Below, piece by piece: positions 1-64,000 of a stretch of 64,000 nucleotides of DNA (position 1 is its first letter; every line of letters begins with the position of its first letter). The position numbers were made by a program, and so were the translations under genes. The notes beneath the pieces are model-generated. The model had not been told where the DNA came from. It saw only the letters and a list, made by a program, of their open reading frames with translations, and did no database searches. The stretch comes from Streptomyces taklimakanensis (GTDB taxonomy: Bacteria > Actinomycetota > Actinomycetes > Streptomycetales > Streptomycetaceae): contig NZ_WIXO01000001.1 of NCBI RefSeq assembly GCF_009709575.1, forward strand, positions 4,032,001-4,096,000. Direction: 5' to 3'.

Positions 1-51
1 GAAGAGCCTCACCTCGTTCCGCACGCCGAGCCAGGTGGGAGGGAAGACGGT

Positions 52-55
<4 letters not shown>
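1..55 (+). CDS. C-terminal end of an upstream gene, possibly an ABC permease (partial)
   Basis: Reading from base 2, an open frame gives about 17 residues ending ...SQVGGKTV and stops with TGA at 53-55, inside the ATGA that starts the next gene. The 4-base overlap implies translational coupling. Amino-acid ABC ATPases usually follow their permease, so a permease C-terminus is the likely identity. That is inferred from context only; too little sequence is present for a family call. Confidence 0.4.
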
Positions 56-840
<785 letters not shown>

Positions 841-857
841 GAGGCCCGCGACCGTCC

Positions 858-903
858 ACGGGGGCGGTGGGACGTCCCGAGGGGGAGGACCCACCGCCCC
901 CGT
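858..903 (+). terminator. Intrinsic terminator after the ABC ATPase gene
   Basis: A perfect 14-bp inverted repeat (ACGGGGGCGGTGGG / CCCACCGCCCCCGT) with an 18-base loop lies 17 bases after the ABC stop codon. It has no U-tract, which is usual for Streptomyces terminators. Confidence 0.75.
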
Positions 904-1011
904 CCCGCGGTGCCGTCGTCTGCCGTCACCTGCCGCCGGCGTGCCAGTCGGCGGCGCGTGTCACACCGTCGTACGGTTCCGCCGCGTCACCGCTCGTCCT
1001 AGGGTCGGATC

Positions 1012-1974
1012 ATGTTTGCTGCCTATGCCGCGCGTATCGACCGTGATCAGCCGCTGAACGGACTCGAGCTGGGCGAACGTCCGGAGCCGGACGTTCCAGT
1101 GGGGTGGACGACCGTCGACGTCAAGGCGGCCTCCCTCAACCACCACGACCTGTGGTCCCTGCGCGGGGTCGGCCTGGGCGAGGACTCCCTGCCGATGATC
1201 CTCGGCTGTGACGCGGCCGGGGTGGACGCCGACGGCAACGAGGTCGTGCTGCACTCGGTGATCGGCGCGACCGGACACGGCGTCGGACCGCGCGAGAGGC
1301 CCTCGATCCTCACCGAGAAGTACCAGGGCACGTTCGCCGAGCGGGTCGCCGTGCCGCAGTGGAACGTCCTGCCCAAACCGAGGGAACTCTCCTTCGAGGA
1401 GGCCGCCTGCCTGCCGACGGCATGGCTGACCGCCTACCGGATGCTGTTCACGGGCGCCGGGGTGCGCCCCGGCGACTCGGTGCTGGTGCAGGGCGCGGGC
1501 GGCGGCGTCGCCACCGCCGCCATCGTGCTCGGGGCCGCGGCGGGCCTGCGGATTTTCGCCACCAGCCGCGACGAGACCAAGCGCAGGCGGGCCGAGGAAC
1601 TGGGCGCCGAGGCCGCGTTCGAGAGCGGCGCGCGACTGCCGCACCGGGTGGACGCGGTGATCGAGACGGTGGGCGCCGCCACCTGGTCCCACTCGGTGAA
1701 GTCGCTCAAGCCCGGCGGCACCCTCGTCATCTCGGGCGCCACCAGCGGACCGAACCCGCCCGCCACCGAGCTGAACCGCATCTTCTTCCTGGAGCTGAAG
1801 GTGGTGGGTTCCACGATGGGCTCCAAGGAGGAGCTGACCTCGCTGCTGAGCTTCTGCGCGGCCAAGGGCGTCCGGCCGGTGATCGACTCCGTGTTGCCGC
1901 TGGACCGGGCCCGCGAGGGCTTCGAGAAGATGGCGAGCGGCGACCTCTTCGGAAAGGTCGTCCTGACCGTCTGA
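1012..1974 (+). CDS. Zinc-type alcohol dehydrogenase/quinone oxidoreductase (MDR superfamily)
   Basis: This is a 320-residue NAD(P)H-dependent oxidoreductase. The N-terminal GroES-like domain contains the HHDLWSLRG stretch and the GCDAAGVD turn; the Rossmann nucleotide-binding motif is VQGAGGGVATAA near residue 160. Catalytic-zinc and structural-zinc cysteine clusters are not evident, which favours a zinc-independent quinone-oxidoreductase-like enzyme. The substrate is unknown. The ATG has only a weak AGGG upstream. The gene stands alone, convergent with the PadR gene across a shared terminator. Confidence 0.88.
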   Translation: MFAAYAARIDRDQPLNGLELGERPEPDVPVGWTTVDVKAASLNHHDLWSLRGVGLGEDSLPMILGCDAAGVDADGNEVVLHSVIGATGHGVGPRERPSILTEKYQGTFAERVAVPQWNVLPKPRELSFEEAACLPTAWLTAYRMLFTGAGVRPGDSVLVQGAGGGVATAAIVLGAAAGLRIFATSRDETKRRRAEELGAEAAFESGARLPHRVDAVIETVGAATWSHSVKSLKPGGTLVISGATSGPNPPATELNRIFFLELKVVGSTMGSKEELTSLLSFCAAKGVRPVIDSVLPLDRAREGFEKMASGDLFGKVVLTV

Positions 1975-1993
1975 CGGCTCGGCGGTCCGGTGC

Positions 1994-2024
1994 CCCCGGC
2001 CCCGCGACGACCGCGGGGCCGGGG
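1994..2024. terminator. Bidirectional terminator between convergent genes
   Basis: A perfect 13-bp stem (CCCCGGCCCCGCG / CGCGGGGCCGGGG) with a 5-base loop lies between the MDR gene on + and the PadR gene on -, and could end both transcripts. Confidence 0.75.
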
Positions 2025-2046
2025 CCGGGAGGGCCCTTTCGGGCCG

Positions 2047-3096
2047 CTACTCCTCCGTCCGGGAGCGCAGCATCGTGACCAGGTGGGTCGCCGCCGCGGC
2101 CAGGTGGTGGCGGGCCTCCCGCAGCTCCTCCTCGCCGACCCCGTGGTCGCGGGCGGCGTCGCGCACGTCGTCGCGGAAGCCGTCCAGCAGCCGCTCCAGA
2201 TCGCGCAGCGGATCGCCGGACGGCTCGGCGGGCTCCTCGGCCCAGCCCGGCACCGGCCCCTCGGGCCGCGCGTACGGCGGTCGGGGCGCGGCGCGGTCGG
2301 CGTCCCGCCCCGGGCCGCTCGCGCCCTCCCCGCCGCCCGGAGTCCCCGAGCCGCCGCGGCCGGCCGGCTCACCCAGCCCGCCGAGCGCACCCAGATGCCT
2401 GCTCAGCTCCGACATGCCCGCGCGCACCGCGCCCTGCCAGTCGCCCTGCCGGGCCCGTGACTGCACCTGCTCCTGGACCTGCCGGGCGATGCGCTGCGCC
2501 TCCTGCCGAGCCTCGTCCCGGGCCCGGCGGGCCTGGTGCGCCTGGAGCCGGGCCTGCTGTGCCTCCTGCCGCGCGCGGCGGGCCTGCTCCCTCCACTGCT
2601 CCCCGGCGCGGCGCAGCTCCTCCTTGGCGGCCCGCACGGCCTCCTTGTCCGCCCAGGGGCCCTGGAAGGCGGCCTCCCAGCCGGAGAAGGGGTCGCCGTC
2701 CCCGGTGCCGCGGTTCCGTCGGGCCTCCTCGCGCACCTCGCGGCGTAGGTCGCCGGCGGCGCCGCTGACGTCCTCACGGATGTCGGCGGCCAGGGCCGCC
2801 AGCGACTCGTGGATCTCCCGTTCCAACTCCGTCAGCTCCTCGTGCCGGTCGGTCAGCTCCTCGCGTCCGGCGTCGGTGAGCGAGTAGACCTTGCGGCCGC
2901 CCTCGGTGGTGTGGCGGACCAGCCCCTCGGCCTCCAGCTTGGCCAGCCGGGGGTAGACCGTGCCGGCGGAGGGCGCGTACAGCCCCTGGAAGCGCTCCTC
3001 CAGCAGCCGGATCACCTCGTAGCCGTGGCGGGGCGCCTCGGAGAGCAGTTTCAACAGGTACAGGCGCAGTCGGCCGTGGGCGAAGACGGGAGGCAT
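2047..3096 (-). CDS. PadR-family regulator with a long coiled-coil C-terminal extension
   Basis: This 349-residue protein starts with a PadR winged helix (residues about 8-85: LRLYLLKLLSEAPRHGYEVI, SAGTVYPRLAKLEAEGLV). The ATG at 3096 is chosen because AAGGA lies just upstream and one base separates it from the stop of the DUF4097 gene; an upstream in-frame start would sit inside that gene. After the usual dimerisation helix there is an Arg/Gln/Ala-rich helical stretch (about residues 165-215) and a Gly/Pro linker. Ordinary PadR proteins are about 110-190 residues, so the tail is unusual. It probably represses its own operon through the palindrome at about 4060-4103. Confidence 0.9.
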   Translation of the reverse strand: MPPVFAHGRLRLYLLKLLSEAPRHGYEVIRLLEERFQGLYAPSAGTVYPRLAKLEAEGLVRHTTEGGRKVYSLTDAGREELTDRHEELTELEREIHESLAALAADIREDVSGAAGDLRREVREEARRNRGTGDGDPFSGWEAAFQGPWADKEAVRAAKEELRRAGEQWREQARRARQEAQQARLQAHQARRARDEARQEAQRIARQVQEQVQSRARQGDWQGAVRAGMSELSRHLGALGGLGEPAGRGGSGTPGGGEGASGPGRDADRAAPRPPYARPEGPVPGWAEEPAEPSGDPLRDLERLLDGFRDDVRDAARDHGVGEEELREARHHLAAAATHLVTMLRSRTEE

Positions 3097-3097
3097 G

Positions 3098-4039
3098 TCA
3101 CACGTCCTTGTGAAGGGAGGGGGGCGTCGTCGGAACCGTGGTGTCGCCGTCGCCACCGGTACCGCCGGCGCCCGGGGAGCCGGGAGGCCCGTCGTGGGGA
3201 TCGTCCGCCGGGGGACGGCGCAGCAGGGCGATCGAGCCGGAGACGGTGACCGCTCGCAGCCGCCCGCTGCCCGCGCCGAGGGTGCCGGTGATCCGCTTGG
3301 TGCCCCACTGCCCGGTCACCCGCAGGTCGTCGAAGGCGCAGGAGACGGCGCCACCGGCGGTGTTCGCCTCGACCACGGTGTCGGACGGCTGGGGCAGCCG
3401 GATGGCGATCTCGCCCGAGACGGAGCCGAGGCGGATGTCCGGGGCTCGATCCCCCCGCGGCTTCCCCCGCGCCGGAGCGAGGTCGAGCACCATGGCGCCG
3501 TTGACCGTGTCGGCCCGTACCGACGCGCCGCCGTCGACGACCGTCAGATCGCCGGAGACGGAGCCGAACCGCAGGTCGCCCGTGACACCCTGCGCCTCCA
3601 CGGCCCCGGAGACCGTCTCGGCCCGCACCGGGCCCGCCAGCCCCGCCAGGGTGACACCGCCGGAGACCCCCCGCACATGGGTGCGCCCCTCGACGCCGGT
3701 GACGACCGCGTCGGCCCCCACCACACCGACCTCGACCCGTTCCACCCGGGCGGGCACGGCGACCGACACGTCGGCGGTGCGCTGCCACCCCGTGCGGTCG
3801 AGCAGGCCGAGGAAGTCCTTCCAGGGCAGGTCGTCGTAGGCGACGGTGAGGACGCCGTCCTCCAGGGTGACGATCAGCGGGGGGCCGCTCAGGGCGCCGA
3901 CCTCCAGCCGGACGCCGGGCGCGTCGCTCCCGACGACGTTCACCGTGCCGTCCACGACGCGTACGCGCAGCGTGTGGACCTCCTCGTCCAGGTCGAGCCT
4001 GCGCGGCTCGTCGACGGACCACTGGGACCGATGTGACAC
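3098..4039 (-). CDS. DUF4097-family beta-repeat protein
   Basis: This 313-residue protein is rich in short beta-repeats (VEAQGVTGDLRFGSVSGDLTV, VSGEIAIRLP), typical of the DUF4097 'putative adhesin' fold. No signal peptide or membrane helix is visible, so it is probably cytoplasmic despite that name. The GTG at 4039 is preferred over upstream ATGs because GGGAGG lies 5 bases before it, and the upstream ATG at 4072 falls in the operator. It is the first gene of a two-gene operon with the PadR regulator, one base apart. Function unknown; a signal-sensing partner of PadR is a guess. Confidence 0.85.
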   Translation of the reverse strand: MSHRSQWSVDEPRRLDLDEEVHTLRVRVVDGTVNVVGSDAPGVRLEVGALSGPPLIVTLEDGVLTVAYDDLPWKDFLGLLDRTGWQRTADVSVAVPARVERVEVGVVGADAVVTGVEGRTHVRGVSGGVTLAGLAGPVRAETVSGAVEAQGVTGDLRFGSVSGDLTVVDGGASVRADTVNGAMVLDLAPARGKPRGDRAPDIRLGSVSGEIAIRLPQPSDTVVEANTAGGAVSCAFDDLRVTGQWGTKRITGTLGAGSGRLRAVTVSGSIALLRRPPADDPHDGPPGSPGAGGTGGDGDTTVPTTPPSLHKDV

Positions 4040-4059
4040 GGCGGCCTCCCCTGCCTCGA

Positions 4060-4103
4060 CACACGACGACATATCGTGTCTCTGTCCCAACACGATATAT
4101 CGC
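4060..4103. promoter_or_regulatory. Palindromic operator of the DUF4097-padR operon
   Basis: ATATCGTGT at 4071-4079 is repeated as its exact complement ACACGATAT at 4090-4098 with a 10-base spacer. Each half is itself near-palindromic (ACACGACGACATATCGTGT; CGATATATCG). The AT-rich block stands out in a GC-rich region and lies directly upstream of the operon. It suits autoregulation by a dimeric PadR protein; binding itself is inferred. Confidence 0.75.
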
Positions 4104-4186
4104 GGTGGCCGCACGTCAAGAAGGCGCGGCTCGGCAACTCCGGACGGGGTGGGGAGGGAGACGGGAACGGGGGAGGCCGCCGCCGG

Positions 4187-4363
4187 TCACTCGTCCTCGT
4201 CGTCCAGGCGTGCCAGCCAGGTCGCGAGCCGCTCGACGGGCACCTCGAAGTCCGGGTTGAGGTCGACGAACGTCCTCAGCTGTTCGGCGAGCCACTCGAA
4301 GGTGATCTCCTCCTCGCCGCGCCGCTGCGCCAGTTCCTCGATGCCGCGGTCGGTGAAGTACAT
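4187..4363 (-). CDS. Small DUF6104-like protein
   Basis: This 58-residue acidic protein (MYFTDRGIEELAQRRGEEEI...) is widely found beside kgd in streptomycetes, from general knowledge of the locus. The ATG at 4363 has GGGAGC upstream. There is no signal peptide, membrane segment or known motif. A terminator separates it from kgd, so it probably has its own promoter in the G-rich repeat region at 4375-4430. Function unknown. Confidence 0.8.
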   Translation of the reverse strand: MYFTDRGIEELAQRRGEEEITFEWLAEQLRTFVDLNPDFEVPVERLATWLARLDDEDE

Positions 4364-4433
4364 GCGTGCTCCCGTTCGATGGTCGGGGGTCGGGGGTCGG
4401 GGGTCGGTGGACGGTTCGGGCGGTGTCACGGGC

Positions 4434-4471
4434 GTGGGGCCCGTACCGTCGCACGACGGTACGGGCCCCAC
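4434..4471 (-). terminator. Terminator downstream of kgd
   Basis: A perfect 18-bp inverted repeat (arms 4434-4451 and 4454-4471) lies 50 bases after the kgd stop codon. It separates kgd from the DUF6104 gene. Confidence 0.85.
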
Positions 4472-4520
4472 GGAGCCCACGGCCGCCGACCGCCCGGGCG
4501 GGGCGTGGCGGCGCGGCCGG

Positions 4521-7500
4521 TCAGAGGTCGAAGACCTCGTTGATCAGCTGCTGCTGCTCGGCCTGGTGGCGCTTGGCCGACCCGACCGCCGGCGACGAGG
4601 ACGACGGACGCGACACACGGCGCAGCCGGTCCGCGTTCGGAGCCGTCCCCGAGCCGATGAACAGGTCGAGGTGGTCCACCAGGTTGAGCGCGATGAACGG
4701 CCAGGCACCCTGGTTGGCCGGCTCCTCCTGGGCCCAGACGATCGTCTCCGCGGCGCTGTAGCGGGCCATCTCCGCCTGGATCTCCTGGCTGGGCAGCGGG
4801 TACAGCCGCTCCAGCCGGATGATCGCGGTGTCGGTCACGCCCCGCTTGCTCCGCTCCGCGGCCAGGTCGTAGTAGACCTTGCCGGAGCAGAAGACGACCT
4901 TGCGGACCTGGGCCGGATCCACCGAGGCGTCACCGATGACGGGTCGGAAACCGCCGGAGGTGAACTCCGCGGCCTTGGAGGTCGCCGCCTTGAGCCGGAG
5001 CATCGACTTCGGGGTGAAGACGACCAGCGGCTTGTGGTGCGGGTTGTGGACCTGCCAGCGCAGCAGGTGGAAGTAGTTCGACGGCAGGGTCGGCATCGCG
5101 ACCGTCATGCTGTTCTGCGCGCACAGTTGGAGGAAGCGCTCGATCCGGGCCGAGGAGTGGTCCGGGCCCTGGCCCTCGTAGCCGTGCGGCAGCAGCAGCG
5201 TGACGCCGGAGGTCTGGCCCCACTTCTGCTCGGCCGAGGAGATGAACTCGTCCACCACCGTCTGCGCGCCGTTGACGAAGTCGCCGAACTGCGCCTCCCA
5301 CATCACCAGCGCCTCGGGACGGGCCAGGGAGTAGCCGTACTCGAAGCCCATCGCCGCGTACTCGCTCAGCAGCGAGTCGTAGACGTTGAAGCGAGCCTGG
5401 TCCTCGGAGAGGTACAGCAGCGGGGTGTAGTCCTCGCCGGTGTTCTGGTCGATGAGGACCGCGTGGCGCTGGCCGAAGGTGCCGCGGCGCGAGTCCTGGC
5501 CGGCCAGTCGGACGGGGACGCCCTCCATCAGCAGCGAGCCGATGGCCAGCGTCTCGCCCATGCCCCAGTCGATCCTGTCCTCCTCCACCATCGCCGCGCG
5601 GCGCTGGAGCTGCGGCAGCAGCCTGGGGTGGACGGTGATCCGCTCGGGCAGGTTGACCTGGGAGGCCGCGATCCGCTTGACGACCTCCTGGCTGACACCG
5701 GTCTCCACCGAGACCGGGAACTCCGCCCGCGGCGGCTCGGACTCGGTCGGAGCCGGGGTGTTGGCGGCCTCCCGGACCTCGGTGAAGACCTTCTCCAACT
5801 GCCCCTGGAAGTCCTGGAGGGCCTGCTCGGCCTCCTCCAGCGTGATGTCGCCCCGGCCGATCAGCGACTCGGTGTAGAGCTTGCGCACCGAGCGCTTCTT
5901 GTCGATCAGGTCGTACATCAGCGGCTGGGTGAAGGACGGGTTGTCGGTCTCGTTGTGCCCGCGGCGGCGGTAGCAGATGAGGTCGATCACCACGTCCTTG
6001 TTGAACGCCTGGCGGAACTCGAAGGCCAGCCGCGCCACGCGGACGCAGGCCTCCGGGTCGTCGCCGTTGACGTGGAAGACCGGCGCCTCGATCATCCGCG
6101 CCACGTCGGTGGCGTACATCGAGGAGCGCGCCGACTCCGGCGGGGCGGTGAAACCGACCTGGTTGTTGATGACCACGTGCACGGTGCCGCCGGTGCGGTA
6201 GCCGCGCAGCTGCGACATGTTGAGCGTCTCGGCCACCACGCCCTGGCCCGCGAAGGCCGCGTCGCCGTGGAGCTGGACCGGCAGGACGGTGAAGTCGGTG
6301 CCGCCCTTGCCGATGATGTCCTGCTTGGCGCGGGCCACCCCTTCCACGACCGGGTCCACGGCCTCCAGGTGGGAGGGGTTGGCGGTGAGCGAGACCTTGA
6401 TCTTCTCGCCGTCCAGGCCGGTGAAGGTGCCCTCGGCGCCCAGGTGGTACTTCACGTCGCCGGAGCCGTGCATCGACTTCGGGTCGAGGTTGCCCTCGAA
6501 CTCGCGGAAGATCTGGGCGTAGGACTTGCCGACGATGTTGGCCAGCACGTTCAGGCGGCCGCGGTGGGCCATGCCGATGACGACCTCGTCCAGCCGCGCC
6601 TCGGCGGCGGCGTCGAGCACGGCGTCCAGCAACGGGATGACGGACTCGCCGCCCTCCAGCGAGAACCGCTTCTGGCCGACGTACTTGGTCTGCAGGAAGA
6701 CCTCGAACGCCTCGGCCGCGTTGAGCCGGCGCAGGATGCGCAGCTGCTCGTCACGGGCCGGCGAGGCGTGCGGGCGCTCGACACGGTCCTGGATCCACTT
6801 GCGCTGCTTGGGGTCCTGGATGTGCATGTACTCGATGCCGGTGGTGCGGCAGTACGAGTCGCGCAGCACGCCCAGGATGTCGCGCAGCTTCATCACCGAC
6901 TTGCCGGCGAAGCCCCCGACGGCGAACTCCCGCTCCAGGTCCCACAGGGTGAGCCCGTGCTCGGTGATGTCCAGGTCGGGGTGCTTGCGCTGCTTGTACT
7001 CCAACGGGTCGGTGTCGGCCATGACGTGGCCCCGGACCCGGTAGGAGTGGATCAGGTCGAAGACGCGCGCGGCCTTGGTGACGTCGTCGTCGTGGCTGAC
7101 GTCGATGTCGCGGAGCCAGCGGACCGGCTCGTAGGGGATCCGCAGCGCCTCGAAGATCTCGTCGTAGAAGTTGTCCTCGCCCAGCAGCAGCTGGTGCATG
7201 ATCCGCAGGAACTCGCCGGAGGCGGCCCCCTGGATCACGCGGTGGTCGTAGGTGCTGGTGAGCGTCATGACCTTGGAGACGCCCAGCTTGTTCAGGGTGT
7301 CCTGCGAGGTGCCCTGGAACTCCGCCGGGTACTCCATCGCGCCGACGCCGAGGATGAGGCCCTGGCCGGGCATCAGGCGCGGCACCGAGTGGACGGTGCC
7401 GATGCCGCCGGGGTTGGTCAGCGACGCGGTGACCCCGGTGAAGTCCTCCATCGTCAGCTTGTTGTTCCGGGCGCGACGGACGATGTCCTCGTACGCCTGC

Positions 7501-8369
7501 CAGAACTCGAAGAAGGTGAGCGTCTCGGCCTTCTTGATGCCGGCCACGACGAGCTGGCGCTCACCGCCCGGCTTCACCAGGTCGATGGCCAGGCCCAGGT
7601 TGACGTGGTCGGGCTTGACCAGCGTCGGCTTGCCGTCCCTCTCGGTGTAGGAGTGGTTCATCGACGGCATCGCCTTGAGCGCCTTGACCATGGCGTAGCC
7701 GATCAGGTGCGTGAAGGACACCTTGCCGCCGCGGGCGCGCTTGAGGTGGTTGTTGATGACGATGCGGTTGTCGACGAGCAGCTTCACCGGGATCGCGCGC
7801 ACCGAGGTGGCGGTGGGCAGCTCCAGCGAGGCGTTCATGTTCCGGGCGACCGCGGCGGACGGACCGCGCAGCGGCACGTACTCGGGCCCGGTGCTCTCGG
7901 TCTTCGCCGGCTCGGCCTGGGCGGCCGGCTTCGGCTTCTCGGCCGCGGATCCGGCGGGTTCGGCCTGGGCGGCCGGCTTCGGCTTCCCGGGCGCGGGGGC
8001 CTCGGGCTTCGTCGGGGCCGGCGCGCTCTGGGCCGCGGCCTCGCCCTCGGCGGGAGCCTGCGCCCGCGGCGGGGTCTGGGGCCGGGTCTCGCTCCGGGGC
8101 CGGGCCTGGGGCTCCGCGGGCTTCGACGTGGTGGGGGCCGCGGCTCCTCCGGCGGCCTGTCCCGGCTTGTAGTCGGCGAAGAAGTCCCACCAGGCCCGAT
8201 CCACGGAGTTCGGGTCCTGGAGGTACTGCTGGTAGATCTCGTCGACGAGCCACTCGTTGGCACCGAACCCGGCGGCGGGACTCTTCCCCTGCCCGTCCTG
8301 GTCGGTCGTGGGGGACCCTCCCGGCCGGAGGCTGGAGGAGCTCGAAGTCTTGGGGGCCTGTGGCGACAC
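4521..8369 (-). CDS. kgd: Multifunctional 2-oxoglutarate decarboxylase/dehydrogenase E1-E2 (Kgd/OdhA)
   Basis: This 1282-residue enzyme of the TCA cycle decarboxylates 2-oxoglutarate with ThDP and can act in the ODH complex. Order: an N-terminal E1 segment ([20 protein letters not shown], about residues 38-65), a Pro/Ala/Lys linker, an E2-type succinyltransferase core ending in [10 protein letters not shown] (about residue 375), then the E1 domains ([44 protein letters not shown]). Length and architecture match the actinobacterial Kgd class, where E2 and E1 are fused and no lipoyl domain is present. The start is GTG at 8369 with GAGGGCGG upstream. Confidence 0.96.
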
Positions 8370-8603
8370 GGCGGCAACCGCCCTCTTCCGCTTACCTGTG
8401 TGGGTGGACAGCAGAAATAAAGGCTACGCTCCCCGGCCCGTTCGGTGCAGTCGGCATGGTGTTTGCGTCGCCTAAGTCACATTCGACAGTGCGTTTCGGC
8501 GCTTTCTTTGGCGGGAAACACACCTGGTTTGACGGAATCCGGCATGAACGGACCCAGGGAGCGGGCCGGTGCCTCGCTCCCTCACGTCCCGACACCTCGA
8601 ACC

Positions 8604-9698
8604 CTACGTCAACCCCACTGCGGAGGGATCGCCGGGAAGGGTGACGAGGATTCGGCAGCCACGCGGGGATTCGGCCACCCGGATCCGGCCGCCGTGCAGA
8701 TCCACCGCCCAGCGCGCGATGGCCAGCCCCAGCCCCGTGCCGCCGTCGCCGTTCTCGGCCGAGGCGGACCGGCCGAAGCGCTCGAAGACCCGGTCCCGGT
8801 CCGCCTCGGGGATCCCCGGCCCCTCGTCCAGCACCTCCAGCGCCAGGCTCAGCGGTGCCCGCCCGGCCCGCGCGCGCACCGTCACCCGACCGTGGGGCGG
8901 GCTGTGCTTGACGGCGTTGTCGATCAGGTTGGCGACCACCTGGTGCAGCCGCTCGGTGTCGGCGTACGCGGTCAGGTCCGAGGGGGAGACGTCCAGGTGG
9001 AGGTGGACGTCGGTACGGGCGTGGCCCTGGCCCTTGGTCATGTTGGCCTCCTTGAGCACCCCCGCCAGGTACGGCCAGACGTCGAAGCGTCGGGCGTGCA
9101 GCGGCACCACGCCGTTGTCGAGCCGGGACAGGTCCAGGAGGTGCTCCACGAGGCGCCCCAGGCGCTCGGTCTGCTCCAACGCGATCTCCATCGTCGCCGG
9201 GTCGTCCCTGGAGACCCCGTCGACGACGTTCTCCAGCACCGCGCGCAGCGCCGCGATCGGAGTGCGCAGCTCGTGGGAGACGTTGGCGACCAGCTCCTTG
9301 CGGTGCCGGTCGGCGGCCTCCAGGTCGGCGGCCATGCGGTTGAAGGTCGCCGCCAGCTCGCCCAGCTCGTCCTTGCGGTCGACGTGGACCCGGCGGCTGT
9401 AGTCACCGCGCGCCATCGAGCGCGCCGCGTCCGCCATCTCGTCCAGCGGCGCCGCCAGGCCGTGGGCCACGAACTGGGTGACCAGCAGCGAGGCGATCAC
9501 CGCGAGCAGGGCGATGACCCGCATCTCGATCGCCGAGTGGAACGCCACGAGGGTCAGCAGCGTGGTGATGGCCACGGTGGCGATGACCAGCGCGCCCAGC
9601 GCGGCCTTGACGGAACGGTTCGGGTCCACGGGCCGCAGGCCCTCCCAGGCGCGGACGCACAGGGACCGCGCCCGGCCCACCACGCCCCTCAGGCCCAT
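8604..9698 (-). CDS. Sensor histidine kinase
   Basis: This 364-residue membrane kinase pairs with the response regulator. Two adjacent hydrophobic segments (AALGALVIATVAITTLLTLV; VIALLAVIASLLVTQFV) precede a HAMP domain (ARSMARGDYSRRVHVDRKDELGE), the H-box (NVSHELRTPIAALR, about residue 139), an N-box (NLIDNAVKHS), G1 (DEGPGIPEADRD) and G2 (GTGLGLAIARW). Almost no extracellular loop is present, so the signal is likely sensed in or near the membrane. The ATG at 9698 overlaps the regulator stop by 10 bases. Gene order kgd-kinase-regulator-x-lon is conserved in Streptomyces. Confidence 0.92.
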   Translation of the reverse strand: MGLRGVVGRARSLCVRAWEGLRPVDPNRSVKAALGALVIATVAITTLLTLVAFHSAIEMRVIALLAVIASLLVTQFVAHGLAAPLDEMADAARSMARGDYSRRVHVDRKDELGELAATFNRMAADLEAADRHRKELVANVSHELRTPIAALRAVLENVVDGVSRDDPATMEIALEQTERLGRLVEHLLDLSRLDNGVVPLHARRFDVWPYLAGVLKEANMTKGQGHARTDVHLHLDVSPSDLTAYADTERLHQVVANLIDNAVKHSPPHGRVTVRARAGRAPLSLALEVLDEGPGIPEADRDRVFERFGRSASAENGDGGTGLGLAIARWAVDLHGGRIRVAESPRGCRILVTLPGDPSAVGLT

Positions 9699-10453
9699 TC
9701 GGAGGCGGGCGCGGGCGTCTCCAGGGCGTAGCCCACGCCGTGGACCGTGCGTATCCGCTCGGCGCCGATCTTCCGGCGCAGCGCCTTGATGTGGCTGTCG
9801 ACCGTCCGCGTCCCCGAGGCGTCCGCCCAGTCCCAGACCTCGGCCAGCAACTGTTCGCGCGAGAGGACCGCGCGGGGGGAGTTGGCCAGACAGACCAGCA
9901 GGTCGAACTCGGTCGGGGTGAGGTGGACGTCCTTCCCGGAGACCCGCACCCGGCGCTGCGCGTGGTCGATCTCCAACTCGCCCAGCCGCAGCGTGCCCGC
10001 GCGTGGCGTGGTGGCGGCGAGCGTGGCCCGTTCCACGCGGCGCAGCAGCACGTGGACGCGGGCGACCAGCTCGCGCATGGAGAACGGCTTGGTCATGTAG
10101 TCGTCCGCGCCGACGCCGAGCCCGACCAGCATGTCCGTCTCGTCGTCGCGGGCGGTGAGCATCAACACCGGGACCGGTCGCTGGGCCTGCACCCGGCGGC
10201 ACACCTCCAGACCGTCGAAGCCCGGCAGCATCACGTCCAGGACCAGCAGGTCGGGCTGCCACACCTCGAAGGCCTCCACCGCCGCCGGACCGTCACCGGC
10301 GGTACGGACCTGGAAGCCCTCGGCGCGCAGTCTCGCGGCGATCGCCTCGGTGATCGTCGGGTCGTCCTCCACGATCAGCACCCGGCGCTGGGCGCCCGGG
10401 GTGGCCGCGGCGGCGCCGCTGTGGGACTGCGTCGTGTTCCTGTGGTGGTCCAT
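9689..10453 (-). CDS. OmpR-family response regulator
   Basis: This is a 254-residue transcription factor. The receiver domain has the acidic triad E29-D30-D31, phosphoacceptor D73 (LLVLDVMLPG), the TARDDE threonine and the K of MTKPFS, so it is a canonical phosphorylated receiver. The C-terminal winged helix is complete (LTPTEFDLLVCLANSPRAVLSREQ...VDSHIKALRRKIG). A 20-residue disordered head precedes the receiver. It is translated just before, and coupled with, its kinase. Targets unknown. Confidence 0.94.
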   Translation of the reverse strand: MDHHRNTTQSHSGAAAATPGAQRRVLIVEDDPTITEAIAARLRAEGFQVRTAGDGPAAVEAFEVWQPDLLVLDVMLPGFDGLEVCRRVQAQRPVPVLMLTARDDETDMLVGLGVGADDYMTKPFSMRELVARVHVLLRRVERATLAATTPRAGTLRLGELEIDHAQRRVRVSGKDVHLTPTEFDLLVCLANSPRAVLSREQLLAEVWDWADASGTRTVDSHIKALRRKIGAERIRTVHGVGYALETPAPASEWA

Positions 10454-10513
10454 ACGTCTCTGCCCTGCCGCTCGGTTTCCTTGCAGCAGCGTAGAGGCCG
10501 CCTCCGTGGGATG

Positions 10514-11278
10514 CTACGCCGGTCGGGTGGCGAGGTGGACCACGTCCGGGACGCCTCGGACGACCGGTACCTCTTCGGTGCGCACTCGCACGAAACCGGC
10601 ATCGCGGAGGGAATCCTCGAAGTCCGGGGAGGGCCGCGCGGACCACACGGCGAGCACTCCGCCGGGGGTGAGCCGACGGGCGCAGCCGGCCAGACCGGCG
10701 GGGGAGTAGAGGGAGCCGTTGTCCTCGGTGACCGTCCAGTCGGGGCCGTTGTCGATGTCCAGGCACAGGGCGTCGTACGGCTCGCCGCCCGCGGTCAGGT
10801 GGGTCGGGAGGTCGGCCTGGACGATCCGTACGCGCGGATCGGCCGCGGCGCCCCGCGACACCTCACCGAGCGGACCGTCGCGGTGCCAGTCGATCACGGC
10901 CTCCTCCCGCTCGACGACCGTGATGCGGCTCCAGCGGGGCTCGGCCACCGCCTCGGCGAGCGAGAAGCCGACCCCCAGGCCGCCGATCAGCACGGTGGGG
11001 TCCGGGCGGGCCCCCGAGGCGTCCAGCTCCGCCAGCGCGGCCCGCACCAGCAACCGCTCGGAGCGACCGTCGGAGGTGTCCATCAGGAAACAGCCGTTGG
11101 CGATGATCTGGAGCAGCTCGCCGTGCCGCCGCAGGACGACCTCGCCGTGGGGTCCGTCGCGGCGGTCCAGGACGACGGGCGGCTCGTCGTCGGGCCGGCG
11201 CGGGGTGGACGGCGGGGCGGACGGCGGGGTGGAGAGCGCGGACGGCGTCGGACGTGGCGGGGACTGCATGCGGGCCAT
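10514..11278 (-). CDS. Spermidine-synthase-like methyltransferase-fold protein
   Basis: This 254-residue protein has a Rossmann core with the nucleotide-binding motif VLIGGLGVGFSLAEAV and a following acidic strand end (ITVVEREEAVIDWH), as in spermidine synthases and SAM methyltransferases. The first 30 residues are Pro/Ser-rich and probably disordered. No dedicated polyamine genes adjoin it. In Streptomyces this gene sits between the two-component system and lon. It may be a spermine/spermidine synthase homologue of unknown substrate. Confidence 0.78.
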   Translation of the reverse strand: MARMQSPPRPTPSALSTPPSAPPSTPRRPDDEPPVVLDRRDGPHGEVVLRRHGELLQIIANGCFLMDTSDGRSERLLVRAALAELDASGARPDPTVLIGGLGVGFSLAEAVAEPRWSRITVVEREEAVIDWHRDGPLGEVSRGAAADPRVRIVQADLPTHLTAGGEPYDALCLDIDNGPDWTVTEDNGSLYSPAGLAGCARRLTPGGVLAVWSARPSPDFEDSLRDAGFVRVRTEEVPVVRGVPDVVHLATRPA

Positions 11279-11392
11279 CCTGCCGTCGCCGACGGGAGGG
11301 CGGGGGGTGCGCCCGGCCCCCGGAGGGCGGTCGATCGCTCAGAGCGAACGCGGGTGGGGGAACACACGGCGCGGCCGGGGCATTGTCATGAC

Positions 11393-11413
11393 ATTGAGTC
11401 CTCCTAACTCAAC
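11393..11413 (+). promoter_or_regulatory. HAIR element (HspR operator) of lon
   Basis: TTGAGT at 11394-11399 and ACTCAA at 11407-11412 form an inverted repeat with exactly 7 spacer bases, matching the HAIR consensus CTTGAGT-N7-ACTCAAG except for the outermost base on each side. It lies 22 bases before the lon start codon. The lon gene is an established member of the HspR/HAIR heat-shock regulon in actinomycetes. Confidence 0.88.
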
Positions 11414-11434
11414 TTGCCTGCCGAGGGAGAGATC

Positions 11435-13879
<2,445 letters not shown>

Positions 13880-13922
13880 CGGCACCGCGTCGCGCGGACC
13901 GCGCACCCGGCCCCGGCCGTCC

Positions 13923-13963
13923 GGTCCCGTCCGGCCCGGCCCCGCGCCGGACCGGACGGGACC
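13923..13963. terminator. Bidirectional terminator between lon and the PP2C-like gene
   Basis: A perfect 12-bp stem (GGTCCCGTCCGG / CCGGACGGGACC) sits between two convergent genes, 43 bases after the lon stop. Confidence 0.75.
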
Positions 13964-13977
13964 GCGGTGCCGGCGGG

Positions 13978-14775
13978 TCAGAGCTCCACCAGTACGGCCG
14001 TCGCGTCGTCGTGCGTCTTGCCGCGCGGGTGGGCCGTGCCGGCGCGGTCCGCCGCCTCGGCGGCGCGGACCCGCGCGACCAGCGACCGCGGCCCCTCCGT
14101 GCGCAGCACCGTCATCAGCGCGCCCCAGTCGCCCAGTCGGAAGGTCTCCGCCCAGCGGGTCGCCCCGTCGCTCAGCGCGGCCAGCGCCCGCACCCGTGCG
14201 CGGGGCAGGCGTCCCGTCACCGCGCGCTCCGCCACCGCCGGGTCGGCCGCCGCGGTGAAGAAGCCGCCCTCGACGTTGCGCAGGCCCTCCAGGTGGGCGA
14301 CCCGCTCGCCGGGGGGAAGGGCCCGCGCGGCGGGGCGCAGCCGGTCCAGCCGGGTGTCCAGCACGGGCGTCACCGCGCCGTCGGGGTCCTCGACCAGCAA
14401 CGCGGAGTCGGAGAGCACCAGGTGCTCGACGACCGCCTCGTCCCAGCGCGCCAGTACCACCGTCGCCTGAGGGGTTCGCCTGTGAGAAAGGTCACAGCGC
14501 GGGCCGTGGGCGGAGGCGGTCCGCTCGATGGCGGAGGACAGGCACTGTGTCAGCGTCATATATCGCCGTGAACCGGACAGTTCGAGCAGTGCCCCGCCCA
14601 GGCGCGCCACGTACCACGGGACGTCGTGCTCGCACCCGGTGCCGTCCGGTGGCGGAGTCACCCCGTCCAGGACCACCAACGCCCCGCCCCGTCCTGTCGC
14701 AGGTAGGGCTACCGACGCGTAGTCCTCGTTGGGGACCTCCGGGTCGCCCGGCTCGCTCACCGCCTCGATCCGCAT
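13978..14775 (-). CDS. PP2C-like protein phosphatase domain protein
   Basis: This 265-residue protein keeps the landmarks of PPM/PP2C serine/threonine phosphatases: an N-terminal NEDYASVAL, VVLDGVTPP in place of the canonical DGxGG, ALSDGATRW, and a C-terminal HDDATAVLVEL. The DG motif is altered (DGVT), so metal-dependent activity is likely but not certain. There is no signal or membrane segment. It is monocistronic, between lon and the divergent conservon. Confidence 0.8.
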   Translation of the reverse strand: MRIEAVSEPGDPEVPNEDYASVALPATGRGGALVVLDGVTPPPDGTGCEHDVPWYVARLGGALLELSGSRRYMTLTQCLSSAIERTASAHGPRCDLSHRRTPQATVVLARWDEAVVEHLVLSDSALLVEDPDGAVTPVLDTRLDRLRPAARALPPGERVAHLEGLRNVEGGFFTAAADPAVAERAVTGRLPRARVRALAALSDGATRWAETFRLGDWGALMTVLRTEGPRSLVARVRAAEAADRAGTAHPRGKTHDDATAVLVEL

Positions 14776-14979
14776 GCCCGCCAGTCTGCCGGAGCGTCGA
14801 TCGACACGTGGTCGTGGTGTGGGGGCGACGAGGGGAAGACGTGTTCGTTCCGTGACCCACGGTCATTGCCCGGAGTTCTACCGGAATTTGACGGTCCGCG
14901 ACATGGTGGGCGCGAATCTTGCCAAAACCCGGCGGTGATTTCCAACCCCCTCCGGCGTGTGGCCCAAGAGCATTCCCCG

Positions 14980-17900
14980 ATGGAGTTGTTCCGTAACTCC
15001 CCAGTGATGTTCACTCCTCCGAGCGGCCCGGCACGGGGAACCGTTCCCGTCCCTCGGAACGTCGGAGAACCGGCGCTGCGAACGGGCTCGGACGGCGGGA
15101 CACGAACCCCTGCCGCACATGTTGGACTGTCGCGTTCCGGTCATCGCCGGGACGACGGAACGAGATTGCGAGCACGGGTGGGGAAGAAGCGACACCAGGG
15201 CAGCCGGTCGGACCACCAGGGCACCGCCGTCCCACCCGCCGGACGGCGGGCACGCGTGCGCAACAGGCTGCTGGCCTCCGTCGTCCTGTGCACCGTCGCC
15301 GTCCTCGCCGCCGGGGCGCCCGGAGTCGCCACCGCCTCGCGCGACCTGACCGAGTCCCAACGCCTGGTCGACCGCGCCGAACTGGGCCGGCGGGCCGTCT
15401 CCCTCTCCCACGCCCTGGCCGACGAGCGCGACGCCGTCGTCCACCGCATCGCCTCCGGGCGCGGCGGCGAGGGCGTGCCCGAGCGGGAGCAGAGCCGCGT
15501 GGACCGCGGGATGCGGGAACTGGGCGAGGACGCGCCCGCCGACATACGACGGCTGCTCGACGCGTTCCCCGACACCCGCCGGCGGGCCGCCACCGGGGAG
15601 AGCGACGCGACCGAGACGTACGAGGCGTACACCCGGGTCGTCCAGGCCCTGGGCGGCATCACCGCCGCCACCTCCCGCTCCCTGCCCGGCCGCGCCGAGA
15701 ACGCGACGGCCGACTCGCTCCCCGACCTCGGCCGCGCCGTCGAGCAGGCGTCGGCGGCCCGGGGACTGCTGCTGGCCGCGCTCACCGCGGGGGGCGAGCA
15801 GCCCCGACTGACCGCCGCGGCCCAGCAGGCGCACCTGCGCGAGCAGGCCGCTCTCGCCGACTTCGAGCAGACGGCGCCCGTCTCCACCCGTGACGCCTAC
15901 ACCCGGACCGTCACCGGCACCGACGTGGCGCTGGCCGAGCGCTACCTGACCGGACTCACCGACCAGCCGCGGCTGGACCACCGGGACCTCGCTCTGGACC
16001 ACGACCGCGTCGCGTCCGCGTTGACCGCCCGCGTGGACCGGATGCGCGGCATGGAGTCCTCGCTGGCCGCCGCCGAGGTGGAGCGGTTGGAGGAACTGCG
16101 CGACGACGACCTCACCGCGCTGGAGCTGAGCATCGCCCTGCTCGGGGTGTGCGCGCTGATCGCGCTCGGCATCAGCGTCCAGACGGCCCGCTCGATGGCC
16201 CGTCCGCTGGCCGTCCTGCGGCGCGGCAGCGAGCGGGTGGCCGCCGACCCGACGGGGGAGGAGCCGGTCGTCTACACCGGCCGCAACGACGAGTTCGCCG
16301 ACGTCGTGCGCGCCGTCAACCGGCTGCGGGGCACCGCCGTCGCCCTCCACGAGCGCGTCGTCCGCGCCGAGTCCACCGGGGGGGAGGTGACGGCCGAGCG
16401 CGAACGGATCGCCGCCGAGCGCGAGCGACTGCTGCGCGAGTACGAGACGGCGAAGGAGGCCGCCGAGAAGACGGTGCGGGCCGCCGAGGAGGCCGCGCGC
16501 AAGGCCGCGGAGGAGGCGGAGCGCAAGGCCGCCGAGGCGGCGGAGGCGTCCCTGGCGGCCGCCGAGGCCGCGCGCCGGGCCGCCGAGGAGCCGGCCGGAC
16601 CCGCCCCGGGCACCTCCCACCACACGTTCGTCCACCTCGCGCTGCGCACCCTGGGCCTGGTCGAGCGGCAGCTCACCCTCATCGAGTCCATGGAGCACGA
16701 GGAGAAGGAGCCGGACCGGCTCACCACCCTCTACAAGCTCGACCACCTCGCCACCCGGATGCGCCGCCACAGCGAGAACCTGCTGCTCCTGGCCGGCGCC
16801 GAGCACGCCACCGGCCACCGCGAGCCGGTACCGCTGCTGGACGTGCTGCGCGCGGCCGTCAGCGAGATCGAGCGCTACGAGCGGGTGGACATCGCGACGC
16901 TGCCCCCGCACGCCCAGGTCGCCGGCTCCGCCGCCGACGACGTCAGCCACCTGATCGCCGAACTGGTGGACAACGCCACCGCGTTCTCCCCGCCGGACGC
17001 CGAGGTGCGGCTGTCGGGCTGGATGCTGGAGAACGGCGAGATCATGCTCTCCGTCCAGGACGAGGGCATCGGTGTGAGCCCCGAGCGGCTGGCCGAACTC
17101 AACGCCAAGCTGGCCGAGGGCGCCGAGGCCGCGCCCCGGGAGGACGACGTGCTGGGCATGGGCCTGTACGTGGTGGCGCGGCTCGCCGCACGGCACGGGA
17201 TCCGGGTGCAGTTGCGCGAGCAGGAGCAGGGCGGCATCACCGCGGTCGCGGTGCTGCCGCGCGCCCTGCTGCCGGACCGGCCGATGCCGGGTTCCCCGGC
17301 GGGGGCCAAGGCCGCCCAGGCGGGTGTCGCGAACACCCTGCCGGGCACGGTCGCCGAGGCCAACGACAACGCGCTGCCGACCCGTCCAGACCGCGCGCGG
17401 GCGCGTACGGACGGCGCGGCCGACACGGACGACACAGTCGGCACGGACGGCACGGCCGGCACGGAGGAGAGCGCCGGGGAGCCGGAGTCGGTGGCCCCCG
17501 CCGGGACCGGTGAGCACGGCCGGGCGGACGACGCGCGGGCCCCCGGTGGGACCGGCGGGACCGGTGTCACCGACACCCTGGTCTTCCCCCGCATCACCGA
17601 CACCGGTCCGGTGCCCGGCGACGTGGACGTCGCCGAGGCAGACGAGGCGGCCGCCGATCCCGCGCGCGGCGCCGTGGCCGACGCCACCGGAACGCCTCCG
17701 GCCGCACCCGGTGGCGTCCACGAGCACGCCCGCGCCGCGGACGAGACCGTCCTGCGGGCCGCCCCCGAGGCGGACGCGGCACGGGAGAACGACGCGGCAC
17801 GGGAGAACACAGCGGGCCCCACAGCGGACCCCACGGTGGAGACCGCGCCGGAGACGGATGCCGCCCCCGGCCCCGTCGCCCGGACCGTCACCGCCAAGGG

Positions 17901-18159
17901 TCTGCCCAAGCGGACTCCCCAGAACGTGACGACCGGCGTCGGCGCCCCCCGCCCGGGCCGGGGACGGGGCGGACTGCAGGCGGACGAGCTGCGCAGACGG
18001 CTCGGCGGGTTCCAACAGGGAGCCAGGGAGGGCCAGCGGGACGCGCTGGCCCAGATCGCCGCGGAGGAGAGCGGCGGCGAGCGGCACGGCACCGGCCCGG
18101 ACGAGGGCCGCACGGGGGCGACGGACACGGGTGGCACTGTCGAGGAGGCACGGAAGTGA
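14980..18159 (+). CDS. Conservon sensor kinase-like protein with nitrate/nitrite-sensing domain (CvnA type)
   Basis: This protein of about 1059 residues heads a conservon, a G-protein-like signalling module of actinomycetes. A positively charged head and a signal-anchor helix (LLASVVLCTVAVLAAGAPGV) precede an extracellular helical NIT-like region, a second membrane helix near residue 385 and HAMP. A Glu/Ala coiled coil, then an HATPase domain (ELVDNATAFSPP near 660; GMGLYVVARLA near 725) follow. No canonical H-box is seen. The last 290 residues are low-complexity and acidic. The start is uncertain: ATG 14980 has only weak AAGAG upstream; starts nearer the membrane helix are possible. Confidence 0.88.
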   Translation: MELFRNSPVMFTPPSGPARGTVPVPRNVGEPALRTGSDGGTRTPAAHVGLSRSGHRRDDGTRLRARVGKKRHQGSRSDHQGTAVPPAGRRARVRNRLLASVVLCTVAVLAAGAPGVATASRDLTESQRLVDRAELGRRAVSLSHALADERDAVVHRIASGRGGEGVPEREQSRVDRGMRELGEDAPADIRRLLDAFPDTRRRAATGESDATETYEAYTRVVQALGGITAATSRSLPGRAENATADSLPDLGRAVEQASAARGLLLAALTAGGEQPRLTAAAQQAHLREQAALADFEQTAPVSTRDAYTRTVTGTDVALAERYLTGLTDQPRLDHRDLALDHDRVASALTARVDRMRGMESSLAAAEVERLEELRDDDLTALELSIALLGVCALIALGISVQTARSMARPLAVLRRGSERVAADPTGEEPVVYTGRNDEFADVVRAVNRLRGTAVALHERVVRAESTGGEVTAERERIAAERERLLREYETAKEAAEKTVRAAEEAARKAAEEAERKAAEAAEASLAAAEAARRAAEEPAGPAPGTSHHTFVHLALRTLGLVERQLTLIESMEHEEKEPDRLTTLYKLDHLATRMRRHSENLLLLAGAEHATGHREPVPLLDVLRAAVSEIERYERVDIATLPPHAQVAGSAADDVSHLIAELVDNATAFSPPDAEVRLSGWMLENGEIMLSVQDEGIGVSPERLAELNAKLAEGAEAAPREDDVLGMGLYVVARLAARHGIRVQLREQEQGGITAVAVLPRALLPDRPMPGSPAGAKAAQAGVANTLPGTVAEANDNALPTRPDRARARTDGAADTDDTVGTDGTAGTEESAGEPESVAPAGTGEHGRADDARAPGGTGGTGVTDTLVFPRITDTGPVPGDVDVAEADEAAADPARGAVADATGTPPAAPGGVHEHARAADETVLRAAPEADAARENDAARENTAGPTADPTVETAPETDAAPGPVARTVTAKGLPKRTPQNVTTGVGAPRPGRGRGGLQADELRRRLGGFQQGAREGQRDALAQIAAEESGGERHGTGPDEGRTGATDTGGTVEEARK

Positions 18160-18749
18160 ACGCGCCCACCACCGCACACACACCGAGCAGGCAGGCACGC
18201 AACCTGCGCTGGCTGCTGTCCAACCTGGTCGACGAGGTACCGGGCGTACGGTCGGTCGCCGTGGTGTCCTCCGACGGACTGCTGCTGCTGTCCTCCGAGC
18301 CCACGGGCGGCCGTGCCGCCGCGCCCGGGGACGCCCCGGCGGGCGGCGACGCCACGGGCGGGGACGAGGCACGGGACGCCACGGGCGACACCGCCGGCGG
18401 TGACCAGACCCCCGACCGGCGCGGCCGGGACGGCGGCCGGGACGAGCGCGGCCCCCGCGGCGCCGGCGCCGATCTGGCCACCATCGTCTCCGGCCTCGCG
18501 TCCCTCACCCAGGGGGCCTCGAAGCTGATGGACGGCGGTGCCGTCAAGCAGACCATGATCGCGATGGACGAGGGCAGCCTGTTCGTGATGTCGATCAGCG
18601 ACGGCTCGCTGCTCGGCGTCCACGCCGCCCCCGACTGCGACATGAGCGTCGTGGCGTACCACATGGCCCTCTTCGTCGGTCGTGCCGGGCACGTCCTCAC
18701 CCCCGAACTCCGCACCGAACTGCGCACGTCGATGGAGCTGGACCAGTGA
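18156..18749 (+). CDS. Roadblock/LC7-domain protein with a low-complexity insert (CvnB type)
   Basis: This 197-residue conservon protein is expected to act on or scaffold the GTPase. The roadblock fold is split: NLVDEVPGVRSVAVVSSDGLLLL (to residue 46) and DLATIVSGLASLTQGASKLM (from about 106) flank a 55-residue Gly/Asp/Ala-rich disordered insert. Usual CvnB proteins are about 135-140 residues, so the insert accounts for the extra length. Its GTG start overlaps the kinase stop (GTGA). Confidence 0.9.
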   Translation: MNAPTTAHTPSRQARNLRWLLSNLVDEVPGVRSVAVVSSDGLLLLSSEPTGGRAAAPGDAPAGGDATGGDEARDATGDTAGGDQTPDRRGRDGGRDERGPRGAGADLATIVSGLASLTQGASKLMDGGAVKQTMIAMDEGSLFVMSISDGSLLGVHAAPDCDMSVVAYHMALFVGRAGHVLTPELRTELRTSMELDQ

Positions 18750-19135
18750 CCTTCCACAGCCCGCTGCCGGTACGCAAACCCTCGCGGGTGCGCCCGTACT
18801 CCCTGACCGGCGGCCGCACCCGCTTCGGGCACGTCCTGCTGGTGGAGACGCTCGTCGCCGCCATCGAGGCGCCCGAGGCCCGCCGCGAGCTGACCTCGGG
18901 CGGCCTGCGCGACCGTGTGATGCCCGAGATGCGGGCCATCGTGGAACTCTGCCGCCGGATGCGCTCGGTCGCCGAGATCGCCGCCCGGCTGCGGATGCCC
19001 CTGGGCGTGGTGCGCGTCCTGCTCAGCGATCTCGCCGACCAGGGACGCATCCGGGTCTACGGCACCGGTTACGACAACGAGCGCCCCGACCGCGCGCTGC
19101 TGGAGAGGGTGCTGGGTGGCCTCCGCAGACTCTGA
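18746..19135 (+). CDS. DUF742 protein (CvnC type)
   Basis: This 129-residue DUF742 protein is the third conservon member. It has the expected SLTGGRTRFGHVLLVETLV start and a predicted winged-helix-like end (SVAEIAARLRMPLGVVRVLLSDLADQGRI). GTG 18746 overlaps the previous stop by 4 bases. In the studied conservon such proteins associate with the kinase and GTPase at the membrane. Confidence 0.92.
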   Translation: MTFHSPLPVRKPSRVRPYSLTGGRTRFGHVLLVETLVAAIEAPEARRELTSGGLRDRVMPEMRAIVELCRRMRSVAEIAARLRMPLGVVRVLLSDLADQGRIRVYGTGYDNERPDRALLERVLGGLRRL

Positions 19136-19892
19136 CTCCCTCCCGGACGCCGGAGAGGAACCCGGAAGAGCCCTCGGAAGGGCGTTGGGGAGAGCCTCCG
19201 GTGGAGTTCCCGACGGAGCGTCCGACACGGACGCCGCGACACACGCCGACAGTGACAGGAACGCCGAGAAAGACCCCGTGGACGCCGTGAAGGACCCCGC
19301 AGAGAACCCCGAGACCCTCCAACCCTGGCAGGAGGAGCGCGGTAGAGCCCCCATCTCCGTCAAGATCGTCGTGGCGGGGGGCTTCGGCGTGGGCAAGACG
19401 ACCTTCGTCGGCGCGGTCTCCGAGATCGAGCCGCTGACCACCGAGGCGGTGATGACCCGCGCGAGCGAGGACACCGACGACCTGGCCGCCACCCCGGAGA
19501 AGACCACCACCACGGTCGCCATGGACTTCGGTCGCATCACCCTCGACGACGACCTGGTGCTGTACCTGTTCGGCACCCCGGGGCAACAGCGCTTCTGGTT
19601 CATGTGGGACGACCTGGTGCGCGGCGCGATCGGCGCGGTGGTGATGGCCGACACGCGGCGGCTGGAGGACTGCTTCCCGGCGCTCGACTACTTCGAGAGC
19701 TGCGAACTGCCCTACGTCGTCGCCGTCAACCACTTCGAGGGCACCGAGTACTACGAGGCCGAGGACGTGCGCGAGGCGCTGTCCGTCCCCGACCGGGTGC
19801 CCGTCCTGGTCATGGACGCGCGCAAGCGGGACACGGCCCTCGACTCGCTGACCGCGCTCGTCGGCCACGCGCTGGACCTCACGCCCGCCTGA
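19116..19892 (+). CDS. Conservon GTP-binding protein with an extended N-terminus (CvnD type)
   Basis: This 258-residue Ras-like GTPase is the output switch of the conservon. The P-loop GGFGVGKTT is at about residues 88-96, preceded by an unusual Asp/Ala-rich tail of about 75 residues. G3 appears as GTPGQQRF and G4 as NHFE rather than NKxD, as in this family. The typical length is about 190-200 residues; the extra residues are all at the N-terminus. GTG 19116 overlaps the DUF742 gene by 20 bases. The next possible starts are inside the P-loop domain, so the tail is likely real. Confidence 0.9.
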   Translation: MASADSDSLPDAGEEPGRALGRALGRASGGVPDGASDTDAATHADSDRNAEKDPVDAVKDPAENPETLQPWQEERGRAPISVKIVVAGGFGVGKTTFVGAVSEIEPLTTEAVMTRASEDTDDLAATPEKTTTTVAMDFGRITLDDDLVLYLFGTPGQQRFWFMWDDLVRGAIGAVVMADTRRLEDCFPALDYFESCELPYVVAVNHFEGTEYYEAEDVREALSVPDRVPVLVMDARKRDTALDSLTALVGHALDLTPA

Positions 19893-20022
19893 CCGGCGGG
19901 GCCGTCCGGCGCACCGCGGCGGCCACCACACGCCCCGAACGCGCCACGCGTCCGACATCCGCCCCCCACACCCGGGCATCCGCCCCCAACCCCACCACCC
20001 AGGCACCTCAGGGGAGACCGTC

Positions 20023-21261
20023 ATGCGGAAGATACTCATCGTCGGAGCAGGCCAGTCCGGCCTCCAGCTCGCCCTCGGCCTCCAGTCGCACGGCTACGAG
20101 GTCACCGTGATGTCGAACCGCACGGCGGACGAGATCCGCGGCGGTCGGGTGATGTCCACCCAGTGCATGTTCGACCAGGCCCTCCAGCACGAGCGCGACC
20201 TGGGGATCAACTTCTGGGAGGACCAGAGCCCGCGCACCGAGGGCCTGGGCGTCTCGGTCGTCGCCCCCGACGGCTCCCGTCCGATCGACTGGGTGGGCCG
20301 GCTGGACGGCTACGCGCAGTCGATCGACCAGCGGGTGAAGATGGCCGGCTGGATGGAGACCTTCGCCCAGCGCGGCGGTCAGTTGGTCATCCACGGCGCC
20401 GCCGTCTCCGACCTGGACTTCTTCGCCCGGGCCTACGACCTGGTGCTCGTCGCGGCGGGCAAGGGCGAACTGGTGTCGATGTTCGAGCGGGACGCCGCGC
20501 GCTCCCCGTACGACAAGCCGCAGCGCGCGCTGGCGGTGTCCTACGTGCACGGCGTGGAACGGCGCCCGGAGCACCCCGAGATGCTGGCGGTGCGCTTCAA
20601 CCTGGTGCCGGGCGTCGGCGAGCTGTTCATGATCCCCGGCTACACCCTCACCGGCGCCTGCGACATCCTGTTCTGGGAGGGCGTCCCCGGCGGTCCGCTG
20701 GACGTCTTCCAGGGCGTCACCGACCCCGCCGAGCACCTCTCCCTCACGCTGGAGCTGATGAAACGCTTCACGCCCTGGGAGTACGAGCGGGCCCGCAAGG
20801 CCGAGCTGACCGACGCGGGCGGCACGCTCGCCGGCCGCTATCCGCCGACCGTCCGCAAGCCCATCGGGCGGCTTCCCTCGGGCGGCGCGGTGCTGGGCGT
20901 GGCCGATGTGGTGGTGGCCAACGACCCGATCACGGGGCAGGGCTCCAACACCGCGTCCAAGTGCGCCGCCTCCTACCTGGCCTCGATCCTGGAGCACGGC
21001 GACCGGCCGTTCGACGAGGAGTGGATGCAGGCCACCTTCGACCGTTTCTGGGAGAGGTCGGCCCGGCACGTCACCACGTGGTCGAACGGGCTGCTGGCAC
21101 CGCCGCCGGAGCACGTGCTGAAGCTGATCGGCGCGGGCACGCAGTACCAGGAGCTGGCGGACCGGTTCGCCAACGCCTTCAGCGACCCGTCCGACCTGGA
21201 GAACTGGTTCTTCGACCCGGAGAAGGCCGAGGCCTACCTGGCGAGCCTGGCCTCCGACTGA
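20023..21261 (+). CDS. Styrene/indole monooxygenase-family FAD protein
   Basis: This 412-residue flavoprotein resembles the StyA epoxidase component of two-component styrene/indole monooxygenases. Motifs: FAD GxGxxG (ILIVGAGQSGLQLALGL), RGGRVMSTQ, and a C-terminal GD-like loop with NDPITGQGSN. GGGGAGACCGTC precedes the ATG. StyA enzymes need FADH2 from a StyB reductase, and none is adjacent. It follows the conservon by 130 bases; conservons often carry an oxidoreductase (commonly P450) downstream, so it may be an output or cargo gene. Confidence 0.85.
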   Translation: MRKILIVGAGQSGLQLALGLQSHGYEVTVMSNRTADEIRGGRVMSTQCMFDQALQHERDLGINFWEDQSPRTEGLGVSVVAPDGSRPIDWVGRLDGYAQSIDQRVKMAGWMETFAQRGGQLVIHGAAVSDLDFFARAYDLVLVAAGKGELVSMFERDAARSPYDKPQRALAVSYVHGVERRPEHPEMLAVRFNLVPGVGELFMIPGYTLTGACDILFWEGVPGGPLDVFQGVTDPAEHLSLTLELMKRFTPWEYERARKAELTDAGGTLAGRYPPTVRKPIGRLPSGGAVLGVADVVVANDPITGQGSNTASKCAASYLASILEHGDRPFDEEWMQATFDRFWERSARHVTTWSNGLLAPPPEHVLKLIGAGTQYQELADRFANAFSDPSDLENWFFDPEKAEAYLASLASD

Positions 21262-21272
21262 GCCGGTCGGGT

Positions 21273-21302
21273 CCGGCTCCGGGCGTCCGACCCCGGAGCC
21301 GG
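21273..21302. terminator. Bidirectional terminator after the conservon operon
   Basis: CCGGCTCCGGG / CCCGGAGCCGG form an 11-bp stem between the flavoprotein gene (+) and the convergent coiled-coil gene (-). Confidence 0.65.
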
Positions 21303-21357
21303 GCCGGGGCGCCGGGGGGTCGGGCGCGGCGCGGCCCGCCGGTCGGCGCCGCCGCGG

Positions 21358-22083
21358 TCACCGCACCGCTTCCGCGTGGCGCAGCGCGGCCAGTTCGCCG
21401 TCGTCGAGCGAGGCGAGGGCCCGTTCGACCTCGGCCAGACGTCCGGTGACCTCGTCCCGCTGCCGCTCGTGTCGCCCGGCGAGCGCGAGCCGGCGGTCCA
21501 GGACACCGCGTTCCCTGCTCGCCGACCGGTCCAGCCGCCGCTCCTCGGCCGACAACCGCCGGGCCGCCTCGATCCGGCGCGCGGCGGCCCGCTCCAGCAG
21601 CCGCCGGTGGTCGAGGGCGCTTCGCACCTCCCGCTCGTCGTGGGCGAGCAGCAGCCGCAGATGTGTCGGGACGGCGCCACCCGCGTTCCGGTACCGGTGA
21701 CGGGCGAGCCGTCCGGCCTCGTCACGCGCCTCGTCCAGCCGCACCCGCACATCGGCCAGTTCGCGCTGGAGCCGGTCGACCTTCTCGCGCTGGGCGGTCA
21801 CCTTCCGCTCGGTGTCGCGGTGGACGCCGATGGCCTGTTCGGCCCGCCCGTACAGTTCCCTCATCCGGAGCAACAGGTCGCCGACGGACTCGGGTTCGTA
21901 CGGCTCCCCGGGCGGCTCGGCCGCGCGGGCGACCGCGACCGGCGCGGTGTCGGCGGTGTCGACGGTGTCGACGGGGTCGACGGGGTCGACGGGGTCGACG
22001 GGTGTGGCGACCGCCACGGCGGCCGACACGGCGACCACCACGGCGACCACGGTCCGGGCCGTTCGACCCCTCGCTGTCGACAC
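21358..22083 (-). CDS. Exported coiled-coil protein (NlpC/P60 N-terminal-like, no peptidase domain)
   Basis: This 241-residue protein starts at GTG 22083 (GGAGG 7 bases upstream). A signal peptide (ARTVVAVVVAVSAAVAVATP) leads to a Val-Asp-Pro repeat and then nearly continuous helical heptads (KVTAQREKVDRLQRELADVRVRLDEARDE...). This is the layout of the coiled-coil half of Streptomyces NlpC/P60 hydrolases, but the protein ends before any catalytic domain. It may regulate a cell-wall hydrolase or be a truncated relative. Function unknown. Confidence 0.75.
   Translation of the reverse strand: MSTARGRTARTVVAVVVAVSAAVAVATPVDPVDPVDPVDTVDTADTAPVAVARAAEPPGEPYEPESVGDLLLRMRELYGRAEQAIGVHRDTERKVTAQREKVDRLQRELADVRVRLDEARDEAGRLARHRYRNAGGAVPTHLRLLLAHDEREVRSALDHRRLLERAAARRIEAARRLSAEERRLDRSASRERGVLDRRLALAGRHERQRDEVTGRLAEVERALASLDDGELAALRHAEAVR
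21956..22010. repeat. Imperfect 9-bp tandem repeat (GTCGACGGG type) inside the coiled-coil gene
   Basis: About six copies of a 9-base unit (gtcgacggg/gtcgacggt) encode the VDP/VDT tripeptides just after the signal peptide. The copy number is likely to vary between strains by slippage. Confidence 0.8.
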
Positions 22084-22213
22084 CGGTCCACCTCCACCAC
22101 GACGGTGACGCTCCCGCGGCGATCGTGGCACGCGGCGCCGCGCCCGGCCTCCGGGCGGGCGCCCGGGGTGCGGCGATCGGGGGCGATGACGGCGCCGTCG
22201 GGTGACACGACGG

Positions 22214-22240
22214 CACCGGCCGGGTGAGTCCCGGCCGGTG
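22214..22240 (-). terminator. Terminator of the GH64 gene
   Basis: CACCGGCCGGG / CCCGGCCGGTG, an 11-bp perfect stem with loop tgagt, 20 bases past the glucanase stop on the minus strand. Confidence 0.75.
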
Positions 22241-22259
22241 CGAGGTCGCGTCGGGCGCG

Positions 22260-23531
22260 TCAGGAGGGCCGCTTGACGGTCACCGTCAGGGCCCAGTCGT
22301 CGGGCCGCTCGGTGTACATCACGGCACCCGCCAGGTCGCTCTCCCGGGTCGGCGTGACGTCGTCGTAGGGGAAGGCGTAGCCCCGGCCGCCGGCCGCCAG
22401 CTCGTGCACGGCCCGCGCGTACTCGTGGCGCGGTCCGTGGGTGTAGAACTCCGCCGAGGTGGCGTCGGGCTGCGAGGGGTTGCTCAGCAGCGTGGTCCGG
22501 CAGAACGCGGCGCCCAACACCGCGGCGACGCGGCCCTGCTGGGTGGCGTTGATGCCGTGCAGGGAGCCGTCACAGCCGAAGATGTCGGCCTCGGCGGTGC
22601 TGCCCGCCGTGCCGGGTTTGGCGAAGGAGTCGGGGGAGCCGTCGGTGATCCCCCGGAGGACGAGCCGGTCGCCGTGGGTCCGGCCGGTCACCGTCACCCC
22701 CGGCCACACGTCGCCGAGGGCGACCCGCAGGTCCCGTCCACCGTCGGCGCGGTAGGCGTGCCACACCTGGTCGACGTACTCGCGGTAGTGCCCGACGAAC
22801 ACCTCCCGGCCCAGCCCCGGGAGCTTGGCCGGGCTGGAGACGCGCACCAGTCGGCCGCCGTCGTACAGCGCGCACCTGCCCCAGTCGCCGCCCGCCCGCC
22901 GCAGTCGCTCGGCCAGTTGGGCGGTCCCGCCGGCCGGCATGCCGCCGACGTGCTGCTCCGCGCCGCTGCCGGGGACGAGGGTGAGGGCGATGGGGAGGCC
23001 GACGCCGTCCACGCAGGTGATGTTCCCCCACACCCCGGCGGAGTTGTAGGTGAACTCGCAGTAGTCCCACGCGATGCGGTACGAGGGGTCGGAGGGGTTG
23101 GCGGCCGAGGGCTGGACGAGGGCACCCGCGGCGCCGCCCGCGTTGGGGTTGGCGAAGAAGGACACGCTCTCGTCGAGGGAGAAGTAGGCCCGTCCGCCGG
23201 TGAGGTGGTCGTTCAGGGGCACCTGCCGGTCGAACGGTATCCGGTGCGAGCGGAGGAAGCCGCCCAGGTCGTACATCCGCTCGGACGGGTTGGGGATCGG
23301 GTCCAGTCTGCCGGTGGAGGGGTTGAGGAAGCCCTGTCCGCCGCCCGGCACGTCGGCGTGGACGTAGGCGAACGCGGCGGACCGACCGGTCTCGTTGACG
23401 AAGGTCAGGCTCGGGACGGTCGCCGTGCCGCGGGTGGGGGAGGCGGCGGCGAAGCCGGTGGGGGAGGCGGCGTAGCCGATGGCGGCGGCGGCCGCCGCGG
23501 ACAGGCCGAGGAACCTTCTGCGTGACACCAC
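22260..23531 (-). CDS. Tat-exported glycoside hydrolase family 64 endo-1,3-beta-glucanase
   Basis: This 423-residue secreted enzyme should hydrolyse beta-1,3-glucan of fungal walls. The start is GTG at 23531 (AGGAG upstream); SRRRFLGLSAAAAAAIG is a twin-arginine signal. The mature part shows GH64/thaumatin-like-protein features: VNETGRSAAFAYVH, YDLGGFLRSHRIPFDRQVPLND, IAWDYCEFTYN and NITCVDGVGLPIAL. No carbohydrate-binding module follows. Two operator-like palindromes lie upstream. Confidence 0.9.
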   Translation of the reverse strand: MVSRRRFLGLSAAAAAAIGYAASPTGFAAASPTRGTATVPSLTFVNETGRSAAFAYVHADVPGGGQGFLNPSTGRLDPIPNPSERMYDLGGFLRSHRIPFDRQVPLNDHLTGGRAYFSLDESVSFFANPNAGGAAGALVQPSAANPSDPSYRIAWDYCEFTYNSAGVWGNITCVDGVGLPIALTLVPGSGAEQHVGGMPAGGTAQLAERLRRAGGDWGRCALYDGGRLVRVSSPAKLPGLGREVFVGHYREYVDQVWHAYRADGGRDLRVALGDVWPGVTVTGRTHGDRLVLRGITDGSPDSFAKPGTAGSTAEADIFGCDGSLHGINATQQGRVAAVLGAAFCRTTLLSNPSQPDATSAEFYTHGPRHEYARAVHELAAGGRGYAFPYDDVTPTRESDLAGAVMYTERPDDWALTVTVKRPS

Positions 23532-23652
23532 GGTGGGGATCTCCTGAGGGACGTGGTTATGGCATGCGCACGACATGCAGGGTCGCGCGTCCGGTCGCCG
23601 CCCGGCGGGGCGGGAGCGATCCGGATGTCGCCACTGTGGTGAGGGGGCGCCC

Positions 23653-23684
23653 AAAGGTCAAGACCTTTAGCAGAGAGCGCTCTC
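23653..23684. promoter_or_regulatory. Two operator palindromes upstream of the GH64 gene
   Basis: AAAGGTC-aa-GACCTTT (23653-23668) resembles the GGTC-N2-GACC core of DasR/dre-type sites seen at chitinase genes. On the minus strand it overlaps a possible -35 (TTGACC). Twelve bases away, GAGAGCGCTCTC (23673-23684) is a perfect LacI-family style palindrome. Sugar-responsive control of the glucanase is inferred. Confidence 0.6.
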
Positions 23685-23768
23685 ATTCACACTTCGCCCA
23701 CATCTCTCGAAAACCCGCCGCACGTTCGACGTCCACCGCGCGTCCCCCGTGCGTCCGCTGCACGCCCT

Positions 23769-24074
23769 CTACGCGCCCTCTTGCGCGTCCCCCCGCGTGC
23801 CCCCCGCTCCGCCCGGCCGGCGCCACGGCCACTTCGGGCCGCTCCGCGGCCTGCCCTCCGGCAGGTGGACGTAGCGCCAGCCGCGCGGCAACGCCAGCCG
23901 TCCGCCTCCGGTGACGGCCTCCAGCCGGTACACGTGGACGATCGGCTCGCCGCCCTCCGGACGGGGCACGGGGATCTCGTAGTACTTCGGCGGTCGTCCG
24001 GTGGGGCCCACCAGGACGGGCAGCACCCGTCCGTCCATCGGCCCGCCGACGAACGCCGTCTCCTCGCTTCTCAC
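23769..24074 (-). CDS. Conserved hypothetical protein, 101 residues
   Basis: It begins [21 protein letters not shown] and has a tyrosine/proline-rich middle ([25 protein letters not shown]). Proteins with a GGPMDG start are common short hypotheticals in actinomycetes and in phage-related loci. The tail is Arg/Gly-rich. There is no signal or membrane segment. It starts 10 bases after the TetR stop and is probably co-transcribed. Function unknown. Confidence 0.65.
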
Positions 24075-24084
24075 CGCTCCAGTC

Positions 24085-24807
24085 TCACAGCAGGCGGAGC
24101 GCGTCTTTGACCACCGGTGCGATGCCTCGGGCCAACCGGCCCACCGGCCCGTCGGGCCGCTCCAGCGCCAGTGCGGCCCGGGCGACCTCGGCGGTGCGCG
24201 GGTCGCTCGCCGCGGTGGCGGCCAGCAGGGCGAGGAAGTGGTCCACCAACCAGTCCCGCAGCTCGGCGACCGGTGGCCGTTTGCCCTCGTCGAGCCAGAT
24301 CAGCGAGGCGGCCTCCACCGCCGCTATCCAGGTGCGGACCATCATCCGCAGCCGAGGCCCCGGCTCCGGATCGTGGGTGACCCGCAGGTGCAGCAGCACC
24401 TGCTCGGCCGCGGCCCGCCGCACGCCGTCCACGATCGCGTCCGTGCGGGAGGTCTCGGCGACACTGCCGCCCCGCAGCAGGGCCGCGAATCCCGCGTCGT
24501 GCCCGTCGACGAAGGACAGGTAGCGATCGAGCGCCCGCGACAGCCGGTGGCCGAGCGGACCGGTCTGCGGCTCGGCGAAGCACTGCCGCAGCTCGTCGGC
24601 CGCGCTGCCCAGGGCCGCCTCGTACAACTGCTGCTTGCCGCCGGGGAAGTAGCGGTAGACCAGGGGGCGCGAGACACCCGCGGCGGCGGCGACGTCGTCG
24701 AGGGAGACGTCCTCGGGCGCGCGGTGCGCGAAGAGGCCGAGCGCGGTGGTGATGAGCTGGCCGCGCCGCTCCTCCACGCTGAGCCTGCGGTACGCCGGGG
24801 CGGTCAT
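24085..24807 (-). CDS. TetR-family regulator
   Basis: This 240-residue repressor has the N-terminal helix-turn-helix ([33 protein letters not shown]) followed by a divergent ligand-binding domain. It lies 59 bases downstream of the AurF-type gene on the same strand and may control it. Ligand unknown. Confidence 0.9.
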
Positions 24808-24866
24808 GCGGGCAGCCTAGCCGCCGCCCGCGTCCCCCGTCCCCGGTACCGCCGCGCCGCGCGACC

Positions 24867-25802
24867 TCAGGCCAGCAGCCCGGAGCTCTTCCACAGCCTG
24901 CGGCCGACCCCGCGCAACACCCCGATCTCGTCCAGGAAGTCCGTCAGCCGCTTCGCTCCGGTCTGCATCACCTCGCGGCGGTGGGCACTGGCCCTGACCT
25001 GGGCGAGCGCCTCGCGGCGGTCGAGTCCGACGTCGGTGTAGACCTGCGGGTTGACGAACGATATGGACATCACCCGGGCCGCCTCCCCGGAGCTGATGCG
25101 GGTCAGCTCCGCCTCCCAGCGCGGGCAGCTCACCATCTGGCGGCGCAGCTCCTCGCGCGCGTACCGCACGTGCCGCGCCTCCTCCACGACGTGGATGCGG
25201 GTGATGCCGCGCACCAACGGCTGGATCCGCTCGTCCGGGAAGGTCAGCCGCTGCATCCAGTCCAGGATCTCCTCGCCCAGCAGTGTCGCGGTGAACGAAC
25301 CGGGCGTGGTGGAGACCGTCTTGAGCACCCGTGCCAGGTTGTGGTGCAGCCGCGAGACCGGGTACGGCCGCACGCCCGCCTTGGCGATGAAGCGGGTGAA
25401 CATCTTGGAGTGACGGCACTCGTCCTCGATCTCGGTGAGGGCGTAGCGCACGTGCGAGCTGGCCATGGGCTTGTCGTAGATGTGCCGCACCAGGAGCTGC
25501 ATGAGGATGATCTCGAACCAGACGCCGATCGAGGCGAGCGAGGCGGCCTCGTGGCGGGCCAGGTCCATCCGCTGCTCCTGCGACATCCTGCGCCACAGCG
25601 GGGTGTCGTAGAGGGAGACCAGCTCGGGCGGCCAGAACCATTTGCCCTCCTCGAAGGGCGCCTCCCAGTCCAACTCCCGGTCCGGGTCGAAGGAGTGCCT
25701 GGCCGAGGACTCCAACAGGCGTTCGGCCACCTGCTCGCGGTCCTTGAGGAGTCCGAGGGCGTCGCGGAGCGGTTCGGTGTCGGCATGGGGAGCGGTCGTC
25801 AC
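24867..25802 (-). CDS. AurF-type diiron oxygenase
   Basis: This 311-residue protein matches the p-aminobenzoate N-oxygenase AurF / metal-dependent hydrolase family. Candidate iron ligands are visible: E and H in EIEDECRHSKM, E in LGEEILDWM, and E-E-H in IHVVEEARHVRYA. Such enzymes oxidise arylamines or related substrates with a diiron centre. The start is GTG at 25802. No aminobenzoate biosynthesis genes adjoin it, so its substrate is unknown. Confidence 0.88.
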   Translation of the reverse strand: MTTAPHADTEPLRDALGLLKDREQVAERLLESSARHSFDPDRELDWEAPFEEGKWFWPPELVSLYDTPLWRRMSQEQRMDLARHEAASLASIGVWFEIILMQLLVRHIYDKPMASSHVRYALTEIEDECRHSKMFTRFIAKAGVRPYPVSRLHHNLARVLKTVSTTPGSFTATLLGEEILDWMQRLTFPDERIQPLVRGITRIHVVEEARHVRYAREELRRQMVSCPRWEAELTRISSGEAARVMSISFVNPQVYTDVGLDRREALAQVRASAHRREVMQTGAKRLTDFLDEIGVLRGVGRRLWKSSGLLA

Positions 25803-25975
25803 GGCGAGGCCACCTCACTCTCGGGGTTACTGGCGGTCACACCAGCGTCGCCCCTTATGAGACTACTCGTCAGCAAGCCCGTCAATCCCCTGTGCGCCCC
25901 CTCCTGTGCGACATGCGCCGGGGGGGCGTGCGGTGGCTGCCCGCCCGGCTCCCGGTGGGCGCCGGGTGAACGCGC

Positions 25976-26011
25976 CCCGCCCCCGGTGCCGTGGACGGCA
26001 CCGGGGGCGGG
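25976..26011 (-). terminator. Terminator of the SH3-like gene
   Basis: A 16-bp perfect stem (CCCGCCCCCGGTGCCG / CGGCACCGGGGGCGGG, loop tgga) ends 17 bases after the SH3-like gene stop codon. Confidence 0.85.
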
Positions 26012-26027
26012 ACGCTGTGGGGTGGTG

Positions 26028-26486
26028 TCAGCGACCGTGCCGGTGGCAGAAGTGCGGCGCCGCACCGATGTTGGCGACGTAGCGCGCGGCGACCCAGCCG
26101 TCGTGGTGGGCCAGCTTGTACCAGCGCGGGTTGCCGTCGACGTTCTGGCTGTTCACCTTGCACTCGATCTTGATGACCTTGCCGTGGGGCAGGGTGCCCA
26201 GGACCTTGCTGTGGGTGTTCGGCTTGCTGCGGATGTTCAGGCCGGAGCGGGCGATGACGCGGCCCTTGTAGTAGTCGCTGACGGCCGTCGCCTGGGACTC
26301 GGCCTCGGCGGGGGCCATCTCCGGGTTGCGCATCTCGGCCTCGGCGCGCGGGGCCTCCTCGATGCTCTTGCCGAGGTCGGCGACGGGGGCCGGGGGCTCG
26401 GCGATGGCCGGCCCGGCGGCGGTGGCGAGTGCGACGGCGCCACCGGCGGCGACCAGGGCGAGCCTGCTGAGCTTGGACTTGACCAT
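26028..26486 (-). CDS. Exported SH3-like domain protein
   Basis: This 152-residue secreted protein has a Sec signal peptide (KSKLSRLALVAAGGAVALATAAGPAIA), an acidic helical linker, and a bacterial SH3 domain (ARSGLNIRSKPNTHSKVLGTLPHGKVIKIECKV...WYKLAHHDGWVAARYVA). It ends in His-rich HFCHRHGR. Such proteins bind cell-wall peptides. The start 26486 is set by AGGAGG 10 bases upstream. It is monocistronic, with a sigma-70-like promoter and terminator. Confidence 0.88.
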   Translation of the reverse strand: MVKSKLSRLALVAAGGAVALATAAGPAIAEPPAPVADLGKSIEEAPRAEAEMRNPEMAPAEAESQATAVSDYYKGRVIARSGLNIRSKPNTHSKVLGTLPHGKVIKIECKVNSQNVDGNPRWYKLAHHDGWVAARYVANIGAAPHFCHRHGR

Positions 26487-26990
26487 TGTGAAGAAACCTC
26501 CTGGGAGGGTTGAACCCGGCGGGGGCCGGGCCCGGGGAAGGGACACATGGACTGCGTCACGGCTCGTAGCGAGCCGATCACTGCCACGCGCAATTCACGT
26601 TAAATCGGCGCATATGTGTCCGCAATTTGTCACACTGAGTGACAGGAATGGTCAAACCCCAGCTCAGAGAGCCGCCCGCGTCCCGGGGCCGCCTCCCGCT
26701 CCCCGCCCCCACCCGGGTGAACCTCTCGCCCGTCCTCCCAGGCCGGCGGCCTGCCCGTACCCCGGACGCCACGGCCGCGACGCGTCGGAGCCGTGGTCGC
26801 CGGGACGGGCGTCGGATCGCCGGACCGGCCGAATCCCGCCACGGTCCCACCGGTCCGGACCGGACCGTCGGGAGCGGTTCCGTGCCCCGGGCACCGACGA
26901 AGCCCGAGCCCCCCCGTGGCCAGGACCCCGCGGCCGTGCGCGTCCCGTGTCGCCATCGCCGCCCCACGGCTCGACCGGGGTGCGGTGGGG
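26487..26990. other. Intergenic region: promoter of the SH3-like gene; the rest has no recognisable gene
   Basis: Minus strand: a -35 TTGCGG (26625-26620) and -10 TAACGT (26602-26597) are separated by 17 bases. Directly upstream of the -35 is TGTCAC-N5-GTGACA (26628-26644), a palindrome placed as for an activator. From 26650 to 26990 the sequence is GC-rich with stop-free frames on both strands but no ribosome site, start or protein pattern that I trust. It forms the left border of the polyketide cluster. Confidence 0.55.
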
Positions 26991-27332
26991 TCACCCGAGG
27001 GGCCCGCGCCGCGCCTCCCCGAGCTGTTCGGCGAGCAGGGCGGCGATCTCGGTGACCGAGCTGTCCCGCAGCGGACGGGTGGTCCGCAGGGAGAGCCGCA
27101 GGGCGCTCTCCAGCCTGCGCTGGAAGGCGAGGGCCGTGATCGAGTCGACCCCCTGGCTGTACAGCGGCCGCCGCCGGTCGATGCGGTGGGCCGGCGGCAC
27201 GTCGATCCAGTGCCGGAGCATCCGGCAGAGGTACTCCTCCAGGGACAGGGCCCGCGCGTCCGTGCTCGCGGCGGTCGCCACGGGCGCGGGGGGAAGCTCC
27301 TCCCGTCCGACCGGCGGTGATGTCTTCGGCAC
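26991..27332 (-). CDS. Discrete acyl carrier protein of modular-PKS type (second extra ACP)
   Basis: This 113-residue carrier protein has the phosphopantetheine site in GVDSITALAF (S64), followed by QRRLESALRLSL, a pattern like ACP domains of modular synthases rather than type II ACPs. GTG 27332 has GAAGGAG 10 bases upstream; GTG 27341 lies too close to it. It is the last gene of the minus-strand polyketide operon. Its close relative is the 182-residue ACP at 30576-31124. It may carry a starter or side-chain acyl group; this is inference. Confidence 0.82.
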   Translation of the reverse strand: MPKTSPPVGREELPPAPVATAASTDARALSLEEYLCRMLRHWIDVPPAHRIDRRRPLYSQGVDSITALAFQRRLESALRLSLRTTRPLRDSSVTEIAALLAEQLGEARRGPLG

Positions 27333-27350
27333 GGCTCTCACTCTCCTTCG

Positions 27351-27899
27351 TCAGACGTGGCGTTGGTGTTCCGCGCGGGGCCGGGGCTGGGCCGTCCTCA
27401 GCCGCCAGGGCTCGGGCCCCCGGGCGGGCCCGTCCCCGGCGGACCACATCAGGTGGAACTTCCAGAACCGCAGCCGCCACCCCTCCGCGGTGCGCACGGC
27501 CTCGCCGTCGCAGTAGCCGCCGATGTCGAAGCGGCCACCGGGATCCGGGCCGTCCGCCCGGTGCACGTGGGAGGCGATCAGGTGCACCCGCAGGATCGCG
27601 ACGTCGCCGTGCAGGCCGATGCTGTGGTTCGCGCTGAGGTGGTGCGTGCGGTCGAACTTGGCCTTGGCCTCGTAGTGGAAGCGCGCCAGCCCCTCCAGCC
27701 CGGTGAAGGTGCCGACGGGGAACTCCACCCGGGCGTCCTCGGTGAAGACGGCCCGGGGCCAGGCGTCGTCGAACCCGTAGTCGTCCTGGGTGTCGAGGGC
27801 GATGACGTAGCGGTCGATGAGGTCGTTGATCTCGGCGCGGTCGGCCAGTACGCGCAGCGCCTCGCGCAGGTCGGTCGGTTCGTCGTCCGTCACGGTCAT
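27351..27899 (-). CDS. SnoaL-like nuclear-transport-factor-2 fold protein
   Basis: This 182-residue protein shows the SnoaL_4-like pattern (RAEINDLIDRYVIALDTQDDYGFDDAW...FTEDARVEFPVGTFTGLEGL). Family members include polyketide cyclases, hydroxylases and dehydratases, so a tailoring role is plausible. It is paralogous to the protein at 54186-54785 at the other end of the cluster. Its ATG overlaps the stop of the carboxylase epsilon gene (ATGA), so it is tightly co-expressed. Confidence 0.82.
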   Translation of the reverse strand: MTVTDDEPTDLREALRVLADRAEINDLIDRYVIALDTQDDYGFDDAWPRAVFTEDARVEFPVGTFTGLEGLARFHYEAKAKFDRTHHLSANHSIGLHGDVAILRVHLIASHVHRADGPDPGGRFDIGGYCDGEAVRTAEGWRLRFWKFHLMWSAGDGPARGPEPWRLRTAQPRPRAEHQRHV

Positions 27900-28150
27900 C
27901 CGGTGCTGTCCTCCGTGTCTGTTCGGACGGCCGGGGCGCCGGTGCGCCAGCCGCGCGGGTCGGGGTGGCCGGGGATCCGTTCGGGGCGGCGCCAGCCGGC
28001 GGTGGCGCGGCGGTGCCTCGGCGCCGCGTCCGGTCGGGCGCGGGCGGCCGCGCGGGCCAGCAGGACCGCGGTGAGCGCGGCCAACTCCGCCGCGTCGGCC
28101 CGACCCCTCTCGACCCGGACGAGCGGCGCCGGGTCCGTCGCCCCCCTCAC
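27896..28150 (-). CDS. Acyl-CoA carboxylase epsilon subunit
   Basis: This 84-residue protein shows the epsilon-subunit pattern: PLVRVERGRADAAELAALTAVL near the N-terminus and W...P.R..G..GWR near the end. In actinomycetes epsilon stabilises the carboxylase alpha-beta complex. GTG 28150 overlaps the beta-subunit stop (GTGA), and its own stop overlaps the SnoaL-like start. It is small enough to be missed by automated callers. Confidence 0.88.
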   Translation of the reverse strand: MRGATDPAPLVRVERGRADAAELAALTAVLLARAAARARPDAAPRHRRATAGWRRPERIPGHPDPRGWRTGAPAVRTDTEDSTG

Positions 28151-29763
28151 TGCGGCGGGTTTCCGTGCTTGCGGGCGGGCAGGTCGGCGTGCTTGCCGCG
28201 CAGCATGACCAGCGAGCGGGTCAGGACCCGCCGGGTGTCGGCGGGATCGATCACGTCGTCCACCAGGCCCCGCTCGGCGCCGTAGTAGGGGTGCATCAGC
28301 TCGGACTTGTACTCCTTGATCCGCTGCTGCCGGACGGCCTCGGGGTCGTCGGAGGCGGCGATCTCCCGCCGGAAGATCACGTTGGCGGCGCCCTCGGCGC
28401 CCATCACCGCGATCTCGTTGGTCGGCCAGGCATAGGTCAGATCCGCACCGATGGACTGGGAGTCCATCACGATGTACGCGCCCCCGTACGCCTTGCGCAG
28501 CACCACCGACACCCGCGGCACCGTGGCGTTGCAGTACGCGTACAACAGCTTGGCGCCGTGCCGGATGATCCCGCCGTGCTCCTGGTCCACCCCCGGCAGG
28601 AACCCGGGCACGTCGACCAGGGTGACGATCGGGATGTTGAACGCGTCGCACATCTGCACGAACCGCGCGGCCTTCTCGCTCGCCTCGATGTCCAGCACGC
28701 CCGCCCGGGACATGGGTTGGTTGGCCACGATGCCCACCACCTCCCCGTCCAGCCGGGCCAGCGCGCACACGATGTTGTTCGCCCACCGCTCGTGCACCTC
28801 GAGGTACTCGCCGTCGTCGACGATCTCCTCGATCACCGCCCGCATGTCGTAGACCCGACCGGGGTCGTCCGGGACGAGGTCGACCAGCGTGTCGGAGGGA
28901 CGGTCGGCGGGGTCCGACCCTCTCGCGGTGGGCGGCAGCTCCCGGTTGTTGGACGGCAGCAGCGACAGCAGGTAGCGCACCTCGGCCAGACAGGTCTCCT
29001 CGTCGTCGTAGGCGAAGTGCGCCACCCCGGAGGTGGCCGCGTGCACATCGGCACCGCCCAACCCGTTCTGCGACACCCGCGCCCCGGTGACGGCCTGCAC
29101 CACGTCCGGACCGGTGATGAACATCTGCGAGGTGTCACGCACCATGAACACGAAATCCGTCAACGCCGGCGAGTAGGCCGCCCCACCCGCACACGGCCCC
29201 AACATCACCGAGATCTGCGGAATCACCCCCGACGCCCGGGTGTTGCGCTGGAAGATCCCGCCGTACCCGGCCAGCGCCACCACACCCTCCTGGATGCGGG
29301 CCCCGGCCCCGTCGTTGAGCGAGACCAACGGCGCACCGGCCGCGATGGCCATGTCCATGATCTTGTGGATCTTCGCCGCGTGCGCCTCCCCCAACGCCCC
29401 ACCGAAGATCCGGAAATCATGGGCGTAGACGAACACCGTCCGCCCCTCCACCGTCCCCCAACCGGTGACCACCCCGTCGGTGTACGGCCGCCGGCCCTCC
29501 AGACCGAACCCGGTGGCCCGGTGCCGCCGCAACGGCTCCACCTCGTGGAACGACCCGGCATCCACCAACAACTCGATCCGCTCACGCGCGGTCAGCTTCC
29601 CCTTCGCGTGCTGCGCCTCGGTGGCGGCCGGACTCGGCCCCTGCCGTGCCTCGTCCTTGACCAGACGCAGTTCCTCCACGCGTTCCCGCAGGGTCCAGTG
29701 CGGTTGCGGTGGGCCGAGGCGGTCCCGGTCGGCACCCTTGTCGGTCTTTTCGTCCGTTGCCAT
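28147..29763 (-). CDS. Acyl-CoA carboxylase beta subunit (carboxyltransferase)
   Basis: This 538-residue carboxyltransferase transfers CO2 from biotin to acetyl- or propionyl-CoA. It has the crotonase-like halves with acyl-CoA-binding and oxyanion glycines (GGALGEAHAAKIHKI; GPCAGGAAYSPALTDF) and the biotin side (DVPGFLPGVDQEHGGIIRHGAKLLYAY; AYGGAYIVMDS). With the alpha gene at 42540 and epsilon at 27896 it gives a complete dedicated enzyme to make malonyl-CoA extender units. Confidence 0.95.
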   Translation of the reverse strand: MATDEKTDKGADRDRLGPPQPHWTLRERVEELRLVKDEARQGPSPAATEAQHAKGKLTARERIELLVDAGSFHEVEPLRRHRATGFGLEGRRPYTDGVVTGWGTVEGRTVFVYAHDFRIFGGALGEAHAAKIHKIMDMAIAAGAPLVSLNDGAGARIQEGVVALAGYGGIFQRNTRASGVIPQISVMLGPCAGGAAYSPALTDFVFMVRDTSQMFITGPDVVQAVTGARVSQNGLGGADVHAATSGVAHFAYDDEETCLAEVRYLLSLLPSNNRELPPTARGSDPADRPSDTLVDLVPDDPGRVYDMRAVIEEIVDDGEYLEVHERWANNIVCALARLDGEVVGIVANQPMSRAGVLDIEASEKAARFVQMCDAFNIPIVTLVDVPGFLPGVDQEHGGIIRHGAKLLYAYCNATVPRVSVVLRKAYGGAYIVMDSQSIGADLTYAWPTNEIAVMGAEGAANVIFRREIAASDDPEAVRQQRIKEYKSELMHPYYGAERGLVDDVIDPADTRRVLTRSLVMLRGKHADLPARKHGNPPQ

Positions 29764-29769
29764 GGAAGG

Positions 29770-30579
29770 TCACGCTCCCGAACTAGAACAGTGAGAGGTT
29801 CGTGCCGTCGGTGAGGGGGCGGAGCCGGTGGCGCCGCGGGCGCGGAGGAACTCCTCGGGCAGCCGGCGGACCACGGGGCGGACGGGGGAGTCCCCCCGGA
29901 CCACGACGGCGGCGTTGTGCCGGGGGCCGCAGGGGACGTCGAGCACGGTCCAACCCGGCGGCCTGCGCCCCGGATCGGTTCCGAGGTAGTCGAGGGCCGG
30001 GTCGCGGCTCAGCCCGGTGCCCAGGGCCTTGAGATAGGCCTCCTTGCGGGTCCATATCCGCCCGAAGAGCTCCCGTCTCCCCTCGGGCGGGGCGCTCTCC
30101 AACTCCGCCCGCTCGCCGGGGTGCAGGGCCGGGGTGCACACCTCGACCGTCTCGTCCCGCGGCAACCGCTCCACGTCGACGCCCACCACCGCGGTCGACA
30201 CCGCCACCGCCGCCATGCCGTGGCTGTGGGCGAGGGAGAAGTGCAGGGGAGGCGACGGGAAGGCGACCGCGGGGCGACCGTGCGGCTCGGCGCAGCCCGG
30301 ACAGGGCTCCCTCACGAAGGCCACCTCCCGCGGGGGAACACGGAGGTACGCGCCGAGCAACCGCCGCAGGGCGATGTGCGCCGACAGGTAGGTGACCGCG
30401 TCCCGCGGTCGGACGAACGACGCGGCGCGTTTCCTCTCCGCGTCGCTCAGATCGGACGGATCGAGGACGTCCCAGGCGATGTCGAGGCTCGGACGCCGGA
30501 TCAGCCACACGTCCAGCCGGCCGGCCGCCGGCAGCGGCCGTCCACCGGACGCGCCGGGGGCCGGCGGGCCGGCCGTCAC
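29770..30579 (-). CDS. Sfp-type 4'-phosphopantetheinyl transferase
   Basis: This 269-residue enzyme converts apo-ACP to holo-ACP using CoA. The magnesium and catalytic motifs are present: VVGVDVERLPRDE and FGRIWTRKEAYLKALGTGL. The middle contains HFSLAHSHGMAAVAV. GTG 30579 overlaps the stop of the ACP gene before it (GTGA), which couples carrier protein and activating enzyme. Likely clients are the three ACPs of this cluster. Confidence 0.93.
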   Translation of the reverse strand: MTAGPPAPGASGGRPLPAAGRLDVWLIRRPSLDIAWDVLDPSDLSDAERKRAASFVRPRDAVTYLSAHIALRRLLGAYLRVPPREVAFVREPCPGCAEPHGRPAVAFPSPPLHFSLAHSHGMAAVAVSTAVVGVDVERLPRDETVEVCTPALHPGERAELESAPPEGRRELFGRIWTRKEAYLKALGTGLSRDPALDYLGTDPGRRPPGWTVLDVPCGPRHNAAVVVRGDSPVRPVVRRLPEEFLRARGATGSAPSPTARTSHCSSSGA

Positions 30580-31124
30580 GCCGGCCCCGTCGGGCCGGTC
30601 CCCACGGGGCCGCTCGCGTGGGACCTGTGGGGGTCGTCCTCCGGGCCGAGCTGCCCGGCCAGGCAGTCGACCAGCTCGGCGGCGCTGTTGGCCCGCAGCA
30701 GGCGCTGCAGGTTCACCGACACCCGCAGCGCCGACTCCATCCGGCGCTGCAGCTCCAGGCCGTTGACCGAGCCCACGCCCAGGCTGTTCATCGGGCGTCC
30801 GGTGGTGTCGATGGAGTCGGGGGGCACCCGCAGCACCCGCGCGAGCTCCCCGCGCACGTACCGGTCGATGACGCGGGCGCGCTCGCGCGGCCCGCAGCCG
30901 GCCAACACGTCGAGGTCGGGGGGATCGACCTCCGCGACGGGGCCGTCGTCGCCGGCATCGTCCGGGTCGTCCGGGTCGTCGAGGCCGCCCAGGTCGTCGA
31001 GGGCATCCGGAACGTCGAGTCCGATGATCCCGTCGAGGGTGTCGAGACCGTCCGGGCGGGCGAGGCCGCCGACACCGCGGGAGTCGTCGAAGTACCAGTC
31101 GGTCGATGTCCGGTCCACACGCAT
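30576..31124 (-). CDS. Discrete ACP with a long acidic N-terminal extension (first extra ACP)
   Basis: This is a 182-residue protein. Residues 1-75 are an Asp/Gly-rich low-complexity region; the carrier domain occupies about 80-160 with the serine S119 in GVGSVNGLELQRRMESAL. The same QRRxESALRxS motif recurs in the ACP at 26991-27332. The carrier resembles modular-PKS ACPs. The ATG at 31124 has GAGGAAG 5 bases upstream. It precedes and is coupled to the PPTase. Confidence 0.82.
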   Translation of the reverse strand: MRVDRTSTDWYFDDSRGVGGLARPDGLDTLDGIIGLDVPDALDDLGGLDDPDDPDDAGDDGPVAEVDPPDLDVLAGCGPRERARVIDRYVRGELARVLRVPPDSIDTTGRPMNSLGVGSVNGLELQRRMESALRVSVNLQRLLRANSAAELVDCLAGQLGPEDDPHRSHASGPVGTGPTGPA

Positions 31125-31137
31125 GGCTCTTCCTCGG

Positions 31138-32637
31138 TCATGGGTTCCTGGAGGCGGGAGGGGTGGCGCGGGGCGCGGCCGGTGACCGGTCGCGCCGTCC
31201 GGACCGGACCGCCGGGCGCCGGTGGCGGGGACGCGCACCGGCGAGTCCGACGAGCAGGCCCAGCGCGCCCACCGAGACGACGAGCCACAGCGCCGACCGG
31301 GAGGCCGCCGCGGCCTCGGCCGCGGTGGCCCGCGGGTCCAGTCCCGCCGCGAGCAGGGCGGCGACCAGGGCCGTCACCACCATGGCGCCGGTCTGGACGG
31401 CCGTCTGGTACAGGCCGCTGCCCGCCCCCCGCTCGGCCGGCGGGAGTTCCGAAGTGGCCTGTGCGTTCAGCGCGGTGAACGAGAGCACGAAACCCGCGCC
31501 GACCAACAGCATGGTGGGCAGCAACCCGAGCGCGTACCCGGGGAAGTGCGGCAGCCGCAGCAGGTAGCCGAGGAAGGGCAGCAGAGCGCCGACGGCGATC
31601 AGGGGGGCGGTGCCGAAGCGGTTGACGAGCTTCCCGGACAGCAGGGCGGTCACCGCCAGCGGAGCGGCGGCCGGGACGAAGGCCAGCGCCGTCCGCAGCG
31701 GGTCCCACCCCTGCAGGGCCTGCAGTTGGAAGGTCGTGACGAACAGCAGGCCCAGGTACGAGCCGTTGAGGCAGGCGGCGCCGACCGCCGAACGGACCAT
31801 CGCGCCGTTGGCGAGGACCGAAAAGCGGATCAGCGGTTCCGGCGCGGCGCGTTCGACGGCCCCGAAGACGGCCAACAGCACCGTCCCGAGGCAGAGGAGG
31901 CCCGTGCTGCGGACGTCGGCCCATCCGTGGACCGGTACGGACACGATCCCCTGCACCAGCGCCAGCACGGCGCCGGCGAAGGCGACCGCGCCGGCCGCGT
32001 CGTAGTGGCGGGCCCGAACGGCCTCCCCGGCGGACCGGGGGATCGACCGGAACCCGAGGAGGAACAACACCAGCACCACCGGAGCGGGGAACAGCAGGGT
32101 GAGCCGCCAGCTCACCTGGGTCAACAGGCCCGAGAGCAGCAGTCCCGCGGTGAATCCGCCGGCGCCGAAGAGGGTGTAGACGGAGAGGGCCCGGTCGCGG
32201 GCCCGCCCCTCGGGGAAGGTGGTGGTGATGATGGCCAGGCCCGTCGGGGCGGTGAGCGCGGCGCAGAAGCCCTTGACGAAGCGGGTGGCGACGAGCACTC
32301 CGGGATCCGACGTCAGCCCGCTCACCACGGAGGCGGCGGCGAAGACGAGCAGCGCGGCCAGGTACACCCGGCGGCGGCCGAGCAGGGCCACGACCCGGGA
32401 GCCGAACAGCAGCAGGCCGCCGAAGCCGGCGGCGAAGCCGCTCACCGCCCACTGCAGCGTGGTGACGGGCAGGCCCAGGTCGGCGCCGATCGAGGGCAGC
32501 GCCACGAGCACCACGGAGACCTCGAGCGCGTCGATGAGCATGTTGCCGGCGAGGACCGACAACAGGATCCACAGACGGAGGTTCCAACGTTCGGCGGGCA
32601 CGGGGGAGACGGCCGGCCGGGAAGTCGTACTCTTCAC
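31138..32637 (-). CDS. MFS multidrug efflux transporter (EmrB/QacA type)
   Basis: This 499-residue protein has about 14 predicted membrane helices and the drug:H+ antiporter signature near helix 5 (FPAPVVLVLFLLGFRSIP follows it). The family exports hydrophobic drugs by proton exchange. Within the biosynthetic operon it is a likely self-resistance exporter. Start GTG 32637. Confidence 0.92.
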   Translation of the reverse strand: MKSTTSRPAVSPVPAERWNLRLWILLSVLAGNMLIDALEVSVVLVALPSIGADLGLPVTTLQWAVSGFAAGFGGLLLFGSRVVALLGRRRVYLAALLVFAAASVVSGLTSDPGVLVATRFVKGFCAALTAPTGLAIITTTFPEGRARDRALSVYTLFGAGGFTAGLLLSGLLTQVSWRLTLLFPAPVVLVLFLLGFRSIPRSAGEAVRARHYDAAGAVAFAGAVLALVQGIVSVPVHGWADVRSTGLLCLGTVLLAVFGAVERAAPEPLIRFSVLANGAMVRSAVGAACLNGSYLGLLFVTTFQLQALQGWDPLRTALAFVPAAAPLAVTALLSGKLVNRFGTAPLIAVGALLPFLGYLLRLPHFPGYALGLLPTMLLVGAGFVLSFTALNAQATSELPPAERGAGSGLYQTAVQTGAMVVTALVAALLAAGLDPRATAAEAAAASRSALWLVVSVGALGLLVGLAGARPRHRRPAVRSGRRDRSPAAPRATPPASRNP

Positions 32638-32730
32638 GGTCCTGCTCCAGGATCTCGGTTCGCGGTAAGGGGAGGGACGGCCCGGACCTGCGGTGGGGCG
32701 CGGGTCCGGTGTCCCGCGCGGTCGGGGCGC

Positions 32731-33492
32731 TCAGCCGAGCAGCGTGCCCCCGCTGGCGTCGACGAAGGAGCCGGTGATCCAGCGCGCGTCGTCGGAGGCG
32801 AGGAAGGCCACCACGTCGGCGACGTCCTGGGGGTCGCCGACCCGGTTGAAGGTCGACAGCGCCGCCATCTGCTCCACCGCCTCGGGGATGTCGAACAGCG
32901 GGTTCCCGTTGCGGGTGATGCCCGGCGCCACGCTGTTGATCGTGATGTTCCGCGGGCCCAGGTGCTTGGCGTAGTGCAGCGCGAGCATCTCCACGGCGCC
33001 CTTGGTCATCGCGTAGGCGATCTCGTCCGGGTTGGCGAACTTCGTGAGTCCGGAGGAGATGTTGACGATGCGGCCGCCGCTGGGCATGTTCGGCAGGGCG
33101 CGCTGGATGATGAAGAACGGCGCCTTGGCGTTGACCGCGAAGAGCCGGTCGAACTGCTCCGGCGTGGTGTCCTCGGGCTTGACCCCGCCCATCACGCCGG
33201 CGTTGTTCACCAGGATGTCCAACCGGGTCGTGCCGGTCCGCTCCTTCAGCCCCTCCTCCAGGCCGAGGAAGAGCTGGTGCACGTCGCCGGGCACGCCCAG
33301 CTCGGCCCGGACGGCGAAGGCCCGGCCGCCGTCCTTCTCGATGGTGGCCACGACCTCGGCCGCCGCCTCCTCGCCGGTCGCGTAGTGCACGGCGACGAGC
33401 GCTCCCTCGCGGGCCAGGCGCATGGCCGTCGCCCGGCCTATGCCCCGGCTGGAACCCGTGACGAGGGCCGTCTTGCCGGTCAGGTTTCCCAT
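32731..33492 (-). CDS. Possible separately translated SDR domain (internal start)
   Basis: ATG 33492 (MGNLTGKTALVTG) lies inside the oxygenase-SDR gene, in frame, with AGGAGAGA 5-7 bases upstream, exactly at the domain boundary. It would give a 253-residue standalone reductase. In the PgaM family an internally started reductase copurifying with the full-length protein has been described. Here only the sequence signals are seen. Confidence 0.55.
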   Translation of the reverse strand: MGNLTGKTALVTGSSRGIGRATAMRLAREGALVAVHYATGEEAAAEVVATIEKDGGRAFAVRAELGVPGDVHQLFLGLEEGLKERTGTTRLDILVNNAGVMGGVKPEDTTPEQFDRLFAVNAKAPFFIIQRALPNMPSGGRIVNISSGLTKFANPDEIAYAMTKGAVEMLALHYAKHLGPRNITINSVAPGITRNGNPLFDIPEAVEQMAALSTFNRVGDPQDVADVVAFLASDDARWITGSFVDASGGTLLG

Positions 33493-34995
33493 GCTCTCTC
33501 TCCTGATCCTGTTGATGTCGTGCGCCGCCCGGGACCCGAACCAGCGGCGGAGGGCTTCGGTGAGACCGGCCGTCGGCGCGGTGGTTTCGGACCCGACCCA
33601 GGCGACGTGGCCGTCGGGGCGTACGAGAACGGCGTGCGAGCCCGCGAGCGGTCCGTCCGCCACGGCCGCGGCCACGGTGGCGTCCACCGCGTGCGCCCAG
33701 GGCCGGGCCACCGCGAGCGTCTCCGTGCGCAGGGCGGGGTCGTCGGTGAGCACCAGCAGGACACCGCGGGCCGCGCGCAGCAGCGTCGGGGTGCTCAGGG
33801 GGCCGTGCGGGCCCGCCAGTTCGACGTGAGGCAGACGGGTTCCCGTCAGGGGATGCCCGTCCCCGGCGCCGTAGCGGATGTCCAGGCCGCTCACCACCCC
33901 GGCCAGGTGTCGGCGCACGTCCTCGTACGGGATCAGCTCGCCGAACACCGCGCGCAGCGATTCCACCTCGGGGCTGCCGAGCAGCAGGAGGGCCTGTGCC
34001 CGGATGGTGGACAGGACCCGTTCGCCGACCGGGTGGCGTTCGTCGTGGTAGGTGTCGAGCAGCTCCTCCGGGGCGGTCCCGCGGACCCGAAGGGCCAGTT
34101 TCCAACCGAGGTTGACGGCGTCCTGCAGGCCGAGGTTGAGGGCCTGGCCGCCGATGGGCATCTGCTGGTGGGCGGCGTCCCCGGCCAACAGCACCCGGCC
34201 GTCGCGGTACCGCGACGCCTGGCGGGAGGCGTCGCCGAAGGAGTTGATCCACAGCGGAGTCCCCGCGCCGATGTCCTCGCCGGTGACGCGCCGCCACACC
34301 TCGGTCAGCTCCGCGAAGGAGGGTTCCTCGGCGCGCGGCCGCGCGGCGCGGCCGAACTCGTGCACCATCACCCGGGTCACGCCGTCGCCTCGGCGCGCGG
34401 CGATGGCCAGTCCCCGCTCCAGCCGCTGGAAGCGCCGGTCGGGGACGTCGATGCCGTCGACGTCGGCCCGGATCAGTTCGCGCCGCGCCGAGGTGCCGGG
34501 GAAGTCGAAGCCGGCCAGGCGGCGCACGGTGCTGTCCTCGCCGTCGCAGCCGACGACGTAGCGGGCCCGCAGCGCCACCGGTCCCGCGGGACCGAGGGCC
34601 TCGACCTCCACGTGGTCGGGGTGGCGGATCAGGGCCCGCACCTCGTGGCGGCGCCGGACGTCGGCCCCCAGCTCCAGGGCCCAAGCGCCCAGCAGCTCCT
34701 CGGTGCGCACCTGCGGGACCTTCCACTGGCCCGGGTACGGTCCGCCGAGCCGCAGGTCCAGCGGGACGCCGCCGAAGTGGCCCCTGACCTCGTTCGGCGG
34801 CGTCCCCAGCGCGTCGAGCAGTCCCCGCTGGTCCAGGATCTCCATGGTGCGGGCGTGCAGCGTCGACGCCCGGGACTCCGTGGTGGGGACGGCGCGCCGC
34901 TCCAGGACGATCACGTCGGCGCCGCCGAGCCGCAGCTCGCCGGCGAGCATGAGCCCGACCGGGCCGGCGCCGACCACGATGACGTGGGCGTCCAC
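32731..34995 (-). CDS. Fused FAD monooxygenase-SDR reductase (PgaM/UrdM type)
   Basis: This is a 754-residue bifunctional angucycline oxygenase-reductase. The flavin hydroxylase part (1-about 500) has [15 protein letters not shown], a DG motif (VVGCDGEDSTVRRLAG) and GD ([18 protein letters not shown]). The SDR part starts near 502 with ALVTGSSRGIGRA and has YAMTK near 661. PgaM, CabM and UrdM share this order and act at C12/C12b with ketoreduction at C6 in angucyclines. GTG 34995 is the fusion start. An internal ATG (33492) behind AGGAGA may yield free reductase. It starts 4 bases after the aromatase stop. Confidence 0.92.
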   Translation of the reverse strand: MDAHVIVVGAGPVGLMLAGELRLGGADVIVLERRAVPTTESRASTLHARTMEILDQRGLLDALGTPPNEVRGHFGGVPLDLRLGGPYPGQWKVPQVRTEELLGAWALELGADVRRRHEVRALIRHPDHVEVEALGPAGPVALRARYVVGCDGEDSTVRRLAGFDFPGTSARRELIRADVDGIDVPDRRFQRLERGLAIAARRGDGVTRVMVHEFGRAARPRAEEPSFAELTEVWRRVTGEDIGAGTPLWINSFGDASRQASRYRDGRVLLAGDAAHQQMPIGGQALNLGLQDAVNLGWKLALRVRGTAPEELLDTYHDERHPVGERVLSTIRAQALLLLGSPEVESLRAVFGELIPYEDVRRHLAGVVSGLDIRYGAGDGHPLTGTRLPHVELAGPHGPLSTPTLLRAARGVLLVLTDDPALRTETLAVARPWAHAVDATVAAAVADGPLAGSHAVLVRPDGHVAWVGSETTAPTAGLTEALRRWFGSRAAHDINRIRRESMGNLTGKTALVTGSSRGIGRATAMRLAREGALVAVHYATGEEAAAEVVATIEKDGGRAFAVRAELGVPGDVHQLFLGLEEGLKERTGTTRLDILVNNAGVMGGVKPEDTTPEQFDRLFAVNAKAPFFIIQRALPNMPSGGRIVNISSGLTKFANPDEIAYAMTKGAVEMLALHYAKHLGPRNITINSVAPGITRNGNPLFDIPEAVEQMAALSTFNRVGDPQDVADVVAFLASDDARWITGSFVDASGGTLLG
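33490..33506 (-). promoter_or_regulatory. Internal ribosome binding site at the oxygenase/SDR boundary
   Basis: On the minus strand ATCAGGAGAGAGAGC-ATG places a strong AGGAG about 8 bases before an in-frame methionine that begins the Rossmann strand of the SDR. Confidence 0.6.
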
Positions 34996-34999
34996 GGGG

Positions 35000-35944
35000 T
35001 CAGCGCCGGGATTCGGCGTAGGTCTTGGAGTGGCCCAGGGTGGCCAGGCTGTTGGTGCTCAGCGCGTTGCGGACGTGCTCCCTGGCCTGTTCCACCGTGC
35101 CGTCCTCACCGAAGAACCGGGTGATGTTCTCGGCCCTGATGACCACGGTGTGCTGGGAGGAGGCGAGAACGCCGGTCTCGGTCTCCCGGAAGGTCCAGCG
35201 GCCGGTGTGCAGGCTCATCAGGGCGGGGAGCGTGGTCTGCTTGTAGGCGATCCGGTGGTGGGGCAGGCACACGCGGTACGACTTGGTGGTGTGGACGGAG
35301 CCGTTCGGGGCCCGGGTGTCCATCTCCAGGGTCTGCAGGCCGGGAGCCTCCTCCTCCAGCCGGACGGTGGCCACGTGGGGCAGCCGCTCCGCCCAGAGGT
35401 TCGCCTCGTTGACGAAGTCGAAGACGTCCTTGGCGGACCCGTCGATCTCGACCGTGTCCTCGAAGGAGAAGGTCAACTCCTCGGAGGCGGTGGCGAGTTC
35501 GACGTTCTCCTTCAACGCGGCGAGCTCGGAGCGGGAGTTGCGGTCGACGGCCCGGTCGATCCACGCCAGGCTCTCCGGGTCGTCGTCGACGGCCCGGTAG
35601 TCGTGCAGCAGGCGGATCCTGGACTCGGTCGGGGAGACCGGCTCGATGATCCAGGCCCCTCCCATGGCGGCCACCGGCGGTGTGGAGACCTCCTGCCGGA
35701 AGTCGATGCGCAGGGCCTTCGGGTCGAGCCTGCGGCGCGAGACCCAGTTCTTGGGCTCGCCGTTGGCGGTGGCCCAGATCCGGATCAGCTCCTCGTCGTC
35801 GCCGCTCTCCACCGTGTCGACGTAGATGGTCGGCGGAAAGATCCGGGGCCAGTTCTCCACCTCGGCTATCAGCCGGTAGACGTCGGCGGCCGGCGCCGAG
35901 ACCGTGATGTCGTGCTCGACCTCGCGCAGGACGGTCTGAGACAT
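35000..35944 (-). CDS. Bifunctional polyketide aromatase/cyclase (two SRPBCC domains)
   Basis: This 314-residue protein has two START/Bet v1-like domains: HDITVSAPAADVYRLIAEVENWPRIFP (N-terminal) and DTVEIDGSAKDVFDFVNEANLWAERLPHV (C-terminal). Didomain ARO/CYC enzymes cyclise and dehydrate the first ring of C9-reduced decaketides (C7-C12 closure). ATG 35944 follows AGGAG; the longer upstream open frame is spurious because it overlaps the ketoreductase. It sits between ketoreductase and oxygenase genes, as in jad/urd/pga clusters. Confidence 0.94.
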   Translation of the reverse strand: MSQTVLREVEHDITVSAPAADVYRLIAEVENWPRIFPPTIYVDTVESGDDEELIRIWATANGEPKNWVSRRRLDPKALRIDFRQEVSTPPVAAMGGAWIIEPVSPTESRIRLLHDYRAVDDDPESLAWIDRAVDRNSRSELAALKENVELATASEELTFSFEDTVEIDGSAKDVFDFVNEANLWAERLPHVATVRLEEEAPGLQTLEMDTRAPNGSVHTTKSYRVCLPHHRIAYKQTTLPALMSLHTGRWTFRETETGVLASSQHTVVIRAENITRFFGEDGTVEQAREHVRNALSTNSLATLGHSKTYAESRR

Positions 35945-35976
35945 GCCCGTGACTCCTAGGTTTCGGTTCGAACGGT

Positions 35977-36762
35977 TCAGAAGTTGCCGAGCCCGCCGCA
36001 GACGTTGAGCGCCTGTGCGGTGATGGAGGCGGCGGTGTCCGAGACGAGGTAGCCGACCAGACCGGCGACCTCCTCGGGCGTGGAGTAGCGGCCGAGCGGG
36101 ATCTTCGCCGTGAACTTCTCCAGGATCGCCTCCTCGGAGGTGTCGTAGGCGGCGGCGTACCCCTGGCGGACCCGCTGCGCCATCGGCGTCTCCACGTAGC
36201 CCGGGCAGACCGCGTTGACCGTGATGCCGGTCGGGGCCAGCTCGTTGCCCAGCGCCTTGGTGAAGCCGACGACCCCGTGCTTGGAGGCGGAGTACGGAGC
36301 GCCGAGCACCACGCCCTGCTTGCCCGCGGTCGAGGCGATGTTGACGATCCGGCCGCGGTCCTTGGCGCGCATGCCGCCGGTGTTGAGCACCTCGCGGGTC
36401 ATCCGGAAGACGCTGTTGAGGTTGGTCTCGACGACGTCGTTCCACAGGTCGTCGGCGATGTCGGCGGTGACCCCGCCGCCGCTGCGTCCCGCGTTGTTGA
36501 CCAGGACGTCGACCGTGCCGAACCGGTCGACGGCGGCCCGTACGAAGGTCTCGATCGAGTCGACCGAGCGCACGTCGAGGGTGGTGCCGTCGACCTCCAG
36601 ACCCTCGTCCTGGAGTTCCTTGACGGTCGCGGCGACGTTCTCCGCGCTGCGGGCACCGATGAACACCCGGTGCCCCCGGTCGGCGAGCAGCCGGGTGACC
36701 GCGAGGCCGATTCCGCTGGTCGCCCCGGAGACGAGGGCGACTCGCTTGTCGCTGTCCGACAT
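35977..36762 (-). CDS. C9 polyketide ketoreductase (ActIII type)
   Basis: This 261-residue NADPH-dependent SDR reduces the C9 ketone of the nascent polyketide. Cofactor motif GATSGIG (13-19), NNAG, and catalytic Y157-K161 (PYSASK) occupy the same numbers as in the actinorhodin reductase. The start ATG has AGGAGGA upstream. Its presence with a didomain ARO/CYC points to a reduced angucycline-type scaffold, not an unreduced tetracenomycin type. Confidence 0.96.
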   Translation of the reverse strand: MSDSDKRVALVSGATSGIGLAVTRLLADRGHRVFIGARSAENVAATVKELQDEGLEVDGTTLDVRSVDSIETFVRAAVDRFGTVDVLVNNAGRSGGGVTADIADDLWNDVVETNLNSVFRMTREVLNTGGMRAKDRGRIVNIASTAGKQGVVLGAPYSASKHGVVGFTKALGNELAPTGITVNAVCPGYVETPMAQRVRQGYAAAYDTSEEAILEKFTAKIPLGRYSTPEEVAGLVGYLVSDTAASITAQALNVCGGLGNF

Positions 36763-36805
36763 GACGTGTCCTCCTGAAAGATCGGTGGCGATGCCGCCGT
36801 GGGAC

Positions 36806-36837
36806 GGGGGTGCGGCGGCCTCGGCCGCCGCACCCCC
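36806..36837 (-). terminator. Hairpin between the ACP and ketoreductase genes
   Basis: A 15-bp perfect inverted repeat (GGGGGTGCGGCGGCC / GGCCGCCGCACCCCC, 2 bases apart) just after the ACP stop. It may act as a partial terminator or 3'-end stabiliser inside the operon. Confidence 0.6.
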
Positions 36838-36857
36838 GGTGAGCCGGGTCCGCGGGA

Positions 36858-37124
36858 TCAGGCCGCGGCCGGCGCCAGGTGCCCGTTGACCAGGTCGACC
36901 AGGGCGCGGGGGGTACGGGCGTCGCTCACCGCCGAGTCGTCGAGCGAGATGTCGTACTCCCGCTCGATCCGGCCGCAGGTCTCCAGCAGCGCCAGGGACT
37001 CGTAGCCGAGTTCCTCGAAGTCGGTGTCGAGGATGTCGCCGTCGAGGTCGACGTTCTCGTCGGTGCCCGCGCCCTCGCGCAGGATCCGCTTCAACTCCTC
37101 CAGGGTGAATCGCTCTGTGGCCAC
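36858..37124 (-). CDS. Type II polyketide acyl carrier protein
   Basis: This 88-residue ACP has the phosphopantetheine serine S43 in GYESLALLE (canonical GxDS has become GYES, as in several aromatic PKS ACPs). It is the third part of the minimal PKS, in the usual order KS-alpha, KS-beta, ACP. It is flanked on both sides by strong hairpins. Confidence 0.95.
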   Translation of the reverse strand: MATERFTLEELKRILREGAGTDENVDLDGDILDTDFEELGYESLALLETCGRIEREYDISLDDSAVSDARTPRALVDLVNGHLAPAAA

Positions 37125-37160
37125 CTTCGTCCTTTCTCTCGTGTCCGGTTGGGCAGGGAA

Positions 37161-37203
37161 ACGCCCGCCGCCGGTCGGTGTGGGGGAGACCGGCGGCGGG
37201 CGT
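37161..37203 (-). terminator. Hairpin between the KS-beta and ACP genes
   Basis: A 16-bp perfect stem (ACGCCCGCCGCCGGTC / GACCGGCGGCGGGCGT) with an 11-base loop, 21 bases after the KS-beta stop. Possible partial terminator or processing site. Confidence 0.6.
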
Positions 37204-37224
37204 CGTCGAGGGGGTCGTACGGGG

Positions 37225-38454
37225 CTACGGCGTCTTCGGTGCCCGGACGACGACGGCGGAGTTGAAACCGGCGTGGCCTCGGGCCAGGACCAGGGCGGTG
37301 CGCACCTTCGCGGGACGCGCCTGTCCGGTCACCAGGTCGATGGAGTAGGCGGGGGCGGGATCGGTGTTGACGGTCGGCGGGATCAGCTCGTCGTCGATGG
37401 CGAGCAGGGCGGTCGCCACGTCCAGCGGGGCGGCGCCGGAGTAGAGCCGTCCGGTCATCGTCTTGGGCGCGGTGACGGGCACGCCGTACGGGCCGAACAC
37501 CCCGGTGATCGCGTCGGCCTCGACACGGTCCAGTTCGGGGACGGCCGCCGCGTCCGCGAAGACGACGTCGATGTCGTCGGGGCGGGCTCCCGCGTTCGCC
37601 AGGGCCGCCTCGACGGCCCTGCGCAGGCCCGGCTCGCGACCGCTGCCGGGCCGGGGGTCGAAGGTGGCGCCGTATCCGGCGATCTCCCCGTAGACCCGCG
37701 CACCGCGCCGGGCGGCCGCCTCGGCGTCCTCCAGGACGAGGATCGCGCCGCCCTCTCCCGGGACGTGGCCGCAGGCCGCCGGGTCGAACGGCAGGAAGGC
37801 CCGCTCCGGATTGTCGCTGGTGCTCAGCCGCTTGCCGGCCTGCTGCGCGACCCAGCCCCAGGGGCAGATGGAGGCGTCGATGCCGCCCGAGACGATGAGC
37901 CGGGTGCCGCGGCGGATCTGCCGGCGCGCGTGCGCCAGGGCGTCCAGGCCGCCCGCCTGGTCGCTGACGAGGACGCCGCTGGGGCCCTTCATGCCGTTGC
38001 GGATCGAGATCTGACCGGAGTTGACCGCGTAGAACCAGGCGAAGGACTGGTACGCGCTGACGAACTGGCTGCCCTGGCTCCACAGCTTCTGCAGCTCGCG
38101 CTGGCCGAACTCGAAGCCGCCGGAGGAGCTGGCGGTGACGACGCCCATGTCGTACTCGGGCAGCTCCTCGGGACGGATGCCGGCGTCCTCCAACGCCCAG
38201 TCGGCGGCGACCAGGGCGAGCCGGGTCATGTGGTCGGTCTGGGTGATGAGACGGCTGGGCAGGTGGTCCTCCGCGACGAAGCCCGGCACCTCGCCGGCCA
38301 GTCGGGAGGGGTAGCGGGAGGGGTCGAAGCGGGTGACGCGACCGATGCCGCTCTTGCCCACACGGGTCGCGGCCCAGTAGTCCCGGGTGCCCAACCCGTT
38401 GGGAGCCGTGATGCCCAGGCCGGTCACGACGGTCCTGGGGGATGCCGCGGTCAT
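37225..38454 (-). CDS. Ketosynthase beta / chain length factor
   Basis: This 409-residue partner of KS-alpha sets chain length. The active-site cysteine is replaced by Q166 ([10 protein letters not shown]), the hallmark of KS-beta, which primes by malonyl decarboxylation. ATG 38454 overlaps the KS-alpha stop (ATGA), ensuring equal amounts. Chain length cannot be assigned safely from sequence here; context suggests a decaketide. Confidence 0.96.
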
Positions 38455-39722
38455 GCGGACCTCCTGTCCGGGCGGGCCAGCACCATCGCGCTCTGGAAGC
38501 CGCCGAATCCGCTGCCGACCGACAGCACCGCGTCGGTCGTCCACTGGCGGGCGGTGAGCGGCACGTAGTCGAGGTCGCACTCCGGGTCGGGAGTGTGCAG
38601 GTTCGCGGTGGGTGGCACCACGCCGTGCTCCATGGCCAGCACGGACGCGGCGATCTCGATCGAGCCGATGGCGCCGAGTGAGTGCCCCACCATCGACTTG
38701 ATGGAGCTCACCGGGGTGCGGTAGGCGTGGTCGCCCAGGCTCTTCTTGAACGCGGCGGTCTCGTGCCGGTCGTTCTGCTTGGTGCCGGAGCCGTGCGCGT
38801 TGATGTAGTCGATGTCCTCGGGGTTGAGCCGGGCTTCGTCCAGCGCGACGGTGATGGCCTCGGCCATCTCCAGGCCGTCCGGCCGCAGTCCGGTCATGTG
38901 GAAGGCGTTGCAACGCGAGGCGTAGCCCGCGATCTCCGCGTAGACGTGGGCGCCGCGCCGTCTGGCCGCCTCCAGCTCCTCCAGCACGAACACGGCCGAT
39001 CCCTCGCCGAGCACGAACCCGTTGCGCGTGCCGTCGAACGGACGCGAGGCGTGCTCGGGGTCGTCGTTCCTCGGCGTGGTCGCCTTGATCGCGTCGAAGC
39101 ACGCCAGGGTGATCGGCGAGATCGGGGCGTCGGACGCGCCCGCCACCATGACGTCCGCGGAACCCTCGCGGATCAGCTCCACCGCGTGGCCGACCGAGTC
39201 CAGCCCGGAGGTGCAACCGGTCGACACCACCGTGGACGGCCCCTCGGCGCCCACCGCCCACGCGACCTCGGCCGCGAACGAGCTGGGAACCAGGAAGTCG
39301 TACAGGTGGGGCACCGCGTACGTGTGGTCCACCAGTTCGTGCCGGCCGCCGTCGCTGACGACGCGGTACTCCTGGTCGAGGCCCATCGTCGCGCCGACCG
39401 CGCTGCCGATGGTGACGCCCACCCGGTACGGGTCCAGCTCGCCCGGCTCCAGGCCGCTGTCGGCCACCGCCTCGCGCGCCGAGACGACGGCCAGCTGGGC
39501 GGCACGGTCCATCCGGCGGATCTCCTGGGGGCTCAGACCGTGCGCCTCGGGGTCGAAGTCGATCTCCGCCGCGACCCGGGAGCGGAAGGCGGAGGGGTCG
39601 AAGAAGGTGATTCCCCGGGTGGCGGTCCTGCCCGTGCTCAGCAGGTCCCAGAACCCCTTGGCGCCGATGCCGCCGGGAGCCGTGACGCCCACCCCCGTGA
39701 CGACCACCCTCCGAGCGGCCAT
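38451..39722 (-). CDS. Ketosynthase alpha of the minimal PKS
   Basis: This 423-residue beta-ketoacyl synthase catalyses Claisen condensations. The nucleophile C170 is in [11 protein letters not shown]; the histidines lie in [11 protein letters not shown] and [13 protein letters not shown] 39722 shares bases with the stop of the cyclase gene (a GTG at 39725 is an alternative start). GGGAGGAG lies upstream. Confidence 0.97.
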
Positions 39723-40048
39723 CACCGCTCCTCCCAGTTGTAGAAGCGCGTGGCCATCGCGTCCGCGGGCGAACGCCAGGTGGCCGGGTCGTAGGCGCCG
39801 ATGAAGGGCTTCAGGTCCTCGCTGATCCGCGTGAACCGCGGCTCCGTCCTGGCCGCCTCGATGTGCTCGCCGCCGTTGTCGTCGTCGAAGTCCTGCAGGT
39901 GGAAGTAGAGCCCCCGGTACATGAACAGCTGACGGCGGCGCGTGCCCATCAGACGGGGCATGTCGGTCCGGTCGAACTCCGCGAACAACCGGGCCACGTC
40001 GCCGTGCGCGTGGGGTTCCATCCGGGCAACGATCAAGGTGCTGTGCAT
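39722..40048 (-). CDS. TcmI-family polyketide cyclase
   Basis: This 108-residue ferredoxin-like-fold cyclase ([34 protein letters not shown]...[10 protein letters not shown]) is homologous to TcmI and JadI/PgaF-type cyclases that close later rings. The start at ATG 40048 is set by GGAGAG upstream. It sits directly before KS-alpha, as in many angucycline clusters, where the fourth-ring angular fold depends on it. Confidence 0.93.
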
Positions 40049-40068
40049 GGCCTTCTCTCTCCTTCGGG

Positions 40069-41538
40069 TCATCTGGCGGGACCGAACCAGCGCTCCAGGG
40101 CCATGGGCAGGTCCCCGTGGCTGCCCGGCGCGGCCCAGGCGACGTGTCCGTCGGGGCGCGTCAGGACCGCCGAGGTGCCCCGGAACGGGCTTGCGTCGGT
40201 CGGGCCGCTGGGAGCGGCGGTGATCACGTCCACCCGGTCCTGCCAGGGGGCGGCCCTGCGGCGCAGCTCCGCGTTGTCCGCCAGGTCGAACAGCACACCG
40301 CGGGCGGCGTGCAGGGCCCGGGTGCTGTCGGAGACCAGTCGGTGACCGGACAGCGCCAGGTGCGGCATGCGCCGTCCGAGCAACGGATGGCTGCCGCCGT
40401 CGAGGTCGTAACGGATCTCCAACCCGCTGACCATGGCCGCGAAGTGGCGGCTGACGTCCTCGTACGCGATGAGCTCCGAGACGACGTCGCGCAGCGGCTG
40501 CATCTCGGGCCCGCTGAGGAAGAGCAGGCCCTGGGCGCGGGTGTTCATCAGCAGCCGCTTGCCGACCGGGTGCCGTTCGTCGTGGTAGGTGTCGAGCAGC
40601 GACTCGGGGGCCCGGCCGCGGACCACCGCGCCGAGTTTCCAGCCGAGGTTGACCGCGTCCTGGATGCTGGTGTTCATCCCCTGCCCACCGGCGGGCAGGT
40701 GGATGTGCGCCGCGTCGCCCGCCAGGAGCACCCGTCCGCGCCGGTACTCGGTGACCTGTCGGGTGGCGTCACCGAACGAGCTGACCCACACCGGCGTGGC
40801 GTGGGATATGTCGTCGCCGGTCAGCCGCTGCCACGCGTCGGCCACCTCCCGCCAGGTCGGCGGTGTCTCGCGGCGCTGCGGCGGGGTGCCGCGCTCGCAG
40901 ACGATGAGGCGGGTGACCCCACCGGGCAGGGGGCCGACCATGACCATGCCGCCCGGCAGGGTCTCGCCGATCATCCGGGGTTCGAGGGTGATCCCCGTGA
41001 CGTCGGCCAGGAACATCTCCATGGTCGAGGCCGTGCCGGGGAAGTCGAAGCCGGCGGCCTTGCGGACCGTGCTGCGGCCGCCGTCGCAGCCGACCAGGTA
41101 CTCGGCGCGCAGGGTGTGGACACCGGACGGGCCGCGCACCTCGACCTCGACGGAGTCCTCCTTGTCGGCGACGGACAGCACCTCGTGGCTGCGGCGGATG
41201 TCCGCTCCCAGGCCGGTGGCCCACTCCTCCAGCACCGTCTCGGTGGCCGACTGCGGTACGGTCTTGGCCGCCTGGTGCGCTCCCTCGAGCACCCCGAAGT
41301 CGACCGGCAGCCCGCCGAAGTGCCCCATGTTGCTGGTCTCGATGTCGCCGAAGCGCGACAGCAACCCGCGCTGGTCGAACACCTCCATGGTGCGAGCGGT
41401 GAAGCCCAGCCCGCGCGACTCGCCGGTCCGTGCCGCCAGCCGCTCCAGGACGATGACGTCCACTCCTGCCAGGCGCAGTTCCCCGGCGAGCATCATGCCC
41501 GCCGGTCCCGCGCCCACGACCATCACTGCGGCGTCCAT
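40069..41538 (-). CDS. FAD-dependent polyketide hydroxylase (PgaE/UrdE/JadH type)
   Basis: This 489-residue class A flavin monooxygenase has [19 protein letters not shown] ([16 protein letters not shown]) and GD ([18 protein letters not shown]) motifs and a C-terminal thioredoxin-like domain. PgaE-type enzymes insert the C12 oxygen of the angucycline quinone. ATG 41538 has GGGAGA 5 bases upstream; the longer open frame runs into the neighbouring gene. Acts before or with the PgaM-like fusion. Confidence 0.93.
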
Positions 41539-41578
41539 TGCTTCTCCCTTGGTCGTCGTGGAAGTTCCGTGGGGCGCT

Positions 41579-42535
41579 TCACCGGAGGAACCGGCGAATC
41601 GCCCGGTTGGCCGTGTGGGCGGCCGCCGCGTACCGGGGGTCGGGCGCCAGGGCGTCGTGCCGCAGGGCGACCTCGGCGAGTTTGATGGCGTGCTCGTCAC
41701 CGAGTTCGACGGCGGTCGCGAGGAGTTCCGGGCCGGACGGCGGCTCGTCCCGCGCGTTCTCGGACGGGTCGGCCGGACCGCTCCACGAGCGGATCCAGCG
41801 GCTGCACTCCAGCGCCGCCAGGTACGAGGGGCGGTGCTGGTCCCGCGGCAGGTGCTCGCACACCAGGCGGACGGCGGCGGGCGCGGTGATCGCGTGGAGC
41901 GGACCGATCGGGTTGCGCAGCCGGGTACCCGCGTAGACTCCGGAGGCGTCGGCCACCAGACGGTCGAGCGCCCGGACGGCGTCGCCGTCCGGTTCCGCCC
42001 CGTCGTCGGTCCCCGCCGCCGTGTCGCCTCGCGGTGCGAGAGCCGAGTAGCGGGCGGACCAGTACCCCAGGCCCTGGGACAACTCGTCCAGTTGCAGCCG
42101 GTTGTCCCCGCGGACCAGCGTGAGGGCCCGCACCGCGTGGGCGGTGCGGATGACCCCGTGCGTCAGGGCGCCGGACAGCCCGGGCAACAGCCGGGGCCAC
42201 CACCGGGCCAGCACCTCGGTCCACGGGGCGTCGTCCAGCTCACGGCGGAACATGTCGGTCCAGTCGGCCACCCTGCCGAAGTCGCCCAGCGCCCCCTCCC
42301 AGTCGGCCCTGTCGTGCGGGGACAGCCGCCATCGGCGCTCCGGCCGGTCGTGGTACTCCCGGGTCCGCAGGTTCCGGTCGACCCAGGCGGGCACGACGTC
42401 GGCGTACCCCGTGCGGGCCAGCGCCTCCGCGGCCATGGGCGCGTGGTTCACCAGGGACGGTCCGTGCTCGAAGCCCACGCCCCCCAGCCGCTGGAGCGCC
42501 TCGTTGACCGCGTCGGTGTAGGACAGTGCTGCCAT
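41579..42535 (-). CDS. Questin-oxidase-family protein (DUF4243)
   Basis: This 318-residue protein matches the questin oxidase-like family: GGVGFEHGPSLVNHAPMAAEAL near the N-terminus, a WWPRLLPGLSGALTHGVIRTAHAVRAL block and a C-terminal HAIKLAEVALR. No flavin or haem motif is visible. The fungal enzyme GedK performs a Baeyer-Villiger-like ring opening of the anthraquinone questin. In this cluster it could cleave a quinone ring; that is inference. It lies 4 bases after the carboxylase alpha gene. Confidence 0.85.
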   Translation of the reverse strand: MAALSYTDAVNEALQRLGGVGFEHGPSLVNHAPMAAEALARTGYADVVPAWVDRNLRTREYHDRPERRWRLSPHDRADWEGALGDFGRVADWTDMFRRELDDAPWTEVLARWWPRLLPGLSGALTHGVIRTAHAVRALTLVRGDNRLQLDELSQGLGYWSARYSALAPRGDTAAGTDDGAEPDGDAVRALDRLVADASGVYAGTRLRNPIGPLHAITAPAAVRLVCEHLPRDQHRPSYLAALECSRWIRSWSGPADPSENARDEPPSGPELLATAVELGDEHAIKLAEVALRHDALAPDPRYAAAAHTANRAIRRFLR

Positions 42536-42539
42536 CGTG

Positions 42540-44318
42540 TCATCGGTCCTTGATGTCGCAGATGGCGGCGCCGGCGCTGATGCCGGTGCCGACGGTGGCG
42601 TTCAGGTCCTTGACGGTGCCGGAGCGGTGGGCGTTGATGGGTTGTTCCATCTTCATCGCTTCCAGTACGACGATCAGGTCGCCCTCGGTGACCTGTTGGC
42701 CTTCCTCGACGGCGATCTTGACGATGGTGCCCTGCATCGGGGAGGTCAGGGTGTCGCCGGAGGCGGCCGGTCCGGACTTCTTGGCCGCGCGTCGTTTGGG
42801 GCGGGCGCCGCCGGCCGCGGCGGTGCGGGCCAGGGTCATGCCCAGCGAGGCGGGCAGGGAGACCTCCAGGCGTTTGCCGCCGACCTCGACGACCACCGTC
42901 TCGCGGCCGGGTTCGTCGTCCTCGGTGCCGGTGCCGGGGGTGGTGAAGGGGGGCAGGGTGTTGACGAATTCGGTTTCGATCCAGCGGGTGTGGACGGTGA
43001 AGGGGGCGTCGGGGTGGCCGTTGACCTCGGGGGCGAAGGCGGGGTCGGTCACGACGGCGCGGTGGAAGGGGAGGGCGGTGGCCATGCCCTCGACGGTGAA
43101 CTCGGCCAGGGCGCGGGCGGCGCGTTGCAGGGCCTGTTGGCGGGTGGCGCCGGTGACGATCAGTTTGGCCAGCAGGGAGTCCCAGGCCGGGCCGATCACC
43201 GAGCCGGATTCCACTCCGGTGTCCAGGCGGACGCCGGGGCCGGTGGGGGGGTCGAATGTCGTCACGGTGCCCGGGGCGGGCAGGAAGCCGCGGCCGGGGT
43301 CCTCGCCGTTGATGCGGAACTCGAAGGAGTGGCCGCGCGGGGGCGGGTCGTCGTAGCCCAGTTCCTCGCCGTCGGCGATGCGGAACATCTCGCGGACCAG
43401 GTCGATGCCGGTGACTTCCTCGGTGACCGGGTGTTCGACCTGGAGGCGGGTGTTGACCTCCAGGAAGGAGATGGTGCCGTCGGTGCCGATCAGGAATTCG
43501 CAGGTGCCGGCGCCGACGTAGCCGGCTTCTTTGAGGATGGCCTTGGAGGCGCGGTACAGCTCGGCGTTCTGTTCGGCGGTCAGGAACGGGGCGGGGGCTT
43601 CTTCGACCAGTTTCTGGTGGCGGCGCTGCAGGGAGCAGTCGCGGGTGGAGACGACCACCACGTTGCCGTGTTGGTCGGCCAGGCACTGGGTCTCCACGTG
43701 GCGGGGGCGGTCCAGGTAGCGTTCGACGAAGCATTCGCCGCGGCCGAAGGCGGCCGTCGCCTCGCGTACGGCGGAGTCGTACAGTTCGGGGACTTCTTCC
43801 AGGGTGCGGGCGACTTTCAGGCCGCGGCCGCCGCCGCCGAAGGCGGCCTTGATGGCGATGGGCAGGCCGTGTTCCTCGGCGAAGGCGAGGACTTCGTCGG
43901 CGCCGGAGACGGGGTCGGGGGTGCCGGCGACCAGGGGGGCGCCGGCGCGTTGGGCGATGTGGCGGGCGGCGACCTTGTCGCCCAGGTCGCGGATGGCCTG
44001 GGGGGGTGGGCCGATCCAGATCAGTCCGGCGTCGAGGACGGCCTGGGCGAAGTCGGCGTTCTCGGAGAGGAAGCCGTAGCCGGGGTGGACGGCGTCGGCG
44101 CCGGAGTCGGTGGCGGCCTTGAGGACCTTGGTGATGTCCAGGTAGCTGGCGGTGGGGGTGTCGCCGCCCAGGGCGAAGGCCTCGTCGGCGACCCGGACGT
44201 GCAGGGCGTCCCGGTCGGGGTCGGCGTAGACGGCCACGCTCGCGATTCCGGCGTCCCGGCATGCACGGGCGACGCGGACAGCGATTTCACCGCGATTGGC
44301 GATGAGCACCTTGCGCAC
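42540..44318 (-). CDS. Acyl-CoA carboxylase alpha subunit (biotin carboxylase + BCCP)
   Basis: This 592-residue protein carries a biotin carboxylase ([49 protein letters not shown]) and a C-terminal biotinyl domain with the biotin lysine in [13 protein letters not shown] 44318 is preferred because GGAAGG lies 9 bases upstream. With the beta and epsilon subunits in the same cluster it completes a pathway-specific enzyme supplying malonyl-CoA, as JadJ-like proteins do in jadomycin. Confidence 0.95.
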
Positions 44319-44358
44319 GACGGAACGCCTTCCTTCCATGATCGTTCGGGTGAGGGAA

Positions 44359-44403
44359 GGGCCCCTCGTGGCGGAGACGGAACGTCTCCGCCACGAGGGG
44401 CCC
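44359..44403 (-). terminator. Very strong terminator between the VOC and carboxylase alpha genes
   Basis: A perfect 21-bp inverted repeat (arms 44359-44379 and 44383-44403, loop gaa) lies 11 bases after the VOC gene stop. It should divide the cluster into a halogenase-to-VOC unit and a carboxylase/PKS unit. Confidence 0.88.
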
Positions 44404-44414
44404 GGTCGTCGGGT

Positions 44415-44819
44415 TCAGGACTTGTCGCCGGGGGTCTCCCAGGAGTAGATGTGCACCCAGCGCTCGTCCGGGTCCTGGAGCCTGAGGATGTAACCGATGG
44501 CGGCCTCGACGATGGGCGGGTGCTCGATGCCGATCTTGTCCATGTGAGCGGCCCACTCCTCGACGTCGGCGCGGGTCTGGACACCGAAGCTGATCGGGTC
44601 GAAGTCCTTGAGCCCGGCCGCGGCCTCGGGGTTCTCGCGGAGCGCGAAGAGGGTGCCCTCGACGCCGGGCACCTTGCTCACCAGGCCGCGGAGGACCCCG
44701 TCGTCGTCCCTGAACTCCATCGTGGTCTCGATGGCGAGGACCTTCTGGTACCACGCGAGGGACCGCTCGACGTCGCTGACGGGAAGCTTCACGTGGTGGA
44801 TTCCGCCGAGTATCGGCAT
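44415..44819 (-). CDS. VOC-superfamily (glyoxalase/dioxygenase fold) protein
   Basis: This 134-residue protein has paired beta-alpha-beta-beta-beta modules with HHVKLPVSDVERSLAWY and YILRLQDPDERWVHIYSWE. Candidate metal ligands are H8/H9 and a glutamate near the C-terminus. VOC members include extradiol dioxygenases, isomerases and antibiotic-binding resistance proteins. In this operon either tailoring or sequestration of the product is possible. ATG 44819 has GAAGGAG upstream. Confidence 0.85.
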   Translation of the reverse strand: MPILGGIHHVKLPVSDVERSLAWYQKVLAIETTMEFRDDDGVLRGLVSKVPGVEGTLFALRENPEAAAGLKDFDPISFGVQTRADVEEWAAHMDKIGIEHPPIVEAAIGYILRLQDPDERWVHIYSWETPGDKS

Positions 44820-44872
44820 GTTCGCTCCTTCGTAAGGTGGCGGGTGGGGGTGTGGTGGGGCCCGCGGGGTGG

Positions 44873-45238
44873 TCAGCCGCTCCTGCGGGCGGTGGTCTCG
44901 GCGACGGTGGAATACACCACCGACCCGTCCGTGCCGTAGACGGTCGCCTTGCCCGAGCCGGAGAACTCACTTCCCGAGAGCCGGGCGTCGACCTCGATCT
45001 GGATGTAGGCGACGGTCTTTCCGGTGGGACTGATCTGCTGTCCCTTGAAGACCTCCCGGACCGTGAAATGGAAGGCGTCGGATTCGGTCGCCGTCCAGTT
45101 TCCGGATCCGCTGCTCTTCTCGGTGTCCATGGACACCGATCCGTCGTCGGCGAAATTGGCCGTGTATGCGTCGACCTGCTTGTCGTAGGAAACGGTTCCC
45201 GTCCACGAGCCGACGGGGCCGCTCGAAGATGCGGACAA
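44873..45238 (-). CDS. Hypothetical beta-rich protein of 121 residues
   Basis: No family recognised. Start TTG 45238 follows GGAGG by 7 bases. The sequence alternates polar and aromatic residues (GPVGSWTGTVSYDKQVDAYTANF; GNWTATESDAFHFTVREVFKG; VAYIQIEVDARL), which suggests a small beta-barrel such as a lipocalin-like or allene-oxide-cyclase-like fold. There is no signal peptide. It lies between the flavin reductase and VOC genes, so it may take part in a late step. Confidence 0.7.
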   Translation of the reverse strand: MSASSSGPVGSWTGTVSYDKQVDAYTANFADDGSVSMDTEKSSGSGNWTATESDAFHFTVREVFKGQQISPTGKTVAYIQIEVDARLSGSEFSGSGKATVYGTDGSVVYSTVAETTARRSG

Positions 45239-45331
45239 AGAAATTCCTCCTTCTGTGGGTGGTGACGGAGGCGGGGAATTCCCGGGTGCCGGACACCGGG
45301 CGGGCCGCCGCCGGGAGGGGAGGGGCGGGGG

Positions 45332-45877
45332 TCAGCCGTCCAGGATCAGGTGGGCGCCGGACGGCTCCTCCTCCAGAGCGCCCATCGCCCCCTTGAAGAA
45401 GATGAGGGGCTCGTGGCGCTTGTGCGGCGTGCCCAGCTCCATCACCTCGCCCAGGACGATGGTGTGGTCGCCGCCGGGGAACCGGCTGACGATCCGGCAC
45501 GCCAGGAAGGCGAGGGCGTCGCTGATGACGGGCACGTCCTCGGCGACCCGGTGGTGGGCCACCCGGGAGAAGCCGTCGCTGTCCCGGCCGGCGAACGTCC
45601 ACGCGAGGTCTTCCTGCCGGGCGGAGAGGAAGTTGACCGCGAAGCTGTCCGACTCCTGCAGCGGTCCGTGGAGCCGGGACTGTCGGTGCAGGCAGAACAG
45701 GACCAGCGGGGGGTCCAGGGAGACCGAGGTGAACGAGTTGACGGTCGTGCCGACGGCACGACCGTCGACTCCGGTGCTGATCACGGTGACCCCGGTCACG
45801 AAGAGGCCGCACACCTGCCGCAGGGTCCGCGGGTCGACCTGCGGGACCTGGTGGACGGTCCGACTCTCTGTGGTCAT
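45332..45877 (-). CDS. Flavin reductase (FMN-binding split-barrel type)
   Basis: This 181-residue NAD(P)H:flavin oxidoreductase shows the family hallmarks: FVTGVTVISTGVDGRAVGTTVNSFTSVSLDPPLVLFCL and DSFAVNFLSARQEDLA. Such proteins release FADH2 to two-component monooxygenases and flavin halogenases. It lies 49 bases downstream of the halogenase gene and is the obvious partner. Confidence 0.92.
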   Translation of the reverse strand: MTTESRTVHQVPQVDPRTLRQVCGLFVTGVTVISTGVDGRAVGTTVNSFTSVSLDPPLVLFCLHRQSRLHGPLQESDSFAVNFLSARQEDLAWTFAGRDSDGFSRVAHHRVAEDVPVISDALAFLACRIVSRFPGGDHTIVLGEVMELGTPHKRHEPLIFFKGAMGALEEEPSGAHLILDG

Positions 45878-45926
45878 ACGGGTCCTTCCCTCCGCGTCCG
45901 GGGCGGGGTCCGGTGGCGGGGTCGTC

Positions 45927-47612
45927 TCACAGCAGCTTCCTGGCGCGCGGTCCGACCTTCGAGAGCTCCTTGAGGAGTTCGCGGCCCAGGCGCTTCATCT
46001 CCGGCCCGCTCTCGGTCGACGCCCAGCGCATGAACTTCACCAGCGTCAGCGTGTTGGGGGCCACGAAGCGGTGCTCGGGGTCCTTCCAGCCGAACTCCGG
46101 GTTCACCTCGTCGGACTCTTGGAGGACCTGGAAGATGATGTCCGCGGCCTCGTCCCCGGTGAGCTCACCGACCTCGTACTTCTCGCAGGTCTCCGCGGTG
46201 GTCTCCAGGATGCGTTTGAAGGCGTCGCCCTCGGGCCACCACAGCCCGGGGTGCGGGACGTTCTCCAGGTCGCGGAAGTGCCAGTCGTTGCCATCCTGCA
46301 TGTAGCGGAGCCTGGCCCGGGCCAGGCGCATGACGCCGGGGGTGATGAAGGCGCCCCAGACCCTGAACACCGCGTTCCAGAGCCGGAAGTGGGAGAAGGC
46401 GATGAAGGAGCTGTTGACCAGCTCGTCGTTGTAGTGCAGCAGGCCCCGCTCCACCTCCTCGACGTACTCGAACCGCTCCGTCGAGAAGTCGTCGTCCTTG
46501 ATCGCCTGGAGCAGGCGGGAGCTGAGGGCGTCGACGACCTCGAAGGTGTTGGACAGGCCCCGGGAGTACAGCGGGTCGATGAAGCCGGCCGCGTGCGACA
46601 TGAGGCACCAGCGGTCGCCGATCGTCTGCTTCGAGGAGTACTGCAGACGGTCGGTGGACACCCAGTCCCGGACCCGGCGGGCGCCCTCGAACTGCCGCTT
46701 GACCGCCGGGTACATGTCCAGGTAGCGCTGGAACTCCTCCTCGGGAGTGATGTCGGTCGGCTTCGGGTAGCGGCGCTCGTCCAGTTGCAGACCGACGCTG
46801 CACAGCGGGTTCTTCGACTTCGGGTGGCTGTCGAAGGGGATGATCCAGAACCAGCCGCGGTCGATCAGGTGGTGCATGGTGCCCTTGTGCCAGTCCACCG
46901 GTGGACGCAGGTGCTTCGGGTGCTCGCTGACCTGGTCGAACGGCTTGACCCCGATGAAGTGGGTGAACATCGAGCGGGAGTGGTGCTTGAACCGCGCGGG
47001 TTTCTCGCGCAGGTCGAACTTCTCGGCCAGCGGGGAGCGGAAACCGCTCGCGTCGATGAGGTACTTGGCCCGGAACACCTCGCCGGTGTGCCCCGTCACG
47101 GTGACGCCGTCGTCGTCGAAGTCCAGGTCCGTCGCGCGCCAGTTCTGCCGGACCGTGGCCCCGTACCGGACGGCGACGTGGAACATGTAGGAGTCGCTGT
47201 CCTGCCGGTACAGGTGGCTCGTCTGCGCGAGGAGGCGGGGGATGGCGAACTGGGTGGCCTCCCGGGGGTTGGGCTCCTGGCCCGGCTGGTGCCGCATGAA
47301 CCCGAAGTGGATCTTCGTGCCGAAGACCGGGCCGATGTCGCGGGTGCTGGCGTCGACGCTGGTCAGGCTCTTGATCTCGGGAACCTGGTAGCGCTCGCTG
47401 AGGATGTGCAGCCACTCCACCAGTTGCGGGGTCGTGGACTCGCCGATGGCGAAGCGGGGGTGTTGGCCGGCGTCGATGAGTACCACGTCGGCGCCGTTCC
47501 GGGCCAGGATCGACGCGGTCACCGAGCCCGCGAGCCCCGATCCCAGGATGAGGACGTCGCACGGTGTCGCATCACCGGATTTCTTCGCTGCAGTGGTCAT
47601 CTTCATGGCCAT
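45927..47612 (-). CDS. Flavin-dependent halogenase
   Basis: This 561-residue flavoenzyme probably chlorinates the polyketide. FAD motif GSGLAG (24-29); the halogenase signature WxWxIP appears as WFWIIP at 254-259, and the FxxPxxSxG-type motif as FIDPLYSRG at about 344-352. Both distinguish halogenases from monooxygenases. Its context with an aromatic PKS suggests a phenolic rather than tryptophan substrate, like CtcP of chlortetracycline. AGGAG lies 7 bases before ATG 47612. Its mRNA leader holds an intrinsic terminator. Confidence 0.9.
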   Translation of the reverse strand: MAMKMTTAAKKSGDATPCDVLILGSGLAGSVTASILARNGADVVLIDAGQHPRFAIGESTTPQLVEWLHILSERYQVPEIKSLTSVDASTRDIGPVFGTKIHFGFMRHQPGQEPNPREATQFAIPRLLAQTSHLYRQDSDSYMFHVAVRYGATVRQNWRATDLDFDDDGVTVTGHTGEVFRAKYLIDASGFRSPLAEKFDLREKPARFKHHSRSMFTHFIGVKPFDQVSEHPKHLRPPVDWHKGTMHHLIDRGWFWIIPFDSHPKSKNPLCSVGLQLDERRYPKPTDITPEEEFQRYLDMYPAVKRQFEGARRVRDWVSTDRLQYSSKQTIGDRWCLMSHAAGFIDPLYSRGLSNTFEVVDALSSRLLQAIKDDDFSTERFEYVEEVERGLLHYNDELVNSSFIAFSHFRLWNAVFRVWGAFITPGVMRLARARLRYMQDGNDWHFRDLENVPHPGLWWPEGDAFKRILETTAETCEKYEVGELTGDEAADIIFQVLQESDEVNPEFGWKDPEHRFVAPNTLTLVKFMRWASTESGPEMKRLGRELLKELSKVGPRARKLL

Positions 47613-47682
47613 GAACAGTCTCCTGTCGGTCGGGTTGCGTTGTCTTCACTCGCCCTGGGACCACCCGAGGATGGAAAAAGAA

Positions 47683-47715
47683 GTGCCGTGTCGGACCATT
47701 GGTCCGACACGGCAC
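47683..47715 (-). terminator. Intrinsic terminator with U-tract in the halogenase leader
   Basis: Arms GTGCCGTGTCGGACCA (47683-47698) and its complement (47700-47715) enclose one base. On the minus strand the hairpin is followed by TTCTTTTTCC, a U-tract rarely seen in this genome. It lies between the marR stop and the halogenase start, 70 bases before the latter. Confidence 0.88.
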
Positions 47716-47824
47716 GGAAGTATGGGAGAACGGGGCCGATCAGCGGATGAGTTACAGGAGCAGGACTCGAGACTCAGAATCGAGGACGCATTCCTGATTG
47801 CGGGCACGACTCGGCCACGGGTAA

Positions 47825-47853
47825 AGCGTGACAGGGTTCCGGCCGGGAGTCAA
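47825..47853 (-). promoter_or_regulatory. Possible promoter upstream of the leader terminator
   Basis: TTGACT (47853-47848) and CACGCT (47830-47825) are 17 bases apart on the minus strand, 35 bases after the marR stop. Transcripts from here would meet the terminator at 47715 before reaching the halogenase gene. Confidence 0.4.
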
Positions 47854-47887
47854 CACTTCGGCGGAATCCCGTACGGAGAAGAGGGAA

Positions 47888-48799
47888 TTACCGGACGTCC
47901 GCGGTGGCGTTCGCGTATTCCAGGATCTTGAACAGGAAATTCTTCAGTTCCGTCTCGCCGCCCGGTCCGAGCATCTCCTCGATGTCGGACTGGAGATCCT
48001 CGACGGCCCTCTCGACCGTCTTGAGGCTCTCCCGACCGCGGTCGGTGAGCTCCAGGGCGTAGCGCCGACGGTCCCGGGGGTCCCGCCCCCGACGGACGAG
48101 GCCGGCCCTGACCAGCTCGTCGACCACCTGCGCGGCGGCGGGTTCGGTGATGGCCAGGTGCTCCGCGAGCTGCCGTTGGGCGCAGGAGGAGTGGACGTTG
48201 ATCGTCGAGAGCGGGCCGAAGTGGCGCAGGCGCAGGCCGGTCCCGGCGAGTTTGTCGTCCCCCACCTTGCGCAACCGGTAGTGGGCCTGGGTGACCAGGT
48301 ACGAGGTGCTGCGCGGGATCGGTTGCGCCTGCGCGGGCAGCAGTCTGCCCAGCAACAGGTCGAACCGCTCGCGCTCGGGCTCGGAGAGCGGCGCGGTGAG
48401 GCGCGCGTCGCGCTCCGCCACGGACCGGCGCAGTTCCTCCAGCGCGCGCCGGCCGGAGTCGGTCAGCGACAGCACGTAGGAGCGGCGGTTCCTGGGGTTC
48501 CTGGTGCGGGTGACCCGGCCGTCGCCCTCCAGCCGGTCGATGAGCTGCACCATGACCGTCCGGTTGATCCCGAGCCGCTCGGCCAGGTCGTGCTGGGACA
48601 GGGAGTCCCCGTCGGCCAGTGCGTCCAGGAGCACGAAGTCGCGGGTGGCGGCTTCGTCGGCCCCCGCGGCGTCGGAGCCCAGGAGGACGAACACGCGCCG
48701 CAGCGTGTATCCGATGTGCCTGGTGAGTTCGGCCGGGAGGGCGGCGCCCGGCACCTCCCCCATCGGGCTCGGGTTCGTGGCGTCGTGTTCGTCGGGCAA
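47888..48799 (-). CDS. Tandem MarR-domain regulator
   Basis: This 303-residue protein contains two complete MarR winged helices in one chain: residues about 25-140 (SLSQHDLAERLGINRTVMVQLIDRLEGDGRV...RRSYVLSLTDSGR) and about 165-285 (CAQRQLAEHLAITEPAAAQVVDELVRAGLV...RRRYALELTDRGR). MarR proteins normally dimerise from single-domain chains of about 150 residues, so this is a covalent pseudo-dimer. It starts at TTG 48799 with AGGAGG 8 bases upstream. It probably senses the product and controls export or tailoring. Confidence 0.9.
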   Translation of the reverse strand: MPDEHDATNPSPMGEVPGAALPAELTRHIGYTLRRVFVLLGSDAAGADEAATRDFVLLDALADGDSLSQHDLAERLGINRTVMVQLIDRLEGDGRVTRTRNPRNRRSYVLSLTDSGRRALEELRRSVAERDARLTAPLSEPERERFDLLLGRLLPAQAQPIPRSTSYLVTQAHYRLRKVGDDKLAGTGLRLRHFGPLSTINVHSSCAQRQLAEHLAITEPAAAQVVDELVRAGLVRRGRDPRDRRRYALELTDRGRESLKTVERAVEDLQSDIEEMLGPGGETELKNFLFKILEYANATADVR

Positions 48800-48849
48800 G
48801 ACAAGTACCTCCTGCGCAAGCGTATCCGAGGCGGACTCCGACGATGGTG

Positions 48850-48895
48850 GGCGCCCGGCGCTCGTCCGCGGGGGTCGGAGCGAGCGCCGGGCGCC
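48850..48895 (-). terminator. Terminator of the MFS operon before marR
   Basis: GGCGCCCGGCGCTCG / CGAGCGCCGGGCGCC, a 15-bp perfect stem with a 16-base loop, 28 bases after the MFS stop on the minus strand. Confidence 0.75.
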
Positions 48896-48923
48896 GATTC
48901 GGGGGTGTCGCCGAGGCGGACGG

Positions 48924-50366
48924 TCAGCCGTGCCGCCGGTCCGCCGCGGACCTGATCATCAGCGCGCCGACGATCAGGGCGGCCAGGTAGAACGTGCCGC
49001 CGACCATGAAGCCGACCGTGTAGCCGTCCGTCAGGGCCTCGGGGGTCGTGGTGCCCTGGGTCGCGTTGAGGGTCACCGTCGAGGCGACGGTGGCCAGGAC
49101 GGCGAGGCCGACCGCGCCACCGACCTGCTGGTTGGTGTTCAGCAGTCCGGAGGCGATGCCGGTGTCCTCCTGGTTGACCCCGCGCACCCCGATGACCGTG
49201 GCGGTGACGAAGGTCAGGCCCAGGCCGATGCTCACGATCAGCTGTGCGGGCACCAGCAGGGTGAACAGGCCCGACTCCGGGGTGAGCACGCTGAACCAGG
49301 CCATGCCGGCGGTGGCCAGCAGCAGACCCAGCACGATGACCGACCGCTCCGACATGCGGTTCAGCAACTGGGGGCCGACCCCGCCGGCGGCGATGCCGAT
49401 GCCCAGCGCGAAGGGCAGGTAGGCCAGACCGGTCTCCATCGGCGAGTAGTCCTTCACGACCTGCATGTACAGGGTGAGGAAGTAGAAGGTGGCGAACATG
49501 CAGGCGCCGGCGAGGAGCATGATGAGGTTCGCGCCGACCCTGCTCTTCTCCTTCAGGACCCGGCTCGGGATCATCGGGGACGCGGAGGCCCGCTGGATGA
49601 GCAGGAAGGCGACCAGCAGGACGCCCGCGGCGACCAGGAAGCCGACGGTGAGCCCGTCCGCCCACCCCTCCTCGCCGGCCCGGTTGATCGCGTAGACCAG
49701 CGAGCCGAGACCGAGGGTGGCGGTGAGCGCGCCGGGCAGGTCGATCCTGGCGTTCTCCCGCTCGCCCTCGATCAGGGCGGAGGTCCCCAGCAGCACGGCC
49801 ACGGTGATCGGGATGTTGACGTACAGCACCCAGCGCCAACTGAGGTACTCGGTCAGCGCGCCGCCGAGCAGCAGGCCGAGCACCGACCCGAGCGCTCCCA
49901 TCGCGCCGTACACGCCGAGCGCCTTGTTGCGTGCCGCTCCGGCGGGGAACGTGGTGGCCAGCAGGGACAGCGCGGCGGGTGCGATGATCGCGGCTCCCAC
50001 GCCCTGCAGGGCCCGAGCCGCGATGAGCACGCCTCCGCTGGTGGCGAGCCCTCCGAGCAGCGAGGCGAGGGCGAAGACGACCAGCCCGACGCGGAACACC
50101 TTCCTGCGGCCGAAGAGGTCGCCGGCCCGCCCGCCGACGAGCAGCAGGCCGCCGAAGGTCAGCGCGTAGATGCCGATGACCCAGTTCAGGTCCGCGACCG
50201 CGAGGTTCAGCGAGCTCTGGACGCTGGGGAGGGCGACGTTCATGATCGTGCCGTCCAGCGTGAGCATGCACTGCGCGGTGGCGATGATCAGCAACGCCAG
50301 ACCCTGCTTGGGGACGGCGGCCGGCGGGGCGCCCGGCGCGGCGTCGATGCTTTCTTGTGTGGACAC
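48924..50366 (-). CDS. MFS efflux transporter (DHA2, EmrB/QacA type)
   Basis: This 480-residue protein has about 14 membrane helices; LTLDGTIMNVALPSVQ near helix 1 and GGRAGDLFGRRKVF (motif A) are diagnostic. GTG 50366 follows AGGAGG. It is the second drug exporter of the cluster and lies next to the tandem-MarR gene, a typical MarR-pump pairing. Confidence 0.93.
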   Translation of the reverse strand: MSTQESIDAAPGAPPAAVPKQGLALLIIATAQCMLTLDGTIMNVALPSVQSSLNLAVADLNWVIGIYALTFGGLLLVGGRAGDLFGRRKVFRVGLVVFALASLLGGLATSGGVLIAARALQGVGAAIIAPAALSLLATTFPAGAARNKALGVYGAMGALGSVLGLLLGGALTEYLSWRWVLYVNIPITVAVLLGTSALIEGERENARIDLPGALTATLGLGSLVYAINRAGEEGWADGLTVGFLVAAGVLLVAFLLIQRASASPMIPSRVLKEKSRVGANLIMLLAGACMFATFYFLTLYMQVVKDYSPMETGLAYLPFALGIGIAAGGVGPQLLNRMSERSVIVLGLLLATAGMAWFSVLTPESGLFTLLVPAQLIVSIGLGLTFVTATVIGVRGVNQEDTGIASGLLNTNQQVGGAVGLAVLATVASTVTLNATQGTTTPEALTDGYTVGFMVGGTFYLAALIVGALMIRSAADRRHG

Positions 50367-50392
50367 GGGAAGTCCTCCTGTGGTGGGAGTGC

Positions 50393-51064
50393 TCAGTTGC
50401 CGGCCGGTGTTTTTCGGGAGCCCCAGAGGTCGAGTTCGGCGAAGGCGGCGCGCCACTCGTCCTCGTAGGCGAGACGCGCCTTCTCCGGGACCCGGGAGAG
50501 GACGGCGGCGACCATGTCCCTGTCCTGGTCGTCCAGCAGCCACGGCATGTAACGGGGGAGGGTGGGGCCGATCCGCTCGCGGTGGACCTCGGCGAAACGC
50601 ATCCACTGCTCCTCGGACAGGGCCGAGTCGATCAGTGCCAGACCCTCGTCCTCCTCGTGCTTGAGGTGGAAGCCCAGCTTGGTGGCCAGGGTCTCGACGA
50701 GCCCGCCGAGCCGCTCAGGCCCGGACTCGCGGTCGGCCAGCGCCTCGTCGATCGCCGTGATCATGGGGTCGATGGCCGCGTGCTCCGCCTCCATGGCCGC
50801 CATCAGGGCCAGGTCGTCCGGGCGGTCGACCAGCAGCCCCTCCATGACTCCCCACACGGTGTCGTCCTCGGAGGTGTGGTGCACGTGCAGGTGGGTCTTG
50901 AAGAGTTCCCAGCCCAAGGTGGTGCGCAGGATGTGCCGGGGGTCGTCGTCCGTGCGCGCGGTCGTCCGTGCGAGGTGTTCGAGATCCCGCCGGAAGGCGT
51001 TGTGGACGGCGTACATCATCGTCATGTCGAGCTTGTGGGGCTTGCCGTTCGTCTTGCCGTTCAT
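50393..51064 (-). CDS. Hemerythrin-like domain protein
   Basis: This 223-residue protein has hemerythrin-type ligands: H in MYAVHNAFRRDLEHL, HLHVHHTSEDDTVW, AMEAEHAAID and FHLKHEEDEGLAL. It can bind a diiron site for oxygen or nitric oxide sensing or iron handling. ATG 51064 is chosen for GGAGAAG upstream. It is co-oriented with the MFS gene 26 bases on. Role in the cluster unclear. Confidence 0.87.
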   Translation of the reverse strand: MNGKTNGKPHKLDMTMMYAVHNAFRRDLEHLARTTARTDDDPRHILRTTLGWELFKTHLHVHHTSEDDTVWGVMEGLLVDRPDDLALMAAMEAEHAAIDPMITAIDEALADRESGPERLGGLVETLATKLGFHLKHEEDEGLALIDSALSEEQWMRFAEVHRERIGPTLPRYMPWLLDDQDRDMVAAVLSRVPEKARLAYEDEWRAAFAELDLWGSRKTPAGN

Positions 51065-51164
51065 GGTCTTCTCCACCTTCTCCGCAGGGGCGGGCGGGCC
51101 TTCGCGGGGACGGCCCGGGCGGCCGTCGGGATCCTCTGGAGCCTCCTCCCCGGAGTGCTCACGC

Positions 51165-51221
51165 TACTGGACATCCTCCCAACTATCAACATCCCAACTA
51201 ATCGCCAACTCAACTATCAAC
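51165..51221 (-). promoter_or_regulatory. CAACT-rich repeated operator upstream of the hemerythrin-MFS genes
   Basis: CAACTATCAAC occurs at 51180-51190 and 51211-51221, spaced exactly 31 bases (three helical turns), with further CAACT copies at 51195 and 51206. The stretch is unusually AT-rich. The second copy contains the antiporter stop codon. A TAGCGT hexamer just downstream (about 51170-51165 on the minus strand) could be the -10. Confidence 0.6.
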
Positions 51222-52509
51222 TTCCGATGCTGGTTCTCCGGTCGTCGACGGACGTCGGCCCGGTCGGCCCGGAGGTGACGGGAGTCGGGGACGACCTGCG
51301 GAGCCAGAGGAGAGCGGGGGTGGTCATCGTGGTGGTGACCAGGGCCATCAGGACGAGCACCGTGAACAGGTCGGGCCCGATGACCCCCAGGCCGAGACCG
51401 ATGTTGAGCACCACCAACTCGGTCAGTCCCCGGCAGTTCATCAGCGCGCCGATCGACATCGCGTCACGCCACGGACGGCCGGCCAGCCGGGCCGCGCCCG
51501 CACCGCCGCCCCACTTGCCGAGCACCGCCACGCCGAGCACCGCCAGGAACCACAGCCACAGGGTGGGTTCGCGCACGAGCAGCGACAGGTCGGTGCGCAG
51601 GCCGTTGACGACGAAGAAGAGCGGGAGCAGCACCGGCATGACGAAGGCCCGCATCCGACCGGCGGAGCGCTCGATCGCCGGGCAGCCGCGAGGGGTGACG
51701 GTGCCCAGGAGGAAGGCCCCGAACAGCGCGTGCACCCCGATCTCCTCGGTGATCAGCGCCGACACGCACAGGGCGCTGAAGAGCGCGACTAGGACCACGC
51801 TGTCCGGGCTCCGTCCCGCGCGCTTCGCCCACCTGGCGAGGAGCGGACGCACCACGCAGAGCATCAGGAGCAGGAAGACGACGGCCGACGCGGCCGTCAC
51901 CAGGGCACCGGCCGGCGAACCGCTGGTGGCCACCGCCACCACCCCGGCGAGCAGGCACCACGCGGTCACGTCGTCCACCGCGGCGCACGTCATCGCGAGC
52001 GCGCCCATCGGAGTCCGGTACTCGTCGCGGTCGACCAGGATCCGGGCGAGCACGGGGAAGGCGGTGATGCTCATGGACACCGCGATGAAGAGGGCGAAGG
52101 GGAGCCTGTCGACGCCGTCCGGCGCCAGCGCCCCGTACATGCCGAGGGCGAGCAGCACCCCCAGGGCCATCGGCAGCACGATGCTCGTCTGGCTGATGGC
52201 GACCGCCGCGCGGCTGTTGCCGCGCAGCGCGGTCGGATCGAGTTCCAGGCCGACCAGGAACATGAACGCCAGCAGACCCAGGTTGCCCAGCGCGTCGAGG
52301 AACGGCAGCGCCGACTCCGGGAACAGCCACTGTTGTGCGCTCGGCCAGAGCCAACCGAGCAGGGAGGGGCCCAGCAGGACACCGACGGCGATCTCCCCGA
52401 CGACCGGGGGCTGGCCGATCCTGCGGAAGAGTCCGGCGCCGGCTCGACAGCTCAGGATCACCACCGGCAGGGCGACCAGCAGGCTGTGTAAGGGGTCAGG
52501 GGATGACAA
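51217..52509 (-). CDS. Cation/proton antiporter (CPA2 family)
   Basis: This 430-residue membrane protein has 12-13 helices, QPPVVGEIAVGVLLGPSLLG near the N-terminus and AVDDVTAWCLLAGVVA, the conserved helix-5 DD pair. Antiporters of this type occur in several angucycline clusters and may assist export or pH balance. The start is TTG 52509, as AAGGAG stands 6 bases before it and no better start is in frame. Confidence 0.9.
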   Translation of the reverse strand: MSSPDPLHSLLVALPVVILSCRAGAGLFRRIGQPPVVGEIAVGVLLGPSLLGWLWPSAQQWLFPESALPFLDALGNLGLLAFMFLVGLELDPTALRGNSRAAVAISQTSIVLPMALGVLLALGMYGALAPDGVDRLPFALFIAVSMSITAFPVLARILVDRDEYRTPMGALAMTCAAVDDVTAWCLLAGVVAVATSGSPAGALVTAASAVVFLLLMLCVVRPLLARWAKRAGRSPDSVVLVALFSALCVSALITEEIGVHALFGAFLLGTVTPRGCPAIERSAGRMRAFVMPVLLPLFFVVNGLRTDLSLLVREPTLWLWFLAVLGVAVLGKWGGGAGAARLAGRPWRDAMSIGALMNCRGLTELVVLNIGLGLGVIGPDLFTVLVLMALVTTTMTTPALLWLRRSSPTPVTSGPTGPTSVDDRRTSIGS

Positions 52510-52617
52510 CGGAGGCTCCTTGTGGAGAGCGGGGCGGGAGGGAAACCGCGGCGAAAAACCCGCGGCCCGGCGCGGAGGGGTCCTTGACCGCCATCGGCGC
52601 CGGGCCGGCCGGAGGCC

Positions 52618-53193
52618 TCAGCTTCCGTAGGGGTGCCGGGCCTTCGCGTCGCGGAGCGCGCGCGCCCACCACACGAGCTGGTCGAGCATGAGCTTGGCCG
52701 CGGCACCGGCGCCCTCGGGATCGGCGGGGAAGCGTCCGTCGGCGCCGTAGTGATCCAGGATCCGGGGGAAGCTGACGGTGTCCTTCATCCCGACGGAGTG
52801 GAACTCGGCGAAGATCTGCCGGAGGTGCTCCACCGCGCGCACCCCGCCCGCCATGCTCAGGCCGTAACAGACGAACCCGACCGGCTTGGCCTCCCACTCG
52901 GAGTTGAAGCTGTCGATGAGGGTCTTCAGGGGCCCCGGGACGCTGCGGTTGTACTCCGGCACGATGAACACGAAGGCGTCGGCCGAGGCCAGCCGGGGGC
53001 GCAGGGCGGCAGCCGAGGGCGCTGTCGGGGCGAGGTCGGCGGGCAACGGGGCGTCGACCAGGTCCAGGACGTCCGTGACGATGTCCTCGCGCTGGTCGGT
53101 CTGTTCGGAGAACCATCGCGCCACGTCGGGAGCGAGCCGCCCGTCACGGGCGGAACCGACGACCACGACCGTGCGGATCGGTCGGTACGACAT
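52618..53193 (-). CDS. NADPH-dependent FMN reductase
   Basis: This 191-residue flavodoxin-fold reductase has VVVGSARDGRLAPDVARWF and FIVPEYNRSVPGPLKTLIDSF, the FMN phosphate loop and the EYN motif of the family. AGGAGG precedes ATG 53193. It may reduce a quinone intermediate or supply reduced flavin. Confidence 0.92.
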   Translation of the reverse strand: MSYRPIRTVVVVGSARDGRLAPDVARWFSEQTDQREDIVTDVLDLVDAPLPADLAPTAPSAAALRPRLASADAFVFIVPEYNRSVPGPLKTLIDSFNSEWEAKPVGFVCYGLSMAGGVRAVEHLRQIFAEFHSVGMKDTVSFPRILDHYGADGRFPADPEGAGAAAKLMLDQLVWWARALRDAKARHPYGS

Positions 53194-53204
53194 CGGACCC
53201 CCTC

Positions 53205-53606
53205 CTAACGTCTCGTCGAGGTCGGCAGATCGGACGGGGTCAGGGCGAGGAACTCGGTGGCGTCGAACCGGGACAGGATCCGGCGGGTGATGGCGGGCAT
53301 CGGGGTTCGGCCGTCGTCGGAGAAGACGACCGGGTCGGTCAGCCGGAGGCGGCGACCGCGCGTGGTGATCTCGCAGCCGCCGGCGGCCAACACGTTCCGG
53401 ACCCAGTCGGAACCCGGGCCGTACGGCAGCGTGATCACGATCTTCTCGCCCTGCCGGAACAGCTTGACCGGGGTGGTGTACTCCCGCCCCGACTTGCGGC
53501 CGCGGTGGTGGACCTTCCCGAAGCCGGGCATGCGGCTCAGCACGGGGCCCACGAAGCGGTTGGCGATCCGCCGGTTGAAGCGGGCGACCCGCCTGTTGAT
53601 CGGCAC
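53205..53606 (-). CDS. F420-dependent nitroreductase-family (DDN) protein
   Basis: This 133-residue split-barrel protein shows the deazaflavin-dependent nitroreductase pattern: HHRGRKSGREYTTPVKLFRQGEKIVITLPYGPGSDWVRNVLAAG. DDN proteins use F420H2 to reduce quinones or enones. Start GTG 53606 with GGAGGG upstream. The stop is 11 bases before the FMN reductase start; both could act in redox tailoring. Confidence 0.9.
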   Translation of the reverse strand: MPINRRVARFNRRIANRFVGPVLSRMPGFGKVHHRGRKSGREYTTPVKLFRQGEKIVITLPYGPGSDWVRNVLAAGGCEITTRGRRLRLTDPVVFSDDGRTPMPAITRRILSRFDATEFLALTPSDLPTSTRR

Positions 53607-53640
53607 TGGTTTCCCTCCTTGCTCCAGTGAGGTGGTCGGC

Positions 53641-53689
53641 CGCGTCGGACGGGTGCCGCGGTCCGGGGACGTGGCACCCGTCCGACGCG
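53641..53689 (-). terminator. Terminator-like hairpin after the SnoaL gene
   Basis: CGCGTCGGACGGGTGCC and its exact complement (17 bp) form a stem 10 bases past the SnoaL gene stop; it may attenuate the downstream redox and transport genes. Confidence 0.75.
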
Positions 53690-53698
53690 AGGGTGTCG

Positions 53699-54184
53699 TC
53701 AGGCCTGTCGGGGACCGCCGGGGCCGCCGGGACCACCGGGGCCGCCCGGTGTGAGAGGTCCGCCCGGCTTTCCGCCGGAGGTCAGGAAGCGGTGGGTGGT
53801 GAAGTTGTCGACGATTCCCCAGCGCTCGGCGATCTTGTCGCCCTCGAACCGGAACCAGATGATCGCGTTGTGCTCGACCTCCAGGTTCGTGGGCGGGACG
53901 CCGAGGAAGGGACCGGTGTGCCTGCCGTACATGACCCAGCGGGCAGCGGCCCGGTCCCCCTGTGAGATGAAGTCCAGGATCTCGTACTTGATGTCGCTGA
54001 AGGCGCTCTGCTGGATGCGGATCGTGTGCTTGAACGCCTCCGGTCCGCGCATCGAGTCGTCGTGGCTGCCGTTGTTCCTGAAGTCCTCGGTCAGGTGCTT
54101 GTCCGCCACGGAGAGGTCGCCGCCCGTGAGGCCCTCCCGGAAGATCTCCTCGACGATCTCCCGCTGTCGTTCGGCACTGGCCAT
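53699..54184 (-). CDS. SnoaL-like polyketide cyclase-fold protein
   Basis: This 161-residue NTF2-fold protein matches the SnoaL ester-cyclase family (IVEEIFREGLTGGDLSVADKHLTEDFRNNGSHDDSMRGPEAFK...NLEVEHNAIIWFRFEGDKIAERWGIVDNFT). SnoaL closes the fourth ring of nogalamycin by intramolecular aldol condensation; others have diverged to hydroxylation. The last 25 residues form a Gly/Pro repeat (GGP). One base separates it from the next SnoaL-like gene. Confidence 0.88.
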   Translation of the reverse strand: MASAERQREIVEEIFREGLTGGDLSVADKHLTEDFRNNGSHDDSMRGPEAFKHTIRIQQSAFSDIKYEILDFISQGDRAAARWVMYGRHTGPFLGVPPTNLEVEHNAIIWFRFEGDKIAERWGIVDNFTTHRFLTSGGKPGGPLTPGGPGGPGGPGGPRQA

Positions 54185-54185
54185 G

Positions 54186-54785
54186 TCATTCCGCCTTTCT
54201 TTCCGGTGTACTGCCGTCTGTTCCGTGGGCGTCGATCGTCTTGGCGTCGATCGACGTCACGCTTGGGGGAACCGCTCCGGTGGTCCACACGATGCGGAGC
54301 TTCAGGCTCTCGAAGCGCCAGCCGTCCGGTGTGCGCCGTGCCGTTCCGTCGAATCTGCCGCCCAGTTGGAAGTACCTGCTGGTCGCCGGCGGCGGGGGGG
54401 AGTCGAAGTGCACGTGGGAGGCGATCAGGCTCCAACCGACCGATGCCAGGTCGCCGTCCGACGCGATGACGCAGCCGGAGGCGTGGTGGTGGGTCCGCTC
54501 CCAACGCTCCATGATCTCCCGGGTGAACTCGGCCGCGCCGGCGACTCCCCGGTGACTGCCGACCGGGAAGACCAGGTGGACGTCCTCGGTGAACAGGGAC
54601 CCGGCCCAGTCGTCGTCGAACACCCCCCGGTCGAGGGTGGCCATGTAGCGGTCGACGAGCTCGCCCAGAAGGGCGCGGTCGGACAGCGCGCGCACCTGCT
54701 CGGACCAGTCCGCGACGGGAGCGGGTACGCCGGGGGAGGGCACGTCCTCCCCCCTTTCCGACGGCGCGGTGGCGGGATGGGGCAT
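54186..54785 (-). CDS. SnoaL-like NTF2-fold protein (paralogue of 27351-27899)
   Basis: This 199-residue protein shares with the protein at 27351-27899 the blocks LVDRYMATLD...FDDDWAGSLFTEDVHLVFPVGSHRG and SLIASHVHFD. The N-terminal 25 residues are Pro/Ser-rich. It is the first gene of a minus-strand unit that runs to the MFS gene at 48924. Cyclase, dehydratase or hydroxylase-partner roles are possible. Confidence 0.82.
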   Translation of the reverse strand: MPHPATAPSERGEDVPSPGVPAPVADWSEQVRALSDRALLGELVDRYMATLDRGVFDDDWAGSLFTEDVHLVFPVGSHRGVAGAAEFTREIMERWERTHHHASGCVIASDGDLASVGWSLIASHVHFDSPPPPATSRYFQLGGRFDGTARRTPDGWRFESLKLRIVWTTGAVPPSVTSIDAKTIDAHGTDGSTPERKAE

Positions 54786-55130
54786 GCGGAATCACTTCCT
54801 CTCGGGAGGGATCGTCCTTCGGGCCGACACGGCGACGAGCGCGGCCGAGGAGGATCGGCGGCGCTCGGGGGAACGTGCGGTGGGACGTCGGGCCGGGAGG
54901 GCCCGAAGAAGCCGAAAGAGCCGGGGAAACCGGGGAAGCCGGGGGAAGCGGAGCGTTCGCCCCCGGCGGGCAGGGGACGCGGTCCGTCGTCCGAGCGCCC
55001 GGCTCGTTCGGGGATCACCGGCGGGAGCGCCGGGGGAGCGTGGGGCCCGGAAGGGCGTCGGATGGGAGGCCCCGTGGACCGGTGTGAGCCGGATCGTGGA
55101 ATGCCATGAGGGCATGGGGGCGCTGCCGGA

Positions 55131-55177
55131 AGTGTGACACACCCCTATCCGAGGGTCAACGGCCTTGTAGCGCAAGG
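55131..55177 (-). promoter_or_regulatory. Promoter with two short palindromes, start of the SnoaL-MFS unit
   Basis: The -10 hexamer is covered by the odd-centred palindrome GTGTGACACAC, and a second palindrome CCTTGTAGCGCAAGG lies just upstream of the -35. Repressor and activator sites are both possible. Confidence 0.5.
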
Positions 55178-55206
55178 GAGATGGGGATTTCCGCACGGGA
55201 AAAGGC

Positions 55207-55250
55207 CACCGGTGGGTGCCGCGAGCTCGGTCTCGCGACACCCACCGGTG
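55207..55250 (-). terminator. Terminator after the OvmW-like gene
   Basis: A 12+6-bp stem (CACCGGTGGGTG...CGCGAG / CTCGCG...CACCCACCGGTG) with one unpaired base on each side, 21 bases after the stop of the small helix-turn-helix gene. Confidence 0.8.
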
Positions 55251-55270
55251 ACCTTCGGGGAGGGAACGGC

Positions 55271-55468
55271 TCAACGCGGCGGTGTCGACCGCCTGGTGGA
55301 GGGGACGAGGGCCAAGAGCTCGTCCAGGTCGTACTCCGCGCGCTGCGGTCCGCCGTACCGGGTGATCTTTCCCCGGCTGGCCCACTTGCGGATGGTCGCC
55401 TCGCTCACCCCCATGGCCAGCGCCGCGAGTTCGGTCGGCACGGTCCGTCTTCTCGCCGTGGTGGTCAC
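55271..55468 (-). CDS. Small helix-turn-helix DNA-binding protein (OvmW-like)
   Basis: This 65-residue basic protein holds a MerR/excisionase-type winged helix (TVPTELAALAMGVSEATIRKWASRGKITRYGGPQRAEYDLDELLALV). GTG 55468 overlaps the stop of the zinc-ribbon-like gene before it (GTGA). Pairs of this kind are annotated OvmZ/OvmW in Streptomyces after the oviedomycin (angucyclinone) locus; that name is from memory. Likely acts jointly with its neighbour as a regulator. Confidence 0.8.
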   Translation of the reverse strand: MTTTARRRTVPTELAALAMGVSEATIRKWASRGKITRYGGPQRAEYDLDELLALVPSTRRSTPPR

Positions 55469-56193
55469 CGCGCCTCCCCGGTCGTCACCGGCCGGAGCCG
55501 ATCGGCGATCTCCAGCCACTGCCGGGGTGGAAGCCTGTGCCCCGACTCGCAGACGACGAGGCCGGGAGCGTGATCGTCGTCCACCGCGTGCAGGACGCCG
55601 CGCAGGGCCCCACCGCAGTCGGGGCGCGGGCAGTCGCCGAGCGCGAGATGGCGCGTGGGGTTCGGTTCGAGGGCCGAGGTGACGCACTCCAGCAGGTCGG
55701 CCATCTCCTCGTCGAAGTCGGCGGCGGCCGGGTGCGTGGCCAGCCAGTCGAGGTGCTCGCGGAGGAAGCGGACCAGGGTCGCGACCTCGGACGCGCCGGG
55801 TCCGAGCACTCCTCTCTCGTCGACGACCATGCGCGCCCAGGAGGCGAGGAGTTCCGTCGTCCGGGAGCGCGCGGACACCGCTCGGTCGTCGAGCACTATG
55901 CCCACCGACCGGCTGCCGCTGACGCGTTCCGCCGTCCGCGTCGGGGTGGGAGTCAGCGCGTGTTCGCTCTCCCGGTAGGCGTCGACCACTCCGCGCAGTT
56001 CGGAGTGGAGACGGTCGACGCAGGTCGGACACAACCGGGGACCCGACGGCCTCTCGTGGGAGGGCGGGCAGGCGCCGGTCCGGTTCCGGCGCTCGCAGCG
56101 CCGTGCGACGCATCCGGACACCGCGGTTCCGCCGCGTCCGGTCCCGTGCCGTCGGATGACGCGCGCGGTCGGACGTCCTCGCTGATGCCTCAT
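55465..56193 (-). CDS. OvmZ-like cysteine-containing protein
   Basis: This 242-residue protein has an N-terminal Cys cluster (GCVARRCERRNRTGACPPSHERPSGPRLCPTC, spaced like a zinc ribbon), a helical middle, and a second Cys set near the end (GDCPRPDCGG...LVVCESGHRL). It may bind zinc and partner with the downstream helix-turn-helix protein. ATG 56193 with GAGGGGGA upstream. Function unproven. Confidence 0.75.
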   Translation of the reverse strand: MRHQRGRPTARVIRRHGTGRGGTAVSGCVARRCERRNRTGACPPSHERPSGPRLCPTCVDRLHSELRGVVDAYRESEHALTPTPTRTAERVSGSRSVGIVLDDRAVSARSRTTELLASWARMVVDERGVLGPGASEVATLVRFLREHLDWLATHPAAADFDEEMADLLECVTSALEPNPTRHLALGDCPRPDCGGALRGVLHAVDDDHAPGLVVCESGHRLPPRQWLEIADRLRPVTTGEAR

Positions 56194-56517
56194 GGCGATA
56201 TCCCCCTCGAAACCGGACTGATGCATGTGCGCACACCGACGGGGGCGCCGTTCGGGCCCCATCGGATCCCGCCGGACCGGTGTGTCCGGGCCGGCGGGTG
56301 GTGCGGCCCTCGTGTCGGGCGGGACACGGCGCCACCGCTCGGTCCCGCCCGGCATGGCCGGATTTCATGCCGACGATCCTCCTGGGCCCACGAGCGAGGC
56401 TTCAACAGGTGCCGTTGCAGGCTTCGGCCAGGATGCGGCAGGAGCCGTGCCGCCGTGTGAGGGGACCTCCAGGGGGAGGGCAGGGTGCCGGGGGAGGCGA
56501 GGGAAGTTTCCACGCCT

Positions 56518-56535
56518 ACATACCGTTCGACCGGT
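56518..56535. promoter_or_regulatory. Operator copy 1 (ACATACCG-type) upstream of the OvmZ-like gene
   Basis: ACATACCGTTCGACCGGT differs by one base from the complement of the site at 60314-60331. Together with 56712-56730 it defines a shared regulator motif. Confidence 0.65.
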
Positions 56536-56670
56536 AGCTGTTTTCTCTCGGGGGTCCCGGCTAAACGGACGATGACCCTCCATTGACCGTTCCCGCAGGT
56601 GGCCCCCTTTAGGCGCTTGTTAAGCGGCTGTGAGCTGCTTGTGACGGAGCTTTTTCCCAGGTGAATCCCT

Positions 56671-56730
56671 TTGAGCATCGCTCGTACAGCTGTATGGTGA
56701 GGAGCCTAAAGATACCGATCGACCAGTTTT
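56671..56730 (+). promoter_or_regulatory. Promoter plus operator copy 2 of the JadR1-like regulator gene
   Basis: -35 TTGAGC (56671-56676) and -10 TATGGT (56693-56698). ATACCGATCGACCAGTTTT follows at 56712-56730, just downstream of the expected transcription start, where a bound repressor would block elongation. Its complement matches 60312-60329 at 17 of 18 bases. Confidence 0.7.
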
Positions 56731-56781
56731 CTCTGGTGTTCGCTGGGTGACGGTGGGCACCGCCCAGGGAGGTTCGGGCCC

Positions 56782-57549
56782 GTGAGGATATTGATCGTCG
56801 ATAGTGATGACAGGACCGCCGAGTACCTTGAGGGAACCCTCGTCGTCCACGGTTTCGAGACCTGCCGGGTCGGCACCGGGGCGGCGGCGCTGGAACGCTT
56901 CGCGGGGGCGGGGTTGGTGCTGGTGGCGCTGGACCTCCCCGACCTCGCCGGCAGCGAGGTCTGCCGTCTCATCCGTGAGAGATCCTGCGTTCCGATCATC
57001 GCGCTGAGCGGCAGCGCCGAGGAGGTGGACCGGGTGATGGCCCTGCACATGGGGGCGGACGACTTCATGATGAAGCCGTTCGGCAGGTACGAGCTGGTGG
57101 CCAGGGTCAAGGCGCTTTTCCGACGCAGTGCGGGGTGTACCCGGGGCTGCACCGACCTGGGGTCGTCCGAGAACCGGTCGCTCTCCCCGTCCGAGACGCT
57201 GGAGCACGGGGCGGTGGAGCACGGGGAGCGGTCCGGGGCCGGCACGGTGCGGGAGGCGGGACCGCTGCGGTTGGATCCCCACGCGCGCAAGGTCTACCTG
57301 CGCGGAAAGGAACTGCACGTGACCCGCAAGGAGTTCGATCTCCTGGCGATGCTGTTGGAAGGACCCGGCACGGTGCGGAAGCGACAGGAGATCATGTGCA
57401 GGGTGTGGGACGAGAACTGGATCGGCTCCAGCCGTACCCTCGACTTCCACGTCGGTTCCCTGCGGAGCAAGCTCGGCTGCGCGGGATGGATAGAGACCGT
57501 TCGCGGAGTCGGTTTCCGGCTGGCCGTACCGGAGTTGCCGGTCGCTTGA
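56782..57549 (+). CDS. Atypical OmpR-type response regulator (JadR1-like cluster activator)
   Basis: This 255-residue regulator starts at GTG 56782 (GGGAGG upstream). The receiver keeps D51 (VALDLPDLAG) and K98 (MMKPFG), but the acidic pair is D7-S8 instead of D-D, and no kinase gene adjoins. JadR1, LanI and LndI of angucycline clusters are atypical receivers of this kind that respond to end products rather than phosphorylation. The winged helix is complete (VTRKEFDLLAMLLEGPGTV...TLDFHVGSLRSKLG). Likely pathway-specific activator. Confidence 0.9.
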   Translation: MRILIVDSDDRTAEYLEGTLVVHGFETCRVGTGAAALERFAGAGLVLVALDLPDLAGSEVCRLIRERSCVPIIALSGSAEEVDRVMALHMGADDFMMKPFGRYELVARVKALFRRSAGCTRGCTDLGSSENRSLSPSETLEHGAVEHGERSGAGTVREAGPLRLDPHARKVYLRGKELHVTRKEFDLLAMLLEGPGTVRKRQEIMCRVWDENWIGSSRTLDFHVGSLRSKLGCAGWIETVRGVGFRLAVPELPVA

Positions 57550-57611
57550 CGGACGGAGGGCGGGAGGTCCCCGGAGCCGGACGGAGGTGCGACGTGTTCG
57601 CGAAGGGTGGA

Positions 57612-57656
57612 CGCGCCGATGCCGGGCGGAGAGGTTCTCCGCCCGGCATCGGCGCG
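57612..57656. terminator. Bidirectional terminator between the regulator and AfsA-like genes
   Basis: A perfect 21-bp stem (arms 57612-57632 and 57636-57656, loop ggt) lies between the convergent genes. Confidence 0.88.
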
Positions 57657-57677
57657 TTGGCGGGGGATCCGTCGGTT

Positions 57678-58622
57678 TCACCGCCCGTCCAGGACGGTGA
57701 CCCGGCAGGAGCCCGCGACACTTCCGTTCTGGTGGAACGACGCGGTCAGTGTCCAGGCGCCCGCCGCGCCCTCCGTCGGTTCGGTCACCGACACCAGGCA
57801 GGGCGTGTCGAACTCCACGTACCGGTGGAAGGTGGCCGAGCAGGCGACGAGCAGGCCGTTCGGGAGGCGCAGCGCGATCAGCGCGGCCTGGCGCGCCGCT
57901 TCCATCAGGGCCATGCCGGGGACGTGGTCCACGGGGTGGTCGAAGAGCACCGGGTGGGTGGCGTCGGCGCGCAGGACGTGCGTTCCCTCCACCGAGGAGG
58001 TCCCCAGGACCACGTCGGATTCACGGCTCCTGCCGACGAGGGCCGGGGGGGCCGCCTGCGGCAACGTCAGCGGCGGCCTGGCGTCCGCGTGGTCGCCGCG
58101 CAGTCGGCGGTAGACATGGGGGGCGACGCAGTCGACGGTGGTGTGACCGCTCCCGATGCGCACCCCGGCGCGGTGGGCGGTCACGTCGTAGGCGAAGGAG
58201 GAGACGTGCACACCGCGGCAGCGGATGTCGCGAAGGGTGACGTCCAGGAGGACGTCGGCCGGTCGGTCGACGAGTCGGACCCCTTCCTCGGAGATCTCGA
58301 ACGATGCGCTTCCGACGAGGAAACGGTGGTCCATCGGGACGCCGAGGGCGTGGTGGGCGAGGAACAGGCCCGCCTGGCGGATCGACTCGGCGAACAGCAT
58401 CGGGTCGTGCCAGCGTCCGTCGATCGCGCCGTAGTAGCTGTGTCCCCGTGCCCACTGGGTTCCGACCGTGTGGACGTCCCGGCCCCGGGGAGCGGCGCCC
58501 GTCAGCAGGACTTCCGACACGGCCGACCGGTGGACCAGGGCACGGGGTACGGTCTGCTCGAAGAACTCCGGGTCGGTCGCCCTCCGCGGAGTCCCTCTCT
58601 CGATCTGTGCTGGTGCGCTCAT
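57678..58622 (-). CDS. AfsA/ScbA-family gamma-butyrolactone synthase-like protein
   Basis: This 314-residue protein carries two A-factor hotdog repeats (VHRSAVSEVLLTGAAPRGRDVHTVGTQWARGHSYYG; FDHPVDHVPGMALMEAARQAALIAL). AfsA-type enzymes condense a beta-keto acyl group with dihydroxyacetone phosphate to form a butyrolactone or related signal. It is divergent from the ArpA/ScbR-like receptor gene, the standard signal-receptor arrangement. ATG 58622 has GGGGAG upstream. Confidence 0.93.
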   Translation of the reverse strand: MSAPAQIERGTPRRATDPEFFEQTVPRALVHRSAVSEVLLTGAAPRGRDVHTVGTQWARGHSYYGAIDGRWHDPMLFAESIRQAGLFLAHHALGVPMDHRFLVGSASFEISEEGVRLVDRPADVLLDVTLRDIRCRGVHVSSFAYDVTAHRAGVRIGSGHTTVDCVAPHVYRRLRGDHADARPPLTLPQAAPPALVGRSRESDVVLGTSSVEGTHVLRADATHPVLFDHPVDHVPGMALMEAARQAALIALRLPNGLLVACSATFHRYVEFDTPCLVSVTEPTEGAAGAWTLTASFHQNGSVAGSCRVTVLDGR

Positions 58623-58742
58623 CTCTGTTCTCCCCTCGCACGTGGATCGGTCTCTCGGACGTGGACAGGCCCGGGCGGCCGTGGGGGGAACCGGGCAGGC
58701 GGCGGAACGGAACTCTGAGTTGCGCGGCGCGGTTTCGGTAGA

Positions 58743-58760
58743 GTACTAGCCGGCTGGTAT
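58743..58760. promoter_or_regulatory. Autoregulator-response-element-like palindrome
   Basis: GTACTAGCCGGCTGGTAT: the central AGCCGGCT is a perfect palindrome, flanked by TAC and GTA, in the gap between the divergent AfsA-like and receptor genes. ArpA/ScbR-type proteins bind such elements. Confidence 0.7.
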
Positions 58761-58863
58761 TTTTTCCACGGATTCAAAAGGGCTCGGGTTCGATGCTTTC
58801 CGTGGTGATCGCCGGTAAGGGCGGAATATAGGAATCCACATCACGGCAGGCAAGGAGGCCGAG

Positions 58864-59523
58864 ATGACAAAGGCAAGACAAGAGCGCGCGGAGATCACCA
58901 GGCAGGCGATCCTCGACGGGGCGGCAAACGCTTTCGGCGAGGCGGGATTCGGCAGTACCAGCCTGAGTGACGTGGTGGAAAAAGCCGGTGTGACAAAAGG
59001 GGCGCTCTACTTCCACTTCCCGTCCAAGGAAGCGCTGGCGCGCACGTTGATCGACGAGCAGTTCGCCGCTTCCGGACTTCTGGGAGGGGTCGAGCGGCTC
59101 GGCATGCAGACGGCCGTCGACCTCACGCACCGGGTGGCGTACGGTCTGCGGACCAACGCGCGGGTCCGGGCCGGGATACGGCTCGTGATCGAGTTCGGCT
59201 CCTTCACCGACCCGGATCCGTCCCCCTACAACAGGTGGATCGAGACCGTCCGGGACTGCCTGGTGGGCGCCCGCACCCTCGGGGACCTGAACCCCGAGGT
59301 CGACGTCACCGACGTCGCCACCTTCGTCGTCGGTTCCTTCACCGGCATCCAGCTCACCTCGCACGTCCGCACCGGACGCGAGGACATCCACGACCGCATC
59401 ACCGACATGTGGAGTTTCCTGCTGCCGGGGATCGTGCCGGCCGATCGGGTCGCCCGGTTCGATCCGGCCGGCTCCGCCCGAATACGGGCGGAACTCGGCC
59501 TCGCCGCCGCCGCCGCCGACTGA
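58864..59523 (+). CDS. ArpA/ScbR-like gamma-butyrolactone receptor (TetR family)
   Basis: This 219-residue repressor has an ArpA-type helix-turn-helix (RQERAEITRQAILDGAANAFGEAGFGSTSLSDVVEKAGVTKGALYFHFPSKEALA) and the receptor-type ligand domain (RVRAGIRLVIEFGSF). AAGGAGG precedes ATG 58864. Divergent from the AfsA-like gene with the response element between them, so both genes are probably its targets. Confidence 0.92.
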   Translation: MTKARQERAEITRQAILDGAANAFGEAGFGSTSLSDVVEKAGVTKGALYFHFPSKEALARTLIDEQFAASGLLGGVERLGMQTAVDLTHRVAYGLRTNARVRAGIRLVIEFGSFTDPDPSPYNRWIETVRDCLVGARTLGDLNPEVDVTDVATFVVGSFTGIQLTSHVRTGREDIHDRITDMWSFLLPGIVPADRVARFDPAGSARIRAELGLAAAAAD

Positions 59524-59572
59524 CGGCGGCCGCGCCCGTGGCGGGGCGGGGACGGCCGGTGCCGCTCTGCCC

Positions 59573-60172
59573 TCAGGCCCGCTGCTCGGGCACGAGCATG
59601 GGGAGGGCCAGGTCCCAGAGGTGGTCGAGCCACTCCTCGCCCTCGTCCTCGGAGGCTCCCATCCAGGCGAGGGCCTCGGTGCCCGACACGGCCGCGGTGA
59701 CGAGCGTCTGTGCCGAGGCGTCCGTCACGGTGTGCCGCAGCTCGCCGTTGGTGCGGGCTTCCTCCAGCAGCTTCCACAGCCGGCCGAACCACACGGTGTA
59801 GAAGTCGAGCGGCTTCGGTTCCGTACCGCCGCGTTCCCGGGTGATGCGGACGCTGGCCCGCACGAACACGTCCTCGCGCAGCAGCCGGTTGAGCGCGTGC
59901 GTCGCCCTGACGATCACCCGGAGGGACGAGTCCTCGGCCGACCGCAGCTCCCGCAGGGTCCGCTCCAGGGCACCCCAGGCGTGCTCCTGCACGGTGTCGG
60001 CCAGTTCGTCCTTGGTGGAGAAATGGAAGAAGAGGGCCCCTTTGGTGAGGCCGGCGTGCCGGCTGATGCCCGCCAGTGAAGCCTGGCCGAAACCGTGGTG
60101 GGTGAATTGTTCCGCGGCGGCTTCGACCAACCGCTCCAGAGTGCGTTCGGAACGCTTCTGCCTGCCTACCAC
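59573..60172 (-). CDS. Second TetR/pseudo-receptor-like regulator
   Basis: This 199-residue protein also has an ArpA-type DNA-binding domain (RTLERLVEAAAEQFTHHGFGQASLAGISRHAGLTKGALFFHFSTKDELAD). Its C-terminal domain diverges from true receptors, as in ScbR2/JadR2-like pseudo-receptors that sense antibiotics. The start is GTG 60172, with GGGGG upstream. It is convergent with the receptor gene. Operator copy 3 lies 135-160 bases upstream of its start, suggesting autoregulation. Confidence 0.88.
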   Translation of the reverse strand: MVGRQKRSERTLERLVEAAAEQFTHHGFGQASLAGISRHAGLTKGALFFHFSTKDELADTVQEHAWGALERTLRELRSAEDSSLRVIVRATHALNRLLREDVFVRASVRITRERGGTEPKPLDFYTVWFGRLWKLLEEARTNGELRHTVTDASAQTLVTAAVSGTEALAWMGASEDEGEEWLDHLWDLALPMLVPEQRA

Positions 60173-60305
60173 GATCGCCCCCGAGAACCGGAGGCCACCG
60201 ACCGGCCGTGCGTGCTGACATCTGGAGCGGGCACTTTTCCTCCTCGGTGACTCCTGGTGGGGGCGGAGTTGTTCACCGGGCCGGAGAATCCGACCGTATA
60301 CGAGA

Positions 60306-60331
60306 ACATACAAACCGGTCGATCGGTATGT
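60306..60331. promoter_or_regulatory. Operator copy 3, upstream of the second TetR gene
   Basis: Terminal inverted ACATAC (60306-60311) and GTATGT (60326-60331) flank CCGGTCGATCGG. The segment 60312-60329 repeats the operator at 56712-56730 with one mismatch. It looks like a butyrolactone-receptor-family site. Confidence 0.75.
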
Positions 60332-60420
60332 CAAGACGGAATATCGCCACCGAAGCGACCACCGTCCGGTGGCGTCCGGTGGTGTTCGGCGCTTCGGTGG
60401 CGGGCGCCGCGGGGACGCGT

Positions 60421-60465
60421 CCACCCGGTCCCTCCTCGCGATGTCCGCGAGGAGGGACCGGGTGG
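60421..60465 (-). terminator. Second terminator downstream of the LPMO gene
   Basis: A perfect 20-bp stem (60421-60440 / 60446-60465, loop atgtc). Confidence 0.8.
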
Positions 60466-60473
60466 ACACGGAG

Positions 60474-60502
60474 GGCCCCCGCCGGATCGCCCGGCGGGGG
60501 CC
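60474..60502 (-). terminator. First terminator downstream of the LPMO gene
   Basis: GGCCCCCGCCGG / CCGGCGGGGGCC, 12 bp, loop atcgc, 42 bases after the LPMO stop on the minus strand. Confidence 0.75.
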
Positions 60503-60543
60503 TGGTGTTCATGTCGGTGCGAGGAGCGGCGAGGTGCCCCTCG

Positions 60544-61266
60544 TCACCACGTCACGTTGCCGTTGCCGCCGTCGAAGACGACGTCGGAGCAGGAGTAGAA
60601 GTTCTCCTGGCTGTCGGAGCGGATCCAGTGGATGTAGACGATGTGCTGACCGGAACGCTGCGGCAGTCGGACGTCCCAGTAGTAGTGGCCGGATTCGGAA
60701 CCGACGCTGCCGGACTGCGGCGGGTTGGTGACGCTGTTGATCTTCTCCAGGTCACCCCAGGCCAGCGACTTGGTCGGGGACCAACCCTGCTTGGTGATGT
60801 AGACGTCGAACCGGCCGGGGTGGTGCGCCCAGTTGCTGTGCTTGATCCGGATGTTGGCGCCGGAGGTCAGGTGCGTCTTGGGCCAGTCGGTCCGGGCGGC
60901 GTTGTAGGCGGAGAAGTCGAACGGGCCCCGGTTGCCGCCGCTGCACAGCGTGCCGTCGGGGATGTAGCCCGTGGTGCGCCCGCCGCCGTTGGAGTCGAGC
61001 ACGGCGAACCAGTTGTACAGCCCGGTGGTGCCGTCCTGCCGGACGGCGTCGGCGCAGGCCGGGTTGGACGGCATCTGGTGGCCGTTCCTGACCAGGTCCT
61101 GGTAGCAGAAGTAGGTGCGCGAGCCGGGGAACATGGTGGCGCCGTGCGCCGCCGCGGGGGTGGGGATGGAGGCCATGACGAGGGCGGACAGCGCCGCGCC
61201 CATGACCGCTAAGAAACGGGACGAGCGGACCGGCGAGGTGCGCCGGCCGGTTTTCCGAATGGCCAT
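60544..61266 (-). CDS. AA10 lytic polysaccharide monooxygenase
   Basis: This 240-residue secreted copper enzyme oxidatively cleaves crystalline polysaccharide. The signal peptide ends AAA|H, making H41 the N-terminal copper ligand; the second ligand is in NWAHHPG (H148/H149), and the axial aromatic is in NFYSCSDVVF. The HGATMFPGSRTYFCYQD start resembles cellulose-active members more than chitin-active ones. There is no carbohydrate-binding module. A CebR-type box overlaps its promoter, consistent with cellulose. Confidence 0.94.
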   Translation of the reverse strand: MAIRKTGRRTSPVRSSRFLAVMGAALSALVMASIPTPAAAHGATMFPGSRTYFCYQDLVRNGHQMPSNPACADAVRQDGTTGLYNWFAVLDSNGGGRTTGYIPDGTLCSGGNRGPFDFSAYNAARTDWPKTHLTSGANIRIKHSNWAHHPGRFDVYITKQGWSPTKSLAWGDLEKINSVTNPPQSGSVGSESGHYYWDVRLPQRSGQHIVYIHWIRSDSQENFYSCSDVVFDGGNGNVTW

Positions 61267-61419
61267 CGTGGGGGGTCTCCTTCTGGGCTACGAGTGACCG
61301 GCGACGTCGGCCCGCTGACGTCTGGTCGGGCCGACCGCAACCCGTCGCCGGGACGTACGGTCGTGCCGGAATCGCTCCCGGTCGGTCGGAGGAGGTGGGG
61401 CTCGTTCACGGAACCTCTT

Positions 61420-61433
61420 TGGGAGCGCTCCCA
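61420..61433. promoter_or_regulatory. CebR-type operator (TGGGAGCGCTCCCA)
   Basis: A perfect 14-bp palindrome identical to the established CebR cellobiose/cellotriose repressor box of streptomycetes, placed 7 bases after the -10 hexamer so that it covers the transcription start. Confidence 0.88.
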
Positions 61434-61440
61434 CCTCTTC

Positions 61441-61469
61441 ACGTTAGCGCCGTTGGACGTGTTCGTAAA
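61441..61469 (-). promoter_or_regulatory. LPMO promoter
   Basis: TTTACG and TAACGT hexamers with 17-base spacing. Confidence 0.65.
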
Positions 61470-61576
61470 CGCCTTGTCACGGCGAACCTCCGTGCGGCCC
61501 CCCGGAGCGCCACCGGAGGCCGTCCGGAACCGCGGCGGAACAGGGGGCGGCGCGGAAGGGACGGCCGGTCGCCACC

Positions 61577-62575
61577 TCAGGGAAGGGCGGCGGTGACGTC
61601 CACGGCCTCCAGGTGACGGGGACCGAGCACGCGCGAGGCGGAGGAGGCCGCCGAGGCGAGGGCGTCGACCGCCTCCTCGGAGACCGAGGAGGCGAGGACG
61701 GCCGGGTCCTCGAGGAGGGAGGTGATCATGTCGTCGTGGTGGCAGGGGAGGACCAGGGGCGGGTGGCCGAGGGTCTCCAGGAGCCGCGCCGGGTAGCGGT
61801 GCAGTGCCGAGTGCGAGGTCATCGGGATCGTCGCGACGTCCGGACGGATCCCGGCCATCTCCCGCTCGATGAAGTTGGTCGCCCCCATCAGGAGGATCCT
61901 CGGCCCTCCTGCCACCGACACCTGGTAGGCGAAGGTCTCCCCCTCCACCAGATCGCCGAGGGTGGCGGGGGGCTTTGGCGGGGTGGTCCTGCGCCCCGGG
62001 GCGAAGTAGCCGTAGTCGTCCCCCATGCTGTGGAGGCTGCGGAGGACCTCGACCGTGTATCCGTCGAACTGCAGGTACTCGCCCCCCTTGATCCGGATGA
62101 CGTCGTCGAGGCGTGCTCGGGGGGTGCCCATCGCGGCCAACAGGTGGCCGGACGTCTCGTCGCACATGGTGCGGACGCGGGCGTCCTGCCACGCCCGGTG
62201 CCCCAGCAGATGCGGTACGTCGGCCAGGTGGTCGAAGTGCCCGTGGCTGACCATGACTAGCTCGGGCGTCCCGGACAGGTGTCGCGAGACGATCCGGTCG
62301 ACGGCCCTCGGGTCGGGGCGCAGCGGGAGACCGGGGTCGAGGGCGCCGTCCGCGTCCGTGTAGGGCATGCGGCTCAGGTAGGGGTCGAAGAGCAGGCTGC
62401 GGTGCTCCCCGATGACGATCTCCCAGCCGGAGACGCCCAGCCAGCGCAGGCGCACGGGGGTGGAGTACGCCTCCTCCCGCCGGGTCGACGGCACCGCGCC
62501 GGTCAGTCCCAGGCCGGACACCGTCGTGCCCGCCACCACCAGAGCGCCCTTGAGGAGCGTACGCCGCCCGGCCAT
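61577..62575 (-). CDS. Exported metallo-beta-lactamase-fold hydrolase (UlaG-like)
   Basis: This 332-residue protein has a Tat-like signal (AGRRTLLKGALVVAGTTVSGLGL) and then an MBL fold: LLFDPYLSRMPYTD, the metal motif HGHFDHLAD, a TNFIERE segment in the middle and CHHDDM near the end. UlaG/YtnP-like members hydrolyse lactones, phosphodiesters or other esters; beta-lactamase activity is not implied. ATG 62575 has GGGGGAA upstream. Monocistronic. Confidence 0.88.
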   Translation of the reverse strand: MAGRRTLLKGALVVAGTTVSGLGLTGAVPSTRREEAYSTPVRLRWLGVSGWEIVIGEHRSLLFDPYLSRMPYTDADGALDPGLPLRPDPRAVDRIVSRHLSGTPELVMVSHGHFDHLADVPHLLGHRAWQDARVRTMCDETSGHLLAAMGTPRARLDDVIRIKGGEYLQFDGYTVEVLRSLHSMGDDYGYFAPGRRTTPPKPPATLGDLVEGETFAYQVSVAGGPRILLMGATNFIEREMAGIRPDVATIPMTSHSALHRYPARLLETLGHPPLVLPCHHDDMITSLLEDPAVLASSVSEEAVDALASAASSASRVLGPRHLEAVDVTAALP

Positions 62576-62884
62576 GTCGTTCCCCCGTTTCCCGTTCTGA
62601 CGTTGGGTGATGGGGATGTTATGCCAGGTGATGAGGGGGAGGGGTGTTTTCCGGCCGCCCGGGCGGCCGGCACGGCGCCGGGGCGTGGACCCGGCGCCCA
62701 CCCGGCTGCCCGTGAGGGGGGCGCCGGGCGGTCTCGGGGGTCTGCCGCCCTGGGGGAGGGCGGCCTGAGCCGCCTCCTTCCGCAGGGTCGCCGCGGCGCC
62801 GGAACGCAGTGCATGAATATGCTGTCATCTGGTAAACAATGCAGTGGGCGGCCGGCCGGTCGCAGCATCCCCCGACAGGAGACG
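62576..62884. other. Divergent intergenic region before the ornithine acetyltransferase gene
   Basis: CCGGCCGCCCGGGCGGCCGG (62651-62670) is a perfect 20-bp palindrome. GCCGCCCT-ggggg-AGGGCGGC (about 62744-62764) is a hairpin. An AT-rich segment at 62808-62842 contains TGCATGAATATGC and probably the promoter. No gene seen. Confidence 0.55.
62810..62822. promoter_or_regulatory. ARG-box-like motif
   Basis: TGCATGAATATGC: GCAT and ATGC flank GAAT, with another ATGCA at 62839-62843. It resembles actinomycete ArgR half-sites and precedes an arginine-type acetyltransferase gene. Speculative. Confidence 0.35.
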
Positions 62885-62890
62885 ATGACC

Positions 62891-64000
62891 ATGCCCGACT
62901 CCACGACCCAGGACCCGAAGGGCTTCGTCGTGCACACCGCGCCGGTCGGACTGGCGGACGACGGCCGGGAGGACTTCACCGTGCTCGCCTCGACGGTGCC
63001 GGCGAACGTCAGCGCGGTGTTCACCCGCTCCCGCTTCGTCGGACCGAGCGTCGTCCTGAGCCGGGAGGCGGTCCGCGACGGTCGGGCGCGGGGCGTGGTG
63101 GTGTTGGCCCGCAACGCGAACGTCGCCACCGGGGCGGAGGGCGAGCGCAACGCGCGCGAGGTGCGCGACGCCGTCGCCCGCGCGATCGGTGTCCCCGAGG
63201 GAGACCTCCTCATCGCCTCCACGGGGGTCATCGGCCGCCAGTACCCGATGGAGAGCGTCCGGGAACACCTCAGGACACTGGCGTGGCCCTTCCCGGAGGG
63301 CGGCTTCGACCGCGCCGCCCGGGCCATCATGACGACCGACACCCGGCCCAAGGAGGTGCGGCTGCGGTGCGGCGACGCGACGCTCGTGGGTATCGCCAAG
63401 GGCGTGGGCATGATGGAACCGGACATGGCGACACTGCTGACCTTCTTCGCCACCGACGCCCGGCTCGACCCGGCGGAGCAGGACCGCGTCTTCCGGCGGG
63501 TGATGGACCGCACGTTCAACGCGGTCAGCATCGACACGGACACCTCCACCAGCGACACCGCGGCGCTGTTCGCCAACGGACTGGCCGGCGACGTGGACGT
63601 CGAGGAGTTCGAGCGCGTCCTCCACGAGGCCGCGCTGACCCTCGTCAAGGACATCGCCGGCGACGGGGAGGGCGCGACCAAGGTCATCGAGGTCCGCGTC
63701 ACCGGTGCCCGCGACGACGCCCAGGCCAAGCGGGTCGGCAAGACCGTCGTCAACTCGCCCCTGGTGAAGACCGCGGTACACGGCTGCGACCCCAACTGGG
63801 GGCGGGTCGCCATGGCCGTCGGCAAGTGCTCCGACGACACCGACATCGACCAGGACGCGGTCGCCATCCGCTTCGGGGAGACCGAGGTCTACCCACCCCG
63901 CGCCGAGGGCACCGAGGCCGACGACGCGCTGCGCGAGGCCGTCGCCGAGCACCTGCGGGGCGACGAGGTGGTCATCGGCGTCGACCTCGGCATCGCGGAC
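62891..64000 (+). CDS. Ornithine acetyltransferase, ArgJ/OAT2-like (partial, cut by the window end)
   Basis: The frame is open from ATG 62891 (or 62885) to the last base, giving 370 residues; about 20-25 residues should be missing. It transfers acetyl between N-acetylornithine and glutamate. The autoprocessing site is intact: KGVGMMEPDMAT with nucleophile T181. From memory the sequence (PKGFVVHTAPVGLADDGR; SIDTDTSTSD; HGCDPNWGRVAMAVGK) is much closer to OAT2 (Orf6) of the clavulanic acid cluster than to housekeeping ArgJ. AGGAG lies 9 bases before 62891. No argC precedes it. Confidence 0.9.
   Translation, partial: MPDSTTQDPKGFVVHTAPVGLADDGREDFTVLASTVPANVSAVFTRSRFVGPSVVLSREAVRDGRARGVVVLARNANVATGAEGERNAREVRDAVARAIGVPEGDLLIASTGVIGRQYPMESVREHLRTLAWPFPEGGFDRAARAIMTTDTRPKEVRLRCGDATLVGIAKGVGMMEPDMATLLTFFATDARLDPAEQDRVFRRVMDRTFNAVSIDTDTSTSDTAALFANGLAGDVDVEEFERVLHEAALTLVKDIAGDGEGATKVIEVRVTGARDDAQAKRVGKTVVNSPLVKTAVHGCDPNWGRVAMAVGKCSDDTDIDQDAVAIRFGETEVYPPRAEGTEADDALREAVAEHLRGDEVVIGVDLGIAD

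What the first reader, a model, noticed from the sequence alone, without database searches (positions are those of the whole stretch)
56518..60331. A shared 18-bp operator occurs three times in the regulatory end of the cluster
ACATACCGATCGACCGGT-like sites occur at 56518-56535, 56712-56730 and (complementary) 60312-60331, with one to two mismatches among them. They sit before the OvmZ-like, JadR1-like and second TetR genes. One regulator, probably the TetR at 59573-60172 or the ArpA-like receptor, would control all three.
Basis: seen in the sequence. Interest (0 to 1): 0.72.

Follow-up and report, generated by a model that had tools for sequence, protein, structure and literature searches.

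The report
Quorum-signal operators in an angucycline cluster

Summary
Three related sites lie at 56518-56539, 56710-56731 and 60310-60331. A weight matrix built only from other species ranks these three first, second and third in the 64 kb. Only they match the core exactly in the 6.1-Mb genome. They are autoregulatory elements (AREs), the operators of ScbR-family receptors, in the regulatory end of an angucycline-type cluster. An AfsA-type signal synthase and two ScbR-family regulators lie next to them. Site 3 fills the 18-bp spacer of a TTGACA/TATGTT promoter of the second TetR gene; five species share this layout. Site 2 sits just downstream of the probable JadR1-like promoter and is kept in relatives. 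Site 1 is not conserved and its link to the OvmZ-like gene is weak. 'One regulator' is only partly right: both TetR proteins probably bind. The layout resembles SagR/Aur1R of auricin and JadR3/JadR2 of jadomycin: a new member of a known kind.

The parts
56518..56539 (+). ARE site 1 (ACATACCGTTCGACCGGTAGCT), in the OvmZ-like/JadR1-like intergenic region
   Evidence: (24.9 bits, rank 3); no counterpart at this position in relatives
56710..56731 (+). ARE site 2 (AGATACCGATCGACCAGTTTTC), 72 bp upstream of the JadR1-like start, just downstream of a candidate -10 box
   Evidence: (29.6 bits, rank 2); counterpart in L049, L067, L163, L153 and weaker in L048, L050
60310..60331 (-). ARE site 3 (ACATACCGATCGACCGGTTTGT), inside the promoter spacer of the second TetR gene
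   Evidence: (30.9 bits, rank 1); same layout in L048, L050, L173, L174
58738..58767 (+). Fourth, divergent ARE-like element GTAGAGTACTAGCCGGCTGGTATTTTTTCC between AfsA and receptor genes, about 100 bp upstream of the receptor start
   Evidence: aligned block conserved in 7 of 7 loci; rank 5 in the independent matrix scan; pattern found in 9 of 394 genomes, always beside receptor/AfsA homologues
60305..60334 (-). Sigma-70-type promoter TTGACA-18-TATGTT of the second TetR gene, enclosing site 3
   Evidence: 2 promoter-like sites found in the region, 0.2 expected
56671..56698 (+). Candidate promoter TTGAGC-16-TATGGT of the JadR1-like gene
   Evidence: 8 of 12 consensus positions; aligns with promoter blocks of relatives; weak on its own
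55271..55468 (-). OvmW-like short ORF (65 aa, helix-turn-helix-like), overlapping the end of the OvmZ-like gene
   Evidence: translation; no Pfam hit; named by position and by the published description of OvmW
55465..56193 (-). OvmZ-like gene
   Evidence: conserved ORF in L049, L050, L067, L163 at 47-54% identity; no Pfam or NCBIfam hit
56782..57549 (+). JadR1-like OmpR-type response regulator with Ala at the usual phospho-acceptor position
   Evidence: PF00072 + PF00486; alignment, residue 49
57678..58622 (-). AfsA/ScbA-type signal synthase gene
   Evidence: PF03756; NF041195 ScbA/BarX at 324 bits, cut-off 200
58864..59523 (+). ScbR-family regulator 1, candidate signal receptor
   Evidence: NF041196 at 200.6 bits, cut-off 150; closest solved structures AvaR1 and a GBL receptor
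59573..60172 (-). ScbR-family regulator 2, candidate pseudo-receptor
   Evidence: NF041196 at 181.8 bits, cut-off 150; separate clade with 98/98 support

Best explanation
The sites are autoregulatory elements (AREs), the palindromic operators of ScbR/ArpA-type TetR regulators, and they wire a local quorum-type circuit for an angucycline-type type II polyketide cluster. Without signal, dimers of the ScbR-family proteins (the receptor at 58864-59523 and the second regulator at 59573-60172) sit on site 3 inside the promoter of the second TetR gene, on site 2 just downstream of the JadR1-like promoter, probably on site 1, and on the divergent fourth site between the synthase and receptor genes. 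This blocks RNA polymerase. A butyrolactone- or butenolide-type signal made with the AfsA-type enzyme releases the receptor, so the JadR1-like activator is made and turns on the biosynthetic genes. The second regulator is made as well and closes the same promoters again until the product or an intermediate releases it. Shown here: the sites, their uniqueness, their conservation and their position relative to promoters and genes. Inferred from characterised relatives: protein binding, which protein binds which site, repression, and the ligands.
For: Independent matrix puts the three sites first to third; exact core only here in 6.1 Mb. Both TetR proteins are over the ScbR-family cut-off and the synthase over the ScbA/BarX cut-off. 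JadR1-like loci from other Streptomyces with a ScbR-type gene nearby all have an ARE in the 400 bp upstream of the regulator gene (9 of 9, score at least 12); those without one nearby have none (0 of 10, all 11 or less). Site 3 layout (-35, ARE, -10 with 18-bp spacing) recurs in L048, L050, L173 and L174, and 13 of 14 genus-wide matches to that pattern lie within about 1.5 kb of ScbR, AfsA or JadR1-like homologues. Fourth element: 9 of 9 genus-wide matches next to receptor or AfsA homologues. CprB base contacts K43, G44, Y47, F48 (PMC4150764) are all present in regulator 1 and three of four in regulator 2, Y to F. Footprints of SfbR and SfbR2 fall on the same AREs, consensus AAACVGNNBVNNCSGTTT (PMC7480387); site 3 fits it with 1 mismatch and site 2 with 2. 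Precedents: SagR/Aur1R at aur1P (PMC8910723) and JadR2 at jadR1 (PMC6930871).
Against: No binding or expression data. Site 1 is not conserved and has no convincing promoter beside it. Relatives L049, L067 and L163 have no ARE at the second TetR gene. The published SfbR consensus is too loose to be significant at 3 mismatches (80 found, 79 expected), so site 1 is not supported by that consensus. The isoelectric points (5.62 and 5.93) do not separate receptor from pseudo-receptor.
Confidence: 0.9

Rival explanations
1. Only the second regulator (59573-60172), a JadR2/Aur1R-like pseudo-receptor, uses sites 1-3, while the receptor uses only the divergent fourth site at its own promoter.
For: The two site types differ: ACCG/CGGT half-sites at sites 1-3 against ACTAG/CTGGT at the fourth. 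The fourth element tracks the receptor and synthase genes in 9 of 9 matches. JadR2 represses jadR1 directly.
Against: SfbR/SfbR2 footprints are identical, and ScbR2 binds all ScbR targets. SagR and Aur1R both bind aur1Pp. The recognition helices are nearly identical.
Confidence: 0.2
2. Site 1 is a non-functional leftover or a displaced copy; only sites 2, 3 and the fourth are operators.
For: No counterpart in relatives; tandem AREs in relatives sit next to each other at the JadR1-like promoter. Flanks of sites 1 and 2 share GCCTA and GTTTTCTCT, but the shared flanks are not significant once the ARE is masked.
Against: It still scores 24.9 bits, far above random, and has 8 of 11 symmetric pairs.
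Confidence: 0.35
3. The sites are operators of a TetR regulator encoded elsewhere in the genome, for example at the two other AfsA/ScbR loci on contig C2 or at C1:670 kb.
For: The genome encodes three further ScbR-family proteins, and cross-talk between ScbR-type proteins is known.
Against: No ARE of this type (score 12 or more) lies at those loci; these sites are found only beside the in-cluster pair.
Confidence: 0.05
4. Chance resemblance of palindromes in high-GC DNA.
For: Loose consensus patterns do match at chance frequency.
Against: Expected 0.03 matches against 4; blind matrix ranking; conservation across species and gene-linked occurrence.
Confidence: 0.01

Closest known systems
SagA-SagR / Aur1R / aur1P network of the auricin cluster (Streptomyces lavendulae CCM 3239)
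   Same: AfsA-type synthase, receptor and pseudo-receptor of the ScbR family; both bind the promoter of a JadR1-type regulator gene (PMC8910723, PMC10933834).
   Different: In auricin the co-activator aur1O follows aur1P in one operon; here a short OvmZ/OvmW-like pair is divergent from the regulator gene. Order and spacing of sites differ; auricin operator sequences were not compared here.
JadR3/JadR2 - jadR1 of jadomycin (Streptomyces venezuelae)
   Same: Receptor plus pseudo-receptor control a gene for an atypical response regulator; JadR2 represses jadR1 directly (PMC6930871).
AlpZ/AlpW of kinamycin (Streptomyces ambofaciens)
   Same: Receptor and pseudo-receptor acting at AREs in an angucycline-derived cluster (PMC7343708).
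   Different: The target there is the SARP gene alpV, not a JadR1-like regulator.
SfbR/SfbR2 of Streptomyces filipinensis
   Same: Two ScbR-family proteins footprint the same AREs with an 18-nt core; AREs overlap -10 or -35 boxes (PMC7480387).
   Different: That system has no ARE in its target biosynthetic cluster and acts indirectly.

Membership tests
Autoregulatory element (ARE) | Palindromic operator of about 18-22 bp fitting the ScbR-family consensus | tested here: met
   Dyad symmetry; SfbR consensus with 1, 2 and 3 mismatches at sites 3, 2 and 1; the third is not significant by itself
Autoregulatory element (ARE) | Located in promoters of receptor, synthase and pathway regulator genes | tested here: met
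   site 1 uncertain
Autoregulatory element (ARE) | Bound by an ScbR/ArpA-type protein and released by its ligand | not testable with these tools
   Needs gel shift or footprint
ScbR-family autoregulator receptor (58864-59523) | NCBIfam NF041196 above cut-off | tested here: met
   200.6 bits, cut-off 150
ScbR-family autoregulator receptor (58864-59523) | Conserved ligand-pocket tryptophan and CprB-type DNA contacts | tested here: met
   Trp125 invariant and TKGALYFHF helix identical to CprB
ScbR-family autoregulator receptor (58864-59523) | Binds a butyrolactone or butenolide | not testable with these tools
   No ligand data
Pseudo-receptor (59573-60172) | ScbR-family protein outside the genuine receptor clade | tested here: met
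   Separate clade, 98/98 support; but only four characterised proteins were in the tree, none a proven pseudo-receptor
Pseudo-receptor (59573-60172) | Basic isoelectric point | tested here: not met
   pI 5.93; published exceptions exist, e.g. ScbR2 at 5.85. I therefore call it a candidate pseudo-receptor only
ScbA/AfsA signal synthase | NCBIfam NF041195 above cut-off | tested here: met
   324.3 bits, cut-off 200
JadR1-type atypical response regulator | OmpR-type receiver plus winged helix, phosphorylation residues missing, no partner kinase gene | tested here: met
   PF00072 + PF00486; Ala49 at the acceptor position and Ser8 in the acidic pocket; next gene is AfsA, no kinase. Several relatives keep the Asp
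OvmZ/OvmW pair | OvmZ-like protein followed by a 60-80 aa helix-turn-helix OvmW | tested here: inconclusive

The most novel reading that the evidence does not exclude
A family of angucycline-type regulators has moved from histidine-kinase control to quorum-signal control: JadR1-like regulators with a partner kinase gene lack AREs, while those linked to a receptor pair have AREs and, in several lineages including this one, have lost the phosphorylation site.
Probability: 0.3. Interest if true: 0.5.

Novelty: new member of a known kind. Interest (0 to 1): 0.33.

Why it matters
It gives a concrete, testable wiring map for switching on this angucycline-type cluster: removing the two TetR genes, or mutating sites 2 and 3, should raise the JadR1-like activator. 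The comparative result (operator present in 9 of 9 receptor-linked loci, absent in 10 of 10 unlinked) suggests that the operator predicts which JadR1-like regulators are under quorum-type control.

Tried and rejected
First alignment of JadR1-like proteins was wrong because two loci were on the other strand; redone. Local duplication as origin of site 1: shared flanks, but not significant with the ARE masked (that masked test also counted N-N as matches and is weak). Isoelectric point as a receptor/pseudo-receptor test: uninformative. Published SfbR consensus at 3 mismatches: chance level. My motif search for downstream histidine kinases found none even where the annotation shows one, so I rely on the annotation, not on that script. 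Fetching a named plasmid with labelled receptors by a remembered accession failed. The JadR1-like tree did not resolve whether ARE-linked regulators are one clade. Near-matches elsewhere in the genome were inspected: one is inside a gene, others are intergenic next to unrelated genes. The 23221 near-match (18.9 bits) lies inside a coding ORF and is within the range of random maxima.

Full report
What is in the sequence. The true unit is a 22-bp imperfect palindrome, ACATACCGATCGACCGGTTTGT in its best form.

Is it more than chance? Two sites match the third at 18 of 22 positions; 0.0012 such sites are expected in 64 kb. To avoid circularity I built a weight matrix only from 14 sites found upstream of homologous genes in other Streptomyces. 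It ranks the window's three sites first, second and third (30.9, 29.6 and 24.9 bits); the best score in 30 random sequences of the same size and dinucleotide make-up was 19.3. In the whole 6.14-Mb genome, ATACCGWTCGACCRGT has three exact matches, these three; one-mismatch matches occur at three other places.

Surroundings. The window is in a Streptomyces-type genome (G000, C1:4032001-4096000; the genus is inferred from its relatives), and carries a type II polyketide cluster with ketosynthase, ketoreductase, FAD monooxygenases and SnoaL-like cyclases. At its end lie an OvmZ-like gene with a short OvmW-like ORF (55271-56193, -), a JadR1-like regulator (56782-57549, +), an AfsA/ScbA-type synthase (57678-58622, -), and two ScbR-family regulators (58864-59523, +; 59573-60172, -). 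The JadR1-like protein has Ala at the usual phospho-acceptor position.

Positions relative to promoters. Site 3 fills the spacer of TTGACA-18-TATGTT, the best promoter-like sequence of the region. The same layout with the same 18-bp spacing occurs at the homologous gene or its operon in L048, L050, L173 and L174. A genus-wide search for this nested pattern gave 14 matches in 12 of 394 genomes; 13 of them lie within about 1.5 kb of ScbR, AfsA or JadR1-like homologues. Site 2 lies about 12 bp downstream of a candidate -10 box of the JadR1-like gene and is aligned and nearly unchanged in L049, L067, L163 and L153, whose proteins are only 53-60% identical. Relatives often carry a second ARE about 34 bp upstream, inside the promoter spacer; in the window that copy is not recognisable. 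Site 1 is an extra site without counterpart.

A fourth site. Between the synthase and receptor genes a block with consensus TACTAGNNGACTGGTTTTTTTT is conserved in 7 of 7 loci, about 100 bp upstream of the receptor start; in the window it reads GTAGAGTACTAGCCGGCTGGTATTTTTTCC (58738-58767). A search of 394 genomes that ignored gene content found this pattern in nine, once each, with none for the reversed control; all nine lie next to a receptor or AfsA homologue.

Co-occurrence. I compared 19 JadR1-like loci. Nine have ScbR-type genes nearby (in one case about 18 kb away, G192) and all nine have an ARE scoring at least 12 within 400 bp upstream of the regulator gene. Ten have none nearby and none scores above 11. 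If loci were independent the probability would be about 1 in 92,000; they are not fully independent (L162 and L171 are near-identical). In three annotated unlinked loci the regulator gene is followed by a histidine kinase gene.

Which protein binds? The CprB residues that contact bases, K43, G44, Y47 and F48 (PMC4150764), are all present in regulator 1; regulator 2 has three and Phe for Tyr47. In S. filipinensis receptor and pseudo-receptor protect the same sites (PMC7480387), and ScbR2 can bind all ScbR targets (PMC4595836). So both are likely to bind. Regulator 2 and its homologues form a clade of their own, 98/98 support, apart from regulator 1 and the receptors AvaR1 and TylP (the name TylP for PDB 5xay is from memory). 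Its pI (5.93) does not fit the usual basic value of pseudo-receptors.

Mechanism. By analogy with SagR/Aur1R (PMC8910723, PMC10933834) and JadR3/JadR2 (PMC6930871), the pair represses the JadR1-like activator gene, the second TetR gene and the synthase/receptor genes until the signal accumulates; the second regulator then closes the circuit. Binding, repression and ligands are inferred.

Novelty. Every element has a precedent, so this is a new member of a known kind. The comparative pattern that quorum operators mark which JadR1-like regulators are under receptor control, with kinase genes beside some of the others, is the part that may be of wider use; direction and number of such switches are unresolved.

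Noticed in passing
60544-61266 (-): A cellulose-type lytic polysaccharide monooxygenase gene (PF03067) directly follows the regulatory end of the cluster.
   Followed up: no
L059 (G000:C2:1-14000) and L060 (G000:C1:662000-680000): Two further AfsA plus ScbR-family loci in the same genome, one near the end of a 166-kb contig; neither carries this ARE type at score 12 or more.
   Followed up: partly
L058:6825 (G000:C1:3090824): A near-perfect palindrome ACATACCGACCGGTCGGT about 80 bp upstream of an ORF that looks like an acyl-CoA ligase; probably the operator of an unrelated TetR protein.
   Followed up: partly
L170, L171, L172: Plasmid-borne type II polyketide or related clusters whose JadR1-like regulator is followed by a histidine kinase gene and has no ARE.
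   Followed up: partly
L048, L173, L174: In these relatives the ARE-controlled promoter lies about 600-700 bp upstream of the second TetR gene with room for an extra ORF in between (in L048 it resembles a cobalamin-binding domain, by eye only), and carries two AREs 26 bp apart.
   Followed up: no
32734-34995 (-): A fused FAD monooxygenase and short-chain dehydrogenase ORF, as in some angucycline clusters.
   Followed up: no
L056 (G192:C1): The JadR1-like ORF matches in two pieces (residues 1-128 and 159-250), with the linker region not aligned.
   Followed up: no
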